64,000 nt of DNA, taken from a bacterium. GTDB taxonomy: Bacteria > JAGOBX01. The DNA is taken from positions 1 to 64,000 of the forward strand of contig JAKPEO010000110.1 in assembly GCA_029551925.1 (NCBI GenBank), given 5' to 3'. Made by a program: the position numbers and the translations under genes. This document shows, one piece after another, positions 1-64,000 of the stretch (the stretch's first letter is position 1; every line of letters starts with the position of its first letter). Under the pieces are notes generated by a model that made no database searches, was not told where the DNA came from, and worked only from the letters and a program-made list of their open reading frames with translations.

Positions 1-839
1 TTATAATTTTTTAATCTCTCAAATATTTTTGTTTCGACTGTTTGATGGGGCGGTTTAGAAATTAAAATCACTACTTCAATATCTGCATCTTCTTCTAATG
101 CATCTAATGCTGTCAGCATACCTAATCCGCCAATTTTTTCAGATAAATCTCTGCCGCCTAAACCAATAGCATGTTTTACGCCATAACCGTTATTCGCTAA
201 TATTACTGAGACTTGCTGAATGCCAGTGCCAGACGCGCCGATTATGCCAAATGTACCAATCGGCATAGCATTAGCAAACGCTAAGCCCTTGCCGTTTATT
301 ATTGCTGTGCCGCAATCAGGTCCCATTACAATTAAACCCTTAGAATACGCTAATTCTTTTAATTCTTTTTCTTCGTCTATTGTAACATTATCGCTGAATA
401 TCATTATATTTTTTCCGGCATTTAACGCAATCTTCGCTTCGCGTTTAACAAATGGACCGGGTATAGAAAACAGCACTAAATTAGCATCGTCATATTCATT
501 CAGCGCATCTGTAATTGACGACAATTCTACTTTTGAATCGCCGCTGTCTTTATTGCTCGATTTTTGATCTAACATTTCATTAAATTTTTTATATATATTC
601 GCTATTAATTCTTCACTTTCAGCAATTACACAAATTATTATATCATTCGGTTCAGCTCTCTCGCCGTCAGTATTTATCATTTTTGTATTGCGCAATACTT
701 CCTTATTATTTTCTGTGCCCATCATTGCCGCAACATTCTGGACTCCGTCAAGTTTAGATAATTGACTCGCTATTGACATCAGCACTACGGAATCAGCGTA
801 TCGATTTTTTACTACATAATTTTTTGTTATCACTGTCAT
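1..839 (-). CDS. fdrA: FdrA family acyl-CoA synthetase-like protein (partial, N-terminal 279 residues)
   Basis: Reading the minus strand from an ATG at 839 gives an open frame that runs off the window at base 1, so the C-terminal half is missing. The start is well supported by the Shine-Dalgarno GGAGG just upstream. The frame contains the FdrA signature: an early MMGTENNKEVLRNT stretch, then the succinyl-CoA-synthetase-like segment MGPDCGTAIINGKGLAFAN followed by a Gly-rich nucleotide/CoA-binding turn (IIGASGTGIQQ) and IGLGGRDLSEKIGG. FdrA proteins are related to succinyl-CoA synthetase alpha/beta subunits and usually sit in purine, allantoin or carbamate-type catabolic clusters. The substrate is not known from this sequence. 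Downstream partners lie outside the window. It is probably the first gene of its transcript, since a promoter lies immediately upstream. Confidence 0.88.
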   Translation of the reverse strand, partial: MTVITKNYVVKNRYADSVVLMSIASQLSKLDGVQNVAAMMGTENNKEVLRNTKMINTDGERAEPNDIIICVIAESEELIANIYKKFNEMLDQKSSNKDSGDSKVELSSITDALNEYDDANLVLFSIPGPFVKREAKIALNAGKNIMIFSDNVTIDEEKELKELAYSKGLIVMGPDCGTAIINGKGLAFANAMPIGTFGIIGASGTGIQQVSVILANNGYGVKHAIGLGGRDLSEKIGGLGMLTALDALEEDADIEVVILISKPPHQTVETKIFERLKNY

Positions 840-861
840 TCGCCTCCTATTTTTTTGATAA

Positions 862-890
862 ATTGTATTTTAATTTTATCTAAAAAACAA
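862..890 (-). promoter_or_regulatory. Putative sigma-70 promoter for fdrA
   Basis: On the minus strand a TTGTTT box (885-890) and a TACAAT box (862-867) are separated by 17 bp, about 25 bp upstream of the fdrA start codon. Seen by eye only. Confidence 0.5.
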
Positions 891-896
891 TATTTT

Positions 897-2519
897 TTAT
901 TTCATTTTCAAAGGTATTAATATTATCCGATTAAATAAATTTAATATTCCATATCTTTCAAATTTCAATGTATAATATAATTTTTTGTTTTCAAAAAATT
1001 TAAAATTATTATTTGATATTATTATTTTCATTGTTCTATTGTTTTCAACGCATATTAATTTGTTACCTACAATTTTTATATCACTTAATACCCCAGAACA
1101 AAACACTGGTATTTTATTATTGCAATTATCAAAAGGAAAACAATCAGAGCATATATACGCAATATTTTTTGTTATTTCAGATAAATCAAGATTAATAATA
1201 TTATTCCAATCAAAATAATCTTCCGCTATTTCAATTTGGTTATTATTAATTTTTAATTCTGTTTTATCTTCAAATAACAACTCGATTTTCTTTCTATCTA
1301 AATTTTCAAATAATTTTAATAAAAAATAATATTCATCTGAACTAATAGGAAATTTGATTTGTAATTTTCTTAAAAATTTATTGCGCCGATGTGCCGCCGC
1401 TCTCATTATAATTCTAAAATCGTGAGTGATATTATTTTCTAATAGCCCTAATCCTAAAAATAATGAAATATTATCTTTAAAAAAAATAGAGATTTTTACA
1501 TTTCGCAAAAACACTAATTTTATAAATATCTGCGAGGTCGCTTCTGCATCAGCCAGTGCGCGATGCGCATTCGTAAGATTTACATCAAAATCTAATGATA
1601 ATGAAGATAAATCAAGACCTGTGCCTGGTTTCACTGATTGAGATAATTGCCGCGTATCATATATTTTCGGACTAAAATTAATATTAAAATATTTTTTCAA
1701 TCTATAACGAACAGCTGCTATATCAAAACTACCATTATGCACAACAATATATTTTATATCAGCGCCAGCAAAATCAATAAACATTTGCATTGCCTGCTTT
1801 ATATCAGGCGCGCTGCGCACCATATCATTTGTTATGTTAGTTAATAATTGTATATCGCGTGGGATATTTTTTTTTGGATTTACTAATGTCTGAAATTTTT
1901 TTAAAATTACGCCATTTTTAATTTTTACTGCGCCGATTTCAGTTATCTCATCTGCTGGTGTTAAACCAGTTGCTTCTAAATCATAAACAATTAATTCCTT
2001 ATTGTAGGTTTCGTCAAAACTATATAATAATCCTAATGAAAATTTAAAAATGCTCTCGCACCAAGTATTTTGTTTGATATTCCAATAATAATTTTTATCA
2101 GATATCTCTACGACTTTTTTTCGGTTTTTTTCTGAATCTAACAGCGACGGCGAATAAATCTCGAATTTGTAATTGTTAATTTTTAAACTTATAAATTCCG
2201 CGGGCGCTGTAATATCAATAATCATAACTTTCATTTTCAGAAATTCAAATAATTTTTTCAAAATCTGCACACAATAAAATAATTTTACATTATTAGTATG
2301 CTTTATAATAATCTCATTTGATGACGATAATGTTTCTCTTATAGCTGCTATAAATACATTAAAATCTTCTATAAAAAACGGATTGCTTACATTAGAATAA
2401 TCAACTGAAAAAAATTCTTTTAAATTTAGACATTCTAGCATCTTTTGGCGTGATTCAAGCAATCTGATTAATTCTTCTATCTGCACTTTATAATTATTAT
2501 CTTGGTCGTAATAAGTCAT
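897..2519 (-). CDS. DnaQ-like (DEDDh) 3'-5' exonuclease with large unrecognised flanking regions
   Basis: A 540-residue protein. Residues about 175-335 form a DEDDh exonuclease of the PolC/DnaQ epsilon type: Asp180 and Glu182 in VYDLEATG, Asp266 in HNGSFD, and His319/Asp324 in HRALADAEAT. All five metal/catalytic positions are present, so an active 3'-5' DNA or RNA exonuclease is expected. The first 175 residues and last 200 residues match nothing I recognise. They contain no helicase Walker motif and no GIY-YIG signature, which excludes DinG-like and UvrC-like fusions. It seems to be transcribed alone, with its own promoter upstream and 200 bp separating it from cmk. Proofreading, RNA turnover or repair are all possible roles. 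The exonuclease call is firm; the biological role is not. Confidence 0.85.
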   Translation of the reverse strand: MTYYDQDNNYKVQIEELIRLLESRQKMLECLNLKEFFSVDYSNVSNPFFIEDFNVFIAAIRETLSSSNEIIIKHTNNVKLFYCVQILKKLFEFLKMKVMIIDITAPAEFISLKINNYKFEIYSPSLLDSEKNRKKVVEISDKNYYWNIKQNTWCESIFKFSLGLLYSFDETYNKELIVYDLEATGLTPADEITEIGAVKIKNGVILKKFQTLVNPKKNIPRDIQLLTNITNDMVRSAPDIKQAMQMFIDFAGADIKYIVVHNGSFDIAAVRYRLKKYFNINFSPKIYDTRQLSQSVKPGTGLDLSSLSLDFDVNLTNAHRALADAEATSQIFIKLVFLRNVKISIFFKDNISLFLGLGLLENNITHDFRIIMRAAAHRRNKFLRKLQIKFPISSDEYYFLLKLFENLDRKKIELLFEDKTELKINNNQIEIAEDYFDWNNIINLDLSEITKNIAYICSDCFPFDNCNNKIPVFCSGVLSDIKIVGNKLICVENNRTMKIIISNNNFKFFENKKLYYTLKFERYGILNLFNRIILIPLKMK

Positions 2520-2552
2520 TATGTTCTTTTTATTGTTCTAAACTTATACAAA

Positions 2553-2581
2553 ATATTACTCTTATATCTAAAAAAATTCAA
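2553..2581 (-). promoter_or_regulatory. Putative promoter for the DnaQ-like exonuclease gene
   Basis: Minus-strand TTGAAT (2576-2581) and TAATAT (2553-2558) with a 17-bp spacer, about 35 bp upstream of the start codon. Confidence 0.45.
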
Positions 2582-2722
2582 GAAAAATCCTTCAAAAAAA
2601 TTGTAAAAAATCAATAGATGAAAAATAAAATCATTTGCGGTCTTTATAATTTCTGCGGCAAGATTTATTCTCAATAAAATCGCAAAGTGTTTGCTTTTTA
2701 TAGATATGCTTTTTTATAATTT

Positions 2723-3409
2723 TCATTTTTTTTTATGTGATAATTGGCTATTTAAAATTTCCAAAATTTTATTTATAACTTCATTAATCGATAGCCCAGT
2801 GGTATCTACTACTATCGCATCATCCGCTATTTTTAATGGTCCGACTTCGCGCATTTTATCTTGCCTATCGCGCTCGATTATTTCTTCTTTTAATTTTTCA
2901 AAATCAACTTGCTCATTTTTTGCTTCCAATTCTTTAATTCTACGACGCGTGCGCTCTTCTACGGATGCATCTAAATATATTTTCAAATCAGCATTAGGAA
3001 ACACTACTGTCCCAATATCCCGCCCATCCATTATTACAGAAGATGTTTTCGCAAACTCCTGCTGCTGCGCTACTAATATTTCACGCACTTTCGGTTCGCG
3101 CGCTATTTTAAATACATTATTTGTCACTTCGCGTAAACGAATATTTTCTGTAACATTTTCAGAATCAACAAAAACTTCTAATATTCCATTATTTTGCTTT
3201 AAATCTATTTTTGTTTTTTTGCAGACATCGATTATTTCTTGAGGATTATCTAAATTTATATCTGATTTCAAACACTTTAATGTCACTGCGCGATACATCG
3301 CGCCAGAATCTATATATAATATTCCTAATATATCCGCTATTTTTTTTGCTATTGTGCTTTTACCTGAACCCGCCGGACCATCTATCGCTATTACAATTTT
3401 ATTTTTCAT
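2723..3409 (-). CDS. cmk: Cytidylate kinase
   Basis: Transfers phosphate from ATP to CMP/dCMP in cytosolic pyrimidine nucleotide synthesis. The N-terminus KNKIVIAIDGPAGSGKST holds the P-loop typical of Cmk, followed by DSGAMYRAVTLKC (substrate-binding region) and VIMDGRDIGTVVFP, the classic Cmk signature. The C-terminal DTTGLSINEVINKI is also typical. I place the start at the ATG at 3409 (228 residues, normal family length). The frame is open 29 codons further upstream, but that stretch overlaps the 3' end of lipA and has no family match. The chosen start overlaps the lipA stop by 11 bases, so the two are translationally coupled. Confidence 0.95.
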   Translation of the reverse strand: MKNKIVIAIDGPAGSGKSTIAKKIADILGILYIDSGAMYRAVTLKCLKSDINLDNPQEIIDVCKKTKIDLKQNNGILEVFVDSENVTENIRLREVTNNVFKIAREPKVREILVAQQQEFAKTSSVIMDGRDIGTVVFPNADLKIYLDASVEERTRRRIKELEAKNEQVDFEKLKEEIIERDRQDKMREVGPLKIADDAIVVDTTGLSINEVINKILEILNSQLSHKKK

Positions 3410-4349
3410 TACTCGTTTGTATTCTACTACAATTTTCAGTTTTAAATAATTTATACTTATTATACGTTTCATACGAACGATACGAACTACGAACAAACAC
3501 TCCGCTTTCTACTACGGATATACCTGTATTTTCAGCATATTTTTTTAATTTTTCAAATTCATAAGGCGATAAATATTCCTTTATCGGATAATGTTTTAAT
3601 GACGGTTGAAGGTACTGACCAATTGTCAAAATATCTATTTTTAGTTCAGCTAATAAATCTATCAATTCATAACGCTCGGCTTCTGTCTCGCCTAATCCTA
3701 CCATAAAGCCGGTTTTGGTAATTACTTTTTTTTCTTTTAAATATTTCAACAATTCAATTGATGTCTGAAAATTTGACTTGCTCCTAATTTCTGGATATAA
3801 TCTTTCAACCATTTCAATATTATGATTAATTACTGCGGGCTGGGCGGCAATCAACTTATCAACTAAATATATTTTATTCATTAAATCTGGTATTAATATT
3901 TCAGTTAAAATATTAGTTTTTTTTAGATTAATCGCTATTTCGCAAAAAGAATCTATACCATAATCATCTAAATCATCACGAGTAACAGAAGTTATATTCA
4001 CATACTTGTAATTATAATAATTTGCAAGTTCAATAATTTTATTTATTTCTCTATCAAATTCAAAAAAATCCGGCGTTCCTTTATTAACATTACAAAACAA
4101 ACAATTACGCGTGCAAATATTCCCTAATATCATAAAAGTTGCTGTCGCTTTATTATAACATTCATTCTTATTAGGACATAATGCCGATTCACAGACTGTA
4201 TTCAATTTTTCAGAATTCAATTTTTTACGCATTTCTGAATTGCCATTAGAGAATACAATTTCTTTTTTCAGCCAATCAGGTTTGCGAATAAATGTTTTTT
4301 CTTGATTATCTTCAATATTTTTTTTCATTTTAATCTTACTTTTTATCAT
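3399..4349 (-). CDS. lipA: Lipoyl synthase (radical SAM)
   Basis: Inserts two sulfurs into protein-bound octanoyl chains to give lipoyl groups for 2-oxoacid dehydrogenases or the glycine cleavage system. Both iron-sulfur motifs are present: the auxiliary cluster CX4CX5C in CESALCPNKNEC and the radical-SAM CX3CX2C in CTRNCLFC. The C-terminal RSSYRS, whose serine ligates the auxiliary cluster, is also present. Length (316 residues) is normal. The first codons overlap the preceding small gene by 14 bases. No lipB or lipoate-protein ligase is visible nearby. Confidence 0.95.
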   Translation of the reverse strand: MIKSKIKMKKNIEDNQEKTFIRKPDWLKKEIVFSNGNSEMRKKLNSEKLNTVCESALCPNKNECYNKATATFMILGNICTRNCLFCNVNKGTPDFFEFDREINKIIELANYYNYKYVNITSVTRDDLDDYGIDSFCEIAINLKKTNILTEILIPDLMNKIYLVDKLIAAQPAVINHNIEMVERLYPEIRSKSNFQTSIELLKYLKEKKVITKTGFMVGLGETEAERYELIDLLAELKIDILTIGQYLQPSLKHYPIKEYLSPYEFEKLKKYAENTGISVVESGVFVRSSYRSYETYNKYKLFKTENCSRIQTSNEK

Positions 4350-4578
4350 TTTCTATTATTGTTTCTTTATCTACGCCGTAAATATTTCTAACTGGGTCGC
4401 CACTATCGCATACTCCTACAATCAAAGATAAAATAATTAATAATAAAATAAAAATAATAACTTTGGTGGCAGACGGTAAAGTCAAATAAAACCAAAATTT
4501 TTGGAATTTTTCTGAATAATAGTATTTCGGGAAAAAAACTTTTAAAATTTTTTTTATTATTCTACCAATAAAATCCAT
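4336..4578 (-). CDS. Small hypothetical membrane protein
   Basis: Eighty residues with a basic, aromatic N-terminal half (residues 1-38, many Lys, Phe and Tyr) and one hydrophobic helix at about residues 39-56, followed by a polar tail. A single-pass inner-membrane protein is likely. I do not recognise a family. It overlaps lipA by 14 bases, which argues that it is a real, co-transcribed gene. Confidence 0.6.
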   Translation of the reverse strand: MDFIGRIIKKILKVFFPKYYYSEKFQKFWFYLTLPSATKVIIFILLLIILSLIVGVCDSGDPVRNIYGVDKETIIENDKK

Positions 4579-4596
4579 TTCTAAAATAAAAAAATA

Positions 4597-5379
4597 TTAA
4601 ACTGCTAATTTTAAAATCCACATTTTGGCTTCGTCTAATTTCAGTTTTTTAAAAAACCAAATTTTATCTTCGCGTATTACAAAATGTCTTTTGTGTTTTG
4701 CCATCTTTGCATTTTGAAAAAAATCTTCGTATTTGCCAATTACCTTCTTCTGCCAATCAGCAAATTCTTGATGTTTGCCGCCGTATTTTTCTACTGACTG
4801 CGCGCTTAAATAAATCTTTTCTAAATCCTTATATTTTGCTGTTTTCAAAAAAGTATCTTTATCAAATTTTGTAAATTCCAAAACTAAATCAGGATAATCT
4901 TCGCGCAAATCTGTCTGTCTATATAAATATCCGTCTTTTATCAAGCAATAATCCGGATATACTGCGCGATATTTTTTCGCTAATGTAATATCATCGCTTT
5001 CGCTGTAAATTTTGCCGCGTCGCTCAAATAGTTCTTCTAACATATTATGCGGACAAAATGCGCCATTAGGAAACGGCGGTTTCGCAGTAAATACAAATTT
5101 AAAAAATTCGTCTTCGCTTAATTCTATTTTTTTATTTTCTGCTTTCGATATATCTTCTATTGGCAGCTCGTCTTCTTTAAATATTTCAATATATTTCTTA
5201 TCTATTTTTTCAAGTTTCAGAATATCGCTTTTCGCTTTATAAAAATAAAAACAATATAATTTTGTATCTACCTTTAATTCAAAAATATTAATGCCGTCTA
5301 TTTCTCCTAAAAAATACGCTAATTTATTATCAAACATATATGCTTGATTTTTTTCAAATTTTATTTTTTGTTCAGTCAT
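4597..5379 (-). CDS. Hypothetical protein, 260 residues
   Basis: Start supported by a GGAGC ribosome binding site. The protein is soluble-looking, rich in Lys, Glu and aromatic residues, with no signal peptide or membrane helix. A motif-like stretch KPPFPNGAFCPHN lies near residue 100. I recognise no family. It lies head-to-tail between the amidohydrolase lipoprotein gene (60 bp upstream) and the small membrane protein (19 bp downstream), so it may share their transcript. Confidence 0.7.
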   Translation of the reverse strand: MTEQKIKFEKNQAYMFDNKLAYFLGEIDGINIFELKVDTKLYCFYFYKAKSDILKLEKIDKKYIEIFKEDELPIEDISKAENKKIELSEDEFFKFVFTAKPPFPNGAFCPHNMLEELFERRGKIYSESDDITLAKKYRAVYPDYCLIKDGYLYRQTDLREDYPDLVLEFTKFDKDTFLKTAKYKDLEKIYLSAQSVEKYGGKHQEFADWQKKVIGKYEDFFQNAKMAKHKRHFVIREDKIWFFKKLKLDEAKMWILKLAV

Positions 5380-5439
5380 TTGTTTTGCTCCTTTTTTAAA
5401 TTAATTTTTAATAAATTTTTCGTTAAAATTTATTAAAAA

Positions 5440-7455
5440 TTATTCATCTTCACCTTCGTCATCGCCGCCTTTTTTTGCCGCTTTTCTATTACCACGTAAT
5501 CGTTTTGCCTCGCCTTCAACAGTTTTTCTATATTCTTTATATTCTTCTTTTGCAGTTTTATTGCGATTCTTATAAACAGCGCTGTCTCTAAACGGTTTAT
5601 TCCCTTTTTCGTATTCAGAACCCTTTCCTAATACGCTTACATACATTAAATTTGTATAACTCGTAGCTTTAGGCCAATATAATGGCGCTAATCTCGTATA
5701 ATCTTCAATATCATCCGGATATTCAAATGGCACATTTTTCTTTATATCTTCAAAACTATCAAGTAAAATTTTAAATAAATCTTTTAATGTCTGATCGCCG
5801 CGCTCGATATTATCCTCTGTTATATCAATCGCTTTATCTACGCCGTTAATTTTAAAAATTTCATAATCATTGCCTTTTTCGAATTTTTTGTAAATTTCTA
5901 AATCGCCAAACAGCGGTTGACCATCTATCATTGTAAGCATAACATCTTCTGCTTCATTCAATAGCACTGATTTATACGGGTCATCACTGCGTTTCTTCAA
6001 TACTGTAATATCTGCGCGTTTACCTTCTGTTATCGTTCCTATAAATTCATCATATCCTGAAATAATTGCAGGATTTTCTGTCATCATCAAAACAATTTGT
6101 TTAGGCGATAATAATCCTTTTAATTTTTTATGATTATATTCTGCTACAACCTTTGCTTCAAATAACATACTCGGCGAACCGCTCGGCGCCCAATCTGGCG
6201 CAAATGAAATATGCTGGAACGGCACACCGCGATCTAATGCCCCTTTTATATCTGTTGTTTTATTATAAAGCATCAAATTAGATAATGGCGACCATACTAC
6301 TTTCATACCGGCTTTCGCTATATCATTCCAATCATCACCGCGCACGCCAGTAGAATGTATACCGACAAATTCTTCTCTAAGTAAATTAAATTCCTTCATT
6401 TTTAAATATTCTTCGCGAATATCATCGTCTATGCCTTCGCAAAAATGTATTATATAGCGTTTGACATTTTTATCAAAACCAGAAATAACTTTATCACGCT
6501 TATCTTCTGCGCTGCTACCAACCCACCACATACTTACTGGCATTACTGTTTGTCTAATTGTATTCACGCCCAATAAATTTCCACCGTTTTCTACATTTCT
6601 GCATAAACCGTATGACCCCTGAAAATCGCCCATAAACCCTTGCATTGTAGTGCCGCCACCAATTAAATTGCGAATTTCACCGTATTTCGTAACTTCTATT
6701 AATAAATCCTTTTGCTTTCTACTGAAATAATTATTTATTTTTTTCCAATCAGCATAACGCGGATCGCGCGGCCAAACATTTCTGTTGGGATATATGTCAT
6801 AAGTCGGTTTCCATAGATCAAATGCGTTATAATGAACATGATTGTGCATATCTATAAAACCTGGATATATGTAATTTCCGCTTAAATCAATTAACGGCAC
6901 TTTCGCTGGCACTAAATTTTTTGAATAGTTCGCTACGCGCTTTATCTCGCCAATTAATCGCGTGCCTAATTTGCCCTTCATCTTTTGAGTGCGGTATTCT
7001 ATTATTATTACGCCGTCTTCTATTACTTTCTGCGGAGTAACTATCGTCCCCCTCAATGCTATTGGCTTAGTGAGCTTTTTTTCAACGCGTGGTTTATTAT
7101 CCGCCGGCTTGATTGTCTTTACTAATTCAGCAGTCACAGAATTTTTTAATTTCAAAAAGGTCGGACCATCTACATAATTTCCAGTAAAATCGCTTTCTTT
7201 ATCGCCGGGATTATCTGGCAATTCCTTATATTCTACGTTCGTCTTTGGTATATCTACCTTTTCAGTGACAATTTCTTCTCCTTCTTCATTGTCGCCGGCA
7301 TCTCCTTGTTTCACTTCCGATTTACTGCTCTTGGACTTTAACGATTTTAATGATTCATCTACTTGCTTGCTTTCTTCTTTTTTAGAACAAGAAAATACAA
7401 ACAATAATATTAACAGCGCAATTAATATTTTTTTGACTGTATAAATTTTGTTCAT
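5440..7455 (-). CDS. Lipoprotein of the amidohydrolase superfamily
   Basis: Start supported by AAGGAGA. Residues 1-23 form a signal peptide ending in a lipobox (LLFVFSC, Cys23), so the mature protein should be lipid-anchored outside the cytoplasm. A charged low-complexity linker rich in Lys, Ser and Glu follows. Then comes an imidazolonepropionase/dihydroorotase-type amidohydrolase barrel: the beta-sandwich start RGTIVTPQKVIEDGVIIIE, the metal motif GFIDMHNHVHYN, later HSTGVRGDDW, and the C-terminal GTITEGKRADITVLKK that closes the fold. The C-terminal 160 residues are an unrecognised extension ending in a basic then acidic tail. The substrate is unknown; hydrolysis of a C-N bond in a periplasmic compound is inferred. 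Confidence 0.82.
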   Translation of the reverse strand: MNKIYTVKKILIALLILLFVFSCSKKEESKQVDESLKSLKSKSSKSEVKQGDAGDNEEGEEIVTEKVDIPKTNVEYKELPDNPGDKESDFTGNYVDGPTFLKLKNSVTAELVKTIKPADNKPRVEKKLTKPIALRGTIVTPQKVIEDGVIIIEYRTQKMKGKLGTRLIGEIKRVANYSKNLVPAKVPLIDLSGNYIYPGFIDMHNHVHYNAFDLWKPTYDIYPNRNVWPRDPRYADWKKINNYFSRKQKDLLIEVTKYGEIRNLIGGGTTMQGFMGDFQGSYGLCRNVENGGNLLGVNTIRQTVMPVSMWWVGSSAEDKRDKVISGFDKNVKRYIIHFCEGIDDDIREEYLKMKEFNLLREEFVGIHSTGVRGDDWNDIAKAGMKVVWSPLSNLMLYNKTTDIKGALDRGVPFQHISFAPDWAPSGSPSMLFEAKVVAEYNHKKLKGLLSPKQIVLMMTENPAIISGYDEFIGTITEGKRADITVLKKRSDDPYKSVLLNEAEDVMLTMIDGQPLFGDLEIYKKFEKGNDYEIFKINGVDKAIDITEDNIERGDQTLKDLFKILLDSFEDIKKNVPFEYPDDIEDYTRLAPLYWPKATSYTNLMYVSVLGKGSEYEKGNKPFRDSAVYKNRNKTAKEEYKEYRKTVEGEAKRLRGNRKAAKKGGDDEGEDE

Positions 7456-7483
7456 TTTTTAGTCTCCTTAATTAGTTAGTTTT

Positions 7484-8161
7484 TTAATCAAATGCTGAAT
7501 CATACAAATCTTTAAATTTTAAAAAATCCGGCTCAAATATTTTAGACGAAATTTTATCGTTTATTCGAAACACCTTAAAATTTATATTAAATTCCTGCTT
7601 TTGATTCTTTTCGGTTATCACGCTTTTTATCGTCTTTAAATCATAATTATTTGCAAATACTATCTCTATATTTTCTCGTTTATTTTTAGATTCTAAATTT
7701 ATTATATAATCATTATTTTTTTTGACAATATTTTTTATATCGTAATCTTTTAGTAATTCGCTTAATTTATAATATTCTAAAATTTGATTTTGCATTTTAA
7801 AATTCTTTAATTCATTTGATGAAAGTTGTTTTACATTATTCACAATCAGCATATTTGAAGAATGATAATGCACATAAAAAGTATCGCCTAAAATCAAAGT
7901 GGTCATTGTATCGCTACCGTCTTCCACTATTTTTTTGATTTTTTCTCTGTCTTTCCAATAAAACACTTTTAGATTTACAGAACGATTATCCTGATCATAT
8001 CCGTTTGTATCTATATCTGTATATAATGTTTTTATACTTTTTAATTTTTGTTCTACTGATTTTATAAATTGATCAACTTTTATTTTTTCTTCGGCATATA
8101 GACAATCAAAACTTAAAAAAAAAATAATGAAGAATATTAATACTAAATATTTTACTTGCAT
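7484..8161 (-). CDS. LolA-like outer-membrane lipoprotein carrier
   Basis: 225 residues with an N-terminal signal peptide (cleavage expected near FDCLYAEE). The mature part has the alternating beta pattern of LolA/LolB-fold proteins: VDQFIKSVEQKLKSIKTLYTDI at the start, then VNLKVFYWKDREKIKKIV, then a C-terminal KSVITEKNQKQEFNINFKVF strand. LolA ferries lipoproteins across the periplasm. Family assignment rests on layout and weak motifs, so it could instead be another DUF4292/MucB-like periplasmic protein. It lies just upstream (by transcription) of a lipoprotein gene, which fits an envelope role. Confidence 0.6.
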   Translation of the reverse strand: MQVKYLVLIFFIIFFLSFDCLYAEEKIKVDQFIKSVEQKLKSIKTLYTDIDTNGYDQDNRSVNLKVFYWKDREKIKKIVEDGSDTMTTLILGDTFYVHYHSSNMLIVNNVKQLSSNELKNFKMQNQILEYYKLSELLKDYDIKNIVKKNNDYIINLESKNKRENIEIVFANNYDLKTIKSVITEKNQKQEFNINFKVFRINDKISSKIFEPDFLKFKDLYDSAFD

Positions 8162-8172
8162 TATAACTTTTT

Positions 8173-8925
8173 TTATACGCTGTGTAAAAAAATCAATGAC
8201 GCTGTGTAATCTTTTTCTAAAAAATTAAATTTTATCGATACTTGATGAAGTTTAATTTTATCGTTCGTTTCAATATATTTATCGTGCAGCACTACCGGCG
8301 ATTTAATATCGCATTTTACGCCCATATTATTTGACAAAATTGTGGTTGTATTGCCTAATACTATATTCGCAAATTCTTTTAAAGCTTCTACCACGCTTTC
8401 TTCGTCAATTACTTCAATTTCAGCAAATGACCACATTTGCGCCGCTACTAATTTCCGCAAATTTTCATCAAAACTCAAAATAGCAGAACCGGATATTTCG
8501 CCTATTACACTTACTACTATCGAATTATAAAAATGATATTTATCTATATCGTGTATTTCATAATTTATATTAGTTAATTCCGCTTTTAATGTTGACTGCA
8601 ATACTCTACTCACTGCGCGCGCTACTGCAAGTTCAAATTTCTTCATTATTTGCATTTGCACTGCTGCATCTATTTTCTTTTTAACATTCGGCTTTAAATC
8701 TAAAAAATACATCTTTAATTGATATGTCCGCAGTTTTATCTGCACGCATTCTTTTACTTCTGCTTTGAGTATCTCTTCGCCGGTAATTTCAGGGATTTTA
8801 ATATCATAGAAAAAATTTTCTATAAAATTTCTATCGCTGATAACTTCAATATAATCGCGATGCATTGCTGTTATTTCAGCGTCAACAAATTCTGATTTCT
8901 GACGAATTTGAATTTTTATGCCCAT
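8173..8925 (-). CDS. CheX/CheC-like phosphatase with an N-terminal extension
   Basis: The C-terminal 140 residues fit the CheX/CheC fold: SVIGEISGSAILSFDENL (core strand pair), then the helix EALKEFANIVLGNTTTILSN, where Glu and Asn spaced as ExxN are the catalytic pair that removes phosphate from CheY-type receivers, and VKCDIKSPVVLHD. The N-terminal 100 residues (beta-rich, beginning MGIKIQIRQKSEFVDAEITA) look like a small PilZ-like barrel, but I cannot confirm this. The role is likely damping of a chemotaxis or twitching response regulator. The nearest related genes here are the distant pilus and chemoreceptor genes at 56-64 kb. The ribosome binding site is weak or distant. Confidence 0.65.
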   Translation of the reverse strand: MGIKIQIRQKSEFVDAEITAMHRDYIEVISDRNFIENFFYDIKIPEITGEEILKAEVKECVQIKLRTYQLKMYFLDLKPNVKKKIDAAVQMQIMKKFELAVARAVSRVLQSTLKAELTNINYEIHDIDKYHFYNSIVVSVIGEISGSAILSFDENLRKLVAAQMWSFAEIEVIDEESVVEALKEFANIVLGNTTTILSNNMGVKCDIKSPVVLHDKYIETNDKIKLHQVSIKFNFLEKDYTASLIFLHSV

Positions 8926-8954
8926 AATGCTAAAAAAATTACCTCAAAATTTAA

Positions 8955-9989
8955 TTAACTCTTATATTCGATTTTTGCATTTTGTTTGTGTTTGTCTAAT
9001 AAATACATCAACTTCAATCTGTCTTTTACTTTATCAAAAGCATCTGTGTATGACGGTTTGATTTCCGAAACCTTTAAGATATGATAACCGCGCTCTGATT
9101 TCACTATTTCGCTTAATTCATTTTCTTTTAATTTTACTATCGTTTTAGTAATAGTGTCATTTTCATTGCCCTTTACTTCTAAATATCCGATAAAACCGCC
9201 GTTCGTTTTACTTTCACATTCTGAATATTCTTTGGCAATCTTTTCAAAATTCGCGCCGGCTTTTAATTTTTTTTCCGCAGCCTTAATCTTTGCTAATTTT
9301 TTGTTTACTTCTTCTGGTTTTGAATCATTACCTACCGCTACTAATATATGCTGAACTTTGCGACGCTCCGGATGTGTAAATATCGCTTTCTGCTTTTCAT
9401 AATACGCTATTAAATATGTATCTGAATATTCTGGATTTTTTTCAAGTGTCCATTGAGTATATTTTATAACCATTAATTTATCCTTTACTTTTTCAGATAA
9501 TTGCTTCTCGTCTTTTAGTCCTATTTTTTTCAAAAAATCATTGAAATTATTCGCGCTTGTATCTGCTAATTGCACTTGATTCTTTAACATCTGTATCTCG
9601 CTTTTGATATCCGCTTCTGAAACTTCAATATTATTCTTTTTCGCTGACTGTAATAATAACTTATCTATCACTGCCTGCTCTATTATATGCGCTTGTATTG
9701 ATTGTTTTATCTCGTTTTTTACATCATCTGTCGGCATACTATTATAAACCATCTGCCAACGCATATATTCTTGTTCTAATATCGCATTTATAAACGGTTC
9801 TATGTCTCTATACAATATATCTTCTCCATTAACTTTTACTACTACTGAATCAGATGAATAGTTTACGCTGCCAATATTATTTGCTTCTGTATTTTGCTGA
9901 GTTTCTTTTATCTGCTCGTTTTTTTTAGAGCAGCCAACTATTATAATAAATCCCAAACACGCTATTAAAATTAATAATTTTTTCTTCAT
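8955..9989 (-). CDS. SurA/PrsA-type peptidyl-prolyl cis-trans isomerase lipoprotein
   Basis: A signal peptide with lipobox (LGFIIIVGC) precedes a SurA_N-like helical chaperone segment (residues about 45-180) and a parvulin rotamase domain: RRKVQHILVAVG, AKEYSECESKTNGGFIGYLE and ERGYHILKVSEIKPS. It is predicted to be anchored in an envelope membrane and to help fold secreted or outer-membrane proteins. I use the ATG at 9989, preceded by AGTGAGA, rather than the in-frame GTG nine bases earlier. Its length of about 344 residues is usual for PrsA/SurA-like proteins. Confidence 0.88.
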   Translation of the reverse strand: MKKKLLILIACLGFIIIVGCSKKNEQIKETQQNTEANNIGSVNYSSDSVVVKVNGEDILYRDIEPFINAILEQEYMRWQMVYNSMPTDDVKNEIKQSIQAHIIEQAVIDKLLLQSAKKNNIEVSEADIKSEIQMLKNQVQLADTSANNFNDFLKKIGLKDEKQLSEKVKDKLMVIKYTQWTLEKNPEYSDTYLIAYYEKQKAIFTHPERRKVQHILVAVGNDSKPEEVNKKLAKIKAAEKKLKAGANFEKIAKEYSECESKTNGGFIGYLEVKGNENDTITKTIVKLKENELSEIVKSERGYHILKVSEIKPSYTDAFDKVKDRLKLMYLLDKHKQNAKIEYKS

Positions 9990-10069
9990 TATTCTCACTT
10001 CACAAAAAAATATTTAAAAATTTATTTTATTTTAATTCGCCAAAAAAAACAAGACATTTTTAATATTTT

Positions 10070-10813
10070 TTAATTTGCAAAAAATGTAGTTATATACTTA
10101 TTTCCACAACTTTCATCTAAATGAATATAATATGTGCCCCAATCGCGCATTCTGTGTAAAACTATTACTTTTAACTTTTTATCTAAAAAAACTTCGCGCA
10201 AATTATGATTATGCCCGCAAATCACAATATCACATTTTAACTGCTCGCACCTTCTTTTTATCTCCGACAATACTATCGACATATTCAAAATATTCTTACG
10301 CATATTTTTTAATGTGCTCAATTCTCGCAATTTTAGTATCAACCACAATACAATTTTTTGGGGAATAATATTAGATAATACTTTTACTAATATCCCGCGA
10401 CTGAATAACCTCCATATTTTATAACTTATATCTTTAACGCAAAATATATCGCCGTGAGTAATAAAATATTTTTTATTTGCTATCTCTAAAATTATTTCAT
10501 CGCCTAATATTTTTATTCCGCTGTTTTTTTCAAATCTTTTATCAGCCAAAAAATCGCGATTTCCTTTAATTAAATAAATATCAATTCTTTCCGTATATTT
10601 TTTTAAATTTTCCAGCATCGGATATTCTGCCGCTAAATCATATTTTTTGTTTTCAAACCAGAAATCTACAAAATCTCCTGCAATTATCAAACAAGAATTT
10701 TCATAATTTGCCAATTTCTCTAATAAACTTTCAAAGTTTTTAGTTATAATTTCGTTATTTTTATTAAGATGAACATCAGCAATTATAAAATAATTTTTAT
10801 ATTTTTTTTCCAT
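10070..10813 (-). CDS. lpxH: LpxH-like UDP-2,3-diacylglucosamine diphosphatase
   Basis: A calcineurin-fold metallophosphatase with every LpxH-type block: ADVHLN, AGDFVDFW, IKGNRDFL, ITHGD and ICGHNHN. LpxH cleaves UDP-2,3-diacylglucosamine to lipid X in lipid A synthesis at the inner membrane, which supports an LPS-bearing outer membrane. I start at the ATG at 10813, 8 bases beyond the stop of the preceding gene. The frame is open 15 codons further, but those overlap that gene and add no conserved sequence. LpxH relatives such as LpxI/LpxG replacements or general phosphodiesterases cannot be excluded, but GNRDFL is characteristic. Confidence 0.82.
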   Translation of the reverse strand: MEKKYKNYFIIADVHLNKNNEIITKNFESLLEKLANYENSCLIIAGDFVDFWFENKKYDLAAEYPMLENLKKYTERIDIYLIKGNRDFLADKRFEKNSGIKILGDEIILEIANKKYFITHGDIFCVKDISYKIWRLFSRGILVKVLSNIIPQKIVLWLILKLRELSTLKNMRKNILNMSIVLSEIKRRCEQLKCDIVICGHNHNLREVFLDKKLKVIVLHRMRDWGTYYIHLDESCGNKYITTFFAN

Positions 10814-10820
10814 TTTATTT

Positions 10821-11810
10821 TTAATATCTAAAAAATTTATACAATTTTTCAAAATCAACAGGCACCTGTAATTTTACTTTTAATTCTTTGCCGTCTGTTA
10901 ACATTTCTATTGTCCCTTGCTGGTCTGTCCTAAATAATTTCATATCGCTAAATTCTTTATATCTATTCAACACTGTTTGTGAAGGATGATTATATCTATT
11001 ATTCTGTCCGACTGATATCACAGTAAATTGCGGGGCAACCGCTTTCAAAAAATCAATACTGTTTGAAGTAGACGAACCGTGATGCGGCGCTTTTAATACT
11101 ACTGCCTTCAAACTTACGCTGTCGCTGTCAACCAAATTTTTTTCTATCGGCGCTTCAATATCGCCAGTAAACAAAGTTGAAAAATTATTATATTCTAATT
11201 TCAAAACAATAGAGGTATTATTAGTATTCAAATATTTGACCGACGTAGTTTTCAAACAATGCAAGACTCTAATATTAACTGCCGTATCTACCGCAATTTT
11301 ATCATTTACATTTGGAATTATATATTTTATTTTTTTTTCCTTTATCAAATTCAATATCTTCAAATACAAAGCAGAAGTTGATTTATGTCCAGTATCCCAC
11401 ACCTCGCCAACTTCAAAATTTTTCAGCAAATTATACGCGCCGCCAATATGGTCTGAATGAGAATGAGTTAATACCATACAATCAATTTTTTTTATATCAT
11501 ACATCTTCAAAAAATTGCTTATAATATCAGAACTTTTCTTTTTTGAACGGCCATCATATTCACCTGTATCTATTACTATCACTTTTTTTGAAGGAGTAAT
11601 AATAACAATTGCATCGCCCTGTCCTACATCTAAAAAAGCAACAAGTAATAAACCCGGCGCCCATTCTTCACGCAGTATAGATGAAATTTTCGGCTGTATA
11701 TCATCAGCAGAAACGCTCTTTTCATTTTTTTTACCTAATGCTGATAAATTATTCGCTTGTAAATTTATCAGAAAAAATATCAGTAATAATATTACTTTAA
11801 TTTTTTTCAT
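10821..11810 (-). CDS. Secreted metallo-beta-lactamase-fold hydrolase, ComEC C-terminal type
   Basis: 329 residues with an N-terminal signal peptide (MKKIKVILLLIFFLINLQAN). The rest matches the soluble hydrolase domain found at the C-terminus of the DNA-uptake protein ComEC: FLDVGQGDAIVI, VIDTGEY, the metal motif THSHSDHIGG, then LKAPHHGS and ISVGQNNRYNHPS. There is no competence membrane domain, so this is a stand-alone exported version. The fold, metal site and secretion are clear. The substrate (nucleic acid or phosphodiester) is inferred from ComEC. Confidence 0.85.
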   Translation of the reverse strand: MKKIKVILLLIFFLINLQANNLSALGKKNEKSVSADDIQPKISSILREEWAPGLLLVAFLDVGQGDAIVIITPSKKVIVIDTGEYDGRSKKKSSDIISNFLKMYDIKKIDCMVLTHSHSDHIGGAYNLLKNFEVGEVWDTGHKSTSALYLKILNLIKEKKIKYIIPNVNDKIAVDTAVNIRVLHCLKTTSVKYLNTNNTSIVLKLEYNNFSTLFTGDIEAPIEKNLVDSDSVSLKAVVLKAPHHGSSTSNSIDFLKAVAPQFTVISVGQNNRYNHPSQTVLNRYKEFSDMKLFRTDQQGTIEMLTDGKELKVKLQVPVDFEKLYKFFRY

Positions 11811-11821
11811 TTTTATTTTTT

Positions 11822-12448
11822 TCAGGACTTTTTAAATAATTTTGAGAAAATTCCGCTTTTTTTTGCGTTTTTCAGCAGAGTGATTCTTTCTTTATTTGCT
11901 TCAAAACAAGTTTTACAATAATGCTTGTCATCATATTCTATTAAACATTCAGAACAATAATCATTTTGACATAATGGGCAAATTAAGTATGACTCTACAT
12001 TAGGATGATTTTTGCATGGAAATTCGAGTTTTTTCGGCTGCTCGGATTTTTCTTGATGCTGAACGCTATCCTGAACGCCATCTAAATTTTGCCGCGTTTC
12101 TAAATTTTGTAATTTCGCTAATAATTCGCTGCCGCTAAATACCAACCAATTATTTATTTTTGGATCATAATAATAATCCTGAATAGTTATTTGATTATTA
12201 TCAAACATATTTTTTAAATGCTGCAAATCAAAAGGTCCTAATTGTTCGTCATTTTTATATATATAATAAGTTGCAGGAAGAATATCTGAAAATTCAGATA
12301 CTGCGCTAATTAATAACCAATCGCTGTAAGCGCCGCCATAAATATAGTCGTTTGCTGTAAGTTCCGTTTTTTCTATCATCTTTTTTATTTCTTCAGTAGA
12401 ATATGGCCCGGCTTGCTGCTCGTTTTTATAAATATACCAATCCGTCAT
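11822..12448 (-). CDS. Two GYF-like (DUF4339) domains plus a B-box-like zinc finger
   Basis: 208 residues. Two tandem GYF_2 units are visible: WYIYKNEQQAGPYSTEEIKKM (about residues 3-25) and YYIYKNDEQLGPFDLQHLKNM (about 62-84), each with the GP turn and a later W/Y-rich strand. After a polar linker comes CKNHPNVESYLICPLC, YCSECL and HYCKTC, a Cys/His array resembling a B-box zinc finger. The tail is basic (FSKLFKKS). Such proteins are probably protein-protein adaptors. The function is unknown. There is a good ribosome binding site (AAGGA). It follows prfA by 15 bases and probably shares its transcript. Confidence 0.78.
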   Translation of the reverse strand: MTDWYIYKNEQQAGPYSTEEIKKMIEKTELTANDYIYGGAYSDWLLISAVSEFSDILPATYYIYKNDEQLGPFDLQHLKNMFDNNQITIQDYYYDPKINNWLVFSGSELLAKLQNLETRQNLDGVQDSVQHQEKSEQPKKLEFPCKNHPNVESYLICPLCQNDYCSECLIEYDDKHYCKTCFEANKERITLLKNAKKSGIFSKLFKKS

Positions 12449-12463
12449 TTATTCATTCCTTAA

Positions 12464-13534
12464 CTAAATTTCCAAATTTGCAAGTTTGTCTAATTCTTCC
12501 GCTGTTAATAAAGCATCAATAACTTCATCTAATTCGCCGTTTAATATTGTTTCTAATTTATATAATGTTAAATTAATTCTATGGTCTGTCAATCGATTTT
12601 GTGGAAAATTATATGTGCGAATGCGTTCAGACCTGTCGCCTGTGCCGACCATTTTTTTGCGCTTCATAGAAATTTCTTGATTTTGTTTTTGGATTTCTAA
12701 ATCTAATAGTCTTGATTTTAAAACTTTCAATGCTTTTGCGCGATTCTTTAATTGAGATTTTTCATCTTGACAACTTACAACTAATCCGGTAGGAATATGA
12801 GTTACTCTCACTGCTGAATCTGTTGTGTTTACTGATTGACCGCCGCAGCCCTGCGAACGAAAAACATCTATTCTCAAATCTTCTTGTTTTATTTCAATTT
12901 CAATATCGTCCGCTTCAGGTAAAACTGCAACTGTTATCGCAGATGTATGAACTCTACCGCTCGCTTCTGTTATTGGCACACGCTGAACACGATGAACGCC
13001 ACTCTCAAATTTTAATTTGCTGTAAACCATCTTGCCAGAAATCATAAATATTATTTCTTTATAGCCGCCGACGCCTGTCGGACTTGTTGATAATAATTCT
13101 AATTTCCAATTATTCATTTCAGCATAGCGGCTATACATACGATACAAATCAGCAACAAATAATGTCGCTTCATCGCCGCCTGTACCGGCGCGTATTTCCA
13201 TTATTATATTTTTCTCATCTAACGGATCTCGCGGTATTAATAATTTTTTTATCTCTAATTCTATCTTTTCTTTTTCTTCTTTCAAAATTTCTAAATCGGC
13301 AATCGCTAAATCGACTAATTCCTTATCCGTGCCTTCATCGATTATTTCTTTTGCTTCGCTCAAATTTTGCAAAACTTTTTTATATTGTTTGGCTTTTTCT
13401 AATACTGGTTCAATCTCTGATAATTCTTTATTATATTCTTTATAAATTTTCGGATTATTGAATACTTCCGGCTGCGCTATTTTTTCAGTCAGCATTTCAC
13501 ATTTTTTTTCGAGTTCTAATAATTTTTCTAACAT
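12464..13534 (-). CDS. prfA: Peptide chain release factor 1
   Basis: Terminates translation at UAA and UAG. The GGQ loop is intact (SQGCGGQSVNTTDSAV). The codon-recognition loop reads VPITEASGRVHTS, i.e. the PxT class of RF1 rather than the SPF of RF2. MEIRAGTGGDEA is also diagnostic. Length about 356 residues. I choose the ATG at 13534, spaced properly after AAGGA, over the in-frame TTG nine bases earlier. No prmC methyltransferase gene follows it, unlike in many bacteria. The DUF1385 gene precedes it by 12 bases. Confidence 0.96.
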   Translation of the reverse strand: MLEKLLELEKKCEMLTEKIAQPEVFNNPKIYKEYNKELSEIEPVLEKAKQYKKVLQNLSEAKEIIDEGTDKELVDLAIADLEILKEEKEKIELEIKKLLIPRDPLDEKNIIMEIRAGTGGDEATLFVADLYRMYSRYAEMNNWKLELLSTSPTGVGGYKEIIFMISGKMVYSKLKFESGVHRVQRVPITEASGRVHTSAITVAVLPEADDIEIEIKQEDLRIDVFRSQGCGGQSVNTTDSAVRVTHIPTGLVVSCQDEKSQLKNRAKALKVLKSRLLDLEIQKQNQEISMKRKKMVGTGDRSERIRTYNFPQNRLTDHRINLTLYKLETILNGELDEVIDALLTAEELDKLANLEI

Positions 13535-13546
13535 AATTTCCAATCC

Positions 13547-14410
13547 TTATTTATTTTCAATTAACATTAATACTCGATTTAACGAATGAAGCGCAACTTC
13601 TATTTGCATTTCATCCGGCTGTTTAGTAGTAATATATTGCAGAAGCAATCCAGGCGACACTAAAATTTTCAAAAATATATTATTTGGAAATTTATTAAAT
13701 AATCTGATTATTTCAAATGATGCACTCGCTATTAGAGGTATTAATATTATTCTCAAAATTATTTTGGTAATTGTCGGCAGAGACGAAGGTATCATCATAA
13801 AAAATATTATTGACACTGCCATTACTAAAAACAAAAAATTCGTGCCGCAACGTAAATGTAGCGTTGACGACGATTTAATATTATCCAGGTCTAATTTCCT
13901 TTCGCGCTCGTAAGTATTTACTACTTTATGTTCTGCGCCGTGATATTCAAAAACTCTGCGCACATCTTTAAACAGCGAAATAGCAAAAATATATAAAGTT
14001 AAAAAAACTATTTTTATTATTCCGTCAACTAAATTAAAAACAAACGAACTTCGCAATTTTAATAAATCAGTTAGATAATATGGAAGTATTACAAATATTC
14101 CAATTGCCAAAATAAAAGCAATAGAAAACGAAATTATCATTTCTTTTTTTGTAATTTTTTCGTTTTCTTGAGATGACGCTTCAGCGGAATAATTTAATGT
14201 CTCTATTCCTATCTTAAATGTTTCGTATAAAAAATATATTCCTCCAATAAATAAAATTTTCTTTATTTTTTTTATAAATTCGCTGTTTTCAATTTTTTTT
14301 TCTAAATATGTTATTGTTCCGTCCGGCTTACGCACTGATGTTATATAGTAATCGCCGCTGCGTATCATCACGCCTTCAATAACCGCTTGTCCGCCTATAA
14401 CAGGTTTCAT
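13547..14410 (-). CDS. DUF1385 (YqhQ-like) membrane protein
   Basis: Begins with the family hallmark MKPVIGGQAVIEGVMIRSG and contains EYHGAEHKVVNTYE and LRCGTNFLFLV, which define DUF1385. About four hydrophobic helices (near residues 50-70, 90-112, 120-148 and 190-235) predict an inner-membrane protein. The molecular function is unknown. It is very commonly found next to prfA and rpmE, exactly as here, so the context supports the call and a shared transcript with prfA. Confidence 0.92.
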   Translation of the reverse strand: MKPVIGGQAVIEGVMIRSGDYYITSVRKPDGTITYLEKKIENSEFIKKIKKILFIGGIYFLYETFKIGIETLNYSAEASSQENEKITKKEMIISFSIAFILAIGIFVILPYYLTDLLKLRSSFVFNLVDGIIKIVFLTLYIFAISLFKDVRRVFEYHGAEHKVVNTYERERKLDLDNIKSSSTLHLRCGTNFLFLVMAVSIIFFMMIPSSLPTITKIILRIILIPLIASASFEIIRLFNKFPNNIFLKILVSPGLLLQYITTKQPDEMQIEVALHSLNRVLMLIENK

Positions 14411-14450
14411 AATAATTTTTACCTTTGCTTTTTCTCCTGAAAAAAATAGA

Positions 14451-14494
14451 AAAAGCCCTTGTTTTAAAAAATTAACTAAAACACAAGGGCTTTT
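14451..14494 (-). terminator. Rho-independent terminator after rpmE
   Basis: An 11-bp perfect stem (AAAAGCCCTTG at 14451-14461 and CAAGGGCTTTT at 14484-14494) with further AT pairing in the loop. On the minus strand it is followed by a T-rich run (complement of 14441-14450). It lies 28 bp beyond the rpmE stop. Confidence 0.85.
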
Positions 14495-14521
14495 AATAAT
14501 TTGAAAATTGATGCTAACTTG

Positions 14522-14734
14522 CTATTTTGTTTTTGTGGTTTTTTCGTACTTTTTGCGGAATTTTTCTATTCTGCCTGCTGCATCTAAAATCTTTTCTTTT
14601 CCTGTAAAAAACGGATGACACGCTGAACATATCGCAATATTAGGATTTTTTGTAGTTGACCGCGTTTTAATAACATTTCCGCACGAACATTTAAATTCAA
14701 TTTCTTTGTATTCTGGATGTATCTTATCCTTCAT
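14522..14734 (-). CDS. rpmE: 50S ribosomal protein L31
   Basis: Seventy residues, typical L31 length. The zinc-type form is shown by the paired motifs [14 protein letters not shown] and [13 protein letters not shown], giving four Cys ligands. Strong ribosome binding site GAGGAGAG. Followed by a clear terminator, so it is likely the last or only gene of its transcript. Confidence 0.97.
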
Positions 14735-14799
14735 CTTAACAATCTCTCCTCTTTATAATTTTTATAAAGTGTTATAAAATATTTGTTTTTTAAAAAAAA

Positions 14800-15780
14800 T
14801 CAACTAAATTTATTTAAAAATTTTATTATGTTATTTTCATCTGTCATTCCAGCGGTAGCGCCGCGCTGCAAACAATTAAGCGTGCCTGCCGCTGTTGCAA
14901 ATTTCAGCCAATAGCACAACTGCGTCTCGTCAATTTCATCAAAATCGTGAATATTATAAATTTTATTTTTATACAGTATCGACAAAAACGCCGCGACAAA
15001 CGCATCGCCTGCGCCGGTAGTATCTACTATATTCTCGACTTGCGGAGCAGGTATATGTATCTTCTGTCCCTTAAATATCGTATATGCTCCGGCTGCGCCG
15101 CCTGTTACTATCGCTATTTTATTTTTTAATAATTTATGCTCTAATGCTTCAAAAATATCGTTTTCTCCTGTTACAAAATAAATTTCTTTTTCGGAAAATT
15201 TCACGACATCTGATAATTTTATAAATTGAATAACTAAATTCCTTAATTCGTTTTGATTGCTCCATAAACCGAAACGAATATTAGTATCAAAATGTATTAG
15301 CCCTTGATTTTTAAATTTTATAGTATCTATCAATTTAGTCAACTGCAATCTAAAATTAACCTGTTTTAATATTACAGAACTAAAATGCAAGATTTTAACT
15401 TCATTTACTAATTTCAAATCCTTACGATTTATTTTGTATTCATTGCCTAATTTAAAATCGCGGTAAAAGAAAAAATGATTGTTGCCGCATTCGTCTAATG
15501 ATACAAATACTATCGGAGTATTGTATTTTTCTGTTTTCTTCAAAAGCGAACAGTCAATATTATTATCCTTTAAATGTTTTTCTAAAAATCTGCCGAAATA
15601 ATCATCGCCGATGATACCAGTAAATGATACTGGCGTATTTAATCTCGATAATCCGATAGAAACATTAGCGCTTGAGCCGCCCGGCTGCCTTGTATAAGCG
15701 CTGACATCTTCTAATCTTTTACCGTTTTCTAATGATATAAAATCTATTATACTCTCGCCTACGCATAATATATGGTTCAT
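14800..15780 (-). CDS. PfkB-family carbohydrate kinase (fructokinase-like)
   Basis: 326 residues. N-terminal signature PGGSSANVSIGLSRL and the C-terminal PfkB signature DTTGAGDAFVAAFLSIL with the catalytic Asp and the anion-hole GAGD. FTGIIGDDYFGRFLEKHL is also typical. It phosphorylates a sugar, most like fructokinase or ribokinase, but specificity cannot be read from motifs. The start codon overlaps the stop of the preceding lipoprotein gene (TAATG), so translation is coupled. Confidence 0.88.
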   Translation of the reverse strand: MNHILCVGESIIDFISLENGKRLEDVSAYTRQPGGSSANVSIGLSRLNTPVSFTGIIGDDYFGRFLEKHLKDNNIDCSLLKKTEKYNTPIVFVSLDECGNNHFFFYRDFKLGNEYKINRKDLKLVNEVKILHFSSVILKQVNFRLQLTKLIDTIKFKNQGLIHFDTNIRFGLWSNQNELRNLVIQFIKLSDVVKFSEKEIYFVTGENDIFEALEHKLLKNKIAIVTGGAAGAYTIFKGQKIHIPAPQVENIVDTTGAGDAFVAAFLSILYKNKIYNIHDFDEIDETQLCYWLKFATAAGTLNCLQRGATAGMTDENNIIKFLNKFS

Positions 15781-16124
15781 TACTTCTTCTGCTTTTCTAT
15801 AGATTTCATAAACTGCTTGTCTTTCAACATTTCATCAACTTCTTTTGTCTTTAAATAATCAATTTTTCCATCTTCTTCTTTATCTTTTTTTTCTTGCTCT
15901 TTTAATCGTTCGTCAGTAATTTTATTAAACTCTTCGCGCGCTTTTTTTCTAATTGTTTCTGTATCTATAACATTAGCTGTATCAGCAATATTTTCAAGCA
16001 CTGTCGCATTGTTTGATTGAGCATTATTATTTTCAGATAATCTGTCTTCAATCGCACTATCAGGTTTTGACACGCAAGAAAAAATAAAAAAAATTAATAT
16101 TGTCAATAAAAATTTTTTTTTCAT
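15780..16124 (-). CDS. Small putative lipoprotein
   Basis: From the ATG at 16124 (preceded by GGGGTA) the protein is 114 residues: a signal peptide MKKKFLLTILIFFIFSC with lipobox Cys, then a charged helical body rich in Lys, Glu and Asp (REEFNKITDERLKEQEKKDK) predicted as coiled coil. No family recognised. An alternative start 30 bases upstream would overlap asd and spoil the signal peptide. It sits between asd and the sugar kinase, touching both. Confidence 0.7.
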   Translation of the reverse strand: MKKKFLLTILIFFIFSCVSKPDSAIEDRLSENNNAQSNNATVLENIADTANVIDTETIRKKAREEFNKITDERLKEQEKKDKEEDGKIDYLKTKEVDEMLKDKQFMKSIEKQKK

Positions 16125-16134
16125 TTTTACCCCG

Positions 16135-17154
16135 CTATAATAAATTTCTTGCAATTAATTCTTCTGCAATCTGAACAGCGTTTGACGCAGCGCCTTTTAA
16201 TAAATTATCTGACACTATCCACATTGACAACCCATTTTCAAATCCGACATCTTCGCGAATGCGTCCGACAAATGTATCGTATTTTCCAGCGCAATGTATA
16301 GGCAGCGGATATACTGATTTGAATGGATCGTCTTGAACAATCACGCCAGGCGCTTTTGATAGAGCCGCAAACGCTTCTGAATATGTTATCTTTCGCTCTG
16401 TTATTACTAATACTGATTCGCTGTGTCCGCGATATACAGGCACGCGAACAGTTGTAGGCGAAACATTTATCGAATAATCCCCCATAATTTTACGCGTTTC
16501 ATTTACCATCTTCATTTCTTCTTTTGTATAGCGATTATCTATAAAACTATCTATTTGCGGAATGCAATTAAACGCTATCTGATGAGCGAATTTCGACGGC
16601 TTTGGGATATCAGTATTATTAATTATCGCGGCTGTCTGTTTTTCTAATTCATCCATCGCTTTCAAACCTGCGCCTGAAACCGCTTGATATGTTGATACTA
16701 CAACATTTTTGATTTTTGAAATATTGTGCAGCGGCTTTAATACAACTACCATTTGTATAGTCGAACAATTTGGGTTCGCTATTATATATTTGTGTTTTTT
16801 TAAATCATCTGCATTAACTTCCGGCACAACTAACGGCACATCATCTTTCATTCTAAAAGCGCTGCTGTTATCTATTACTACGCATTTTGATTTAGCAGCT
16901 GATGGCGCAAATTCCAAACTTCTATCGCCGCCTGCTGAAAATAACGCTATGTCCACGCCTTCAAACGAATTATGTTTTAATTCTTCAACTGGTATATCTT
17001 CTCCTTTAAATTTTATTTTCTTGCCTACAGACCTTGCTGATGCAAGTAATTTTATTTTACCGATTGGAAATTTTCGGTCTTCCAAACATTTTATCATTTC
17101 AGTGCCGACAGCGCCAGTTGCCCCAGCGACCGCAACAGTATACAATTTAGACAT
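16135..17154 (-). CDS. asd: Aspartate-semialdehyde dehydrogenase
   Basis: Converts aspartyl phosphate to aspartate semialdehyde with NADPH, feeding lysine, threonine, methionine and diaminopimelate. Visible features are the NADP-binding AGATGAVGTEMIKCLEDR, SAGGDRSLEFAP, the catalytic cysteine in ANPNCSTIQMV, and the substrate-binding region RVPVYRGHSESV with its Arg/His. 339 residues, normal. Strong AAGGAGT site and a promoter upstream, so it heads the transcript asd - lipoprotein - sugar kinase. The gene ends with TAG, showing that TAG is a normal stop in this genome. Confidence 0.96.
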   Translation of the reverse strand: MSKLYTVAVAGATGAVGTEMIKCLEDRKFPIGKIKLLASARSVGKKIKFKGEDIPVEELKHNSFEGVDIALFSAGGDRSLEFAPSAAKSKCVVIDNSSAFRMKDDVPLVVPEVNADDLKKHKYIIANPNCSTIQMVVVLKPLHNISKIKNVVVSTYQAVSGAGLKAMDELEKQTAAIINNTDIPKPSKFAHQIAFNCIPQIDSFIDNRYTKEEMKMVNETRKIMGDYSINVSPTTVRVPVYRGHSESVLVITERKITYSEAFAALSKAPGVIVQDDPFKSVYPLPIHCAGKYDTFVGRIREDVGFENGLSMWIVSDNLLKGAASNAVQIAEELIARNLL

Positions 17155-17197
17155 AACCTTTACTCCTTAAAAAAATAATAATTTTTTTAAAAAATAT

Positions 17198-17226
17198 ATT
17201 ATACTTGATAATTCCTAAAAAAACAA
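17198..17226 (-). promoter_or_regulatory. Putative promoter for the asd operon
   Basis: Minus-strand TTGTTT (17221-17226), 17-bp spacer, TATAAT (17198-17203), about 44 bp upstream of the asd start. It lies in the divergent gap with the plus-strand gene at 17287. Confidence 0.55.
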
Positions 17227-17286
17227 TAAATTTTTCGCATTTTTTTAATTGTTTTTTTATCTCTTTTAATTAAACTCATAAAAAAT

Positions 17287-18087
17287 ATGTATGGTAACAA
17301 TTATAAAAATTTAAAAAAACAACTTGATGATTTATATCGCAATTTTTCAGTATCTAATAAAAAACAAAATGATCCAGTGCAATTCATATATAATTATAAA
17401 AAAAAAGACGACCAAGAAATCATTGCATTTTTATGTTCAACATTAGCATTAGGAAGAGTAGAACAAATTATCAAAACCTGTAAAATATTAATATCAAAAT
17501 TAGGCGATAGCCCGCAAAAAAAAATTTTAGATGATTCTTTTATTTTTTTATTTTCTGATTTCAAACATCGATTTTTTGACGGCGCTGATATTACAACATT
17601 ATTAACAACTTTACGCCTGATACTGTTAGAATACGGAACTCTCGAAAATCTATTCATTTCAGAATTAAAAAACAATAAACAAAATTATATAAATGCACTA
17701 AATGCCTTTGCTTTAAAAATAAAAACAAAATTATTGCGGCAAAATAATTCAATAAAAAAAAATCTTATAGCAATTCCACAAGACCTAAGCGCCTGCAAAC
17801 GCCTGTGTCTTTTTATGAAATGGATGATACGCAAAGATTCTATTGACCCCGGCGTGTGGAATAATAAACTTGCTCATCTAAAAAAAGAACTCATCATACC
17901 ATTAGACGCGCATATTGCTAAATTTGCAAGAAAAGCAAATATCACGAATAGAAAAAATAACAATTGGACTACGGCTGTTGAAATAACGAAATTTTTAAAA
18001 AAACTCAATCCTGATGATCCGCTGAAATACGATTTTGCTATTTGCCATTTGGGCATCAGTCAACTACGCAAATTGAGAAATCAATAA
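17287..18087 (+). CDS. TIGR02757 (DUF2400) family protein
   Basis: 266 residues with the family blocks DPVQFIYNYKKKDDQEIIAFL, ALGRVEQI, LCLFMKWMIRKDSIDPGVW and PLDAHIAKFARK. The layout resembles helix-hairpin-helix DNA glycosylases of the EndoIII/AlkA type, and the final Asp in LIIPLDAH lies where a catalytic Asp would be expected. The activity is not established to my knowledge. It is a lone plus-strand gene between divergent asd and convergent DUF4159, overlapping the latter by 7 bases. No strong ribosome binding site. Confidence 0.85.
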   Translation: MYGNNYKNLKKQLDDLYRNFSVSNKKQNDPVQFIYNYKKKDDQEIIAFLCSTLALGRVEQIIKTCKILISKLGDSPQKKILDDSFIFLFSDFKHRFFDGADITTLLTTLRLILLEYGTLENLFISELKNNKQNYINALNAFALKIKTKLLRQNNSIKKNLIAIPQDLSACKRLCLFMKWMIRKDSIDPGVWNNKLAHLKKELIIPLDAHIAKFARKANITNRKNNNWTTAVEITKFLKKLNPDDPLKYDFAICHLGISQLRKLRNQ

Positions 18088-18746
18088 TTATAAAGCAGAT
18101 TATACATCACTATATTGACAAACATCTTCATTGCCGCATCGCGTAAATTGTGCGGTAAATTATGCACCCATTCGTCCTCTACACCGTCACCTATATCTGA
18201 TTGGTAGGTATAAAAAACTACTAAACGATTATTATAATGCATTCCTAATCCCTGTGCTGGCAAATTATCGTGCTCATGTATTTTCGGCGTACTATTTAAT
18301 TTATAATATGAACTATATATTTTATGTGTCTGCGGCAATTCTACTAATTCTGATTCAGGCAGAATTTTTTTTAATAATTCGCGAACAGATTTATCCAAAC
18401 CATAACAATCGTCAATATACAAAAATCCGCCGGATTTAAGATAATCGCGAATATCTCTAATTTCCTTTTCTGATAATTTTATATTTCCGTGGCCTGTTAT
18501 AAAAATCAGCGGCGCTTTGAATAGGTCTTTCTTTGTCGGTTCTATTATCTGCGGTTCCTCTGTCAAAAATTTGAATTTATTATTGAGATATTTGTGGACA
18601 TTAGGCAAACTCGTAGGGTCGGCATACCAATCGCCGCCGCCAGAATATTTCAATCTTCCAATAGAATAAATATTAACTCCAAAAATGTTTTGATTAAATC
18701 CTACTAATAAAAAAAAGCAAAAAAACAAAAATTTTATTTTTTTCAT
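18081..18746 (-). CDS. DUF4159 family secreted protein
   Basis: 221 residues with a signal peptide (residues 1-23). The mature part matches DUF4159: RLKYSGGGDWYADPTSLPN, LIFITGHGNIKLSEKE and a Gly-rich FLYIDDCYG, with a glutamine amidotransferase-like (flavodoxin-type) order of strands. A C-terminal EDEWVHNLP follows. In other bacteria the domain often occurs near MoxR/von Willebrand factor or TPR envelope genes; none is here. It probably follows the zinc-ribbon gene and CPBP protease in one transcript. Confidence 0.85.
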   Translation of the reverse strand: MKKIKFLFFCFFLLVGFNQNIFGVNIYSIGRLKYSGGGDWYADPTSLPNVHKYLNNKFKFLTEEPQIIEPTKKDLFKAPLIFITGHGNIKLSEKEIRDIRDYLKSGGFLYIDDCYGLDKSVRELLKKILPESELVELPQTHKIYSSYYKLNSTPKIHEHDNLPAQGLGMHYNNRLVVFYTYQSDIGDGVEDEWVHNLPHNLRDAAMKMFVNIVMYNLLYNY

Positions 18747-18752
18747 ATATAA

Positions 18753-19226
18753 TTATTCTTGAATTGCAAATAATTTGCGTCCCTTTGGATCAGTTAAGTC
18801 TTGCATCTCAATATTATAAATATGCGCTTTGATTTTTAATAGTTCGTTTTCAATTATTATCTGCTCGCTGTGTTTCAAAGGATAAGATAATATTTGTCTA
18901 TAACAATCTATCGCTTTTTTGTAATTTGACTGCTCTAAATATTTTTTAGCGCGAGCTTTTAAATCATTTATTTTTTCGTTAATATCTAATAAATGCTGCT
19001 TCGCTATTTCTAATTGCTCGCGCACGCGCTTTTCGTATTTCGTGCCGGCAGTAATTTCTAATGCGCGCTGCAATATTTCATATACTCCGCGATAATCTTT
19101 TTTTTGCTAATATTTTTTGACAATTAATATTATTTCCTTTAATACTGCGCGCTTTAAAAAATAATGACAACTCGGACAAACATTATTAAAAATATTTATT
19201 TTGTTTTTACATTTTGGACACTGCAT
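18753..19226 (-). pseudogene. Zinc-ribbon/TPR-like gene interrupted by an in-frame TAG
   Basis: From an ATG at 19226 the frame begins with a zinc ribbon (CPKC at residues 3-6, CPSC at 17-20) and a basic helix, then meets TAG at codon 40 (19107-19109), and continues without any frame change into a helical, TPR-like segment (YLEQSNYKKAIDCYRQILSY) to a normal stop at 18753. The two halves read as one protein: KKY-stop-QKKDYRGVYEILQRALE. Possible explanations are a point-mutation pseudogene, a sequencing error, readthrough, or re-start at a TTG at 19073 that would yield the 106-residue C-terminal part alone. TAG ends other genes here, so a changed genetic code is not supported. The start lies 5 bases after the CPBP gene stop. 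Confidence 0.7.
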
Positions 19227-19231
19227 ATTTT

Positions 19232-20956
19232 TTAAATTGCTTCTTTCATTAAAATTTTTTCTAATATTCTCGAGCTCTGTTTTACAAAATAATTCGATTT
19301 GTTGTATTTTTCGACATTTTTCAAATAATATATCGCGCGATTATTATTGCCTAATTTATAATACAAATAACCTAAATGATAATTTGTTTCTGCAAAACTT
19401 AATTTTGAAAATGTCTGTTGCTCCTGATATGATTCAAGCATCAATTTTTCGCCTAATTTCAATTCTCCGCTTTTGACATATAACCAGCCAATAGTTTCTT
19501 TTATATCAGCGCTCGGATTATCTATATTTTTCAAATATCTCTTTAATTCATCAAAATATTCAGTAAAATCTAATTCCAATTCCGCTAATGATAGCGCCAT
19601 ACTGTTTATTGTTTCTATGTATTTTTTATTTGATAGATTTTTATCTGATGCAGTCATTGCATCTAAAATTCTTTTACCGGTTTCCACAGATTTTTTATGT
19701 TCGCCGTCATAATAATAAATCATCTGTAAAATGCCCAATAATTCCGCATCTTCTTTTTTTTGTAAATCTATTGCTTTATTTATTAAACTTTCAGCATCGG
19801 AAAATCTCGACTGATTAATTAACAACAATGTTTTTAAAGACAGCAAATAATTATTTTTCAATAATTGTTCTGAATTTATCAGCGAATAAAAACTAAATGA
19901 AAATAAAATAATAAAAATCATTAAAATATTAAATGCGCTCGATAATATCAAAAATATTCGCTTTGGCGCTAAAAATAATTTTATATTATTCAATAAAAAT
20001 ATCGCTGTTGAAATGATTATAGTGCCTAAAATTATAATGCTCCATGAAATATCGCCGATAAAATACCCGTCGTTAAAAACAAAAAATATAAAACTAATGT
20101 TTATCAAACTATGCATAAAAAACGATGGAAATATATTTTCATATTTCTCAAAAAGCAGGCAAAACAAAAAACTCGAAGCAATACTTATAGGTATCATATT
20201 CGGTTCGATATGCAAAACTCCGAATATCAAGGAAGTAAGCACCGCCGCCTGTAAAAAATTAAATTTCACACGAAACGCTTTAAACATAAAGCCGCGAAAA
20301 AATATTTCTTCGATAAATGGTATGATAACGCCAAATATTATCAATGTGAAAATTAAATTGCCCAGTGTCTTTTCATTCATCAGCAGTGAAAATATTGTTT
20401 GATTAGCGGAAAATACAACACCGGTATCCAATATATATTTTATTGAAATCAAATTGAACAAAACAAAAATAAAAGAATACTTTAAAGCTTCAAAAATTGA
20501 ATTGCCTATATTTTTTTTTGAATATTTCAAACCGAGTATTGAAAAATTTTGTTTGTATTTTTTTTTTACAATAAAATATGACCCAAATAATAAAATCAAA
20601 CTATTCAAAAATGTAAAAATCACTGTATAAAACAAATATTTTTCATTTGCTATCGGCTGCAATTTCATTTGAAAAAAATTAGTTAATAAATTGGCAACCA
20701 AATATATTATCAATATCAATAAAGTTTCGTATATATGCCATAATACTATTGGAAACGGCAAATTCTGTATAAAAGACGAAAATTTTTTTTCTGTTTCAGA
20801 TATGACAAAAGAAGCGAAATCAAGACCGCAATTATTACATTTTTCATCTATAACAGATAAATCCGCGGAACAGCGCGGACATTTATAATTCCAACTTTCT
20901 ATTACTAATTTAAATTTCATTTTCTTACAAGTTTTGCATCTGTCTGAATAAATCAT
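19232..20956 (-). CDS. CPBP-family membrane protease with zinc ribbon and TPR tail
   Basis: 574 residues. The N-terminus has Cys pairs CKTC and YKCPRC plus EKCNNCG (a rubredoxin-like zinc ribbon). Then about eight hydrophobic helices hold the CPBP (Abi/CaaX protease) motifs: EEIFFRG (EExxxR), FGVLH and FFMHSLIN, giving the Glu/His metal site in the membrane. Residues about 370-574 are TPR-like helices (for example NYHLGYLYYKLGNNNRAIYYL). A membrane peptidase with an adaptor tail on the cytoplasmic or periplasmic side is inferred. The start ATG lies in the loop of a perfect hairpin and has no clear ribosome binding site. An ATG 12 codons later is an alternative but would remove the first Cys pair. 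Confidence 0.85.
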   Translation of the reverse strand: MIYSDRCKTCKKMKFKLVIESWNYKCPRCSADLSVIDEKCNNCGLDFASFVISETEKKFSSFIQNLPFPIVLWHIYETLLILIIYLVANLLTNFFQMKLQPIANEKYLFYTVIFTFLNSLILLFGSYFIVKKKYKQNFSILGLKYSKKNIGNSIFEALKYSFIFVLFNLISIKYILDTGVVFSANQTIFSLLMNEKTLGNLIFTLIIFGVIIPFIEEIFFRGFMFKAFRVKFNFLQAAVLTSLIFGVLHIEPNMIPISIASSFLFCLLFEKYENIFPSFFMHSLINISFIFFVFNDGYFIGDISWSIIILGTIIISTAIFLLNNIKLFLAPKRIFLILSSAFNILMIFIILFSFSFYSLINSEQLLKNNYLLSLKTLLLINQSRFSDAESLINKAIDLQKKEDAELLGILQMIYYYDGEHKKSVETGKRILDAMTASDKNLSNKKYIETINSMALSLAELELDFTEYFDELKRYLKNIDNPSADIKETIGWLYVKSGELKLGEKLMLESYQEQQTFSKLSFAETNYHLGYLYYKLGNNNRAIYYLKNVEKYNKSNYFVKQSSRILEKILMKEAI

Positions 20957-20978
20957 TTTTGGATTTATTCAGACAGAT
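20938..20978 (-). promoter_or_regulatory. Perfect 17-bp hairpin enclosing the CPBP protease start codon
   Basis: Arms 20938-20954 and 20962-20978 (ATCTGTCTGAATAAATC and its exact complement) flank a 7-base loop. The CPBP ATG occupies 20954-20956, at the arm/loop junction. No T-run follows on the minus strand, so it is a poor terminator for cdd. It could mask translation initiation or be a protein-binding palindrome. Confidence 0.6.
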
Positions 20979-20995
20979 ACTTGATTATTAATCTT

Positions 20996-21442
20996 TTATT
21001 TGTTTAGGTTTTCTTTGCCAAAAGAATATGGAAGAAGTTCAGCCAATGTCATTTTATAAATTTCTTTTACTTTATTTTTTTCGTCTAAATTAACGCTTAA
21101 TACAACAGCATCAGGCGTAGAAAATTCGCGTAATTTTTGTCTGCATAATCCGCACGGAGTAGGATAGCCCTGGTCGCATTTCAATACTACGGCAATAGCA
21201 ACAAGCGGCGCTTCGCCAGCATATACCATACAATTCACAGCTTGCATTTCCGCATGAGTAGTTAAAGTATAATCAGCGCTTTCAATATTACAACCTTGAA
21301 AAATTTTGCCTTTTTTAGACAGCGCCGCAGCGCCTACTTTAAAATTTGAATAAGGCGCGCAAGCGTGCTCCCGCGCTTCAATCGCCAGATTAATTAATTT
21401 TTTTTCCTTTGCTGAACACTGACTTAATTTTAAAACCTTCAT
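20996..21442 (-). CDS. cdd: Cytidine deaminase
   Basis: Deaminates cytidine/deoxycytidine to uridine in pyrimidine salvage. Zinc-site motifs are THAEMQAV (His ligand and catalytic Glu) and PTPCGLCRQKLREF (two Cys ligands). SNFKVGAAAL near the N-terminus is the substrate-binding block. About 148 residues, matching the tetrameric short form. I start at the ATG at 21442, preceded by AGGAATGGTGA. A TTG seven codons upstream is also in frame. A second, divergent deaminase of this superfamily is present at 30153. Confidence 0.93.
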   Translation of the reverse strand: MKVLKLSQCSAKEKKLINLAIEAREHACAPYSNFKVGAAALSKKGKIFQGCNIESADYTLTTHAEMQAVNCMVYAGEAPLVAIAVVLKCDQGYPTPCGLCRQKLREFSTPDAVVLSVNLDEKNKVKEIYKMTLAELLPYSFGKENLNK

Positions 21443-21521
21443 ATTTTCACCATTCCTGTTCAAAATTTAAAAAGAAAATATATTATTATATTTTATTTTA
21501 TCGCAAAATTCAATATTTTTT

Positions 21522-22577
21522 TTACGCATCATTTTTTTTATTTAAAACTGAATGCCCCGGTCCTTTGCCTATTTTACGACCCAATCGCGTAATACGATAA
21601 ATCACGCAACGACTACAGTCATCTGCGCCTTCATCAACGCATGGTTTATCCGGATACAAAAGATAAAATTTTCGATACTTTTGCGGAGTAGCATTCGGCA
21701 TAAATATATTAGCGCCGCGCTGTAATAATAAATCTCTACCGTTTTTTTGAAGAGCGTCAAAAGCAGTCGTGGCTGGAATATGCGAATATGGATTAACCAA
21801 TCGCAAAATCGCTATAATCCCCGAATAAAAATCAAAATCATATTTAAGAATATTTACACCGAGCGGCGTATCAGGATGCGGTATAAAAGGTCCTACGCCA
21901 ATCATATCAAGCGCTAATTCTCTACACAATAAAATATCATCAGCAATATCTTCAAAACTTGCTTCTGGCAAACCAATCATAAAACCAGAACCTGTTTGCA
22001 CGCCAATGCTTTTCAAATTTTTTATACATTGTATTCTAAAATCAAAATCATCATCGGGATGAATCTTTTGAAATATTTTTTTATTAGAAGTCTCAAAACG
22101 CAATAAATATCTATCCATACCGCAGTCATACCAAAATTTATAGGTTTCAATATCTCGTTCGCCAGCTGATACAGTAATAGCCAATTTTGTTTTTGCTTTT
22201 ATCTCGCTAATTATATAGCCCATTTTTTCTTTATTAAAATACATATCCTCGCCTGATTGTAAAACAACAGTCGTAAACCCATTTTTTTCGACTTTTAAAC
22301 AGTTATCAATTATTTCTTCTTCTGTCATTCTATAGCGTTTGACATTTTTATTTTTGCCGCGAATACCGCAATAATCGCAATTTTTGCGGCAGAAATTAGA
22401 AAACTCTATAATTGCGCGAATAAACACTTCATCGCCCATAATTTTAGCGCGCAGATTATCGGCAAGATTATAAATTTCCTGCTTTTTTTCTGTTGTCAAA
22501 AGCGCTATTAACTTCAAAATATCCTTTTTATCTAATGGCGCGTTATTATTGATTTTTTCTTTTATTTTGTCCAACAT
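21522..22577 (-). CDS. hydE: [FeFe]-hydrogenase maturase HydE (radical SAM)
   Basis: 351 residues. The radical-SAM cluster motif appears as FSNFCRKNCDYCGIRGKN, the HydE form CX3CX2C, followed by KRYRMTEEEI and VLQSGEDMYF. The segment GPFIPHPDTPLG and ANIFMPNATPQKYR are strong HydE blocks. A C-terminal CX7CX2C (PCVDEGADDCSRC) matches the second, variable cluster site. HydE helps build the dithiolate bridge of the H-cluster, implying an [FeFe]-hydrogenase elsewhere in the genome. HydF, HydG and the hydrogenase itself are not in this window. It is 7 bases downstream of hflX. Confidence 0.92.
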   Translation of the reverse strand: MLDKIKEKINNNAPLDKKDILKLIALLTTEKKQEIYNLADNLRAKIMGDEVFIRAIIEFSNFCRKNCDYCGIRGKNKNVKRYRMTEEEIIDNCLKVEKNGFTTVVLQSGEDMYFNKEKMGYIISEIKAKTKLAITVSAGERDIETYKFWYDCGMDRYLLRFETSNKKIFQKIHPDDDFDFRIQCIKNLKSIGVQTGSGFMIGLPEASFEDIADDILLCRELALDMIGVGPFIPHPDTPLGVNILKYDFDFYSGIIAILRLVNPYSHIPATTAFDALQKNGRDLLLQRGANIFMPNATPQKYRKFYLLYPDKPCVDEGADDCSRCVIYRITRLGRKIGKGPGHSVLNKKNDA

Positions 22578-22584
22578 TAATTTT

Positions 22585-23853
22585 TTAAAATCCCAACTGA
22601 TTTTTTAAATGAACAATATATTCTTTTTTGCCTTTTACTATTAAGTCAATTTTATCATCTATATATTCGAGTTTGTCAATTTGCAATTTCCCTATAAAAT
22701 TTGTAATAATCTTATATTTTTCAATTGGAACAACTACTTCAAATATTTCAGTATTAACATTTAAAATTTCAATGATTTTATTAATTAATAATTCTATATT
22801 TGCTCCGGTTTTTGCCGAGCCCTCAATTACATTCGGATAAATATTGCGATTTTTATGTATTTTCAAAACATTGATTTTTTCAATTTTGTCTATTTTATTA
22901 AAAAATGTTATTATCGGAATATTTCTAATTTTTAATTCATTAAAAGTTTGATATACTGCTTTAATATTATCTTCAAAAAAATCATCTGAAACATCTACAA
23001 TATGCAGTAAAATATCAGCGTAACGCACAACATCGAGCGTAGTTTTAAATGCTTCAACTAACTGATGAGGTAATTTTTTTATAAAGCCGACAGTATCGAT
23101 AAATATCACCTTTTGATTATTTGGCAAAATATATTTTCGAGCAAGTGGATCAAGCGTGGCAAATAATTGGTCTGCGACATAAGTTTCAGCATTAGTCAAT
23201 CTATTAAGCAGCGAACTTTTTCCGGCATTGGTATAACCTACTAATACTATATTCGGCGCTTCCATTCTCTCTTTACGCTGCACAAATCTCTGTTGTTCAA
23301 CATATTTTAATTTGTCTTTTAATACGGATATTCGGTCTCGTATTTTTCGTTTATCTAATTCCAATTGTTTTTCACCTGGACCGCGCGTGCCTATCATTCC
23401 CACTTGTTGAGAAAACATAGTATATTTAGAACGCAGGCGCGGAAGGTCATACATATATTTAGCCAATTCTATTTGCAGTTTGGCTTCATTAGTAGCGGCA
23501 TGCATTGCAAAAATATCAATAATTAACGCTGTTCGATCTATAACTCGCACTTTTAAATATTCTTCTAAATTACGCTGCTGCGACGGCGAAAGTTCTTCAT
23601 CAAAGATTACTAATGAAATATTATGCTTTTGACATTCAAATTTTATTTGTTCTAATTTACCTTTGCCTATATAATATTTAGCATCTATTTTATCGCGGAA
23701 TTGATGAAGTTTGGCTTTGACAATACCGCCGGCAGTTTTAGTTAAATCTTCTAATTCGTCTAATGAATGAAATATTTTTTCTTTTTCTAAATCTATATTT
23801 AGCGCTACGCCGACTAACAATACATTTTCAACATATTCATTATTTTTTATCAT
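22585..23853 (-). CDS. hflX: GTPase HflX
   Basis: 422 residues, usual length. The N-terminal HflX domain shows FDEELSPSQQRNLE and VIDRTALIIDIFA, and a central GTRGPGEKQLELDKR. The G domain follows with P-loop GYTNAGKSSLLNRL, G2/G3 ATLDPLARK and DTVGFIKKLP, and NKID. HflX is a ribosome-binding GTPase that splits or rescues stalled ribosomes. Start at ATG 23853; it follows the preceding 602-residue gene by 9 bases. Confidence 0.96.
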   Translation of the reverse strand: MIKNNEYVENVLLVGVALNIDLEKEKIFHSLDELEDLTKTAGGIVKAKLHQFRDKIDAKYYIGKGKLEQIKFECQKHNISLVIFDEELSPSQQRNLEEYLKVRVIDRTALIIDIFAMHAATNEAKLQIELAKYMYDLPRLRSKYTMFSQQVGMIGTRGPGEKQLELDKRKIRDRISVLKDKLKYVEQQRFVQRKERMEAPNIVLVGYTNAGKSSLLNRLTNAETYVADQLFATLDPLARKYILPNNQKVIFIDTVGFIKKLPHQLVEAFKTTLDVVRYADILLHIVDVSDDFFEDNIKAVYQTFNELKIRNIPIITFFNKIDKIEKINVLKIHKNRNIYPNVIEGSAKTGANIELLINKIIEILNVNTEIFEVVVPIEKYKIITNFIGKLQIDKLEYIDDKIDLIVKGKKEYIVHLKNQLGF

Positions 23854-23862
23854 ATAATTTTT

Positions 23863-25671
23863 TTAAGATGCAGTGAAACGCGATTTTGCGCGGCGCATAT
23901 CTTTTTGAATCAAATCATTATAAATTGACCCGTAGCCCTTTAAAGTTTCCTTCACATTATCAGGAAAAGGTATAGTAAACCAAAAGATCTCGCGCACTTC
24001 CTTTTTCAATTTTAATTGCCCTTTTGATTCATATTTTATCCATTTGCAATAATCGTCAACAAAACTTTCTTCTAAATTTGTCTTTGAAGCAACATACGGC
24101 TCTTTGGTTTCTGGGTCAATTTTATTTTTATACTCGTCCCAATATTTATAATATTGTCCGCTCAAGCCCTCTTCCATCCAATAAACATCAGCATTTTCTT
24201 TTGCTGTGCGCCAGCGCAAACTGCCGAGCGCATTTAATACAATATCAAAAACTGCTCCTTCTGCTAATATCGGAATTGCCACTCTTCCCGGACTTGTGCG
24301 TTTATTGCTATTATGCCATGGATCCCAACATATACCATTAGTTGCAGAACACGGCACTAATATAAAATATGGCATTATTCTATATTCAGTAAATTTTTTT
24401 TCTTCGTTTAAGCGCACTCTGACAAATAATTTTGAATCGATTTTTTCTATATCGCTAATAATTTTCAAAACTTCGCTTTTGTTCACTATTCGACTTGCTA
24501 AATTTTCGCCTGTCTTTGCTATTAATAAAGGCATTTTACTGCCTAATGGTCCTACGCATGTGTTAGTCAATGATTTAAACATCTCCATTATTTCATTTTC
24601 AAATAATAACTCTTTACCTTTTTCAAATATTTCATGTTCATCAGAAGCAATATTAGCGACAATTTCATTATTTTTTTTCGATTGCTTTTTCAAGTTTTCA
24701 AAATATGTGATTCCTAAAAACAATGCAAGCGCTTCATAATAATTTTCCTCGCTATTAGTTGTAATATTTTTTAAACGATTATAAAAGCCCTTAACTCTGC
24801 GAAATTCTTCAACCAATATATCATTATATGTAGGAGCAATTTTACCATCGTATATTGCTTTAAGCCATTCATCCGCATAATAAATATTTTCTAATTTTTC
24901 AAATAATTTAGTTTTTTTAAGGTTTTCTACTATTGTATCAATATTTGAAACAGACAATAAATTATCAGATAATATTGCGCGAAATCTCAAAAATGCTTGA
25001 TAGATAATTTCTGTTTTCTCGCCGCGCGCATATTTTTTTGCTACATCATTATAGCACTTCCAAAAATTGCTGATTATTTTTGACGAATATTCGCGCCTTT
25101 TTTCTTTTATATCGTCTGATTCCTTTGTCTTGTCAATTTTCAATAAATCCGCATATTCTTTTACTGCATTAAAAAAAACTGCAGCACCATCGCAATCAAT
25201 ATTTCTTATTAATTCATTTAACGGATCGCTGCCGAGTTCATCCGCAAATTTAGAAGTTTCGACAACTAAAATCTCTTCTAAATTTTCGCCTTGTTTTTCT
25301 AATAATGATTTTATTACATTTTCTAATTGGTCAATATTTTTTTCAGACAAATAGCAATCGCAACTATCTTTCAAAATTTTTTCAATAGTAGGATTTAATA
25401 ATTGACATATACCTATAAATTTTACCGGCTTGTCTAACATCGCATTATTTTTTTTTAATTGCGCTAATACATCAATCCCTTGTAAATTTTCTTCTGAAAA
25501 AAACGGATTGATTATAATAATATCTGGCAATTGATGCATATACGAATACAATGCGTGTTTAAGATTATCAGCAATTGAAACTTTAAAATTAAATTTTTTT
25601 AAAGTATCAGAAATTTTTGGTTTTATTTTGTCATTATTAAAATAAGCAACTAATATTTTTTGTTGTTTCAT
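23863..25671 (-). CDS. Unknown protein with an N-terminal degenerate receiver domain
   Basis: 602 residues. Residues 1-120 follow the alternating beta/alpha pattern of response-regulator receivers (KILVAYFNNDKIKPKI, LPDIIIINPFF), but the phospho-acceptor Asp position is Asn55, so it is likely not phosphorylated. Residues 130-480 are mainly helical without a motif I recognise. The C-terminal part has conserved-looking aromatic stretches: NGICWDPWHNSNKRTSPGRV, ALGSLRWRTAKENADVYWM and EIFWFTIPFPDNVKETLKGY. No membrane segments. Good ribosome binding site AAAGGA. It is upstream of hflX and hydE and may lead that transcript. Function unknown. Confidence 0.75.
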   Translation of the reverse strand: MKQQKILVAYFNNDKIKPKISDTLKKFNFKVSIADNLKHALYSYMHQLPDIIIINPFFSEENLQGIDVLAQLKKNNAMLDKPVKFIGICQLLNPTIEKILKDSCDCYLSEKNIDQLENVIKSLLEKQGENLEEILVVETSKFADELGSDPLNELIRNIDCDGAAVFFNAVKEYADLLKIDKTKESDDIKEKRREYSSKIISNFWKCYNDVAKKYARGEKTEIIYQAFLRFRAILSDNLLSVSNIDTIVENLKKTKLFEKLENIYYADEWLKAIYDGKIAPTYNDILVEEFRRVKGFYNRLKNITTNSEENYYEALALFLGITYFENLKKQSKKNNEIVANIASDEHEIFEKGKELLFENEIMEMFKSLTNTCVGPLGSKMPLLIAKTGENLASRIVNKSEVLKIISDIEKIDSKLFVRVRLNEEKKFTEYRIMPYFILVPCSATNGICWDPWHNSNKRTSPGRVAIPILAEGAVFDIVLNALGSLRWRTAKENADVYWMEEGLSGQYYKYWDEYKNKIDPETKEPYVASKTNLEESFVDDYCKWIKYESKGQLKLKKEVREIFWFTIPFPDNVKETLKGYGSIYNDLIQKDMRRAKSRFTAS

Positions 25672-25771
25672 TTTTATTTCCTTTTACATTTATTTTTTTG
25701 TAAAATACAATAATATACTTTCTGCAAATTCAGAAATTTTACATTTATCTTTTCGCGCTGCTTTAAATCAT

Positions 25772-25942
25772 CTAAAAATCTGTATAATAATGTGTCCTTA
25801 TATCGCTCAATTCAGGTCTGTATAAAAATAATATTTCTTCTGGGCGCTCGTTTATATACATATCTAAATATCTTTTTTCTTTTTCGCGATTTATAAAGGC
25901 AACATCTTTTCGATATTCAATTTTATTTACTGTTTCACTCAT
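25772..25942 (-). pseudogene. Fragment of an AAA-type ATPase (N-terminus only)
   Basis: A 56-codon frame from ATG 25942 to TAG 25772. The stretch FINREKEKRYLDMYINERP followed by EEILFLYRPE resembles the start of a family of archaeal/bacterial AAA ATPases (F-NREKEL...ILFVYGPkgsGKT). The sequence breaks off exactly where the Walker A loop should be, so this is a remnant rather than a working gene. The rest of the 25672-26089 gap (418 bp) holds no other coding signal that I can see. Confidence 0.5.
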
Positions 25943-26089
25943 ACTTATTTTCCGTTCTATACAATTAAATGCTTTATATGACAGTTTCTATATATTATTT
26001 TAAAACTTTAACATAATAAAATCAAGCATTTTTCCAAAATTTGTTCTTCGATTTTTAAATTAAAGATGAAATTTTGAATAACAAAATGA

Positions 26090-28930
26090 TTAAATATATT
26101 TTTTCAAGTATTTTGCTGTATATGATTTTTCATTAAGTATTAATTCTTCTGGTGCGCCTTCAGCGATAACAAAGCCGCCGTTATCTCCTCCTTCAGGTCC
26201 TAAATCTATTATATAATCTGTTGATTTGATTACATCTAAATTATGTTCTATTACTACTACTGTATTTCCAGCATCTACAAGACGCTGCAAAACATTCAAT
26301 AATTTATTAACATCATCAAAATGCAGCCCAGTCGTTGGTTCGTCTAAAATATACAAAGTTTTACCTGTTGATTTTTTTAAAAGTTCAGCTGCCAATTTTA
26401 TACGCTGCGCTTCGCCGCCAGATAGCGTAGTAGCAGACTGACCTAATTTTATATAGCCCAACCCCACATCTTGAATAACCTTTAATTTATGATAAATCGC
26501 AGGAATTTTTTCAAAAAATTCAACTGCTTGATTTACTGTCATATTCAAAACATCGTAAATATTTTTATCTTTGTAAGTTACTTCCAATGTTTCAGAATTA
26601 TAGCGTTTTCCGCCGCAGACCTCGCATTGAATATACACATCGCTTAAAAAATGCATTTCTATTTTTATTACTCCGTCACCTTCGCACGCTTCGCATCTAC
26701 CGCCTTTAACATTAAATGAAAATCTGCCAATGTCATATCCGCGAATCTTTGCTTCTGTCGTTTGAGCAAATAATTTTCTAATATCATTAAATACTCCGGT
26801 ATATGTGGCTGGATTAGAACGCGGAGTCCTGCCAATCGGTTCTTGTGTAATATTAATAATCTTATCTATTTTTTCAATATTTTTTATTGCTTTATGATTG
26901 CCCGGTTTAATTTTACTTTTATAAAAATATTGATATAACGCATTGCATAAAATATCATTTATCAATGTTGATTTTCCTGAACCAGATACTCCTGTAATAC
27001 AAACAAATACATTCAATGGTATTTTAACATCTATATTTTTTAAATTATTTTCACAAGCGCCGATGATTTCTATATATTCATTTTCATTAATTTTTCTACG
27101 ATTTTTCGGAACAGCAATAACTTTTGTTTTATTCAAATATTGAGCAGTCAAAGACTTTTGAGATTTCAATATATCATCTATTTTCCCGCACGCCACAATC
27201 TCTCCGCCATTTCTACCAGCGCCCGGTCCTAAATCTATAATATAATCAGCATTGCGAATAGTATCTTCATCGTGCTCTACTACTAACACTGTATTTCCTA
27301 AATCGCGTAATTTGAATAATGTATTTAATAATCGCTCATTATCGCGCTGATGCAAACCAATACTTGGTTCGTCTAAAACATATAAAACTCCTACTAATCC
27401 CGAACCTATTTGCGTAGCGAGCCGTATTCTCTGACTCTCGCCGCCTGATAAACTCATCGCGTTTCTACTTAATGTCAAATAGCCAAGCCCGACATCAATC
27501 AAAAATTTCAGGCGCGCGCTGATTTCTTTTATTAATTGCTCCGCTATTTTTTTGCGTTCGCCGCTAAATTTCAATTTTTTAAAATATTCAAATGCTTTAA
27601 TAATAGACATATCTAAAATTTCACTGATATTATTACCTTTTGCATTTTTATTATTTGCAGTATCATCATCTAATGTAATAGCAAGACTTTCTTTGCGCAA
27701 GCGCGCGCCGCCGCAACTTTCGCATTTATGTTCGCTCATAAATTGTTTGTAAAACTCGCGCGCCGCCTCTGAATCAGTTGTCTTATAGCGCCGCTCTAAC
27801 ATCGGAATAACGCCTTCCCATTTGCCAGAAAATTTAAAATCCATTCGTTCGCTTTTATATTCTTTTATTATTTTTTCGCCTTCTGAACCATACAAAATAA
27901 TTTTTTTGATGTTTTCAGGCAGCTGCTCAAACGGCGTAGTTAAATCAAAATTATAATGTTTAGCCAAACTGCGCAATTCTTGTCTAAACATACTATTAGC
28001 CGAATTGTGAATTAATATCGCGCCGTCTTCGATACTTTTGCTTTTATCAGGAATTATTAAATCAACATCAAATAAATAACGCGTGCCTAATCCATGACAA
28101 TCCGGACAAGCGCCGTAAGGATTATTAAAAGAAAAATTACGCGGCGCAAGCGGCTTATAACTTACTCCGCATTTAATACAATTCAATTTTTCTGAATACA
28201 AAATTTTTTCTTTATCCACAACCGCTATTTCTACTAAACCATTAGTTAATTTCAACGCGGTTTCTATTGATTCTGCCAATCGCGATTTTATCGTCTGCTT
28301 CATTATCAATCTATCAACTATAACTGAAATTCTATGTTTAACATTCTTTTTTAATTTTATCTCTTCTTCTAATAAATATTCTTTTTCATCTACCAATACT
28401 CTGACAAATCCTTTTTTTTGTAAATCTTCAAATAACTGCTGGTATTCGCCCTTTCTATCTAATACCATTGGCGCTAAAATTGAAAATTTTTCATTTTCCC
28501 GCACGCGCGAAAATATATCATTTAATATTTGGTCAATAGAAGCGGTTTGTATCTTCTCGCCGCATTTATAACATCTGATTGTCCCTAATCGAGCAAATAA
28601 CACTCTTAAATAATCATTTATTTCTGTGATTGTGCCAACAGTAGAACGCGGATTTTTACTGATACCTTTTTGTTCAATTGAAATTGCCGGAGATAAGCCG
28701 GTAATTGATTCTACCGCTGGTTTAGTCATCTGCCCTAAAAACTGCCGAGCGTATGCAGACAGCGATTCTATATATCTTCGCTGCCCTTCGGCATAAATTG
28801 TATCAAACGCCAGCGTCGATTTGCCGGACCCGCTTAATCCAGTAATTACCACCAATTTATTTCGCGGTATCTTAACATCTATATTTTTTAAATTATGCTC
28901 GCGCGCTCCTTTGATTTCTATATATTCCAT
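26090..28930 (-). CDS. uvrA: Excinuclease ABC subunit A
   Basis: The DNA-damage-recognition ATPase of nucleotide excision repair. 946 residues (family about 940). Two ABC modules are seen: the first P-loop GLSGSGKSTLAFDTIYAEGQ, and the second GVSGSGKSTLINDILCN. ABC signatures are LSGGESQRIRLA and LSGGEAQRIKLA, with Walker B LDEPSIGLH and LDEPTTGLHF. Zinc modules are CIKCGVSYKPLAPRNF...CPDC and CEACEGDGV...CEVCGG. The ribosome binding site is GGAGTTGAG. It appears to be transcribed alone. No obvious LexA box was seen in its upstream region. Confidence 0.98.
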   Translation of the reverse strand: MEYIEIKGAREHNLKNIDVKIPRNKLVVITGLSGSGKSTLAFDTIYAEGQRRYIESLSAYARQFLGQMTKPAVESITGLSPAISIEQKGISKNPRSTVGTITEINDYLRVLFARLGTIRCYKCGEKIQTASIDQILNDIFSRVRENEKFSILAPMVLDRKGEYQQLFEDLQKKGFVRVLVDEKEYLLEEEIKLKKNVKHRISVIVDRLIMKQTIKSRLAESIETALKLTNGLVEIAVVDKEKILYSEKLNCIKCGVSYKPLAPRNFSFNNPYGACPDCHGLGTRYLFDVDLIIPDKSKSIEDGAILIHNSANSMFRQELRSLAKHYNFDLTTPFEQLPENIKKIILYGSEGEKIIKEYKSERMDFKFSGKWEGVIPMLERRYKTTDSEAAREFYKQFMSEHKCESCGGARLRKESLAITLDDDTANNKNAKGNNISEILDMSIIKAFEYFKKLKFSGERKKIAEQLIKEISARLKFLIDVGLGYLTLSRNAMSLSGGESQRIRLATQIGSGLVGVLYVLDEPSIGLHQRDNERLLNTLFKLRDLGNTVLVVEHDEDTIRNADYIIDLGPGAGRNGGEIVACGKIDDILKSQKSLTAQYLNKTKVIAVPKNRRKINENEYIEIIGACENNLKNIDVKIPLNVFVCITGVSGSGKSTLINDILCNALYQYFYKSKIKPGNHKAIKNIEKIDKIINITQEPIGRTPRSNPATYTGVFNDIRKLFAQTTEAKIRGYDIGRFSFNVKGGRCEACEGDGVIKIEMHFLSDVYIQCEVCGGKRYNSETLEVTYKDKNIYDVLNMTVNQAVEFFEKIPAIYHKLKVIQDVGLGYIKLGQSATTLSGGEAQRIKLAAELLKKSTGKTLYILDEPTTGLHFDDVNKLLNVLQRLVDAGNTVVVIEHNLDVIKSTDYIIDLGPEGGDNGGFVIAEGAPEELILNEKSYTAKYLKKYI

Positions 28931-29080
28931 AAAATTAACTCAACTCCGCTAAATTAAATTTTCATCTCGGGAAATTATATAGACATGGTATTCCCCTTTT
29001 TTCAGAAATATATTATAAAATAAAAAATCTAAGTCAAGAGAGAAAAAGTGTAAAAGCTGAGTTTGCACGTTCATAGTATT

Positions 29081-29137
29081 TTTTTTAAAAAAAATATAGT
29101 AGAGCAAATTTATCTTTCAAGATACACTCGCCCTACT
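29081..29137 (-). terminator. Terminator-like hairpin with no obvious upstream gene
   Basis: On the minus strand, arms 29119-29137 and 29098-29116 form a 19-base stem (three G-U pairs and one mismatch) with a 2-base gap (a few end pairs must open to form a real loop), followed by a T-rich run at 29097-29081. This is the form of an intrinsic terminator for minus-strand RNA, yet I see no intact minus-strand gene between it and 30083. Confidence 0.5.
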
Positions 29138-29275
29138 TATATCAACTCTGCAATGAATAATAAAAAACTGCAAAGACGCAAATGCCCGCAAAGTTTTAAT
29201 TAAAAAATTTGATAACCCTGGTCAAATTGAATGTCCTTGAAACATTTGCTAAATTAAAAAAACTTACTTACGCCG

Positions 29276-29627
29276 CTGCGGGCAGAAAAATTATTCCACT
29301 ATTTTGAATTTTCACGCGGCGTTGAAACAAGTCTTGATAATATCCAAGTGTTATCTTGAATATTTCAAAATAGCGTATCAGGCATTCCTGCTTCAGCCGT
29401 ATCATACAAATATTTAGAAGTTCAGTTATTAAAACGCCAAAGATTTATATGCTTGGTATCGGGCTAATGCGAAATATATAAGCGGTCAGTCAAGATTTGA
29501 AATTGACGCGATAGCGGTATCTGAAAACGGCATTATTAGTTTTGAAATAAAATTGCGAGACACGGTAATTAAATCAGACGGCACAAAACTGATTGAATTT
29601 GCAAAGGCATTGAAATCAAAAAAATGA
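29276..29627 (+). pseudogene. Remnant of a DUF4143-type nuclease/ATPase gene
   Basis: No intact frame, but two pieces read like the C-terminal half of DUF4143 proteins: VSGIPASAVSYKYLEVQ (29376 region, with a stop codon just before it) and, after a frame change, RFEIDAIAVSENGIISFEIK with the Asp...Glu-x-Lys of the PD-(D/E)xK nuclease-like core, ending at a TGA at 29625. At least one stop and one frameshift separate the pieces. These proteins are usually AAA ATPases with a nuclease-like tail. The surrounding gap (28931-30083) holds no intact gene. 29628-30060 contains further broken coding-like pieces that I cannot assign. Confidence 0.5.
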
Positions 29628-30083
29628 CGCAGCGGAATTATTATATATTCAGATAATCTCATTAAAAAAATCGCAGAACCGGATATTATGGGCAGCTCCT
29701 ACAAAAAATTATTCAGTTAAATGTAGATTAAAGTATTACAACTGACAAAATATTTTTAAGCTGGTTATACTTTATGATAACAAGACAATCGGCGATATGA
29801 GATAATCATTTATGCGAAAATATCGGCTTTTTTTTAAAAGAGCATATTACTAAAAATCTAAATTATCTCTTTTATCAACATATTTCACGATTTTTGCGTA
29901 TAATCATTAAAAGCGCAACTTGATAAAATAGAAAATCTTGATTTTTGTTAGACAAGTCGGCATTCACGAAAACATTTACCTCTACGAAAACGCAACAGTG
30001 TAATTATCAAATCGAAGACGATAAACTTATTATTCGGACGATCATCAGGTCAAAAAAAAACGATATTAAACATCTCAAAAAAA

Positions 30084-30112
30084 TTGACAAATTATGATAA
30101 ATATTGTATAAA
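30084..30112 (+). promoter_or_regulatory. Near-consensus promoter for the deaminase at 30153
   Basis: TTGACA (30084-30089), 17-bp spacer, TATAAA (30107-30112). Predicted start of transcription about 30119, 34 bp before the ATG at 30153. The -35 box overlaps an in-frame alternative start, which decides against that start. Confidence 0.7.
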
Positions 30113-30152
30113 TATTTCAATAAAAATTTCATCATTATTTATATCAAATGAA

Positions 30153-30527
30153 ATGATCGAAACTGAAACACTATTAAAAAAAGCGTGGGAAGCGCGAGAA
30201 TACGCTGCGCCGTCAGGTGAAATAAAAGTCGGCTGCGCATTAGCAACTGAATCTAACGAAATTATACTCGGCTGGAATGTCGGCGGACCGTGGAGTATGG
30301 GCATACACGCCGAGGTCTGTGCAATTGTGCAATTAGTAAAAACCAAAAGCAAAGCTGTAAAAATCGCAATTGTTGCAAATGCAAATTTTTTCACACCTTG
30401 CGGCAGTTGTCGTGACTGGCTATTGAAATTCTGCGACGTTTCAAGTCCGGTAATAATTCAAAATCATCGCGGCGAAACTTATAATTTTATATTAAAAGAT
30501 TTATGTCCAAATTATCCTAAAATTTAA
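30153..30527 (+). CDS. Cytidine/blasticidin deaminase-like zinc enzyme
   Basis: 124 residues from the ATG at 30153. Zinc-site motifs HAEVCAIV and TPCGSCRDWLLKF are intact. GEIKVGCALATE replaces the FxVGAA block of standard cytidine deaminase, and the strand IAIVANANFFTPCG resembles blasticidin-S-deaminase-like members. So it deaminates a cytidine-like base, but whether the substrate is a nucleoside, a nucleotide or an antibiotic is open. It sits alone on the plus strand inside a decayed region, with its own strong promoter, suggesting recent arrival or a mobile cargo origin. Weak ribosome binding site. Confidence 0.75.
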   Translation: MIETETLLKKAWEAREYAAPSGEIKVGCALATESNEIILGWNVGGPWSMGIHAEVCAIVQLVKTKSKAVKIAIVANANFFTPCGSCRDWLLKFCDVSSPVIIQNHRGETYNFILKDLCPNYPKI

Positions 30528-31103
30528 TTTTTTAAAAAAACTGTTGTTTTAAAACCTAAGTCGGACTCTTAAATTTGAATAAAATTCAAAAAAAATCTCA
30601 AAATATCGGTAAAATACTATATTCTGACAATTTAATATTTTTTTTATTTTTGTGCTATATTGTTAGGTAAGTATATTTATCGAGATTTTATAATGTATTG
30701 TAAAATTATTCTTAAAAAAATATGCCAATAACAAAATTACTTATTTCGCTGCGCTTGTAGAATCCGTTTGAGTTCCTAAAAAAAATATGCAGCACAGTGA
30801 ATTATTAAAAAAATTGGAATGATTACCAAAAAAGAACAAGGCGAACTTTTAAAAATTGTTTTTAAAAATAATGCTAATCATTCCGAATTATTAAATTTTA
30901 TGTATTTTATGAGGTTGCATATATTTTTTCCGTAATTTTATTTAAGCGCACAACTTAAGTTACAGATTTAATACAGCGCAAAATTGATCTAATATCGCAC
31001 AACCAACTATTATCACAAACGCCGTCAAATAAAAAAAACATACAAAAAAATGATACTTTGAATTTTTTATGTTCCTAATAATGAAAATAATTTTTTTAAC
31101 AAA
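30528..31103. other. Gene-poor, very AT-rich stretch
   Basis: No confident gene. A 38-codon frame (30819-30935, plus, ITKKEQGELLKIVFKNNANH) may be a remnant. Its start lies inside a 10-bp inverted repeat (GGAATGATTA at 30816-30825 and its complement at 30875-30884). Other short coding-like pieces are broken by stops. Confidence 0.5.
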
Positions 31104-31132
31104 TTGACAAACGCAAAAAAATAAAATAAAAT
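31104..31132 (+). promoter_or_regulatory. Putative promoter for the TonB-dependent receptor
   Basis: TTGACA (31104-31109), 17-bp spacer, TAAAAT (31127-31132). The spacer and leader lie in an A-rich pentamer-like repeat. Confidence 0.55.
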
Positions 31133-31150
31133 AAATTAAATTAAATAAAA
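31121..31150 (+). repeat. Short pentamer tract in the receptor's promoter/leader
   Basis: ATAAA repeated three times followed by TTAAA twice, spanning the -10 box and ending just before the start codon at 31153. Too short to be sure it is a slippage tract. Confidence 0.4.
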
Positions 31151-31152
31151 AA

Positions 31153-32943
31153 ATGAAAATAATAAGACGGTTTCAATTTTTGCTAATTTTTCTAATATTT
31201 TCAATAAATCTAAATGCTTCTGATTCTGATTCTGATACGCTAAATTTTTTTGAATTAATAATTCATCAAAAATCAAAAGACAATATTAATAAAATAATTT
31301 CAAATAATCAGACATCAGAAAATACATTTTTTTATGATTTGAATAAACTTCCGAATTTTAATATTTTAAATGAAACTATTTTCGGTATTAATAGCATCGG
31401 TCAAGATAAAATAAAATACCGCGGAAAAACCGTAAAATTATTAGTTAATAATATGCCGTCAATAGAATCAATGCAAGTATTCAATTGTCAAATTATCAAT
31501 TCTATAAATCATTACAATAATAGTGATTTAGAATTAGTAAATTCTGCGTTAGGCGTAATCTATGGCGCTAATGCATTAAGCGCTATCATAAACATAAAAA
31601 ATACCGCACCGTCAAATAAAAATTACAGTGTAAATTATAGTTATGGTTCATTTAATTCTAATTCATTAAATTTATCATTAGCCGCGCCTATAAAAAATAT
31701 TTATTATTTAACAACTGATATTTCAGGTCTACAAACTGACGGATATAATGACTTTTCAAAAATGCAAAATTTAAATACTCAAATCAAATTTGGTTATCAT
31801 AATAATAAAACTTTAATAGAATTATCAAATTTATATTCAAAAGAACAAACAGAAGATTTAATTGAAATTGTAGAATGGCAACGCGACAGACAAAATACAA
31901 ATTTGCGAATATATAATAAAATCGACAATTTGTTTTTTTCGTTCGGTTTATCTTATACTTCCGGCATACATAAAAGTTTTGAAATTTTAAATAATTACAA
32001 TCAGAAATTTCAATCTTATGATTTTGAAAAATCGACAAGATTAGATTTTTATTATAATTGTAGCGCAAATTTAAAAATGCAAGCAGGCGCCGAATTTACT
32101 AAATACGGCGGTGAAATACCAAATCAGCCGTTTGCTAAACGCGGCGAATTTTACTCAAAAGATAATGCTGTGTTCTATTTATTTAATTTCCATTTTATTG
32201 AGCGTTTGGAATTACAAACAGGCGGTAGATATAATGACAATTCCAAATACGGCGAATTATTTATCGACAGTCATAAATTAATTTTCAAGCCAAATCAAAA
32301 TAATATATTTTATTTTTTAACAGAGAAAAATTTCAAAAATCCATCTGTCTTTCAGACACAAATAAATAATTTTAAAAGCAATTCGGCATTATTACCTGAA
32401 ACTTTAAGGATATACGAATTAAATTACAAAAAGATATTTTCCAAAACTTTTAATCTAATAAGTTCAATATTCAAAAACATCGGTAAAAATCATATTGATA
32501 TTACTACTATTCCGTTTACAAATTCAGATAAAAAATACATTCATTACGGCGCAGATTTTTTTATTGATTATAATTATAAAAAATTTGAAAATATATTCGG
32601 CTATCAATATCTATATTCCGCATGGGATACGCGATTATTAAATAAACACAAATTTTTTTTTGCATGCGCTTATAATCATCAAAAAAATCTGAAATTTTCC
32701 ATTGATGCCCAATATGTAAATAAATATTATGGTTCAGCATACAAACAAAATCGAATGCCTGATTTCTTATTATTAAATTCAGCAATTACTTATAAAATTA
32801 AAGAACCACTAATTTTAAAAATTTCAGTAAATAATATTTTAGATAAAAATTATGCACTGATGTATGACGAACAATATGGTAAAGCGGCAATATCAATGCC
32901 CGGCATAAATATTTTTGCTTCATTAACTGCAGCTAATTTTTAA
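31153..32943 (+). CDS. TonB-dependent outer-membrane receptor
   Basis: 596 residues, short for the family (usually 650-800). Signal peptide MKIIRRFQFLLIFLIFSINLNAS. A reduced plug domain is visible: LLVNNMPSIES and LGVIYGANALSAIINIKN, which match the D/N-G-Y/P and YGa-AisGvInI plug signatures. The rest is a series of amphipathic strands (LQTGGRYNDNSKYGELF, LKISVNNILDKNYALMYD), the latter being the usual C-terminal TonB receptor motif. It ends in Phe, as outer-membrane barrels do. The TonB box is not clear. The ligand is unknown (siderophore, cobamide or a glycan are possible). No tonB/exbBD genes are in the window. Confidence 0.85.
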   Translation: MKIIRRFQFLLIFLIFSINLNASDSDSDTLNFFELIIHQKSKDNINKIISNNQTSENTFFYDLNKLPNFNILNETIFGINSIGQDKIKYRGKTVKLLVNNMPSIESMQVFNCQIINSINHYNNSDLELVNSALGVIYGANALSAIINIKNTAPSNKNYSVNYSYGSFNSNSLNLSLAAPIKNIYYLTTDISGLQTDGYNDFSKMQNLNTQIKFGYHNNKTLIELSNLYSKEQTEDLIEIVEWQRDRQNTNLRIYNKIDNLFFSFGLSYTSGIHKSFEILNNYNQKFQSYDFEKSTRLDFYYNCSANLKMQAGAEFTKYGGEIPNQPFAKRGEFYSKDNAVFYLFNFHFIERLELQTGGRYNDNSKYGELFIDSHKLIFKPNQNNIFYFLTEKNFKNPSVFQTQINNFKSNSALLPETLRIYELNYKKIFSKTFNLISSIFKNIGKNHIDITTIPFTNSDKKYIHYGADFFIDYNYKKFENIFGYQYLYSAWDTRLLNKHKFFFACAYNHQKNLKFSIDAQYVNKYYGSAYKQNRMPDFLLLNSAITYKIKEPLILKISVNNILDKNYALMYDEQYGKAAISMPGINIFASLTAANF

Positions 32944-32987
32944 TTTAGGTCTTATTTTTTTACGATTTGATTTTAAAATTAAAAAAA

Positions 32988-33031
32988 AAGTGGATAGTTA
33001 ATAATTTTTAAAAATTATTAACTATCCACTT
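32988..33031. terminator. Bidirectional terminator between the receptor gene and the atp operon
   Basis: A perfect 44-base palindrome (AAGTGGATAGTTAATAATTT and onward, dyad centre 33009/33010) lies between convergent genes. An A-run precedes it (so T-run for the minus strand) and a T-rich stretch follows it. Confidence 0.9.
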
Positions 33032-33068
33032 CCTTTTATTTATTATTTTATATAAAATTACTATAAAC

Positions 33069-33524
33069 TTATTTTTCTTGATTTTTGTAATTAGTCACTG
33101 TTGAAAGCCGGACTAACGCGCGCTGCAACGCCGCTTCTGCACGAATAATATCTATACTTTCGTCTCTACTGCGCAATCTGTCTTCTGCTCGTTTTTTCGC
33201 TGATTCTGCGCGTCCTACATCTATTTTATCTGCTGGTTCTGCCGCGTGAGTAATAACATTTATCGCGTCAGGCATGACTTCGCAAAATCCACCTAACACT
33301 GTAAAAAATATATATTTTTCATCTTTTTCTTCTTTTTTAATTTTTAGTTCGCCAAGTTTTAAACTACTCAAAAACGGAGTATGTCCGGGCAAAACAGTAA
33401 ACATCCCAGCTTCGCCCGGAAAATTAGCAGCAGATATATTATCTGAAAAAACGATATTTCCGTCTTTCGTAACTATCTCTAATTTTATATAATCATATAT
33501 CGTTTTTTGTTTGGTTTCTGTCAT
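33069..33524 (-). CDS. atpC: F1Fo ATP synthase epsilon subunit
   Basis: 151 residues, last gene of the atp operon. The N-terminal beta-sandwich shows FPGEAGMFTVLPGHTPFLSSL, the epsilon hallmark, followed by EEKYIFFTVLGGFCEVMPDAINV-type strands. The C-terminal two helices are Ala/Arg-rich (AESAKKRAEDRLRS, AALQRALVRL) and act as the regulatory arm of the central stalk. The ribosome binding site is GGGAG. It starts 2 bases after atpD and ends 38 bp before the terminator palindrome. Confidence 0.95.
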   Translation of the reverse strand: MTETKQKTIYDYIKLEIVTKDGNIVFSDNISAANFPGEAGMFTVLPGHTPFLSSLKLGELKIKKEEKDEKYIFFTVLGGFCEVMPDAINVITHAAEPADKIDVGRAESAKKRAEDRLRSRDESIDIIRAEAALQRALVRLSTVTNYKNQEK

Positions 33525-33526
33525 TA

Positions 33527-34954
<1,428 letters not shown>

Positions 34955-35001
34955 TTATACGCAATATATTAAAGATTCAATTACTAAATTTGATTTTTTT
35001 A

Positions 35002-35892
35002 TTAAATACCTTTTAAAGATTCCTTCATCATATTTATAGTCGCATTTATTAATTCCATAAGACCATTATCATATTTTTCCAAATCAACACTGCCTTTTTC
35101 TTCGCCGCTTATATCAATTCTATTTTCCATAGATTTTTTTAATTTAAAAATATTTTGGTTCTGTTTATAAAAACCATACGATATTTTTTTATTGCCTTTA
35201 AAACCAACTTCATCCCCGCGTAAATCTCCATTTAAAATAATATCAAATGATTTTAATACAGGCGCGCCTTTTTTACCTTTATCAATGTAAAACGAAACTT
35301 TTATTGCTCCATTTGCTTGTGCTGCGTTTGTAAGTTCCGCTAAATTACTTATAAGTTTTATAGCTTTTAAAGGATTAGTGGGAAATAAGCCAAGCCCTTC
35401 AGCTGACATTTTTATTCCTTTAGTAGTGACTCCATCGCTAAAAACACTACCTTTATAACCTTTTGTTGTTTTTTCAAAATCAAGGTCTAAAGATTTATAA
35501 TATTCAAGTTCAGTCAAATTTTCTTTTGGAACCACTTCAAAACCAGCATCTTCGAATGCTTTTTCAACTAACTCATATACTCTATTTATTACAGAATTAT
35601 AATAATCATTTCCGAGATATATGGTTGAAGTTTTTGTTGTAAGCGTATTGGTCGCTCTCTGTGCAAATACACTGCTTGACACTTCTTTGCTTTGCATAAA
35701 TTCACCAGCAAATTCTACAATTAACAACTTACTGACATTCCATTTTTTCAATTTTTCAAAATTATTGTCTGTTAATTTTTTTGTCATTTTAGATATATCA
35801 TCAAAATCAGCAGCATTATACTCGTAATCAGCGGCAAAAACATTCAAAGAAATAAAAAAAACTAACAAAAATAATACTATTTTCTTTTTCAT
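35002..35892 (-). CDS. Secreted protein of unknown function inserted in the atp operon
   Basis: 296 residues with a clear signal peptide (MKKKIVLFLLVFFISLNVFA, cleavage before ADYEY). The mature part has the repeated pattern VSKLLIVEFAGEFMQS, then VYELVEKAFEDAGFEVVPKE and later VLKSFDIILNGDLRGDEVGF, an alpha/beta layout resembling periplasmic proteins that contain a CsgG-like or TolB-N-like nucleotide-independent fold. I do not recognise a named family. It is in the same orientation as, and tightly between, atpG (59 bp) and atpD (65 bp), so it should be co-transcribed with the ATP synthase. No membrane anchor or lipobox is visible. Confidence 0.8.
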   Translation of the reverse strand: MKKKIVLFLLVFFISLNVFAADYEYNAADFDDISKMTKKLTDNNFEKLKKWNVSKLLIVEFAGEFMQSKEVSSSVFAQRATNTLTTKTSTIYLGNDYYNSVINRVYELVEKAFEDAGFEVVPKENLTELEYYKSLDLDFEKTTKGYKGSVFSDGVTTKGIKMSAEGLGLFPTNPLKAIKLISNLAELTNAAQANGAIKVSFYIDKGKKGAPVLKSFDIILNGDLRGDEVGFKGNKKISYGFYKQNQNIFKLKKSMENRIDISGEEKGSVDLEKYDNGLMELINATINMMKESLKGI

Positions 35893-35951
35893 TTTATATT
35901 TTTACACACTCCTATAAAAAAATTTAAAACTTTTTTCACTTTATTTTTTTC

Positions 35952-36851
35952 TTATTGCTCTAACGCATTTGCGCCGCCGACAATTTCAGATATTTCTTTT
36001 GTAATCGCTGCTTGACGCATTCTGTTATATTGTATTGTCAAAATTCTCAAACGCTCAACGCAATTGTTAGTGGCATTATCCATTGCTGTCATTCTTGACG
36101 CTAATTCGCCGACATACGATTCTAATAACGCCGAATAAATTTCAGATGAAATATACATTGGCAATAATTGTTCTAAAATAGCTACTTCTGACGGCTCGTA
36201 TAAATAATCTATTATTTCGCCTTCCATTTTATTTTTAAATTCAGCATCTTGCTGAATTTTTTCATCGATATTATCAACAACAGGCGCTAATTTTTTAAAA
36301 GTAATATTCTGTTTTAATATTGATTTATAATGATTATACAATACAAGTATACTACCTACATTTCCTTGCTTATAATCATCTATTAATTCATTTGCAATCT
36401 TATCTGCTACTTTAATATCAAATGTTCGATAGACGCCGACAAATGATTTTTCTACTTGATAATTCCGTTTGGTAAGATATGTCGCACCTTTTCTACCAAT
36501 CACCCAAAGTTTATAATTCTTATCTTGCTGCTTTAATTCGTTAATATATCTAACGAGTTCTTTTAAAAGTAAAGAATTAAAAGCACCGCACAATCCTCTA
36601 TCAGATGTCACAACAACTATCCCAATAGTATTAGATGAATTTTTATCCAATAAAAAATGCTCTTTAATATCACAACGCAGAGCTAATGATAAAGTAATAT
36701 CTTCAATCTTTTTCTTAAAATTTCGATATTTTAAGGTCTGCTGCTCAGCTCTTTTAAACTTCGCAGAAGCAACCATTTTCATAGCACGCGTAATCTGCTG
36801 GGTATTTTTTATTGCCTTTATGCGAACCCTCAAATCTTTTAAACCGGGCAT
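35952..36851 (-). CDS. atpG: F1Fo ATP synthase gamma subunit
   Basis: 299 residues. Central rotor shaft of F1. The N-terminus PGLKDLRVRIKAIKNTQQIT and MKMVASAKFKRAEQ, the mid SDRGLCGAFNSLLLKE, and the C-terminal SRMTAMDNATNN(C)...YNRMRQAAITKEISEIVGGA are textbook gamma motifs at both ends of the coiled coil. Good site AAGGTGG. It follows atpA by 19 bases. Confidence 0.97.
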   Translation of the reverse strand: MPGLKDLRVRIKAIKNTQQITRAMKMVASAKFKRAEQQTLKYRNFKKKIEDITLSLALRCDIKEHFLLDKNSSNTIGIVVVTSDRGLCGAFNSLLLKELVRYINELKQQDKNYKLWVIGRKGATYLTKRNYQVEKSFVGVYRTFDIKVADKIANELIDDYKQGNVGSILVLYNHYKSILKQNITFKKLAPVVDNIDEKIQQDAEFKNKMEGEIIDYLYEPSEVAILEQLLPMYISSEIYSALLESYVGELASRMTAMDNATNNCVERLRILTIQYNRMRQAAITKEISEIVGGANALEQ

Positions 36852-36870
36852 AGTTTTTCCACCTTATTTT

Positions 36871-38388
36871 TTATAAATTTCCTATTCTCTGCGTCTTTTT
36901 AAATTCTGTAATTACATCATTCATTTTCTTCATTAAAGCATCAGATAATTCTTTTTTCTCTTTTATTTCATTTACAATAACGGAATATTTATCTTTGAAG
37001 TATGAAAGTAAATGGTCAATAAATTTTTGTATTTCTCGCACTTCTATATCATCTAAAAATCCATTAATTGCTGTATAAATAGTAATAACTTCTATTTCCA
37101 TAGGCAGCGGATTAAATTGCCCTTGTTTCAATACTTCTGTCAATCGCTCGCCGCGGTGTAGCTGCGCTTGCGTTGCTTTATCCAAATCTGCACCGAATTT
37201 TGCGAACGCCGCTAATTCGCGATACTGCGCTAAACTTAATTTTAATTTACCAGCAACTTGTTTCATTGCTTTTACTTGCGCATTACCGCCAACTCGCGAA
37301 ACTGACAAACCTACATTTATAGCTGGTCTTTGCCCTGAATAAAACAAACTGCTTTCCAAAAATATCTGTCCGTCTGTTATAGAAATAACATTTGTCGGTA
37401 TATATGCAGACACATCACCTGCTTGCGTTTCTATTACTGGCAACGCTGTTAATGACCCGCCGCCTTTTTCATTGCTGTATTTGCACGCTCTTTCTAATAA
37501 TCTTGAATGCAAATAAAATACATCGCCAGGATACGCTTCGCGGCCCGGTGGTCTTCTTAATAATAATGACATCTGTCTATATGCCGCAGCATGCTTTGAT
37601 AAATCATCGTATATTATCAACACATGCTGTCCGCGTTCAGCAAAATATTCGCCTATCGCACATCCAGCATACGGCGCTATATATTGTAAAGGCGCTGGCT
37701 CTGATGCAGTAGAACATACTACTATCGAATAAGCCATCGCTCCATATTCTTCTAAAATGTTGACAACATTAGCGACAGTAGATTTTTTCTGCCCTATCGC
37801 AACATAAATACAAATAACATCCTGTCCTTTTTGATTTATTATTGTATCTATTGCTATTGCTGTTTTACCTGTTTGTCTGTCGCCGATAATTAATTCACGC
37901 TGTCCGCGACCAATTGGTATCATACCATCAATCGCTTTAATACCTGTGTATAACGGTTCTTTAACCGGTTGACGCTCAATTACACCTGGCGCTATTTTTT
38001 CTATATATGAATATGCTTCAGCTTTTATCTCGCCTTTACCGTCTATCGGCTGACCGAGCGCATCTACTACTCTACCAATCATAGCTTTGCCAGTTGGCAC
38101 TTCCGCAATTTTACCAGTTAAGCGCACTCTATCACCTTCGCGGATTTGCTTAAAATCGCCTAATATCGCGACGCCTATATTTCCTTCTTCCAAATTCAAT
38201 ACTATGCCTTTTATATTATTAGGAAATTCTAATAATTCACCAGACATAGCATTTGATAAGCCGCTCACGCGCGCTATCCCGTCATTTATTTGCAGGACAA
38301 TACCTTCTTCCGCTGCGTCAACGCTCGTCCGATAATTTTTTAATTTACTTTCAATTATTGAACTTATTTCTTCCGGCTTTATCTGCAT
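36871..38388 (-). CDS. atpA: F1Fo ATP synthase alpha subunit
   Basis: 505 residues. Regulatory nucleotide-binding subunit of F1. Walker [20 protein letters not shown] (with Gln in place of a second catalytic residue, as in all alpha subunits), Walker [14 protein letters not shown], and the alpha signature [14 protein letters not shown] with the arginine finger. Strong site GGAGG. It lies 27 bases after atpH. Confidence 0.98.
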
Positions 38389-38415
38389 ATTCGAGCCTCC
38401 AAACTCTATTAAAAA

Positions 38416-38973
38416 TTAATTTAACAAAAATTGTTTTTCTAAAATCTCAAATTCGCGCGCAACCGCGCAATTTATTGTATTATCGCCGTATTTAATTATA
38501 AATCCAGCGACAATTTCAGGATTCAATTCCTGTTTCAATAATATCTTCTTCCCCGTTTTTTTAGTTAGTATTTCTACTATTTTATTAACTTCTGCTTCTG
38601 TTAATTTCACAACACTTTGAACTGTGGCTGTCCGAACATTTTTTATGCGATTGTATCGATAATAAAACGATTTAAATATATAGCGAATAATGTTTCCGCG
38701 GCGATTATCAAAAAAAATCATAAAAAAATCTGTTATTAACGGCATTACTCCTAATCTTTTAAAAATTTCAGAAATCGTTTCCTTCTTGATTTTTTTAGAT
38801 AATGTCATATCAGAAACAAAATTCAATAAACGATTATTATCAGCGCGAAATATCTTTTTCAATTCGCGGATTTGCGCTTCCACTTCGTCTAATTTGTTCT
38901 GTTTTTGCGCTATATCTATTAGCGCATCTGTATATCGCGTGGCAATTTTATAATTGAGAATATTATTTTCCAA
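38416..38973 (-). CDS. atpH: F1Fo ATP synthase delta subunit
   Basis: 185 residues, peripheral stalk cap binding the alpha N-terminus. N-terminal helix bundle YKIATRYTDALIDIAQKQNKLDEVE and the C-terminal delta signature RTATVQSVVKLTEAEVNKIVEIL, then LNPEIVAGFIIKYGD. The start codon is TTG at 38973, directly abutting the atpF stop (TAATTG), with GGGGGC eight bases upstream. Confidence 0.92.
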   Translation of the reverse strand: MENNILNYKIATRYTDALIDIAQKQNKLDEVEAQIRELKKIFRADNNRLLNFVSDMTLSKKIKKETISEIFKRLGVMPLITDFFMIFFDNRRGNIIRYIFKSFYYRYNRIKNVRTATVQSVVKLTEAEVNKIVEILTKKTGKKILLKQELNPEIVAGFIIKYGDNTINCAVAREFEILEKQFLLN

Positions 38974-39456
38974 TTATTTGCCCCCTATATTTATTAAATA
39001 TTCTTTAACTAATTCTCTATGACGCGCTTCGTCTATTTCTTTACGAACAATCTTTTCTGCTAATACAATAGCGTATTTCAAAATTTCTTTTTCTAAATTT
39101 TTCTTAGCGTTTTCGTATTCGTATTGTATCATCTTTTCAGCTTTTAACTGCATATATTCTGCATTCTTCTTTGCTTCTTCTATTATCTTGCGTTTTTCTT
39201 CTTCTGCAAGCTGACGTGCTTCGTTGCGTATCTGTATCGCAGCATTCAATTCTTTTTGAATACGCTCTGTATATTCTTCTTTCATTTCTTTTAAACGCTG
39301 TTCTTCTTCTTTCGCACGAGTATAAGACTCTTTTATTTTTTCAGCACGTTCATCAAGTATTTTAGTTATTGGTTTAACTAATAACTTTGAAAAAAAATAT
39401 AACAACACCAAAAAACTAATAGTATTAGCCAATATGGTAAAATTAATGGTTACCAT
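38974..39456 (-). CDS. atpF: F1Fo ATP synthase b subunit
   Basis: 160 residues. One N-terminal membrane helix (residues 4-24, TINFTILANTISFLVLLYFF) followed by a long, highly charged coiled coil (EKIKESYTRAKEEEQRLKEM and onward), the peripheral stalk. Only one b gene is present, so the stator should be a b homodimer. Site GAGGA. It directly joins atpH. Confidence 0.95.
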   Translation of the reverse strand: MVTINFTILANTISFLVLLYFFSKLLVKPITKILDERAEKIKESYTRAKEEEQRLKEMKEEYTERIQKELNAAIQIRNEARQLAEEEKRKIIEEAKKNAEYMQLKAEKMIQYEYENAKKNLEKEILKYAIVLAEKIVRKEIDEARHRELVKEYLINIGGK

Positions 39457-39506
39457 AAATATTCCTCAAATTTTTTAAATTTAAAATATGCTTTGTCAAA
39501 AAAATA

Positions 39507-39785
39507 TTAAACAACAAATATTAATAACAATGCAATAACCAACGAATAAATCCCTGTCGATTCAGATACAGCTTGACCTACAAGCATTGTTCTTGTAAGC
39601 AACCCTGCTTCTTTTGGCGTGCGCGCAATACCTTCGCACGCTTTACCAGCAGCATACCCTTCGCCAACACCTGGTCCAATTGCTCCAAATCCCATACAGA
39701 TACCAGCGCCTAAATACGCCGCAGCTTTCATTATTGTCTTTGAAAGAGACACATCGCCAAATAAATGTTTAACTAATTCTTCCAT
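39507..39785 (-). CDS. atpE: F1Fo ATP synthase c subunit, single hairpin, Na+-type two-carboxylate site
   Basis: 92 residues, two membrane helices (about 17-43 and 64-90) joined by the polar loop ARTP. The ion site residues are all visible: Glu42 in PGVGEGYAAGK on helix 1, and Glu75, Ser76 and Tyr80 in GQAVSESTGIYSLVIAL on helix 2. Glu-Ser-Thr-x-x-Tyr is the Na+ coordination signature known from Ilyobacter-type c rings. In those rings the helix-1 residue is Gln; here it is Glu, as in the two-carboxylate ring described for Fusobacterium nucleatum. Na+ coupling is therefore a well-founded inference, not proven. The site is GGAGGG. It lies between the duplicated c gene and atpF. Confidence 0.95.
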   Translation of the reverse strand: MEELVKHLFGDVSLSKTIMKAAAYLGAGICMGFGAIGPGVGEGYAAGKACEGIARTPKEAGLLTRTMLVGQAVSESTGIYSLVIALLLIFVV

Positions 39786-39806
39786 TTATAAACCCTCCTA
39801 AAAAAT

Positions 39807-40334
39807 TTATTTTGTCATATAAATTAAACACAAACTTACTACAAAAGCATACACACTTGTTGATTGCGCTGTCGCTTGACCAATTAACATTGTTTTCATT
39901 ATACTACCGCTCTCATCTGGCGTACGCGCTACTGCTTTACATGCTTCTTTCGAAACATAGCCGTCACCCAATCCCGGACCAAATGCGCCAAATCCCATAC
40001 ATATCCCAGCAGAAATAATAGCAATCATATGCGGAAACATTGAAATCATATTCATTCCTGTTACTGTTTGATCTAAAAAAATCAATAGTATCGCAGTTAC
40101 AAGCGCAAATATAGCTGGTGATTCTGTCACCGACTGACCTATCAACATTGTTTTTAATAAATCATTTGCGACCTTCGGCTGACGAGCCATACCTTCTAAT
40201 GCGCCGCCAGCAGTTAATCCGATGCCTGTGCCTGCACCTATCGCGCCAAATCCCATACATAAGCCAGAAGCAAAGGCTCCGCTTATTTGTATCATATATT
40301 CTAACACTTCTGGATCTTTTAAAAATTCAAGCAT
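39807..40334 (-). CDS. atpE: Duplicated (four-helix) c subunit with one altered ion site
   Basis: 175 residues from the ATG at 40334 (AGGAG eight bases upstream; an in-frame TTG two codons earlier is too close to that site). Two c-type hairpins in tandem. Hairpin 1: AGTGIGLTAGGALEGMARQP then GQSVTESPAIFALV, with the essential Glu (codon 40122-40124) and Ser present, but Ile at the helix-1 site position (40221-40223) and Phe instead of Tyr. Hairpin 2: PGLGDGYVSKEACKAVARTP then GQATAQSTSVYAF, with Asp at the helix-1 position (39963-39965), Gln in place of the essential Glu (codon CAA, 39864-39866), and Ser and Tyr kept. A fused, V-ATPase-like rotor subunit is clear. How hairpin 2 binds an ion is inference. 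It precedes the single atpE, as in Acetobacterium woodii. Confidence 0.93.
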   Translation of the reverse strand: MLEFLKDPEVLEYMIQISGAFASGLCMGFGAIGAGTGIGLTAGGALEGMARQPKVANDLLKTMLIGQSVTESPAIFALVTAILLIFLDQTVTGMNMISMFPHMIAIISAGICMGFGAFGPGLGDGYVSKEACKAVARTPDESGSIMKTMLIGQATAQSTSVYAFVVSLCLIYMTK

Positions 40335-40374
40335 TAGCAATTCTCCTTATTATTTTATTTCTCCATTCTAAGTT

Positions 40375-41442
40375 TTATGCCTTGTGCTCTGTATGTTCTT
40401 CTTCGTCGCCCGCAATCCAAACAGCTATATATACCAATGCAAGCATTGAAAAAACAAACGCTTGTATTGTTCCGACAAATATTCCGAAAAATCCGAATAA
40501 ACCAATAGGTAAAAATACATTCGATATTAAATACGAAATAACTATCATTATAATAGCGCCACCTTTTATATTGCCAAATAAACGAAAAGAATGAGATATT
40601 ACTTTTCCAATTTCACCAATAATATTCAGCGGCAACATCACAATAAAAGGATTACTTAATTCTTTAAAAACACCGATTATTTTATGTTTTTTAATAGCCG
40701 AAAACATCACTATTACAAATACCATCAAGCCCAGCCCCAATGTCGTATTCAAATCCTGCGTTGGTTCTTCTAATGTCATCCATTCCGGTAAAAATGTATG
40801 GTATTCTACTGCATAATTTTTGTTATTTCTTTTATTATATACATCAGTTATATATTTTGCAAATATCAATTTTTTATTTTTTTGATTATATTCTTGCCAT
40901 TCCTTTTTTAATTCTTTATGAGCATTTATATCTAAATGCTCACCGCTTTTTATATCTATTATTACTTCTTTATCTACTATATGCCAGATAGAAGGTATTA
41001 TCCCTATCCAGTTTGACAGACAAATAAAAACAAATAATGAAAAAATTAACGCTAAATATTTTCTACTTTGCTTTTTGCCTAATGTTGCGCGCGTTAATTC
41101 ATCAAACATTTCTACTATTATTTCAGCAAATGCTTGCAATCTACCGGGTATTGCTTGCAGATTTTTTGAAACTTTATAAGCAAAAAAAATCAATAGCAAT
41201 ATAATTACCCAACTAATAACAAATGATACTTGATTTAATTCAAAAAATTCAAATGGCACTTCGTGTTCAGGCATTGTTGCATAATGCGATAAATCCGCTC
41301 CTAAAAATACCTCACGCAAATTCCATCTTGATACTTCGCCAATCTTCATCATCGGTCGCGCGTCTTTTGAGGAAATATGCGCTATTATCAAATGAATAAT
41401 TAAAACTGCAACTAAAATTCCTATTATTTTACTTTTAGTCAC
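40375..41442 (-). CDS. atpB: F1Fo ATP synthase a subunit
   Basis: 355 residues, ion-channel half of Fo. The essential Arg287 is in SHSFRLFGN; EPTQDLNTTLGLGL and the last helix IQAFVFSMLALVYIAVWI are typical. The start is GTG (41442) after GGAGAAG and overlaps the atpI-like gene by 8 bases. A long polar segment (about residues 153-228, between the second and third membrane segments) seems roughly twice as long as the matching loop in Escherichia coli and is rich in Lys, Glu and Tyr. It pairs with two kinds of c subunit. Confidence 0.96.
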   Translation of the reverse strand: MTKSKIIGILVAVLIIHLIIAHISSKDARPMMKIGEVSRWNLREVFLGADLSHYATMPEHEVPFEFFELNQVSFVISWVIILLLIFFAYKVSKNLQAIPGRLQAFAEIIVEMFDELTRATLGKKQSRKYLALIFSLFVFICLSNWIGIIPSIWHIVDKEVIIDIKSGEHLDINAHKELKKEWQEYNQKNKKLIFAKYITDVYNKRNNKNYAVEYHTFLPEWMTLEEPTQDLNTTLGLGLMVFVIVMFSAIKKHKIIGVFKELSNPFIVMLPLNIIGEIGKVISHSFRLFGNIKGGAIIMIVISYLISNVFLPIGLFGFFGIFVGTIQAFVFSMLALVYIAVWIAGDEEEHTEHKA

Positions 41443-41878
41443 TTTTCTTCTCCGTTTTTTTATAAAATGATTCTATAAAGTATAAAATATATATTGTAAT
41501 CTGGACTGCAAACAGCCCTGCTATCGCCGCAAATATATTTATCGTTTTTTTGTTCATCGCGGCTATTGATAAAATTATCAATATCAAAATATATCTAACA
41601 AAAAAATTTTTTACTAATAACCCGCCGCTCACGGCATTTGTAGAATTTGAATCTTTCGTTATTTCTCCAAATTTCTCTATTTTATTCGATAATATCCGAA
41701 AATTCAGCAACGAAGCAACAGCGCCTATTAAAAATCCTTTTAAAATTTGTTTAAGGAACTGCAGATTATTATAAAAAATTATTATTAATATCACTGACAC
41801 TGCAATAATAAAAATTATCGCTGAAAAAAAAATAACATCTCTAAACTGTTTATACGATAAATCCGTTAGATTTAACAT
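41435..41878 (-). CDS. AtpI-like small membrane protein
   Basis: 147 residues with four hydrophobic helices (about 14-35, 43-62, 88-108 and 112-135), in the place where atpI/DUF-type ATP synthase assembly proteins normally lie. The first helix pair contains polar GFLIGAVASLLNFRIL, similar to the AtpI/'ATP synthase I chain' group. AtpI-like proteins help c-ring assembly, in some cases for Na+ enzymes. Start overlaps the UPF0434 stop (TAATG), and its end overlaps atpB by 8 bases. Confidence 0.8.
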   Translation of the reverse strand: MLNLTDLSYKQFRDVIFFSAIIFIIAVSVILIIIFYNNLQFLKQILKGFLIGAVASLLNFRILSNKIEKFGEITKDSNSTNAVSGGLLVKNFFVRYILILIILSIAAMNKKTINIFAAIAGLFAVQITIYILYFIESFYKKTEKKSD

Positions 41879-42174
41879 TAAATCTTTTTTATATACGCAT
41901 TTATTTCTTTTGAAATATCAATTATTCCTTCCATTGGCACAGATTCTTCTATCAACATAATTGGTATATCTTCGCGTATCGGATACATAAATTTCTTATC
42001 TGCGCGCAGCAATCCGCCATCTATTTTTTCAGTTATTTTATCGCCGTTTCTATTTTTTAATTTTTGCGTCTCTATTAGTTGATTTACTTTTGATATTAAT
42101 TCGTCATTGGCGAGATATACATCTTCTTTTGTTTCAGGGCAGGCTAATATATCTAACAATTCTTTGTCTATCAT
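41878..42174 (-). CDS. UPF0434/Trm112-like protein
   Basis: 98 residues. N-terminal LLDILACPETKEDVYL and C-terminal LLRADKKFMYPIREDIPIMLIEE are the Trm112/YcaR hallmark. A long insert between them replaces the normal short spacer. Trm112 proteins activate methyltransferases; bacterial UPF0434 roles are unclear. Only one of the usual Cys ligands is seen, so zinc binding is doubtful. Site GAGGA. Its stop overlaps the atpI-like start. Confidence 0.82.
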   Translation of the reverse strand: MIDKELLDILACPETKEDVYLANDELISKVNQLIETQKLKNRNGDKITEKIDGGLLRADKKFMYPIREDIPIMLIEESVPMEGIIDISKEINAYIKKI

Positions 42175-42248
42175 ATTTATCCTCGTTCAAAAATAAATAT
42201 TGAAGTTAAAATTTTATTTTTATTCAGAAAAAATGTCAATATATTTTT

Positions 42249-42599
42249 TTATTTTTTTATTTTTTTTATATTTTTCTTTTCTTTATGCAATTTCCAGCCG
42301 CGACTCAAATATACTTTATTTATGTATTTCATTAATTCATTTTTATGCATCTCCATCTGCGGCTGCTCAATATTTTCTATCTGTTCAACATCATAAACAT
42401 CATAAAAATATTTATCTGGCTCAACATAAATATTTATCAGTCCGGTTTTAGTAATATCCATACTAATAATTTTTTCATTTTCAATTGTCGCGCCAATTGG
42501 CGGAACAAAATCAAAATTATATTTCCGATAAATTATTATGTCTTCCGATTGCAATATCTTACTGCGAACATATATTTTTTTAAATACTGTTATTTTCAT
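42249..42599 (-). CDS. Hypothetical protein, 116 residues
   Basis: Soluble, mixed alpha/beta, with a very basic C-terminal tail (KKNIKKIKK). The site GGTGA and a promoter upstream favour this minus-strand frame over the overlapping plus-strand one. No family recognised. It is the first gene before UPF0434 and the atp genes, 74 bp away, so it may be part of the operon leader. Confidence 0.55.
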   Translation of the reverse strand: MKITVFKKIYVRSKILQSEDIIIYRKYNFDFVPPIGATIENEKIISMDITKTGLINIYVEPDKYFYDVYDVEQIENIEQPQMEMHKNELMKYINKVYLSRGWKLHKEKKNIKKIKK

Positions 42600-42643
42600 T
42601 TTTTATTTCACCGTAGTTTTTTTCAAAAAATCAAATAAAAATA

Positions 42644-42672
42644 ATTTTAATAAAAAAAATAAAAAATAGCAA
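42644..42672 (-). promoter_or_regulatory. Putative promoter for the atp operon cluster
   Basis: Minus-strand TTGCTA (42667-42672), 17-bp spacer, TAAAAT (42644-42649), about 45 bp upstream of the gene at 42599. It lies in the divergent gap with bioF. Being AT-rich, the match could be chance. Confidence 0.4.
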
Positions 42673-42686
42673 CTGATATTTTTAAA

Positions 42687-42714
42687 TTGAATTTTATAAG
42701 TTAAAAATTATAAT
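42687..42714 (+). promoter_or_regulatory. Putative promoter for bioF, giving an almost leaderless mRNA
   Basis: TTGAAT (42687-42692), 16-bp spacer, TATAAT (42709-42714). The predicted transcript start at about 42721 is only a few bases before the bioF ATG at 42725. Confidence 0.55.
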
Positions 42715-42724
42715 AAACAATATT

Positions 42725-43873
42725 ATGTTATTTGACGACGAACTTGAAAAACTAAAAAAATCTGGACTTTATCGAACATTAAAAAATATCAAACGCATCG
42801 CAAACTCAAAAATTATAATAAACAATCGAGAATTAATTGACTTTTCATCTAATGATTATTTAGGATTCAGTGCGCACCCGCAAGTTATTGAAAATTGTAT
42901 AAAGTGTATTAATACTTATGGAATAGGCGCTGGCGCTGCGCGCCTGATGTCTGGAAACAACGAAATTTATTGTATTTTAGAAAATTTATTAAAAAATTTA
43001 TTTGGAAAAGAACGTGCGCTAATTTTCGGCAGCGGATTTTTGACTAACTCTACGGTCATTCCAGCAATTACTAATAAAAACGATTTGATTATATCTGATA
43101 AATTAGCGCATTCAAGTATTATCCACGGAATAAAATCATCAGATGCACAGCATCATCGCTTTAAACATAATGATATGAATTCTCTTGAAAGCATCTTAAA
43201 AAAATACAGACAAAATTTCAAAAACTGCTGGATCATTACAGAATCTATTTTTAGTATGGACGGCGATATTTGTCCGTTAAATGATTTGATTTATTTAAAA
43301 GAAAAATATAATTGCTTTTTATATTTAGACGAATCACATTCTTTTGGTTTATTTGCAGACAATGGCGCAGGTTTGGCAAAACAATTAAATTGCGCAGATA
43401 AAATAGAAATCATTATGGCTACATTCAGTAAAGCAGTCGGTTCTTACGGCGGATTTATAGTGAGTTCACATTCTATATGCGAATATTTAATCAACAAAGC
43501 GCGCGGTTTTATTTTTTCTACCGCGCTGCCGCCAGTAACGCTGATAGCGACTATTACAAGCATAAAACTTTTCAGCGAAGAACGCGAAAGAATAATTAAT
43601 TTTAATAAATTGGTTCAATATACTCACGCGTTATTAAAATCTAAAATTATCAATACACCGAGCGCATCGCAAATTATTCCAATAATTATTGGAGATGCTC
43701 AAAAAACTATACAAATAGCTGAAAGTTTAATATCTAATGGATTTTATGTTTTGGCTATTAGACCGCCGACAGTTCCGCAAAATACAGCAAGAATCAGAAT
43801 ATCCATAAATTATCATCATTCCAAGTCTGCTATTGAAAATTTAATTGAAAAGATGATAGAATTATTGTATTGA
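42725..43873 (+). CDS. bioF: 8-amino-7-oxononanoate synthase / 2-amino-3-ketobutyrate CoA ligase family
   Basis: 382 residues, PLP-dependent alpha-oxoamine synthase. Visible blocks: DFSSNDYLGFSAHPQVI, ARLMSGNNEIYCILE, LYLDESHSFGLFADNG (cofactor Asp/His) and the PLP-lysine TFSKAVGSYGGF. It joins an acyl thioester to an amino acid with loss of CO2. BioF (biotin) and Kbl (threonine) share these motifs; no other biotin genes are close, so the exact substrate is uncertain. No ribosome binding site, in line with the short leader. Confidence 0.85.
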   Translation: MLFDDELEKLKKSGLYRTLKNIKRIANSKIIINNRELIDFSSNDYLGFSAHPQVIENCIKCINTYGIGAGAARLMSGNNEIYCILENLLKNLFGKERALIFGSGFLTNSTVIPAITNKNDLIISDKLAHSSIIHGIKSSDAQHHRFKHNDMNSLESILKKYRQNFKNCWIITESIFSMDGDICPLNDLIYLKEKYNCFLYLDESHSFGLFADNGAGLAKQLNCADKIEIIMATFSKAVGSYGGFIVSSHSICEYLINKARGFIFSTALPPVTLIATITSIKLFSEERERIINFNKLVQYTHALLKSKIINTPSASQIIPIIIGDAQKTIQIAESLISNGFYVLAIRPPTVPQNTARIRISINYHHSKSAIENLIEKMIELLY

Positions 43874-43987
43874 TATAATGGCTTAAAAAGAAAAATAGGC
43901 AAAAAAAAATACTATCTCTTTAATTTTTTATGGCTGCGATCTCTTATGCACGACTTATGAACTTATGAACAAAAGCAAATTTTATAA

Positions 43988-44015
43988 TTGACAAAAACAA
44001 TTATTTTCGTATAAT
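43988..44015 (+). promoter_or_regulatory. Consensus promoter for tRNA-Thr (and probably rtcB)
   Basis: TTGACA (43988-43993), 16-bp spacer, TATAAT (44010-44015), 21 bp before the mature tRNA 5' end. Confidence 0.8.
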
Positions 44016-44036
44016 TCACTCATTATATTTTTTTAC

Positions 44037-44112
44037 GCTCGCATAGCTCAGCCGGTAGAGCACCACCATGGTAAGGTGGGGGTCGCCAGTTCAACTCTGG
44101 CTGCGAGCTCCA
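44037..44112 (+). tRNA. tRNA-Thr (anticodon GGT), CCA encoded
   Basis: Full cloverleaf: acceptor GCTCGCA/TGCGAGC, D stem GCTC/GAGC, anticodon stem CCACC/GGTGG with loop ATGGTAA (anticodon GGT), T arm GCCAG-TTCAACT-CTGGC, and 3' T-CCA encoded in the DNA. It reads ACC/ACU codons. Only 27 bases separate it from rtcB and no terminator lies between, so the two are likely on one transcript. Confidence 0.97.
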
Positions 44113-44139
44113 AAAACTAAAAAAGAAAGACAGATTAAA

Positions 44140-45576
44140 ATGCTTCGCTGGAAAGATGACAATCACGCATTTATTGAAAAAACAGGGGCTATACTTGTCA
44201 GTCCTGAAATATTTATTAATAAAAAATTGAAAATTGACGACGATGCAATTAGGCAACTAATAAATGTGTCATCAATTTCAGCGCAAGATAAAATAATAGC
44301 CACGCCTGATATACATACTGGTTTTGGCGTCCCTATCGGCTGCGTCTGGGCGAGCTGCGAATATATCTCGCCTTGCGCAGTCGGCTATGACATTAATTGC
44401 GGGATGCGTTTAATAACTACGCCATTATCAATAAACGAAATCAACATCAAACAATTAGCAGACTCAATAAAACAAGATATTCCATTAGGCGAAGGCAAAC
44501 AAAATATAAGATTAGAAGCAAGTATATTTATAAAAATTTTAGAGAAAGGAGTTAAAGGTTTACCTGAAATTATAAATACAAACGAACAACTTATAAAAAT
44601 ATACAATGAATCTGATTTTATCGAAGACATCCAATCAATCGAAGAAAATGGCAGTATGCAATGTTCAGCAAAATATGTATCAGATACCGCAAAAAAACGC
44701 GGACAACATCAATTAGGAACATTGGGCGGCGGCAATCATTTTATTGAGATTCAGAAAATCGAAAAAATATTTGATGAAGATTTAGCGCAACGCTTTGGAT
44801 TATTTAAAAATCAATGCGTGATAATGCTGCATTCCGGCTCACGCGGATTAGGCGCCGAAATCGGCGATAATTATATGAAATTATCATTATCAGAAATGCA
44901 AAAAAAAAATATTACAATATTAGACAAACAACTTACATATTTTAAATTTGATTCTGACAACGGCAAAAAATATTTTGAAAGTATGAAAGCCGCTTCAAAT
45001 TTTGCATTTGCTAACAGACAAATAATGACAATGTTCATCAGAAAAAATTTTAGACATTATTACGGTAGAGATTTAAAATTAAACACGCTTTACGATGTTT
45101 CGCATAATATAGCCAAACTCGAAAATTATTATAACCGCGAATATATAATACACCGCAAAGGCGCAACACGCGCATTTCCAAAAAAATTAATGTTTAACAC
45201 TAAATTTGCCAATACAGGTCAACCTGTATTAATTCCCGGTTCGATGGGCTCGGCAAGTTATATTTTAGTGGGAATCGACGAAGGAATAAAATCAATGTAT
45301 TCAATAAATCACGGCGCAGGCAGAGTAATGAGCAGACGGCAAGCATTGGGCAAAATCAAACACAATGGCAAAATAATTTCAGAAGGTCTAATTTCTGATG
45401 ACGCCTTCAAAAAATCAATGGACGGCATATATTTAATTTGTGAAAATAAAAAAACAATCAAGGAAGAAGCGCCAGCTGCTTATAAAAATATTGACGCTGT
45501 TATTGAGGTCGTAGTAAATGCCAAACTTGCAAAATTAGCGGCACAAACTAAACCGGTAGCAGTATTAAAAGGTTAA
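44140..45576 (+). CDS. rtcB: RNA-splicing/repair ligase RtcB
   Basis: 478 residues from the ATG at 44140; an earlier in-frame ATG lies inside the tRNA gene and cannot be the start. RtcB ligates 2',3'-cyclic phosphate or 3'-phosphate RNA ends to 5'-OH using GTP and Mn2+. Metal and guanylate residues are seen in AVGYDINCGMRL (Cys), GTLGGGNHFIE, MLHSGSRGLG, DVSHNI, HRKGATRAF and NHGAGRVMSRRQA, which carries the GMP-accepting His. Archease is not in the window. Directly downstream of tRNA-Thr and 3 bases before the nucleotidyltransferase gene. Confidence 0.97.
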   Translation: MLRWKDDNHAFIEKTGAILVSPEIFINKKLKIDDDAIRQLINVSSISAQDKIIATPDIHTGFGVPIGCVWASCEYISPCAVGYDINCGMRLITTPLSINEINIKQLADSIKQDIPLGEGKQNIRLEASIFIKILEKGVKGLPEIINTNEQLIKIYNESDFIEDIQSIEENGSMQCSAKYVSDTAKKRGQHQLGTLGGGNHFIEIQKIEKIFDEDLAQRFGLFKNQCVIMLHSGSRGLGAEIGDNYMKLSLSEMQKKNITILDKQLTYFKFDSDNGKKYFESMKAASNFAFANRQIMTMFIRKNFRHYYGRDLKLNTLYDVSHNIAKLENYYNREYIIHRKGATRAFPKKLMFNTKFANTGQPVLIPGSMGSASYILVGIDEGIKSMYSINHGAGRVMSRRQALGKIKHNGKIISEGLISDDAFKKSMDGIYLICENKKTIKEEAPAAYKNIDAVIEVVVNAKLAKLAAQTKPVAVLKG

Positions 45577-45579
45577 TCT

Positions 45580-46197
45580 ATGAAACAAAAATCAAATTCA
45601 ATATCCACGCTAATTTTAGGCGCAGGCAAATCAGAGCGAATGAACGGCTATCCCAAACCATTAATAAAATACAAAAATAAATTTTTCGCTGAAATAATAT
45701 ATGAAAATCTTATAAAATTGCAAATTAAAAAAATTGTGTTTGTCGCCGGCTATAAATACGAATTGCTCAAAAAATATCTTGATAATCTCGCAAACTTGAA
45801 AATTATAGAAAATCCGAATTTTGAAAATGGTCAATTAAGTTCTTTAAAATGCGGATTAAAATATATTATTGAAAATTTTGATACGCAATATATAATGATT
45901 ATACTTTGCGATACGCCATTTATAAAATTAAAAACTTATAGAAAATTAATTAATGAAATTGAAAAAGATAAAATCATTATTCCGTCGTTAAATAGAAAAG
46001 CTGGTCATCCTGTAATAATCAATAATTATATTGCTGAACAAATAATAAATGCCGCACCGCAATTTCGCACAGCAAAAGAAATTTTAAATACTTATAAAGA
46101 AAAAATAAAATATGTTGATGTTAACGATGAATTTATTTTAAAAGATTTCGATTATCCAAATGATTTAAATTTAACTACTGATTTTAGTTTTATATAA
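45580..46197 (+). CDS. MobA/MocA-like nucleotidyltransferase
   Basis: 205 residues. Starts with LILGAGKSERMNGYPKPLI, the NTP-transferase loop, then LSSLKCGLKYI and CDTPFI (metal Asp). It is close to molybdenum-cofactor guanylyl/cytidylyltransferases (MobA/MocA), for example in GHPVIINNYI. Sugar-nucleotide synthesis is an alternative. Site AAAGG. Immediately after rtcB, so probably co-transcribed. Confidence 0.8.
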   Translation: MKQKSNSISTLILGAGKSERMNGYPKPLIKYKNKFFAEIIYENLIKLQIKKIVFVAGYKYELLKKYLDNLANLKIIENPNFENGQLSSLKCGLKYIIENFDTQYIMIILCDTPFIKLKTYRKLINEIEKDKIIIPSLNRKAGHPVIINNYIAEQIINAAPQFRTAKEILNTYKEKIKYVDVNDEFILKDFDYPNDLNLTTDFSFI

Positions 46198-46276
46198 AAA
46201 ATCATCTCAATATCAATACAGAATCTCTTGACAATATCTCTGCGCTAAATTAAATTTTTGTCTAATTGAATTAAAA

Positions 46277-47053
46277 TTAAATCTCTATTTTTTTGGCATA
46301 CTCTTGCGCTGCTGCCAAATCCGCAATATAATTAATATTCATATAATACCCATTCAAATCAAAGCCGCCTATAATAGCGCCTGATTGAATATATAACATT
46401 ATCGAATCAGCAAGCTCGCATTTTCCTGTTCTTTTTGACACTGGACAATTTTTCAAAAACTCAAAAAAATCTTTTTTAAAAATATAAGTGCCACAACCTA
46501 AAAAATTATTTTCTATTATTTCCGGCTTTTCTATTAATTCTATTATCTGACTTTTATCATTAAATTTCAATGAATAATTTTTTTTTATTGCATCTTTATC
46601 GTCTATAATTTTATAACCTATCAGCCCATCAAAATTAGAATTTTTATAGTATTCGAGCATCTCTTTATGTTTACTATTGTAATATATTTCATCGCCGAGC
46701 ATCACTAAAAAATTATTGTCAATATATTGTTCAGCAAGCGCTACAGCAGTAGCAAGCCCGCTTTTTGATTTTTCATTAATATACGGATTTTCTAAAAATT
46801 TCAAGTTAATATTATTTAATTTTAACGCTGTTTTATTTTCAGTTATATAATTTATTAATAAATCTTTTTTATAACCGACAACTATTATTAATTCGGAAAT
46901 TTCTAAATCAACTATTATTTTCAAAATATTATTTATTATCGGCTGATTATTTATCCGCATTAATGTTTTCGGCAATAAATTATCATCATAATTATTCATT
47001 CTAATACCGCGCCCGCCCGCTAATACCACTGCTTTATTTACACAGTTTATCAT
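46277..47053 (-). CDS. Sugar-phosphate nucleotidyltransferase
   Basis: 258 residues with the NTP-transferase core: AVVLAGGRGIRMNN, PKTLMRINNQPIINNIL, LVMLGDEIYYN, and IIELIEKPEIIENNFLGCGTYIF. Most like glucose-1-phosphate thymidylyl/uridylyltransferases that make activated sugars. Last gene of the glycan locus; start overlaps the preceding glycosyltransferase by 20 bases. Confidence 0.88.
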   Translation of the reverse strand: MINCVNKAVVLAGGRGIRMNNYDDNLLPKTLMRINNQPIINNILKIIVDLEISELIIVVGYKKDLLINYITENKTALKLNNINLKFLENPYINEKSKSGLATAVALAEQYIDNNFLVMLGDEIYYNSKHKEMLEYYKNSNFDGLIGYKIIDDKDAIKKNYSLKFNDKSQIIELIEKPEIIENNFLGCGTYIFKKDFFEFLKNCPVSKRTGKCELADSIMLYIQSGAIIGGFDLNGYYMNINYIADLAAAQEYAKKIEI

Positions 47054-48320
47054 TTTTCACCTTAACCAATATATTTTCTAATTTTTTTACAATATCTTTT
47101 TTATCAAAATTTTCTTTCATAAATTTATGGAAATTTTCCGCTGCTATTTTAATATTATTTTCATTTTCAAATATTTCAATTATTTTATTAGCCCAACTTT
47201 CAGGATTTGAATAATCATCTACAAGATAGCCGTTAATATTATCTTTTATAAATTCAGATATACCGCCGATATTCGAGGCAATTACCGTTCTTGAATGCGA
47301 TGCAGCTTCAAATAACACTATAGGCGACATATTATGCCACTGTTCTGGAATTGCAATAATATCGCAATCATCATAAATTTCATCTATTTCGCCGCGGGTT
47401 AATACGCCGTCGCGAATTATAATATTTTCTTTTATTTCTAATATTTTTTCTAATATTATATTTTCATCTATTTTGCCGTTAGCTACTATTTCTAAAAAAA
47501 TTTTTTTTATTTTTCTATTTAAAATTATCTCTTTTAATCCTTCTAATAATATCGGCAATCCTTTGTGATAATTTAACCAGCCAATAAATAAAATCTTTCG
47601 AGTGTTTTTTATTTTTTTAGGAATATAGCTAAAATCAGCCGGCACCGATAATACAAAAATTTTTTCTTCGGATAATTCCTTTGCTTTTAAAATATTTGCT
47701 GAATTATTTGATAATGTGATAAAATAATCTATTTTCAATAACTGATTATTTTTAAATTTTACAATCGTTTTTTGAAAAAACTTTAAAATTATCGATTTTA
47801 TAGTATTGTCAAATTGCATGCAATCTAAACAATATTTCTCATTTAAAAATATCTTTCGACAATTTTGTTTTTTATTAAATAAAAATGTACGCTGGCCGCA
47901 AAAATACGCATAATCAACAATTTCAGCAATTATTGGAATATTATATTTTTTTGCCGCTAATACTATTGAATATGTTAGTTGCACAATATTAAAAATATAA
48001 ATTACATCTGGTTTATGTTTTTTTATATATTTGACGAATTGATAATATACAACAATATCAAAACCAAAAAATTCATTTATAAAAACCAAAAACTTATAAA
48101 AAATATTAGAAAATTTTTTTATAATTAATGGCAGAGTCTCTAATCCTAAATAATCTATATGCTTTTTTTCAGATGATAGGCAAACAAATTGCAAATTGAT
48201 TTTATCTGAATATTCCTGCAAATATCTAAATTTTGTCGCGGCTAATACTTCTGCGCCGCCAAAAAAATTATGTAATTCAGGATGAGTGTCCGATACTATA
48301 AAAACATTAATTTTATTCAT
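47034..48320 (-). CDS. Glycosyltransferase (GT4-like, GT-B fold)
   Basis: 428 residues. N-terminal HNFFGGAEVLAATKFRYLQ (donor/acceptor loop) and C-terminal ILFIGWLNYHKGLPILLEGL, VLFEAASHSRTVIASNIGGISEFI (the EX7E retaining-GT motif region) fit GT family 4. It moves an activated sugar onto a glycan at the cytoplasmic face. Overlaps its neighbours at both ends, so translation is coupled. Confidence 0.9.
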   Translation of the reverse strand: MNKINVFIVSDTHPELHNFFGGAEVLAATKFRYLQEYSDKINLQFVCLSSEKKHIDYLGLETLPLIIKKFSNIFYKFLVFINEFFGFDIVVYYQFVKYIKKHKPDVIYIFNIVQLTYSIVLAAKKYNIPIIAEIVDYAYFCGQRTFLFNKKQNCRKIFLNEKYCLDCMQFDNTIKSIILKFFQKTIVKFKNNQLLKIDYFITLSNNSANILKAKELSEEKIFVLSVPADFSYIPKKIKNTRKILFIGWLNYHKGLPILLEGLKEIILNRKIKKIFLEIVANGKIDENIILEKILEIKENIIIRDGVLTRGEIDEIYDDCDIIAIPEQWHNMSPIVLFEAASHSRTVIASNIGGISEFIKDNINGYLVDDYSNPESWANKIIEIFENENNIKIAAENFHKFMKENFDKKDIVKKLENILVKVKNDKLCK

Positions 48321-49447
48321 AATTTACTTTTTCTATATAAAGATAATAATTGCATTACTGAATTATCAGTTTTATAAAATTCGGCGCGCTGCAAGCCTAA
48401 CTTTATATAATTATTTCTGATATTTTCATTTTCATACATTAAATCGATTTTTGTTTTTATATCGTCTAAATCTTCTGGATTAACTAATAACGCTGCATTA
48501 TCAGTAATTTCTTTGATTACTTCAATATCAGAAGTTATCACAGGACAGCCGCAGCCGAACGCTTCAATTACAGGCAAACCAAAGCCTTCATACAAGCTAA
48601 TATAAATAAAAAATAACGCGGAATTATAAAGTTTTATAAGTTCTTCTCTTTCTATATAGCCTGTAAAAATAATCAATGACTTATCATATTCGCTGAGCGC
48701 GCTAAATATCTCATCGCAGCACCAGCCGTATTTACCTGTTATAATCAACTGCGTTTTGTTTTGATATGCTTTTGTGGTTTTATACGCTTCTATCATTTTG
48801 ACTATATTTTTACGCGGTTCAATTGTGCCATTATATAAAATAAATGGTCTGCGAATATTATATTTTTTCAATAAAGCATTCAATTCAGTTTCTTGATAAT
48901 TATTAATTTTTACATCTGCATTTAATACAGGATATATAACATTTATCCGTTTTTCTAAAATTTGTAGTTTTTCTATTAACTGCCTTTTAGTAAAATTAGA
49001 AATTGTGATTATTTCGCTTGCGCTGTCATTGATAATTTTTTTTAATGCCATTATATGTTTTTTACGCACCTTCGCTAAATGAAATATTTCATTTTCTAAA
49101 AATGAAATATCATAAATTGTATATATCTTTCTATTTTTAATTACAGGAAATTTTAATGATGTATAATGAATAATATCTGGATTATCCAAAATTTTTGAAA
49201 TATCATAAAATTTGCTGATGAATTCTATATATCGTTCAGGAAATCTTTTTTCTACTATTAAATTTCCGAATTTCTTTTTTAATTCTATTGCTCTATTTTG
49301 ATAATTTTTCCAATAAAAAGTATAAATCAATAATTTTTCATCATCTGCTAATTTATCTACTAATCGCTCTAAAATGCCAGACCAATAATACCCCACACCT
49401 GTTAACGGTTTTAATAATACAGCTCCGTCAATTGCTATTTTCAACAT
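48317..49447 (-). CDS. Glycosyltransferase (GT4-like)
   Basis: 376 residues. LKIAIDGAVLLKPLTGVGYYW at the N-terminus, FILYNGTIEPRKNIVKMIEAY in the linker strand, and FIYISLYEGFGLPVIEAFGCGCPVITSDIE (EGFGLPxxE) in the C-terminal Rossmann domain. This is a mannosyltransferase-like GT4. Starts within 7 bases of the upstream radical-SAM gene and overlaps the downstream GT by 4. Confidence 0.92.
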   Translation of the reverse strand: MLKIAIDGAVLLKPLTGVGYYWSGILERLVDKLADDEKLLIYTFYWKNYQNRAIELKKKFGNLIVEKRFPERYIEFISKFYDISKILDNPDIIHYTSLKFPVIKNRKIYTIYDISFLENEIFHLAKVRKKHIMALKKIINDSASEIITISNFTKRQLIEKLQILEKRINVIYPVLNADVKINNYQETELNALLKKYNIRRPFILYNGTIEPRKNIVKMIEAYKTTKAYQNKTQLIITGKYGWCCDEIFSALSEYDKSLIIFTGYIEREELIKLYNSALFFIYISLYEGFGLPVIEAFGCGCPVITSDIEVIKEITDNAALLVNPEDLDDIKTKIDLMYENENIRNNYIKLGLQRAEFYKTDNSVMQLLSLYRKSKL

Positions 49448-50562
49448 ATTATTTTTTTTAATATATATTTTTTTATTTTTTTTAGCATATTAAATGAAAC
49501 TTCGGGTCTCATATCTTCTGTGATTTCATAAATTTTTTTTTGCAATTCTTTCGAATATGCATCTGATAATGGTTCAGCGTCACAGCCGTAAAAAATTTTG
49601 TCATATAATTCTTTTTCACTATTAAACGGCACATAATAACTAAAATGCGCTGAAATCCCAAATTTTTTAGACCATTCAAGCGCAGCTAAATCTTTTTCAA
49701 ATGTCGAGCCGGGCAATCCGATTATAAAAAAACAATGAACATTATTAAAATATTTTTTCGCTATTTTTACTGCATTTTCGATTTGCTCTAATGTCTCGCC
49801 TTTTTTGATCTGTTTTAATATTTCATCGTCTATTGTTTCTACGCCAAATCCTAAATGCTCGCAACCTGCCTCTGCAAGCGCAATTGCTACATTTTCATTA
49901 AATCTATCTGCCCGCAAGCCATTAGCGCACGACCATTTCAACCCTAATTTTTTAATTGCTTCGCAAAATTGTAAAACTCGTTTCTCGTCAAAATTAAAAC
50001 AATCGTCAAGTATCAAAAATTTTTTGATGTTCCATTTTTTCTTGGCGTTTTCTAATTCACTATAACAGTTTTCTATTGTTCGCATAAGTGGTTTTCTATT
50101 GCGGCTATTACAATAAATACAACTATACGGACAACCTAAACTCGTCATTAGCGGATATGACCAACTGCCGCGCTGCCAATTTTTCAAATATATATCAAAT
50201 GTATCAAAATTTTCATATGCTGGAAATGGATAATTATCCGAAAATTTCTCAGAATATTCGATTTTATCTGCAAAATCTACAAATTCATAACAACATTGTA
50301 TATCTAAAAAACCGTTTATTGATTTTATTAAGACATCAGAATATTTCTTTTGATAAAGCACGGCTATTTGCCGCGCCGATGTATATGCTCGCGATTGAAT
50401 TGAAAACGCTAATATTTCTGTTTTATAATTTAATATTCTTTTTAAATTTCTCGGATTTGTATTAAAATCTATCACTCGCGCAGAATAAACCGCGGCGGCA
50501 TAACCAGCTGCTAAATTCGGAATATCACGATTTGCTCGACAATCTGGCGCTATTATTAACAT
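49441..50562 (-). CDS. B12-binding-type radical SAM protein
   Basis: About 373 residues from ATG 50562 (an in-frame ATG at 50595 would overlap the preceding gene). N-terminal Rossmann segment MLIIAPDCRANRDIPNLAAG resembles a B12-binding domain, shortened and without the DxHxxG cobalamin His motif. The SAM cluster is CPYSCIYC (CX3CX2C), followed by FLILDDCFNFDEKRV and HLGFGVETIDDEILKQIKKG, which fit the Elp3/MiaB-like radical-SAM family. Substrate unknown. Its place among glycosyltransferases suggests modification of a glycan or lipid carrier. Confidence 0.8.
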   Translation of the reverse strand: MLIIAPDCRANRDIPNLAAGYAAAVYSARVIDFNTNPRNLKRILNYKTEILAFSIQSRAYTSARQIAVLYQKKYSDVLIKSINGFLDIQCCYEFVDFADKIEYSEKFSDNYPFPAYENFDTFDIYLKNWQRGSWSYPLMTSLGCPYSCIYCNSRNRKPLMRTIENCYSELENAKKKWNIKKFLILDDCFNFDEKRVLQFCEAIKKLGLKWSCANGLRADRFNENVAIALAEAGCEHLGFGVETIDDEILKQIKKGETLEQIENAVKIAKKYFNNVHCFFIIGLPGSTFEKDLAALEWSKKFGISAHFSYYVPFNSEKELYDKIFYGCDAEPLSDAYSKELQKKIYEITEDMRPEVSFNMLKKIKKYILKKIIC

Positions 50563-50572
50563 TTTAGAATTT

Positions 50573-51748
50573 TCATATTTCTGATGATACGCCATATTTT
50601 TTTTCTCGGTCTAATGTATTAAACGCTCGACAGCCCTGACACAATATCGGCACTTGTCCGCTCGGATTACTGATAAGCGCGCGAAATTTTTTGTATCTTT
50701 CAGAATACCAAATTTTTTCAAATGATTGCTCGAATATATTGCCTAAACTATATTTTCTCAAAAAATCGCGTTTATTCGACATTAATACAGCGCAGCACGG
50801 CATTACATAACCACCCATCATTATATACGGCTCGCTCCACGCTGAACATAAATGCATCGCTGGCAATTTACTGCTGTGTTCAGGATGCGAAAAATCTACA
50901 TGCATACCATATTTTCTTGCTGTCGCTAATGTCTCAAATACTATATCTTTTGGAATTTCAGATAAATATAAATGCTCGACTTCTGGAAAATATAATAGTC
51001 CGGCAAATTCTATTTTGCTGCCTTCGCCCAAATCATAATCATCTCGTAATTTTGCAATAAATTCAACAAATTTCGATAATCCATCTAAATTCAATTTGGT
51101 AATAATATATCTAAAACATAGTTCTGGTATTGGACTTTTATATTTTTTTTTTAATTGCAGCAATGTCTTTATGTTTTTTATTATTTTATCAAAATCACAA
51201 CCTATTTTTATTTTTTCATATATTTCTTTATTTGCGCTGTCCATTGAAATCCAGATGCCGTCAACTCCTAATTGAATTAATTTTGCGCTTTTACTTTCAT
51301 CTATCAAATCAAAACTATCTACTAAATACACGCAGATATTTTTTGATTTTAAATATTCTATCATTTTTAAATAATCTTTATTTAAAAACGCATCGCCTTC
51401 ACCTGTAAGATTTACCCATTTTAATTTAGGAAAACAATTTATAATTTTCAAAAATTCGTCAAATGTTAAATCTCTATTAGGTTCATTCCAATATGTATGC
51501 TCGCAAATTAAACATTTTTTATTGCATTTATTGGTTATCTCTATTTCAATAGTATAAGGATATGAAGTAATATAGGGCTTTAATTTTGGAAAATGTTTCA
51601 ATATCGGCAATATATATTTTCCGATACGATTATCTGCGCCTTCGCCGCCGGCACGGACAAATGATTTTATATAAAGAAAATTATATACAGCGCGCCATCC
51701 GAATTTTTTTAATAAATATCTTATTGTTTTTTTATATTGCCATAGCAT
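50573..51748 (-). CDS. Radical SAM/SPASM-domain protein
   Basis: 391 residues. Radical-SAM cluster CNKKCLICEHTYW (CX3CX2C), then NLTGEGDAFLNKDYLKMIEY. The C-terminal SPASM-type cysteines appear in GGYVMPCCAVLM and ILCQGCRAF, for auxiliary Fe-S clusters. SPASM proteins often modify peptides or sugars (for example aminoglycoside dehydrogenases). Here the glycan-locus context favours sugar or lipid modification. Next to another radical-SAM gene; the two are 10 bases apart by the start I choose. Confidence 0.85.
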   Translation of the reverse strand: MLWQYKKTIRYLLKKFGWRAVYNFLYIKSFVRAGGEGADNRIGKYILPILKHFPKLKPYITSYPYTIEIEITNKCNKKCLICEHTYWNEPNRDLTFDEFLKIINCFPKLKWVNLTGEGDAFLNKDYLKMIEYLKSKNICVYLVDSFDLIDESKSAKLIQLGVDGIWISMDSANKEIYEKIKIGCDFDKIIKNIKTLLQLKKKYKSPIPELCFRYIITKLNLDGLSKFVEFIAKLRDDYDLGEGSKIEFAGLLYFPEVEHLYLSEIPKDIVFETLATARKYGMHVDFSHPEHSSKLPAMHLCSAWSEPYIMMGGYVMPCCAVLMSNKRDFLRKYSLGNIFEQSFEKIWYSERYKKFRALISNPSGQVPILCQGCRAFNTLDREKKYGVSSEI

Positions 51749-51841
51749 AAAATAAATTTCCTATTTTTTAAAATTAATTTTTCATAAATAATACTGCGTT
51801 ATTAAATGATGTCAATAAATTTTTATTTACATTAGGTATAA

Positions 51842-52960
51842 TTATATTTGATATAATTCTTGATATATTTTAATAATCTCCCTTATATCGAATTTTTGAC
51901 ATACTGAGTTTTGAGCGTTTGATTTTAGAAAATTTAATAATTCGCCGTCAGTCAAAATTTTTAATATTGCATTTGCTAATGCATCAGAATTTTGCGGCTC
52001 TACTAATATTCCATTAACATTATTTTCCACTATTTCAGGTATTCCTCCGGTGTTTGTCGCTATTACTGGCACGCCCGCTGCTAATGCCTCTATTATCGCT
52101 ATTCCCAAGCCTTCTGATATTGACGGCATTATAAATAAATCTGCTATTTGCAAAATTTCATTTACATTTTGTTTAGCGCCTGTAAACAATACTTTATTTG
52201 TGAGTTTCAAAATTTCTACCTGCTTTGTTAAATTTTTATATTCTTTACCAGCGCCAACTATTAACAATTTAATATTAATTTTTCGGAGTTTTTCCACTGC
52301 TTCAATTAAATAATTTAATCCTTTACGCTTTTCCAATCGCGCTATCGTTAATAAAACAATTTCATTTTTTATATTTAGTTCTTCCTTGATTTTTTGTTTT
52401 TTATCCTCACCTATTTTTTGAGAATATTTTTTAATATCAATACCATTATATATTTTCAAAATTTTATTTTGTTGAATATTATTCTGTTTTAAAATTTCTG
52501 CTACGCTATTTGATATTGCAATTATTTTATCTGTCAAATAATATACTGTAAAATAATTTAATTTTCGTAATAATATATTTCGTTGCGTCCAATCTATTAA
52601 ATTATGCTCAGTGCTAAATATTTTTTTTATTCCGCAAAAAAAACCGAAAATTCTACCTGTTAAATGCGCATAAAAAAAATGAGTATGTAAAATATCTATT
52701 TTATATTTTATAAAAATAAAAGGTATAAGTATAATTCTGTAAATTTTAAAAATATTGTTAATCTCTAAATTTATCACCTTTATATTTTTTTTGTTAAATT
52801 TTTCTAAAACTTCACTTGTCACATTAATTGTTAATACGAAAGTTTCAAATAAACTTTTGTCTAAAAAATTTACAATATTAAGAACTTGTAATTCCGCGCC
52901 GCCTAAATTATTTAGTTTGAAAATATAATGGATAACTTTTATCTTATTTTTTTCTGCCAT
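51842..52960 (-). CDS. Glycosyltransferase (GT4-like)
   Basis: About 372 residues from ATG 52960, which overlaps the methyltransferase stop by 17 bases. NNLGGAELQVLNIVNFLDKS, LLTIARLEKRKGLNYLIEA, FIMPSISEGLGIAIIEALAAGVPVIAT and GIPEIVENNVNGILV are the GT4 pattern. An earlier in-frame start adds 16 residues inside the upstream gene and is unlikely. A 93-bp gap follows before the next gene. Confidence 0.92.
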   Translation of the reverse strand: MAEKNKIKVIHYIFKLNNLGGAELQVLNIVNFLDKSLFETFVLTINVTSEVLEKFNKKNIKVINLEINNIFKIYRIILIPFIFIKYKIDILHTHFFYAHLTGRIFGFFCGIKKIFSTEHNLIDWTQRNILLRKLNYFTVYYLTDKIIAISNSVAEILKQNNIQQNKILKIYNGIDIKKYSQKIGEDKKQKIKEELNIKNEIVLLTIARLEKRKGLNYLIEAVEKLRKINIKLLIVGAGKEYKNLTKQVEILKLTNKVLFTGAKQNVNEILQIADLFIMPSISEGLGIAIIEALAAGVPVIATNTGGIPEIVENNVNGILVEPQNSDALANAILKILTDGELLNFLKSNAQNSVCQKFDIREIIKIYQELYQI

Positions 52961-53636
52961 AAAAATATACACCATAAGCTGCAAAAAAAGAAAACGCTCG
53001 TTTTTCAAAAATACAATCTAAATATTTCAACGGCATAAATAACCAGCCAGAAATAAATCTGATTATTTTACGCAATAAAATATTTTGAAAAAATGCCACA
53101 AAAAATTCTCTCATAAATTCTGCTAATGCAGAGCCGGGACCGCCAATTACGCCGCTTTCTATTTTTTCAAATTTTTGAAATAATAATTCTAATCCCGGTA
53201 ATGTGTATCTATAATAATCTGTTGGGTTGGGATGATACGGCTCAATAAAGGGAACTGCTGTAATTATTTCTGAATTTTGTTTTAATACCCTATGCGCTTC
53301 ATCTACACATTTCTGCGGATTTTTGATATGATGAATAACATATTTTAAAATTACAGCACTAAATACATTATCTTTAAACGGTAAATGCTCACAATCACAA
53401 AACACATTAATATTATTTTTTAAAACTATATCAATATTAATAAGATTTCTTTGTTTTTTATCATTACCAGCACCTATATTTAATACCAAATTATTATTTT
53501 TTGTTTTTTCTAATATTTTTTCAAATTTAATATTTTTTCTGCCACTCGCCGCTTGATATTTTTTTAAAAATTTAATCAGACAATTATTTTCTATTTTTAA
53601 TTTATTTTTTTTATATTCGATTTCTTTGCTCAACAT
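52944..53636 (-). CDS. SAM-dependent methyltransferase
   Basis: 230 residues. Motif I VLNIGAGNDKKQRNLI (glycine-rich SAM loop), then FCDCEHLPFKDNVFSAVILKYV and HHIKNPQKCVDEAHRVLKQ, typical of class I methyltransferases (Methyltransf_11). Target unknown; modification of a sugar or the lipid-linked glycan end is plausible from context. Confidence 0.88.
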   Translation of the reverse strand: MLSKEIEYKKNKLKIENNCLIKFLKKYQAASGRKNIKFEKILEKTKNNNLVLNIGAGNDKKQRNLINIDIVLKNNINVFCDCEHLPFKDNVFSAVILKYVIHHIKNPQKCVDEAHRVLKQNSEIITAVPFIEPYHPNPTDYYRYTLPGLELLFQKFEKIESGVIGGPGSALAEFMREFFVAFFQNILLRKIIRFISGWLFMPLKYLDCIFEKRAFSFFAAYGVYFYGRKK

Positions 53637-53654
53637 TTTTATTAATTATCCTTA

Positions 53655-54770
53655 TCATTTTAATTGGTTAGTTATAATTTCTAATATTTTCTTTGCTGGA
53701 TTATTTTTTGTTTTATATTCTTCAAATAATCGCTCTGAAATTTTACGCTGCTGATTGTATAACTCTTTATCTTCATATAACCGTTCCATTGCTTCCGCAA
53801 TTGCATTTTCGTTATGGTGATTAACAAATAAAACACCATTATTTGTTATTTCACGAAAAACTTCAATATCAGAACATATTATAGGACAGCCAAATTGCAT
53901 CGCTTCTATTATTGGAATACCATATCCTTCAACTAATGAAACATTAATATAGCAAAAACAATTTTTATAAAATTTATATAATTCTTCGTCACTAACATAA
54001 TTAGCTAAAACTATAAACTTCTCCAGTCCATACTCTCCTATAAAATCTATTATTGAATTTGTAGATTTACTATATTTGCCAATTATTACTAATTTAAAAT
54101 CATTCGACATTTTTTTTTTTTCTAAAAAAATTTTGTATGCTTTTATCAAAATTAAATAATTTTTTCTATAAAAATGCGTGCCTATTGCTAAAAAATATTT
54201 ATTTTTTAATAATCCTGTCGGACATTCATTTTTTTGAATATTTATATTTTCAAAATTAGTTATATACGAACCAACATTATCAATTTTATTTCTTAATTTA
54301 GGATATTGATTTATGATAGTATTCTTTACACTTTCTGATGGCGTAATTATGAAATCACTAAAATATAAATTTAATCTAAACCATAATTCCTGTAACAACC
54401 AAGTTATTATTGAAAAATCACGAACAATATAACGCCAGCATAAATCATGAATGGTAGTTATTTTCTTGCATTTAGCAATAAAAGGATATGCCATTATGGT
54501 AGAAAAAAATACATCTATCCCTTCTTCTTTTATTTTTTGGCGGAACTTTAATTGTGTTTTTATTGATAACATTTTACTATATTCAAATCTTAAAATTTTA
54601 TATTTTCCAGAAAAACAAAAATTAGTTGGTAAAATATCAGATTTATTCAAAAAAAATACATATTCATTTTTTTTATCTATCTTACCTAAATTTTCTAATA
54701 ATTCCCAAAAGTTTTTTTCTACGCCCGTTCGTATATCAAATAATTTTCTTATATCTATACCTATTTTCAT
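53655..54770 (-). CDS. Glycosyltransferase (GT4-like)
   Basis: About 371 residues from ATG 54770. MKIGIDIRKLFDIRTGVEKN at the start, ITTIHDLCWRYIV, YFLAIGTHFYRKNYLILIKAY, and YINVSLVEGYGIPIIEAMQFGCPIICSD (EGYGIPxxE) are GT4 features. Very like the gene at 48317-49447 in layout, so the two may be old duplicates. It begins 9 bases after the deacetylase stop. Confidence 0.92.
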   Translation of the reverse strand: MKIGIDIRKLFDIRTGVEKNFWELLENLGKIDKKNEYVFFLNKSDILPTNFCFSGKYKILRFEYSKMLSIKTQLKFRQKIKEEGIDVFFSTIMAYPFIAKCKKITTIHDLCWRYIVRDFSIITWLLQELWFRLNLYFSDFIITPSESVKNTIINQYPKLRNKIDNVGSYITNFENINIQKNECPTGLLKNKYFLAIGTHFYRKNYLILIKAYKIFLEKKKMSNDFKLVIIGKYSKSTNSIIDFIGEYGLEKFIVLANYVSDEELYKFYKNCFCYINVSLVEGYGIPIIEAMQFGCPIICSDIEVFREITNNGVLFVNHHNENAIAEAMERLYEDKELYNQQRKISERLFEEYKTKNNPAKKILEIITNQLK

Positions 54771-54779
54771 AAACATCAA

Positions 54780-55502
54780 TCATATTATTTTTTTTAATTT
54801 TCGCAAATATAAAAGTATTTTATCATTTTTTTTCAATTCTTGATAAAAATCTGTTAGTTTTAATCTAAATAACAAGTTATTATCATTTCTGTATATAGGT
54901 GTGCGGACAATATAATTTGGATTTTGATTATAATATTTATAATTATTTAAGGGACTAATAAAAATTTTTTTATATCCAAGTTCTAATATGAGTTGTTCAA
55001 TTTGATGATTTATACAATTATATGGCGGACAAAAATAATCAATGTTTTGAGTCAATAAGTCTTCAAGTTTTTTCTTTGAATTATATAATTCCTCATACAT
55101 TTCTTTTTTATTTTCTATTTCAGTTAATCTTTTATGCGTTAAACTATGTGAACCTATTATTACTCCGTTATTGCTTAATTCCTTTATCTGATTGATATTT
55201 AAGATTTTTTTGCCTTCAAAAAAATTTCCTATTAAATTCGGACAAATAAATATTATCGGACTAATATTATATTTTTTTAAAAGTTTAAAACCATTGATAT
55301 AAAAATCTTCAAAACCATCGTCAAAGGTAATGACAAAACTTTTTTTTTTTATCTTTTCTATATTTTGTATATCAATAATTTCAAACTGTTTTTTTATTAA
55401 AAAAATTATATGTTTTTCCAATCTTTTTGGAGAAATAGTTAATAAATCATTATATTCATTAGAAATTGAATGATATGCTAATACAGTTAATTTTTTACTC
55501 AT
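54780..55502 (-). CDS. Polysaccharide deacetylase (NodB-like, CE4)
   Basis: 240 residues. VLAYHSISNEYND, FVITFDDGFEDFYINGF (TFDD metal motif) and GSHSLTHKRLTEIE (HxxxxH) make the zinc site of carbohydrate esterase family 4. It removes acetyl groups from a GlcNAc-type polymer. No signal peptide is visible, so it may act on a cytoplasmic or lipid-linked sugar. First gene of the nine-gene glycan locus, with a promoter at once upstream. Confidence 0.9.
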   Translation of the reverse strand: MSKKLTVLAYHSISNEYNDLLTISPKRLEKHIIFLIKKQFEIIDIQNIEKIKKKSFVITFDDGFEDFYINGFKLLKKYNISPIIFICPNLIGNFFEGKKILNINQIKELSNNGVIIGSHSLTHKRLTEIENKKEMYEELYNSKKKLEDLLTQNIDYFCPPYNCINHQIEQLILELGYKKIFISPLNNYKYYNQNPNYIVRTPIYRNDNNLLFRLKLTDFYQELKKNDKILLYLRKLKKII

Positions 55503-55510
55503 AGTATCTT

Positions 55511-55538
55511 ATTATATATTTTTATAATATTTTGTAAA
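55511..55538 (-). promoter_or_regulatory. Putative promoter of the glycan locus, nearly leaderless
   Basis: Minus-strand TTTACA (55533-55538), 16-bp spacer, TATAAT (55511-55516). Transcription should begin within a few bases of the ATG at 55502, and there is no ribosome binding site. Confidence 0.5.
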
Positions 55539-55639
55539 TTTTTTTCTGAGGTAGTGTAAAAAATTTTGTGTAAATTTTTAAAATAAGATATAATAAAAAT
55601 TTTATTTATTAAGGAATATCTACTATTTACACAATGGAT

Positions 55640-55940
55640 ATATTAAAAAAGCAGTATTAGAAAAATTAAGCGAGGATTTAAAAAGTTGCACAAACATAAA
55701 ATTCTTAATTGGTGCTGATGGGATATTAAAAAGATTTTTTGGCAAGTTAATTCAAAAAATGTTGGAATCTGAAATGGATAATCATCTTGGTTATGAAAAA
55801 TATGAGCGTCCAAAAAAACAAAAAAACAGCTGAAAATTGATATAGTGAAAAATTTAAAAAGAAGTTTGATAGGAATAGATATGATATAAAAATTTGGTGA
55901 GGCAGGAATTCAGAGTTTGAACCGCAAAAAATGGCCACCA
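55640..55940 (+). pseudogene. IS256-family transposase remnant
   Basis: A broken plus-strand frame reads LIGADGILKRFFGKLIQKML, then ESEMDNHLGYEKYER, the N-terminal block of mutator-type (IS256) transposases (...EAEMDEHLGYEKH...). A stop at 55831 and frame changes follow, with a last piece NSEFEPQKMATKKRGR like the family's 'FEPQLVPKxQRR'. The catalytic DDE core is missing. No clear terminal repeats. The rest of the 55503-56090 gap is AT-rich with no other gene visible. Confidence 0.75.
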
Positions 55941-56090
55941 AAAAAAGGGGCAGACATCTCTAAATTCTCTTTTTTTATTATTTTTTTCAATACAGATAAC
56001 AGGATTTGGTTTTAATATTTTATGATAAATTTATTATGAATCTTATAAAAAAAACATTTGTGCATTTGTGCAAGTATGACACTTATAAAG

Positions 56091-56174
56091 TGCCGAAGGT
56101 CGGACTCGAACCGACATGGAGTTGCCCCCGCTGGATTTTGAGTCCAGTGCGTCTACCAGTTTCACCACTTCGGC
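56091..56174 (-). tRNA. tRNA-Leu (anticodon CAA), CCA not encoded
   Basis: Minus-strand cloverleaf: acceptor GCCGAAG/CTTCGGC, anticodon arm CTGGA-CTCAAAA-TCCAG (anticodon CAA, codon UUG), long class II variable arm, and T arm with GTTCGAGTC. 84 bases including the discriminator A; the following bases are CTT, so CCA must be added after transcription, unlike the tRNA-Thr here. Confidence 0.95.
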
Positions 56175-56206
56175 ATTAAAAAATTAAGAAAAAAATAATA
56201 TGCGTA

Positions 56207-56234
56207 ATTATAATTCTGAAAAATTATTTGTCAA
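56207..56234 (-). promoter_or_regulatory. Consensus promoter for tRNA-Leu
   Basis: Minus-strand TTGACA (56229-56234), 16-bp spacer, TATAAT (56207-56212), 32 bp upstream of the tRNA 5' end. Same boxes and spacing as for tRNA-Thr. Confidence 0.75.
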
Positions 56235-56301
56235 GTTTTTTTTATTTTTATCAATTTTTTTCTAAAAATAAATTTATAATTTTTTATTTTTAATTTTTTT
56301 T

Positions 56302-56721
56302 TTATTTTTCTGTTATTTGAATAATAATTTCGCGAGTACGCGGGCGATTATCGCATTCAACAAATACTATCTGCTGCCAAGTCCCGAGTATCATAGTTTT
56401 ATTATAAAACGGAATAGTCAAACTCGCTTTAAATAATGCAGACAATAAATGCGAATGACCATTACCGTCGTTCCATCTGCGATTATGAAAATAATCAAAA
56501 TCAGCTGGCGCCAATTTTTTCATTAAATCTTTTAAATCTCGGATTAATCCGTCTTCATATTCAATTGTCGTAAGCGCTGTTGTCGCGCCCGGCGCAAAAA
56601 TTAAAATATTCCCTTCGTTAAATTCTGTATTTGCAAGTTTTTCTGCAACTATATTTGTAATATCAACAATATCTCCACAGCCCTTTGTTTTAATCGCAGT
56701 CTTTAATGTTTTTATATCCAT
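56302..56721 (-). CDS. YjbQ family protein (UPF0047; thiamine-phosphate synthase-like)
   Basis: 139 residues. Conserved blocks DITNIVAEKL, GNILIFAPGATTALTTIEY, HSHLLSALFKASLTIPF and GTWQQIVFVECDNRPRTR match YjbQ/UPF0047. Some members can replace thiamine-phosphate synthase activity weakly, but the true role is uncertain. It follows pilC by 12 bases and is the last gene of the pilus cluster. Confidence 0.92.
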   Translation of the reverse strand: MDIKTLKTAIKTKGCGDIVDITNIVAEKLANTEFNEGNILIFAPGATTALTTIEYEDGLIRDLKDLMKKLAPADFDYFHNRRWNDGNGHSHLLSALFKASLTIPFYNKTMILGTWQQIVFVECDNRPRTREIIIQITEK

Positions 56722-56733
56722 CTTGAAAAATTA

Positions 56734-57942
56734 TTAATTTACCAATGATACCAAACTAAACATCGGCATAAATAAAGCCATAACAATAATTCCAACAGCG
56801 CCGCCCATAAAAACAAGCATAATCGGTTCAATCATAGAAGACAGAGCCGCAACTGTTTCATCTACTATAACATCATATTGATTAGCTATTTTGATAAGCA
56901 TTGTATCAACTGCGCCGGTTTCTTCGCCGACTGCAATCATATGCGTGACCATCGGCGGCACTACATGGGCTTCGTGCAGCGGCTTTGACATTGATTCGCC
57001 TTCTTTTATTGCTACTACGACTTTATCAAATGCGCGAGCAATATGTTCATTTCCTACTGTCTCGCGCACTATTGACAATGCCTGAATAATAGGCACGCCT
57101 GATTGTATCAATGTGCCTAATGTTCGCGTAAATCTTGCGACTGCGCTATTCAACATCAATTTTCCAAACACCGGAAATTTTAATTTTATTTGGTCTGTTT
57201 TATACAAGCCCTCCGGAGTTTTTCTGTATTGTTTTATTCCAAAACCAGCGCCAAAGATTCCCATCAGCACTAAATACCAAAAATTTTTCAAAATATCACT
57301 GGTCGCTATTACTATTTTTGTAGGCAGCGGCAACTCAACTTTCATCGATATAAACATTTCAACAAAAGTAGGTAAAACTCCAACTAATAAAAATGTAACA
57401 ACACTAATTGCAACTAATGCCATAATAGCAGGATAAGTCAAAGCGCCCTTTATTTTCATTTTCAATTCCAGATCCTTTTCTTTAAACAGCGCTAATCTAT
57501 CCATAACAGTTTCAAGCACCCCGCCTACTTCGCCTGCTTTTATCATATTTATATATAATTTATCAAATAATTTCGGATGCGCCGCTAATGCTTCTGAAAA
57601 AGATTTTCCTGATGTAATATCAGCGCCTATTTGCGTTAATACTTTTTTAAATGCAAGATTTTCGTTTTGTTCAGCAAGTAAATTAATTCCGCGCAGCAGC
57701 GGCATACCTGAATCCAAGAGAGTTGCCATCTGTCTGGTAAATGTCGCTATTTCCTGCTCTTTTATTTTTGACCCGCCAAATAATCCACCTGCTCCGCTTT
57801 TTTCTTTTGTCAATTTTATATCTACTGGCCGCAAGCCCATTTCTCTAAGTTTTCGAGATGCCGCTTGTTCGTTCGCCGCTTCAATTTGATTTTTGATTTC
57901 TTTGTTTGTCTTATCAAAAGCGGTATATGCGTATAATGGCAT
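56734..57942 (-). CDS. pilC: Type IV pilus/type II secretion inner-membrane platform protein
   Basis: 402 residues. PilC/GspF: MPLYAYTAFDKTNKEIKNQIEA at the N-terminus, then two T2SSF domains, each with FTRQMATLLDSGMPLLRGI and FTRTLGTLIQSGVPIIQAL, and three membrane helices (about 170-190, 215-240 and 370-395). EETGAVDTML is typical. It anchors the assembly ATPases at the inner membrane. Directly after pilT (21 bp). Confidence 0.95.
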   Translation of the reverse strand: MPLYAYTAFDKTNKEIKNQIEAANEQAASRKLREMGLRPVDIKLTKEKSGAGGLFGGSKIKEQEIATFTRQMATLLDSGMPLLRGINLLAEQNENLAFKKVLTQIGADITSGKSFSEALAAHPKLFDKLYINMIKAGEVGGVLETVMDRLALFKEKDLELKMKIKGALTYPAIMALVAISVVTFLLVGVLPTFVEMFISMKVELPLPTKIVIATSDILKNFWYLVLMGIFGAGFGIKQYRKTPEGLYKTDQIKLKFPVFGKLMLNSAVARFTRTLGTLIQSGVPIIQALSIVRETVGNEHIARAFDKVVVAIKEGESMSKPLHEAHVVPPMVTHMIAVGEETGAVDTMLIKIANQYDVIVDETVAALSSMIEPIMLVFMGGAVGIIVMALFMPMFSLVSLVN

Positions 57943-57963
57943 AAATTATTCTCCTAAATTTTT

Positions 57964-59013
57964 CTACATATTTTTCTTCATTTCTTCTAAATCTTGCGCA
58001 AAACTCAATGCTAATTCTCCGCTAATAATTCTGCGCTGATACAAATATAATAAATGCTGGTCCATAGTTTGCATTCCCAACTGCTGTCCTGTTTGAATAG
58101 CTGATAGAATATTATAAGTTTTTTTATCTCTAATAAGATTTGCAATACCGGGCGTATTAATCATAATTTCAAAAGCCGCTATTCTACCGCCGCGCAGTTT
58201 TGGCAATAAACATTGCGAAATAACCGCAACAAGCGAAGACGCTAATTGCGTCCGTATCTGCTCTTGCGCATTTGTTGGAAACGCATCAATTATACGGTCA
58301 ACAGTTTTTGGGGCGCTATTTGTATGCAATGTCCCAAAAACTAAATGCCCGGTTTCCGCCGCTGTAATAGCAGTAGAGATAGTCTCTAAATCGCGCATTT
58401 CACCAACTAAAATTACATCTGGGTCTTGTCTTAATGCGCCGCGTATCGCATCTGCAAATGAAACAACATCTACTCCTACTTCGCGCTGATTGATAATTGA
58501 ATTTATATGCGGAAAATAATATTCTATTGGATCTTCGATAGTTATTATATGAGCGCTTCTTTCGCGATTTATATAATCTATCATTGCAGCAAGCGTCGTG
58601 GTTTTACCGCTGCCTGTCGGACCTGTAACCAAAATTATACCGCGCGGTCTATGTAATAATTCTTTAAATTTATTAGGCAGTCCCAATTCTTCAAATGTAA
58701 AAATTCGCGACGGTATTCTTCTTAACACCATTGCATATTTCCCTTTTGTGCGCAATACACTCACGCGAAAACGACAAATATCTTTAAAAGCATAACCAAA
58801 ATCTGTGCCGCCGCGTTCTTCTACTATCGGCAAATGCGAATCAGGCATTATACTTTTTACTAATATTTCCGTGTCATCGCCAGTCAAAACATCTGCGCCT
58901 TCAACATCGCGCACCTCGCCATCTATTCTAAAAATAGGCGGTCTGCCCGGCGTGATATGTATATCTGATACTCCCATTTCATTTGCTAAATACATCAAAT
59001 CGTGCATATACAT
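57964..59013 (-). CDS. pilT: Type IV pilus retraction ATPase
   Basis: 349 residues. [16 protein letters not shown], Walker [20 protein letters not shown], Asp box [15 protein letters not shown] and the His box [13 protein letters not shown] identify PilT. Hexameric ATPase that depolymerises pili to drive twitching motility. No Cys zinc motif, in contrast to the two pilB genes. This gene implies that the system is a retractable type IV pilus, not only a type II secretion system. Confidence 0.96.
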
Positions 59014-59057
59014 AGATTTCAGTCCTCCAAAAAATAAAAGCGAAATTTAATGTTTTT

Positions 59058-60764
59058 TTATTCTTTTTCCGCAGCAGTATTACGCGCAACTTCAATTGGA
59101 GTAGTTACTCCCGCTTTAACTTTTTCAAAACCGTCTTGACGTAAACTGCGCATTCCGGCTTTAAGCGCCGCTTTTCTTAATACCATTGCCGGCACATTTT
59201 CTAACACTAAATCTTTTAATTCTTGATTAAGCACCATTAATTCAAATACGCCGGTTCTGCCGCGATATCCTGTAAAATTACAATGTTCGCAGCCCTCGCC
59301 TTTATAAAATGTAGTAGTCTCTATATCTTTTTCTGGAAATTGTATTTCTTTTAAAAGTTGTCTCGGCACTTTATCATCTACAACTTTACATTTTGGACAA
59401 ATTGTGCGGACTAATCTTTGCGCCATTATCGCCTGTATAGACGAAGAAACTAAATACGGATTTATGCCCATATCAATCAAACGAGTAATAGAACTCGGTG
59501 CGTCATTAGTATGCAAAGTGCTGAACACCAAATGTCCGGTAAGCGCTGCGCGTATAGCTATTTCAGCGGTCTCGAAATCGCGTATCTCACCGACCATTAT
59601 AACATCAGGCGATTGACGAAGCATTGCTCTTAATCCTGCGGCAAAATCAAAACCTATTTCGTGCATAACTTGCACTTGATTTATGCCTTCTAACATATAT
59701 TCAACTGGGTTCTCTATTGTCATTAATTTTCTGTCCGGCTTATTTATATCATTTAACGCAGAATATAATGTGGTGGTTTTGCCGCTGCCTGTCGGACCTG
59801 TAACTAATAAAATACCGTTCGGTTTGCGAATAATTTCATCAAATTGTTTTTTATTATCGCCAATAAATCCGACTTGCTCGAGACCAAGCATAACCGATGA
59901 TTTATCTAATAAACGCAAAACAATACTTTCTCCGTGTATGCAAGGCAATGAATTAACGCGAAAATCTATTTGTTTGCCCGCTATAGTCAATTGTATTCTT
60001 CCATCCTGCGGAATTCTGCGTTCGGCAATATTCATACCAGACATAATTTTCAATCTTGAAATTATCGCGCCTTGCAATTTCTTTGGCGGGCTCGGCTCTT
60101 GCCTACATTCGCCATCTATTCTATATCTTACTCTAAATTCTTTTTCAAATGGCTCAAAATGTATATCGCTCGCTCTATCTTTTAACGCTTTTTGAAGAAC
60201 GCTATTAACATATTTTATTATTGGCGCGTCCATCGCGTCTTTTTCTGCTTTTGTCGGGTCTAACTCTTCTTCTTTTACAACTTCTAATTCTTCTACATCT
60301 GCGAACATTTCTTCAAGAGTTTCTTCGCTTGCGCCATAAAATTGATTGATTAAATTACGTAGTTCGTCTTCATCAGCAAGCAGCGCTTCGACCGGCATAC
60401 CGATAATAGCTGTAATATCATCAAGCGCTTTGAGATTCGTCGGGTCAATCATCGCTATTTTTAAGATGCCTGATTCTTCGCTAATCGGAAAAATTTCATA
60501 CTGCTGCGCAGTAACAGAGTCAACTTTTTTCAATAAATTGCTATCCGACTCAAACCCTTCGAGTTTGATAAATTCAAAGCCAAGATATTCAGCGATAGAC
60601 ATATTTATATCGTCAGAAGTCAATCGCCCGCTGTCTAAAATAATCTCTAATAAACTCTTGTTCTTCATCTGGCGATCGATGGTAAATTTTTGAATCTCGT
60701 CTTCTGTCAATCTACCGGTAGCTATCAATACATCGCTTAAATCTTTATCTTCTTTTATTAACAT
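59058..60764 (-). CDS. pilB: Pilus assembly/type II secretion ATPase, paralogue 2
   Basis: 568 residues. N-terminal MshEN-like domain (MLIKEDKDLSDVLIATGRL... then KIAMIDPTNLKALDDITAIIG), then the ATPase: DIHFEPFEKEFRVRYRIDG, Walker [43 protein letters not shown], and the zinc motif CPKC...CEHC. It is similar in layout to the gene at 60797-62566, so a tandem duplication is likely. Confidence 0.95.
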   Translation of the reverse strand: MLIKEDKDLSDVLIATGRLTEDEIQKFTIDRQMKNKSLLEIILDSGRLTSDDINMSIAEYLGFEFIKLEGFESDSNLLKKVDSVTAQQYEIFPISEESGILKIAMIDPTNLKALDDITAIIGMPVEALLADEDELRNLINQFYGASEETLEEMFADVEELEVVKEEELDPTKAEKDAMDAPIIKYVNSVLQKALKDRASDIHFEPFEKEFRVRYRIDGECRQEPSPPKKLQGAIISRLKIMSGMNIAERRIPQDGRIQLTIAGKQIDFRVNSLPCIHGESIVLRLLDKSSVMLGLEQVGFIGDNKKQFDEIIRKPNGILLVTGPTGSGKTTTLYSALNDINKPDRKLMTIENPVEYMLEGINQVQVMHEIGFDFAAGLRAMLRQSPDVIMVGEIRDFETAEIAIRAALTGHLVFSTLHTNDAPSSITRLIDMGINPYLVSSSIQAIMAQRLVRTICPKCKVVDDKVPRQLLKEIQFPEKDIETTTFYKGEGCEHCNFTGYRGRTGVFELMVLNQELKDLVLENVPAMVLRKAALKAGMRSLRQDGFEKVKAGVTTPIEVARNTAAEKE

Positions 60765-60796
60765 AGTTTTTTTATTTTAAAATTATAAAATTAATT

Positions 60797-62566
60797 TTAT
60801 ATATTTTCTACTAATAAAGAAACGCCTGCTTCTATCGGCGCTACTCGCACAACCTCTTCAAGCGTGGTCTTGCCTTCTAATGCTTTTAACCAACCGTCTT
60901 CACGCATAGGTATCATTCCTAATTCCAATGCCTTTGCGTGTAGAATATTTGCCGGCGCTTTTTTTACTATTAGTTCCATCAAAGCTTCGCGCATTTCAAA
61001 CACTTCAAATATCCCTGTGCGGCCATAATAGCCGGTGCGCGTACAGTGCTCGCAGCCCTCGCCTTTATAAAATTTTTGATTTGCATATTCTTCTGGACGC
61101 TTACCTAATTTTAAAAATAATTCAGGCGCCGGCTTATATTCTGTTTTACAATTAGAACAAATTGTCCGCACTAATCGCTGCCCGATTATTGTTTGAATAG
61201 TCGAAGTAATCAAAAACGGTTCGCAGCCCATATCTATCAAACGAGTGATTGTGCCTGCCGCTTCGTTTGTATGCGTTGTGCTTAATACTAAATGTCCTGT
61301 AAGCGCAGCTTCAATAGCAATACCGGCAGTTTCAGGATCGCGCATTTCGCCAATTAATATTATATCCGGGTCTTGACGCAATATCGCGCGCAGCGCATTG
61401 GCAAAAGTCATTCCGATTTTTTCATTTACTTGACACTGCATCATTCCATAAATTTCATATTCTACTGGATCTTCAACTGTTATAACTTTACTTTGCAAAT
61501 CGTTTATTTCAAGCATACCGGCATACAAAGTTGTAGTCTTACCGCAACCAGTAGGACCTGTAACCATTATTATACCATTAGGTTGATTTAACGCTTTGCG
61601 ATATTCTTTTTCAATATGCGGCGATAACCCTAAATCATTCATACTCAATAAAACCGCTGATTTATCCAATACGCGCAGCACTACCGCTTCGCCATTAACA
61701 GTCGGCAAACACGCTACGCGCAAGTCAATACTCTTATTTCCAATTTTTTTTAATCTTATACTGCCGTCTTGCGGCAAGCGGTTGTCGGCTATATTCAGTT
61801 CCGCCATTACCTTTATGCGCGAAACTATACCGTCTTTTAAATTTCTCGGAGGTGGTGGAACATTAATCAAAACGCCGTCTATACGCTCGCGCACTCTAAA
61901 ACTTCGTTCAAATGGCTCTAAATGGATATCGCTTGCTCTGTCTTGAAGCGCTTTTCTTATTAATGCGCTCACCCATTTTATCGCGGGCGCATCGCTAATT
62001 CCGTCTTGCGCAGAAGCATCTTGCGAACTCAATCCGCCTTCCACTACTGATACATCATCATCTGTTAAATCAGCTAATGCATCGCTGAAATCATCAGTTG
62101 CGGTTGCGGCATAATAAGTATCTAAATTAGCAAGTATTTCATTTTTTGGAGCAATTACTGCTTCTACATAAAAGCCAAGCATCAAACTAATATCATCAAG
62201 CGCCGCTAAATTATTTGGGTCTGCTATTGCTATCACCATCTTTTCTTCGTCTTGCTGTATTGCAATTAAATTATGACGTCGCGCTAATTTTTCAGGAATC
62301 TTTTTTACTACTTCTTCGTTTAATTCGTAATCTTCAAGTTTGACATAGGGAATGCCGAAAATTTGAGAATACGCGGCGGCAATATGCTCCCAAGTTATAT
62401 AATTTAGATTTATCAGAGTTTCTTCTAATGTTAACTCTTCTTTTTTTTCGTCGTTCGCAGAGGATTTTTGATATTCAATATGCTTTTGCGCTTCAGTAAT
62501 ATGTTCTTCTGTTATTATTTGATATTCTAATAAAATATTTATAATCTCGCTGTATTGATTATTCAT
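60797..62566 (-). CDS. pilB: Pilus assembly/type II secretion ATPase, paralogue 1
   Basis: 589 residues. N-terminal MshEN domain (KMVIAIADPNNLAALDDISLMLG) that in relatives binds c-di-GMP, though this needs a check of the key residues. Core: DIHLEPFERSFRVRERIDG, Walker A GPTGCGKTTTLYAGMLEIN, ILIGEMRDPETAGIAIEAALTGH, zinc motif CSNC...CEHC. Powers pilin polymerisation. It is the first pilus gene after the chemoreceptor, 12 bases away. Confidence 0.95.
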   Translation of the reverse strand: MNNQYSEIINILLEYQIITEEHITEAQKHIEYQKSSANDEKKEELTLEETLINLNYITWEHIAAAYSQIFGIPYVKLEDYELNEEVVKKIPEKLARRHNLIAIQQDEEKMVIAIADPNNLAALDDISLMLGFYVEAVIAPKNEILANLDTYYAATATDDFSDALADLTDDDVSVVEGGLSSQDASAQDGISDAPAIKWVSALIRKALQDRASDIHLEPFERSFRVRERIDGVLINVPPPPRNLKDGIVSRIKVMAELNIADNRLPQDGSIRLKKIGNKSIDLRVACLPTVNGEAVVLRVLDKSAVLLSMNDLGLSPHIEKEYRKALNQPNGIIMVTGPTGCGKTTTLYAGMLEINDLQSKVITVEDPVEYEIYGMMQCQVNEKIGMTFANALRAILRQDPDIILIGEMRDPETAGIAIEAALTGHLVLSTTHTNEAAGTITRLIDMGCEPFLITSTIQTIIGQRLVRTICSNCKTEYKPAPELFLKLGKRPEEYANQKFYKGEGCEHCTRTGYYGRTGIFEVFEMREALMELIVKKAPANILHAKALELGMIPMREDGWLKALEGKTTLEEVVRVAPIEAGVSLLVENI

Positions 62567-62578
62567 AACTTATATAAA

Positions 62579-64000
62579 TTATTTATTTTTATTTTCAAGA
62601 TTATGGATAAATACCGAATATTTCATATCTACTTTTCCTATGTGACTAATCAACCAATCCTTTAAAAATGTCAAAACTCCGACGCTTAAAGACGATGAGC
62701 CAGACTGAAAATCTTCTTTTATCTTAACAACTTTAGCAACTAAATTCTTGTGGATTTCTTTGTGCTGCGCTATTTCCGGATAGTTATATCGTTCTAACAT
62801 TTTTATTTCGTCGTCAAAATGAAATTTTGTATAATTAATAAGTTCTTCCAATATGCCCGACAGCACTGCATCGCCTTTTCCTTCTATCATCGCCTTATAA
62901 AGTTTATTTATTAAATTCACTAATTGCAAATGCTGACTATCTATCTTTTCAATATGCACCATATATTTTTCGCTCCATCTGAACAGCACATCTTTTTCGA
63001 TTTTTTTGATTTCTTTGTTAATAGTAAATTCGCTTAATAACTGATTTAATTCATCTGCTATTGATACTAATCCGACAATAGAAGCTGCTAATTGCTCTGT
63101 TCTCTTAGCATTTGTCTGCGAAGAATGATTGATATTCTCCATCGCATGTTCTATTTGACTTACTCCGATTTTCTGTTCTTCCATTGATTTTTGAATTTCT
63201 ATTGTTATTGCTTTTATTCCGTTCATTGATTCTGCTATTTCATTCAAGCCCTCTGTTTGTTCGCTTATCACTTCTGTTAATTCTCTAACAAAATTTTGGA
63301 GTTTTTCAACTTGCTGAACTATCAATTTTCCGCCTTCATTAGATTCGTTCATTGCGCCTGTTATCTGCGATATAAAATGATTCATTTCATTCACTTTGTT
63401 TATTATATTGGTCAGTGACGCGCCTGTTTCATTCACTACTTTTTTACCTTCATCTGACAATTTCAAACTACTTTTAGTATCGTCAATCGCGGCATTAGTT
63501 TTTTGACGAACTACATTAATTATTCCAGCTATTTCTTTGGTAGATTGTGATGAACGCTCAGCTAATTTTCGCACTTCATCCGCTACAACGGCAAAACCCT
63601 TACCAGCTTCGCCGGCGCGAGCCGCTTCTATCGCTGCATTCAATGCTAATAAATTGGTCTGTTCTGATATTTCATCAATAACTTCCAATATCTTAACAAT
63701 ATCTTCCGCGCTTTTTCCTAATTCGTCCATTACACGAACTAATTTTTCCAAACTCATATAAATATTATTCATACTTTTTTCAACATTTTGAATACTGCTT
63801 TTTCCTGACGCTGCGGCTTTACCGCTTTCTTCCGCTACTTTATTAAGAGTATTAACATTATCTGTTATTGTCGCAATATTAGTTATCATTTCTTCAATTG
63901 CTGCTGATGTCTGATTTATAGATTCATTTACATTTTTAATATCGGAATTAATAGTATTTATCGCTCTTGACATCTTTAAGGACGCTTCCGCTGTTTTTTC
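62579..64000 (-). CDS. Methyl-accepting chemoreceptor with C-terminal hemerythrin domain (partial)
   Basis: The frame is open past base 64000, so the N-terminus (sensor and membrane part) is missing. Within the window: a long coiled coil with the signalling-tip motif [20 protein letters not shown] and [18 protein letters not shown], which binds CheA/CheW. The last 135 residues are a hemerythrin: [39 protein letters not shown] and [10 protein letters not shown] carry the His/Glu/Asp ligands of a di-iron oxygen site. So an O2- or redox-responsive chemoreceptor is inferred. It lies upstream of the pilus genes and may steer twitching. Confidence 0.92.

Follow-up and report, generated by a model that had tools for sequence, protein, structure and literature searches.

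Gene X, encoding an exported protein between atpG and atpD, is a probable passenger insertion in a bacterial atp operon

The atp operon stands in textbooks as an example of conserved gene order. Proteins with the fold of HpaA, PelC, LptE, PqiC, the TolB N-domain (TolB-N) and CsgG commonly act in outer-membrane machines, as rings, plugs or adaptors. According to PMC5709465, the standard bacterial atp order is a-c-b-delta-alpha-gamma-beta-epsilon, and it is constant in the majority of bacterial genomes.

The window analysed here, a stretch of 64,000 nucleotides of contig JAKPEO010000110.1 (assembly GCA_029551925.1) from an uncultured bacterium, contains an atp operon that includes a gene, here called X, for a protein without an assigned family. 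The run of genes begins with a Trm112-like gene, named after a motif, and continues with an atpI-like gene, atpB, two atpE genes, atpF, atpH, atpA, atpG, X, atpD and atpC (Table 1). The original prediction had placed X between atpG and atpD on the strand of the atp genes and with short gaps, and exactly this is found: 59 bp separate it from atpG and 65 bp from the ATG of atpD. Gene order and strand otherwise equal those of the standard operon of PMC5709465, compared with which the operon of the window has an additional gene at the gamma-beta junction and a second gene for the c subunit. The two c-subunit genes adjoin each other (39507-40340), and one of them is of double length. Beyond the operon, at 31153-32943, lies a convergent 596-aa signal-bearing ORF that by eye has the look of a TonB-dependent receptor and has no Pfam match at 1e-5.

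Table 1. Features of the atp operon of the window and of the junctions of gene X
Feature	Position	Strand	Basis or remark
terminator after atpC	32986..33033	-	hairpin and T-run; -28.7 kcal/mol, z -9.65
atpC (F1 epsilon)	33069..33524	-	PF02823, PF00401
atpD (F1 beta)	33527..34936	-	PF00006, 4.2e-72; ATG at 34936 chosen by ribosome-binding site
X-atpD junction	34937..35001	-	ribosome-binding site, no terminator
gene X	35002..35892	-	296 aa secreted protein; HpaA/PelC/TolB-N/CsgG-like fold predicted
atpG-X junction	35893..35951	-	ribosome-binding site; promoter match at chance level; terminator absent
atpG (F1 gamma)	35952..36851	-	PF00231, 2.6e-92
atpA (F1 alpha)	36871..38388	-	PF00006, PF00306
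atpH (F1 delta)	38416..38973	-	PF00213
atpF (Fo b)	38974..39456	-	PF00430
atpE, single-hairpin c subunit	39507..39785	-	PF00137, one stretch
second atpE, double-length c subunit	39807..40340	-	PF00137, two stretches
atpB (Fo a)	40375..41442	-	PF00119
probable atpI-like membrane protein	41435..41878	-	position and hydrophobicity only
Trm112-like small protein, first gene of run	41878..42174	-	motif
promoter-like site before run	42211..42239	-	TTGACA-17-TAAAAT; 11/12, consensus match only

Both junctions of X were searched for terminator-like sites, and none was found; the ribosome-binding sites read GGAG upstream of X and GGAGG upstream of atpD. The sole promoter-like match at these junctions is a 9/12 site at 35918-35891 that overlaps the start of X. 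It could be supposed from this site that X is driven by its own promoter inside the atpG end, apart from the atp genes, and that its position is a neutral accident, but such sites occur at chance frequency (10 found, 12.6 expected from shuffles), and transcripts started at the atp promoter would in any case continue through X, as no terminator precedes it, so that this explanation is hardly credible. X is probably co-transcribed with the atp operon, since its junctions have no terminator and only a chance-level promoter match, and a strong terminator follows atpC. By its strand, its short gaps and the lack of its own terminator, X has the features of a passenger gene. Its composition deviates slightly from the window mean (GC 0.288 vs 0.318, GC3 0.193 vs 0.255, both lower in X), and its codon score, which ranks 28th when 40 genes are ordered from low to high, is unremarkable within the window.

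X was found in ten genomes (the window's own, G000, and G001, G231, G351, G281, G279, G211, G041, G471 and G579). It is present in 2 of the 41 genomes of a first set of relatives, in which only G001 is close to G000, being of the same family, and the others are related at domain level; in 4 of 386 genomes of a larger set (G000, G001, G471, G579); and in 7 of the 340 genomes of the G041 phylum, one of which is marginal and was left out. In the phyla of G579 and G471, one of five and one of ten genomes, respectively, have it. The copy of G041 is broken by frameshifts or stops and was counted as present; the marginal match, in G350 (40 residues, E 8.1e-4; 29.5% over residues 175-262), was considered dubious and stands outside the ten. 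The contig with X is labelled 'Candidatus Dependentiae bacterium' in G001 (L003) and 'Elusimicrobia bacterium' in G041 (L004). When ten window proteins were compared by tblastn with the surroundings of X in the nine other genomes, some of them short (L017 4.9 kb, L003 6.5 kb), X was recovered in each and an atp gene in none, and in G231, G351, G281, G211 and G001 atpG and X are on different contigs. X is thus linked to atp genes in one of the ten X-bearing genomes and not in its relatives. Nor does it occur only together with an F-type ATP synthase, as four of the ten genomes (G041, G279, G471, G579) have no AtpG match, which in G471 (100% complete) and G579 (94%) was sought with a single-protein query only.

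With nine of ten X loci found apart from atp genes and AtpG undetected in four of the genomes, X does not follow the ATP synthase, and a family-wide partnership of the two is not supported. The suggestion of a functional partner, which had been raised along with the position, is therefore unsupported. A partnership in this organism only could still be imagined, in which X would be periplasmic and touch the outer face of Fo (the a/c ring) or couple the state of the envelope to the level of ATP synthase; its place inside the operon with short gaps would fit, as would the unusual double-length second c subunit, by which Fo may be unusual. However, besides the missing linkage in the other nine genomes, that of the close relative G001 included, no sequence relation of X to any ATP synthase subunit was found, and such a partnership is very improbable.

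The other possibility that had been named, an insertion, is supported. The atp operon of G001 (L022) has the order F-H-A-G-D-C with 150 bp between atpG and atpD and no X in between, and the X of this genome (69% identity) is on a separate contig, between exbB/exbD and opp genes. There, exbB, exbD and a TonB-like ORF (L003, 3-1510) are divergent from X at a distance of 196 bp. The empty-site comparison yielded no synteny, as the G000 relatives of the genes flanking X in G001 (oppC, exbBD) were found in unrelated neighbourhoods. The placement of X is best read as a lineage-specific insertion at the atpG-atpD junction, the direction of which is fixed by one close relative. With only two genomes of the family compared, polarity is weakly fixed, and it could also be that the linkage is old, with a long-standing co-expression role of X with atp in the family of G000 and G001, and that the atp operon of G001 has lost its X. 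The atpG-atpD gap of G001 indeed matches the start region of the X of that genome in 22 bp (91%) and 18 bp (94%), at E 0.001 with the low-complexity filter off, but both matches are AT-rich, one is in opposite orientation, and the linkage is present in no other X-bearing genome. An X remnant in this gap was rejected for that reason, the matches being only short and AT-rich, and an old linkage is improbable. Regarding the original prediction, conservation in the close relative does not hold, as the arrangement is absent in G001, but the signals at X itself do not speak against it, there being no separate terminator for X and a promoter match only at chance level.

The 296-residue product had been read as a protein with a signal peptide, and judged by eye, the N-terminus, MKKKIVLFLLVFFISLNVFA|AD, does read as a signal-peptidase-I signal peptide. 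There is no cysteine in X, and thus it is no lipoprotein. Other genomes have homologues at 69%, 65% and 33-43% identity in which the reading frame is intact, only the G041 copy being broken, and X is therefore a real gene; the full-length alignment of seven homologues has 32 invariant columns. The profile search that had been proposed with the original prediction was run with X and its homologues against Pfam and NCBIfam and gave no family above cut-off, PDB sequence searches gave chance hits only, and X is assigned to no family. The CsgG and LpoB-like proteins of the X-bearing genomes were tried as relatives and rejected, as the profile comparison was not significant (hhalign with CsgG, prob 0.4). 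An origin from a mobile element was likewise rejected, X being absent from 72,556 plasmid and 50,697 phage records and none being confirmed in viral contigs. The X family is rare, patchily distributed, unnamed, and normally encoded alone.

Two AlphaFold models of X were built from 3-4 rows each and are of low confidence (mean pLDDT 47.4 and 45.4, pTM 0.53-0.54), and the middle stretch is modelled at low confidence only. Foldseek with the first model gave no significant match (best E 0.93); with the model of mature X it gave HpaA (E 1.7e-3, prob 1.00) and, among the top rows, TolB, GNA1162, LpoB, PelC and FlgT. VIA-align ranked HpaA first for both models (Z 9.4 with 142 aligned residues and rmsd 3.7; Z 11.0 with 149 and rmsd 3.0), followed in case of the second model by FlgT (9.5), PelC (9.4), PqiC (8.3), LptE (8.2), TolB (7.9) and CsgG (7.6). 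Scores of about 7 are reached by ribosome hibernation factors as well, so part of this signal is a common arrangement. It is likely, on these low-confidence models, that X has the alpha/beta fold of HpaA, PelC, LptE, PqiC, the TolB N-domain and CsgG (PDB 8t8d, 5t0z, 5iva, 8q2c, 4pwz and 4q79, respectively), and the protein is probably periplasmic or associated with the outer membrane. From fold and signal peptide, a role as exported adaptor in an outer-membrane machine may be considered; PelC lipoproteins of this fold group form a periplasmic ring of twelve, as stated in PMC12141448.

Taken together, it is likely that X is an exported protein of the HpaA/PelC/LptE/PqiC/TolB-N/CsgG fold whose gene is merely carried along by the atp operon as a passenger, and that it has no action in the ATP synthase. 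An X gene, normally encoded alone, would have entered the atpG-atpD junction in the lineage of G000, would now be transcribed from the atp promoter, and may in this way have gained strong and steady expression while needing no separate promoter, all of this without acting in ATP synthase.

How unusual an interruption of the operon is depends on the group of bacteria that is considered. In bacteria at large, represented by the 28 best-scoring AtpG loci beyond G000 and G001, a gamma-beta gap of at least 300 bp, taken as interruption, was found in 2 of 26 measurable loci, the other 24 being short, and an alpha-gamma gap of that size in 2 of 27, which fits the majority-constant order given in PMC5709465. 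The statement that the operon is normally unbroken thus holds for bacteria at large but not for the G041 phylum, in which AtpG is found in 298 of 334 genomes: among 70 of these 298, picked non-randomly by score or by hand, the gamma-beta gap is at least 300 bp in 24 of 69 loci and the alpha-gamma gap in 43 of 59, with neither in 12 of 59. All 43 alpha-gamma inserts contain an epimerase-like ORF, and the gamma-beta inserts contain a PilZ-like ORF (21/24) or an outer-membrane-barrel-like ORF (3/24). Pfam matches of example inserts were PilZ (2.1e-16), Epimerase (9.6e-48) and OMP_b-brl (6.7e-5, below its cut-off); no X homologue was found among these inserts by the same search. X is therefore one of several different cargoes at the junctions flanking gamma, to which the inserts of this phylum also belong, and the sole one of its kind found at such a junction. 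Among the open-licence papers listed by literature searches, none deals with atp operons that carry X-like, PilZ or epimerase cargo.

Individual loci illustrate the variety. On L036 of the G041 phylum, a gene for an NAD-dependent epimerase (7082-7993) is located between atpA and atpG, and a PilZ-domain gene (5873-6208), seen in 21 of 69 measured loci and sometimes as two in tandem, between atpG and atpD. Three genomes (L035, 7112-7810; L050; L053) have a signal-bearing outer-membrane-barrel-like ORF in the latter position, on L050 and L053 preceded by an ORF with a 'VYVDSGAS' motif, presumably retropepsin-like. L035 (G211) also has a Yip1-domain membrane protein (PF04893, 4.8e-10) between atpD and atpC (9295-10023), and L128 (G394) carries two lipoprotein-like ORFs at the atpA-atpG junction and, following atpG, a signal-bearing ORF of 368 aa, with no Pfam match. 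It is conceivable, although rather unlikely, that envelope and c-di-GMP-related genes have landed repeatedly at the junctions flanking gamma in several deep-branching phyla, which would cover X, the barrels, PilZ and NAD-dependent epimerase of the G041 phylum, and the lipoprotein-like and signal-bearing ORFs of G394, and that X is a pmf-linked envelope factor, for which the divergent exbB/exbD neighbours in G001 give a hint. If this were true, the building of the envelope would be tied to the expression of ATP synthase.

The position of X is a true observation and probably a passenger insertion, and it gives no ground for postulating a new ATP synthase part. As such it warns against inferring function from position alone, and X together with the cargo of the G041 phylum (an epimerase in the sampled majority, 43/59) provides natural tests of the assumption that genes sharing an operon must also work together; this wider pattern of gamma-adjacent cargo is a more interesting lead than X itself. 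Among the known systems, the atp operons of the G041 phylum ('Elusimicrobia bacterium' MAG) resemble that of the window in carrying additional genes next to gamma, at the same junctions, but their cargo is PilZ, epimerase and outer-membrane barrels, among which no X homologue was found; X was found in one atp operon only. With the HpaA/PelC/LptE/PqiC/TolB-N/CsgG group, X has no detectable sequence relation (about 10-13% identity in structural alignments), and it differs from the outer-membrane lipoproteins HpaA, PelC and CsgG in having no lipobox cysteine, but like the members of this group it is exported, and in its low-confidence models a predicted core of strand-helix-strand, further strands and a C-terminal helix aligns with theirs over 112-149 residues (Z 7.6-11.0).

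What the first reader, a model, noticed from the sequence alone, without database searches (positions are those of the whole stretch)
39807..40334. Apparent acid/amide swap in the second hairpin of the duplicated c subunit
In hairpin 2 the essential helix-2 Glu is Gln (CAA at 39864-39866), while the helix-1 site position, Gln in Ilyobacter-type rings, is Asp (39963-39965). Ser and Tyr of the Na+ site are kept. So the carboxylate looks moved from helix 2 to helix 1 rather than simply lost, while hairpin 1 keeps a normal Glu but has hydrophobic Ile and Phe in place of the Na+ ligands. The duplicated subunit might carry one H+-like and one inverted Na+-like site, or one silent site. I know of no described example of this swap.
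Basis: partly seen in the sequence, partly recalled or inferred. Interest (0 to 1): 0.75.

Follow-up and report, generated by a model that had tools for sequence, protein, structure and literature searches.

The report
Silent hairpin in hybrid ATP-synthase rotor
The odd Asp/Gln pair is real, but it lies in the inactive half of a doubled rotor protein of an ATP synthase, a known design (as in Acetobacterium woodii) that lowers the ions needed per ATP, so it is most likely a fading remnant of a lost ion site and not a relocated one.

Summary
In detail: the duplicated c subunit (39807-40334, minus strand) has Ile38/Glu71 in hairpin 1 and Asp124/Gln157, with Ser158, Thr159 and Tyr162, in hairpin 2. 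A single-hairpin c with Glu42/Glu75 (the Fusobacterium-type two-carboxylate Na+ motif) follows it. The 'moved carboxylate' reading is not supported. The ancestral pair was most likely Glu/Glu, so Asp looks like a kept second acid and only the helix-2 Glu was lost. In solved rings Ser66, Thr67 and Tyr70 of a hairpin complete the NEXT hairpin's site, so the Ser/Tyr kept in hairpin 2 do not report on its own site. Among 42 multi-hairpin chains, 78 hairpins lack the helix-2 acid; position 32 there is Ser, Ala, Met, Gly, Cys, Thr, Ile, Gln, Leu, or once Asp (this window). Such hairpins keep Tyr70 in 29 of 38 cases where the next site is active or the chain ends, and in 0 of 39 where the next is also dead. 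A. woodii c1 (PDB 4bem), closest by fold and sequence, has Gln32/Gln65 in hairpin 2 and fits the same rule. Verdict: a hybrid-rotor c1 with a silent hairpin 2; Asp is drift or at most structural. The Asp/Gln pair was found in no other genome tested.

The parts
39807..40334 (-). atpE1: duplicated (two-hairpin) c subunit, c1, 175 aa
   Evidence: (PF00137 twice); AlphaFold2 pLDDT 86.6; best PDB match by fold and by sequence is A. woodii c1, 4bem_J
40221..40223 (-). hairpin 1 position 32 = Ile38
   Evidence: alignment
40107..40130 (-). hairpin 1 helix 2: Val69-Thr-Glu71-Ser72-Pro73-Ala-Ile-Phe76; Glu71 is the only helix-2 carboxylate of c1; Ser72/Pro73/Phe76 should face hairpin 2's site
   Evidence: geometry from PMC2359735
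39963..39965 (-). hairpin 2 position 32 = Asp124
   Evidence: alignment
39864..39866 (-). hairpin 2 position 65 = Gln157 (essential Glu lost)
   Evidence: Gln is the commonest replacement in silent hairpins, 53 of 78
39849..39863 (-). Ser158, Thr159 and Tyr162: donor residues kept for the site of the next subunit in the ring
   Evidence: PMC2359735
39507..39785 (-). atpE2: single-hairpin c subunit, c2, with Glu42/Glu75, Ser76, Thr77, Tyr80 (two-carboxylate Na+ motif)
   Evidence: motif as in Fusobacterium nucleatum (PMC3692424)
40375..41442 (-). atpB, a subunit; conserved Arg287 at 40582-40584
41435..41878 (-). atpI
   Evidence: PF03899
38974..39456 (-). atpF, b subunit
   Evidence: PF00430
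38416..38973 (-). atpH, delta subunit
   Evidence: open frame; operon position and sequence, no family search run
36871..38388 (-). atpA, alpha subunit
   Evidence: open frame; sequence reading
35952..36851 (-). atpG, gamma subunit
   Evidence: open frame; sequence reading
33527..34948 (-). atpD, beta subunit
   Evidence: open frame; sequence reading

Best explanation
The gene encodes the c1 subunit of an F/V-hybrid rotor ring, the arrangement of Acetobacterium woodii: a doubled c subunit with one working ion site (Glu71, hairpin 1) and one silent hairpin (Gln157), mixed in the ring with single-hairpin two-carboxylate c2 subunits. Hairpin 2 passes the a subunit without carrying an ion, so fewer ions are needed per turn and per ATP. 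Its Ser158, Thr159 and Tyr162 are kept because they complete the site of the next subunit. Asp124 is the remnant of the second carboxylate (Glu32) of a Glu/Glu ancestor: once Glu65 became Gln, position 32 was freed. Asp124 sits on the inner helix, is most likely permanently protonated or hydrogen-bonded to Gln157, and does not take part in transport. Shown: residues, operon, fold, homology, drift of position 32, pattern of retained donor residues. Inferred: joint assembly of c1 and c2, protonation state, absence of transport.
For: Site anatomy: Glu65 and Gln32 of one subunit plus Val63, Ser66 and Tyr70 of the neighbour; in the fused E. hirae NtpK, hairpin 2's Glu139/Gln110 plus hairpin 1's Leu61/Thr64/Tyr68 (PMC2359735). 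Same architecture in A. woodii and C. aceticum: hairpin 1 'Q....ET', hairpin 2 'Q....QT', c2 alongside (PMC7911925; 4bem_J). Fold and sequence: best PDB hit 4bem_J, TM 0.85, E 3.4e-9 by Foldseek and 1.2e-42 by profile. Drift: 78 acid-less hairpins in 42 c1 chains have S25 A12 M8 G7 C7 T7 I6 Q4 L1 D1 at position 32. Donor rule: acid-less hairpins keep Tyr70 in 29 of 38 cases where the next hairpin is active or the chain ends, 0 of 39 where the next is dead (Fisher p 1e-13); a hairpin's own state does not predict Tyr70 (p 0.13). In the window, hairpin 1's donors (Pro73, Phe76) are degenerate, as in all 65 internal hairpins before a dead hairpin (none has the full Ser-Thr-Tyr set). Position 32 drifts inside one family: hairpin 2 of L062/L063/L064 reads G/S, V/E, D/E. 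Of 42 c1 genes, 35 have a single-hairpin c just downstream. The genome has an rnfC well above cut-off, compatible with Na+ bioenergetics.
Against: Asp is the only acid among 78, so chance drift to exactly an acid is not common, although E to D is the smallest possible step from the ancestral Glu. No close relative with this gene exists in the collections (the only same-family genome shows a V/A-type locus instead), so purifying selection on Asp124 could not be tested. The 42 chains are phylogenetically related, so the Fisher p-values overstate independence. Tyr70 is kept in only 3 of 7 internal hairpins whose next hairpin is active, so the donor rule is a strong tendency and not a law.
Confidence: 0.8

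Rival explanations
1. Structural ion: Asp124 and Gln157 of hairpin 2, with Ser72 O-gamma and the Val69 carbonyl of hairpin 1, hold a permanently bound Na+ or H+ that stabilises the ring but is never released to the a subunit.
For: The main oxygen ligands of the known Na+ site (two side chains at 32/65, Ser66 O-gamma, Val63 carbonyl) are all present in mirror form in the window. Ser72 is kept.
Against: The residues that finish the site on hairpin 1 are lost: Thr67 (water) is Pro73 and Tyr70 is Phe76. Position 32 is not conserved in other silent hairpins.
Confidence: 0.12
2. Inverted working site: the carboxylate really moved to helix 1, and Asp124 exchanges an ion with the a-subunit channels.
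For: Asp at 32 with Gln at 65 is exactly what a swap would look like; Ser, Thr and Tyr are present in hairpin 2.
Against: In solved and modelled rings the outer-helix Glu65 swings out to the a-subunit Arg, while Glu32 stays in and stays protonated (PMC3692424); Asp is shorter still. The Ser/Thr/Tyr belong to the neighbour's site. The pair is in no relative. The ancestor most likely had acids at both places, so nothing moved.
Confidence: 0.03
3. Sequencing or assembly error at 39866 (GAA read as CAA), giving an ordinary Asp/Glu two-carboxylate site.
For: One base from Glu; D/E occurs in hairpin 2 of L064.
Against: Gln is the commonest replacement at this place in many lineages, including A. woodii and C. 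aceticum. The neighbouring hairpin 1 donors are degenerate as expected next to a dead site. Reads could not be inspected.
Confidence: 0.04

Closest known systems
Acetobacterium woodii F/V-hybrid rotor, c1 subunit (PDB 4bem chain J; AtpE1)
   Same: Two fused hairpins, Glu in hairpin 1, Glu to Gln in hairpin 2, Thr/Tyr kept in hairpin 2 and Phe in hairpin 1; followed by single-hairpin c subunits
   Different: A. woodii has Gln at position 32 in both hairpins; the window has Ile38 and Asp124. The window's c2 has Glu/Glu, A. woodii c2 has Gln/Glu
Clostridium aceticum AtpE1/AtpE2
   Same: c1 with silent hairpin 2 ('Q....QT') and one c2 gene in the same order (PMC7911925)
   Different: Gln at 32 in hairpin 2; Gln/Glu type instead of two-carboxylate c2
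Fusobacterium nucleatum two-carboxylate c11 ring (PDB 3zk1)
   Same: Glu32/Glu65 motif equals the window's c2 (Glu42/Glu75) and most active relatives
   Different: Homomeric ring of single hairpins; no silent hairpin
Enterococcus hirae NtpK (PDB 2bl2), V-type c
   Same: Two fused hairpins with one ion site; donor residues on the hairpin without the acid (structural hit 2)
   Different: The working Glu is in hairpin 2 and hairpin 1 is silent; V-type ATPase

Membership tests
F/V-hybrid rotor (A. woodii-type c1 + c2) | One atp operon encodes a duplicated c and a single-hairpin c | tested here: met
   atpE1 39807-40334 and atpE2 39507-39785, adjacent
F/V-hybrid rotor (A. woodii-type c1 + c2) | c1 has one carboxylate site in four helices; hairpin 2 has lost the acid | tested here: met
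   Glu71 in hairpin 1, Gln157 in hairpin 2
F/V-hybrid rotor (A. woodii-type c1 + c2) | c1 and c2 assemble into one ring | not testable with these tools
   needs a purified ring
F/V-hybrid rotor (A. woodii-type c1 + c2) | Na+ ligands (Gln at 32, Ser/Thr at 66) in the working sites | tested here: inconclusive
   c2 has Glu42/Glu75/Ser76 (two-carboxylate Na+ type); hairpin 1 of c1 has Ile38 at position 32
Two-carboxylate Na+ c subunit (F. nucleatum type) | Acid at both 32 and 65, with Ser66, Thr67, Tyr70 (tested on c2) | tested here: met
   met by c2
Two-carboxylate Na+ c subunit (F. nucleatum type) | Acid at both 32 and 65 (tested on hairpin 2 of c1) | tested here: not met
   position 65 is Gln157

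The most novel reading that the evidence does not exclude
Hairpin 2 of c1 carries an inner-helix Asp site that holds an ion (structural or exchangeable) in mirror image of the known Na+ site, so that the ring is not truly silent there.
Probability: 0.13. Interest if true: 0.75.

Novelty: new variant of a known kind. Interest (0 to 1): 0.4.

Why it matters
The ion-to-ATP ratio of an ATP synthase is set by how many rotor hairpins carry a working carboxylate. Here and in 41 other chains from many lineages, multi-hairpin c subunits, most with silenced hairpins, stand mostly beside two-carboxylate c2 subunits. This extends the hybrid-rotor design known from acetogens and shows which residues a dead hairpin tends to keep for its neighbour. 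Chains of three or four hairpins with one or no acid make low ion/ATP ratios directly testable.

Tried and rejected
(1) My first DNA pattern for acid-32/Gln-65 was two N short and failed to find the window itself, so its zero count in 383 genomes is void. The corrected pattern finds only the window's genome in 386 genomes and no other fetched relative. Six hits in viral contigs do not look like c-subunit sequence when translated. (2) The pattern covers Gln codons at 65 and no indels, so acid-32 with Ser or Gly at 65 is covered only by the residue table. (3) The idea that Asp124 could complete hairpin 1's Glu71 site was dropped: positions 32 and 65 of one site come from the same hairpin. (4) The same-family genome G001 has no F-type c1 match; its only PF00137 hit is a V/A-type locus, so conservation in near kin cannot be tested. 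(5) The tree leaves the window as a lone long branch in an unresolved radiation. (7) Matthies et al. 2014 on the A. woodii ring is not held. (8) One genome pair (G003/G292, four hairpins of a different type) was left out of the statistics.

Full report
WHAT IS THERE. The window's minus strand carries an F-type ATP synthase operon: atpI, atpB, a two-hairpin c subunit (c1, 39807-40334), a one-hairpin c subunit (c2, 39507-39785), atpF, atpH, atpA, atpG, atpD. In Ilyobacter numbering, hairpin 1 is Ile32/Glu65 with Ser66, Pro67, Phe70. Hairpin 2 is Asp32/Gln65 with Ser66, Thr67, Tyr70. c2 is Glu32/Glu65 with Ser66, Thr67, Tyr70. These are the only PF00137 matches in the genome as assembled (86% complete).

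SITE GEOMETRY. In the Ilyobacter ring the Na+ is held by Glu65 and Gln32 of one subunit and by Val63 O and Ser66 of the neighbour, whose Tyr70 stabilises the Glu. In the fused E. hirae NtpK, Glu139 and Gln110 of hairpin 2 are completed by Leu61, Thr64 and Tyr68 of hairpin 1 (PMC2359735). So positions 32 and 65 of a hairpin form its own site, while 63, 66, 67 and 70 are donors to the next hairpin of the chain. In the window, hairpin 2's own site is Asp124 and Gln157 with donors Val69, Ser72, Pro73 and Phe76 from hairpin 1. Hairpin 2's Ser158, Thr159 and Tyr162 should serve the subunit that follows it in the ring.

RELATIVES. Searches of genome contigs and of whole genomes across many lineages gave 42 distinct multi-hairpin c1 chains with two to four hairpins, the window's included, after leaving out one differing pair. 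At least 35 have a single-hairpin c within 1 kb downstream; several others are cut by contig ends or masked. Of hairpins in these chains, 36 are active (acid at 65; position 32 is E in 28, I 4, V 2, D 1, L 1) and 78 are not (position 65 is Q 53, S 16, G 6, H 2, I 1). Position 32 in the inactive ones is S 25, A 12, M 8, G 7, C 7, T 7, I 6, Q 4, L 1, D 1; the single D is the window. A corrected DNA pattern for acid-32/Gln-65 found only the window's genome in 386 genomes. Position 32 also drifts within one family: hairpin 2 of L062, L063 and L064 is G/S, V/E and D/E.

DONOR TEST. If a hairpin's 66/67/70 residues serve the next hairpin, a dead hairpin should keep them when the next site works and lose them when it does not. 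Among inactive hairpins, Tyr70 is kept in 29 of 38 whose next hairpin is active or which end the chain (next partner expected: c2 or the next chain), and in 0 of 39 whose next hairpin is also inactive (Fisher p 1e-13). A hairpin's own activity does not predict Tyr70 (p 0.13). Over all internal hairpins before an inactive one, 1 of 65 has Tyr70 and none has the full Ser-Thr-Tyr set. A. woodii c1 fits too: hairpin 1 Gln/Glu with Thr-Ser-Phe, hairpin 2 Gln/Gln with Thr-Thr-Tyr. Limits: the chains are related, so p-values are too small, and only 3 of 7 internal hairpins before an active one keep Tyr70.

STRUCTURE. AlphaFold2 with nine sequences gives a confident four-helix model (pLDDT 86.6, pTM 0.78). 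Its best solved match is A. woodii c1, 4bem_J (TM 0.85), then E. hirae NtpK. The profile search also ranks 4bem_J first (E 1.2e-42). No coordinates could be measured.

HOW IT LIKELY WORKS. c1 and c2 most likely share a ring, as in A. woodii and as proposed for C. aceticum (PMC7911925). c2 has the two-carboxylate site of F. nucleatum, in which Glu32 stays protonated and only Glu65 swings out to the a-subunit Arg (PMC3692424); the Arg is present here as AtpB Arg287. Hairpin 1 of c1 has Glu71 and should receive Ser/Thr/Tyr donors from its predecessor, but Ile38 removes one Na+ ligand, so it may be H+-type or a weak Na+ site; this is open. Hairpin 2 carries no ion to the a subunit, which lowers ions per ATP. 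An rnfC gene in the genome is compatible with Na+ bioenergetics but does not prove it.

WHY NOT A SWAP. The relatives and c2 indicate a Glu/Glu ancestor, so an acid at position 32 was already there and only Glu65 was lost. Asp is one step from Glu. The donors that would finish a Na+ site for hairpin 2 are degenerate (Pro73, Phe76). The inner-helix residue is not the one that reaches the a subunit. A structural, non-exchanged ion at Asp124 cannot be excluded.

NOVELTY. The design is known (hybrid rotor with a silent hairpin 2). The Asp/Gln pair, the Ile in hairpin 1 and the combination with a two-carboxylate c2 make it a variant. I found no description of chains of three or four hairpins with no acid at all, but the main survey of hybrid rotors (Brandt and Muller 2015, cited in PMC7911925) is not held, so novelty of that point is untested.

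Noticed in passing
L077, L080, L082, L083, L085, L095-L102: 13 of 42 c1 chains (2-4 hairpins) have no acid at position 65 in any hairpin read (some chains are cut by contig ends or masked). In the phylum of G112, 10 of 12 genomes are of this kind and 2 keep one site. A rotor subunit with no ion site would further lower ions per ATP.
   Followed up: partly
L119 (1492-1986, minus): c1 of G473 has the same hairpin 1 residues as the window (Ile/Glu, Ser-Pro-Phe) but an active Glu/Glu hairpin 2, an exception to the donor rule and a possible picture of the state before silencing.
   Followed up: no
L055 9465-9779 and 10621-10887 (minus): G027 has two separate one-hairpin c genes, one on each side of atpB: one Glu/Glu and one Ala/Ser without any acid, i.e. 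a silent c as its own gene.
   Followed up: no
L057 6365-7315 (plus): G003 has a four-hairpin c of another type (G/E, S/Q, L/E, S/D) beside an atpB, apart from a single c at another place in the genome.
   Followed up: no
window 35002-35892 (minus): A 296-aa open frame with a signal-peptide-like start lies inside the atp operon between atpG and atpD, an unusual insertion.
   Followed up: no
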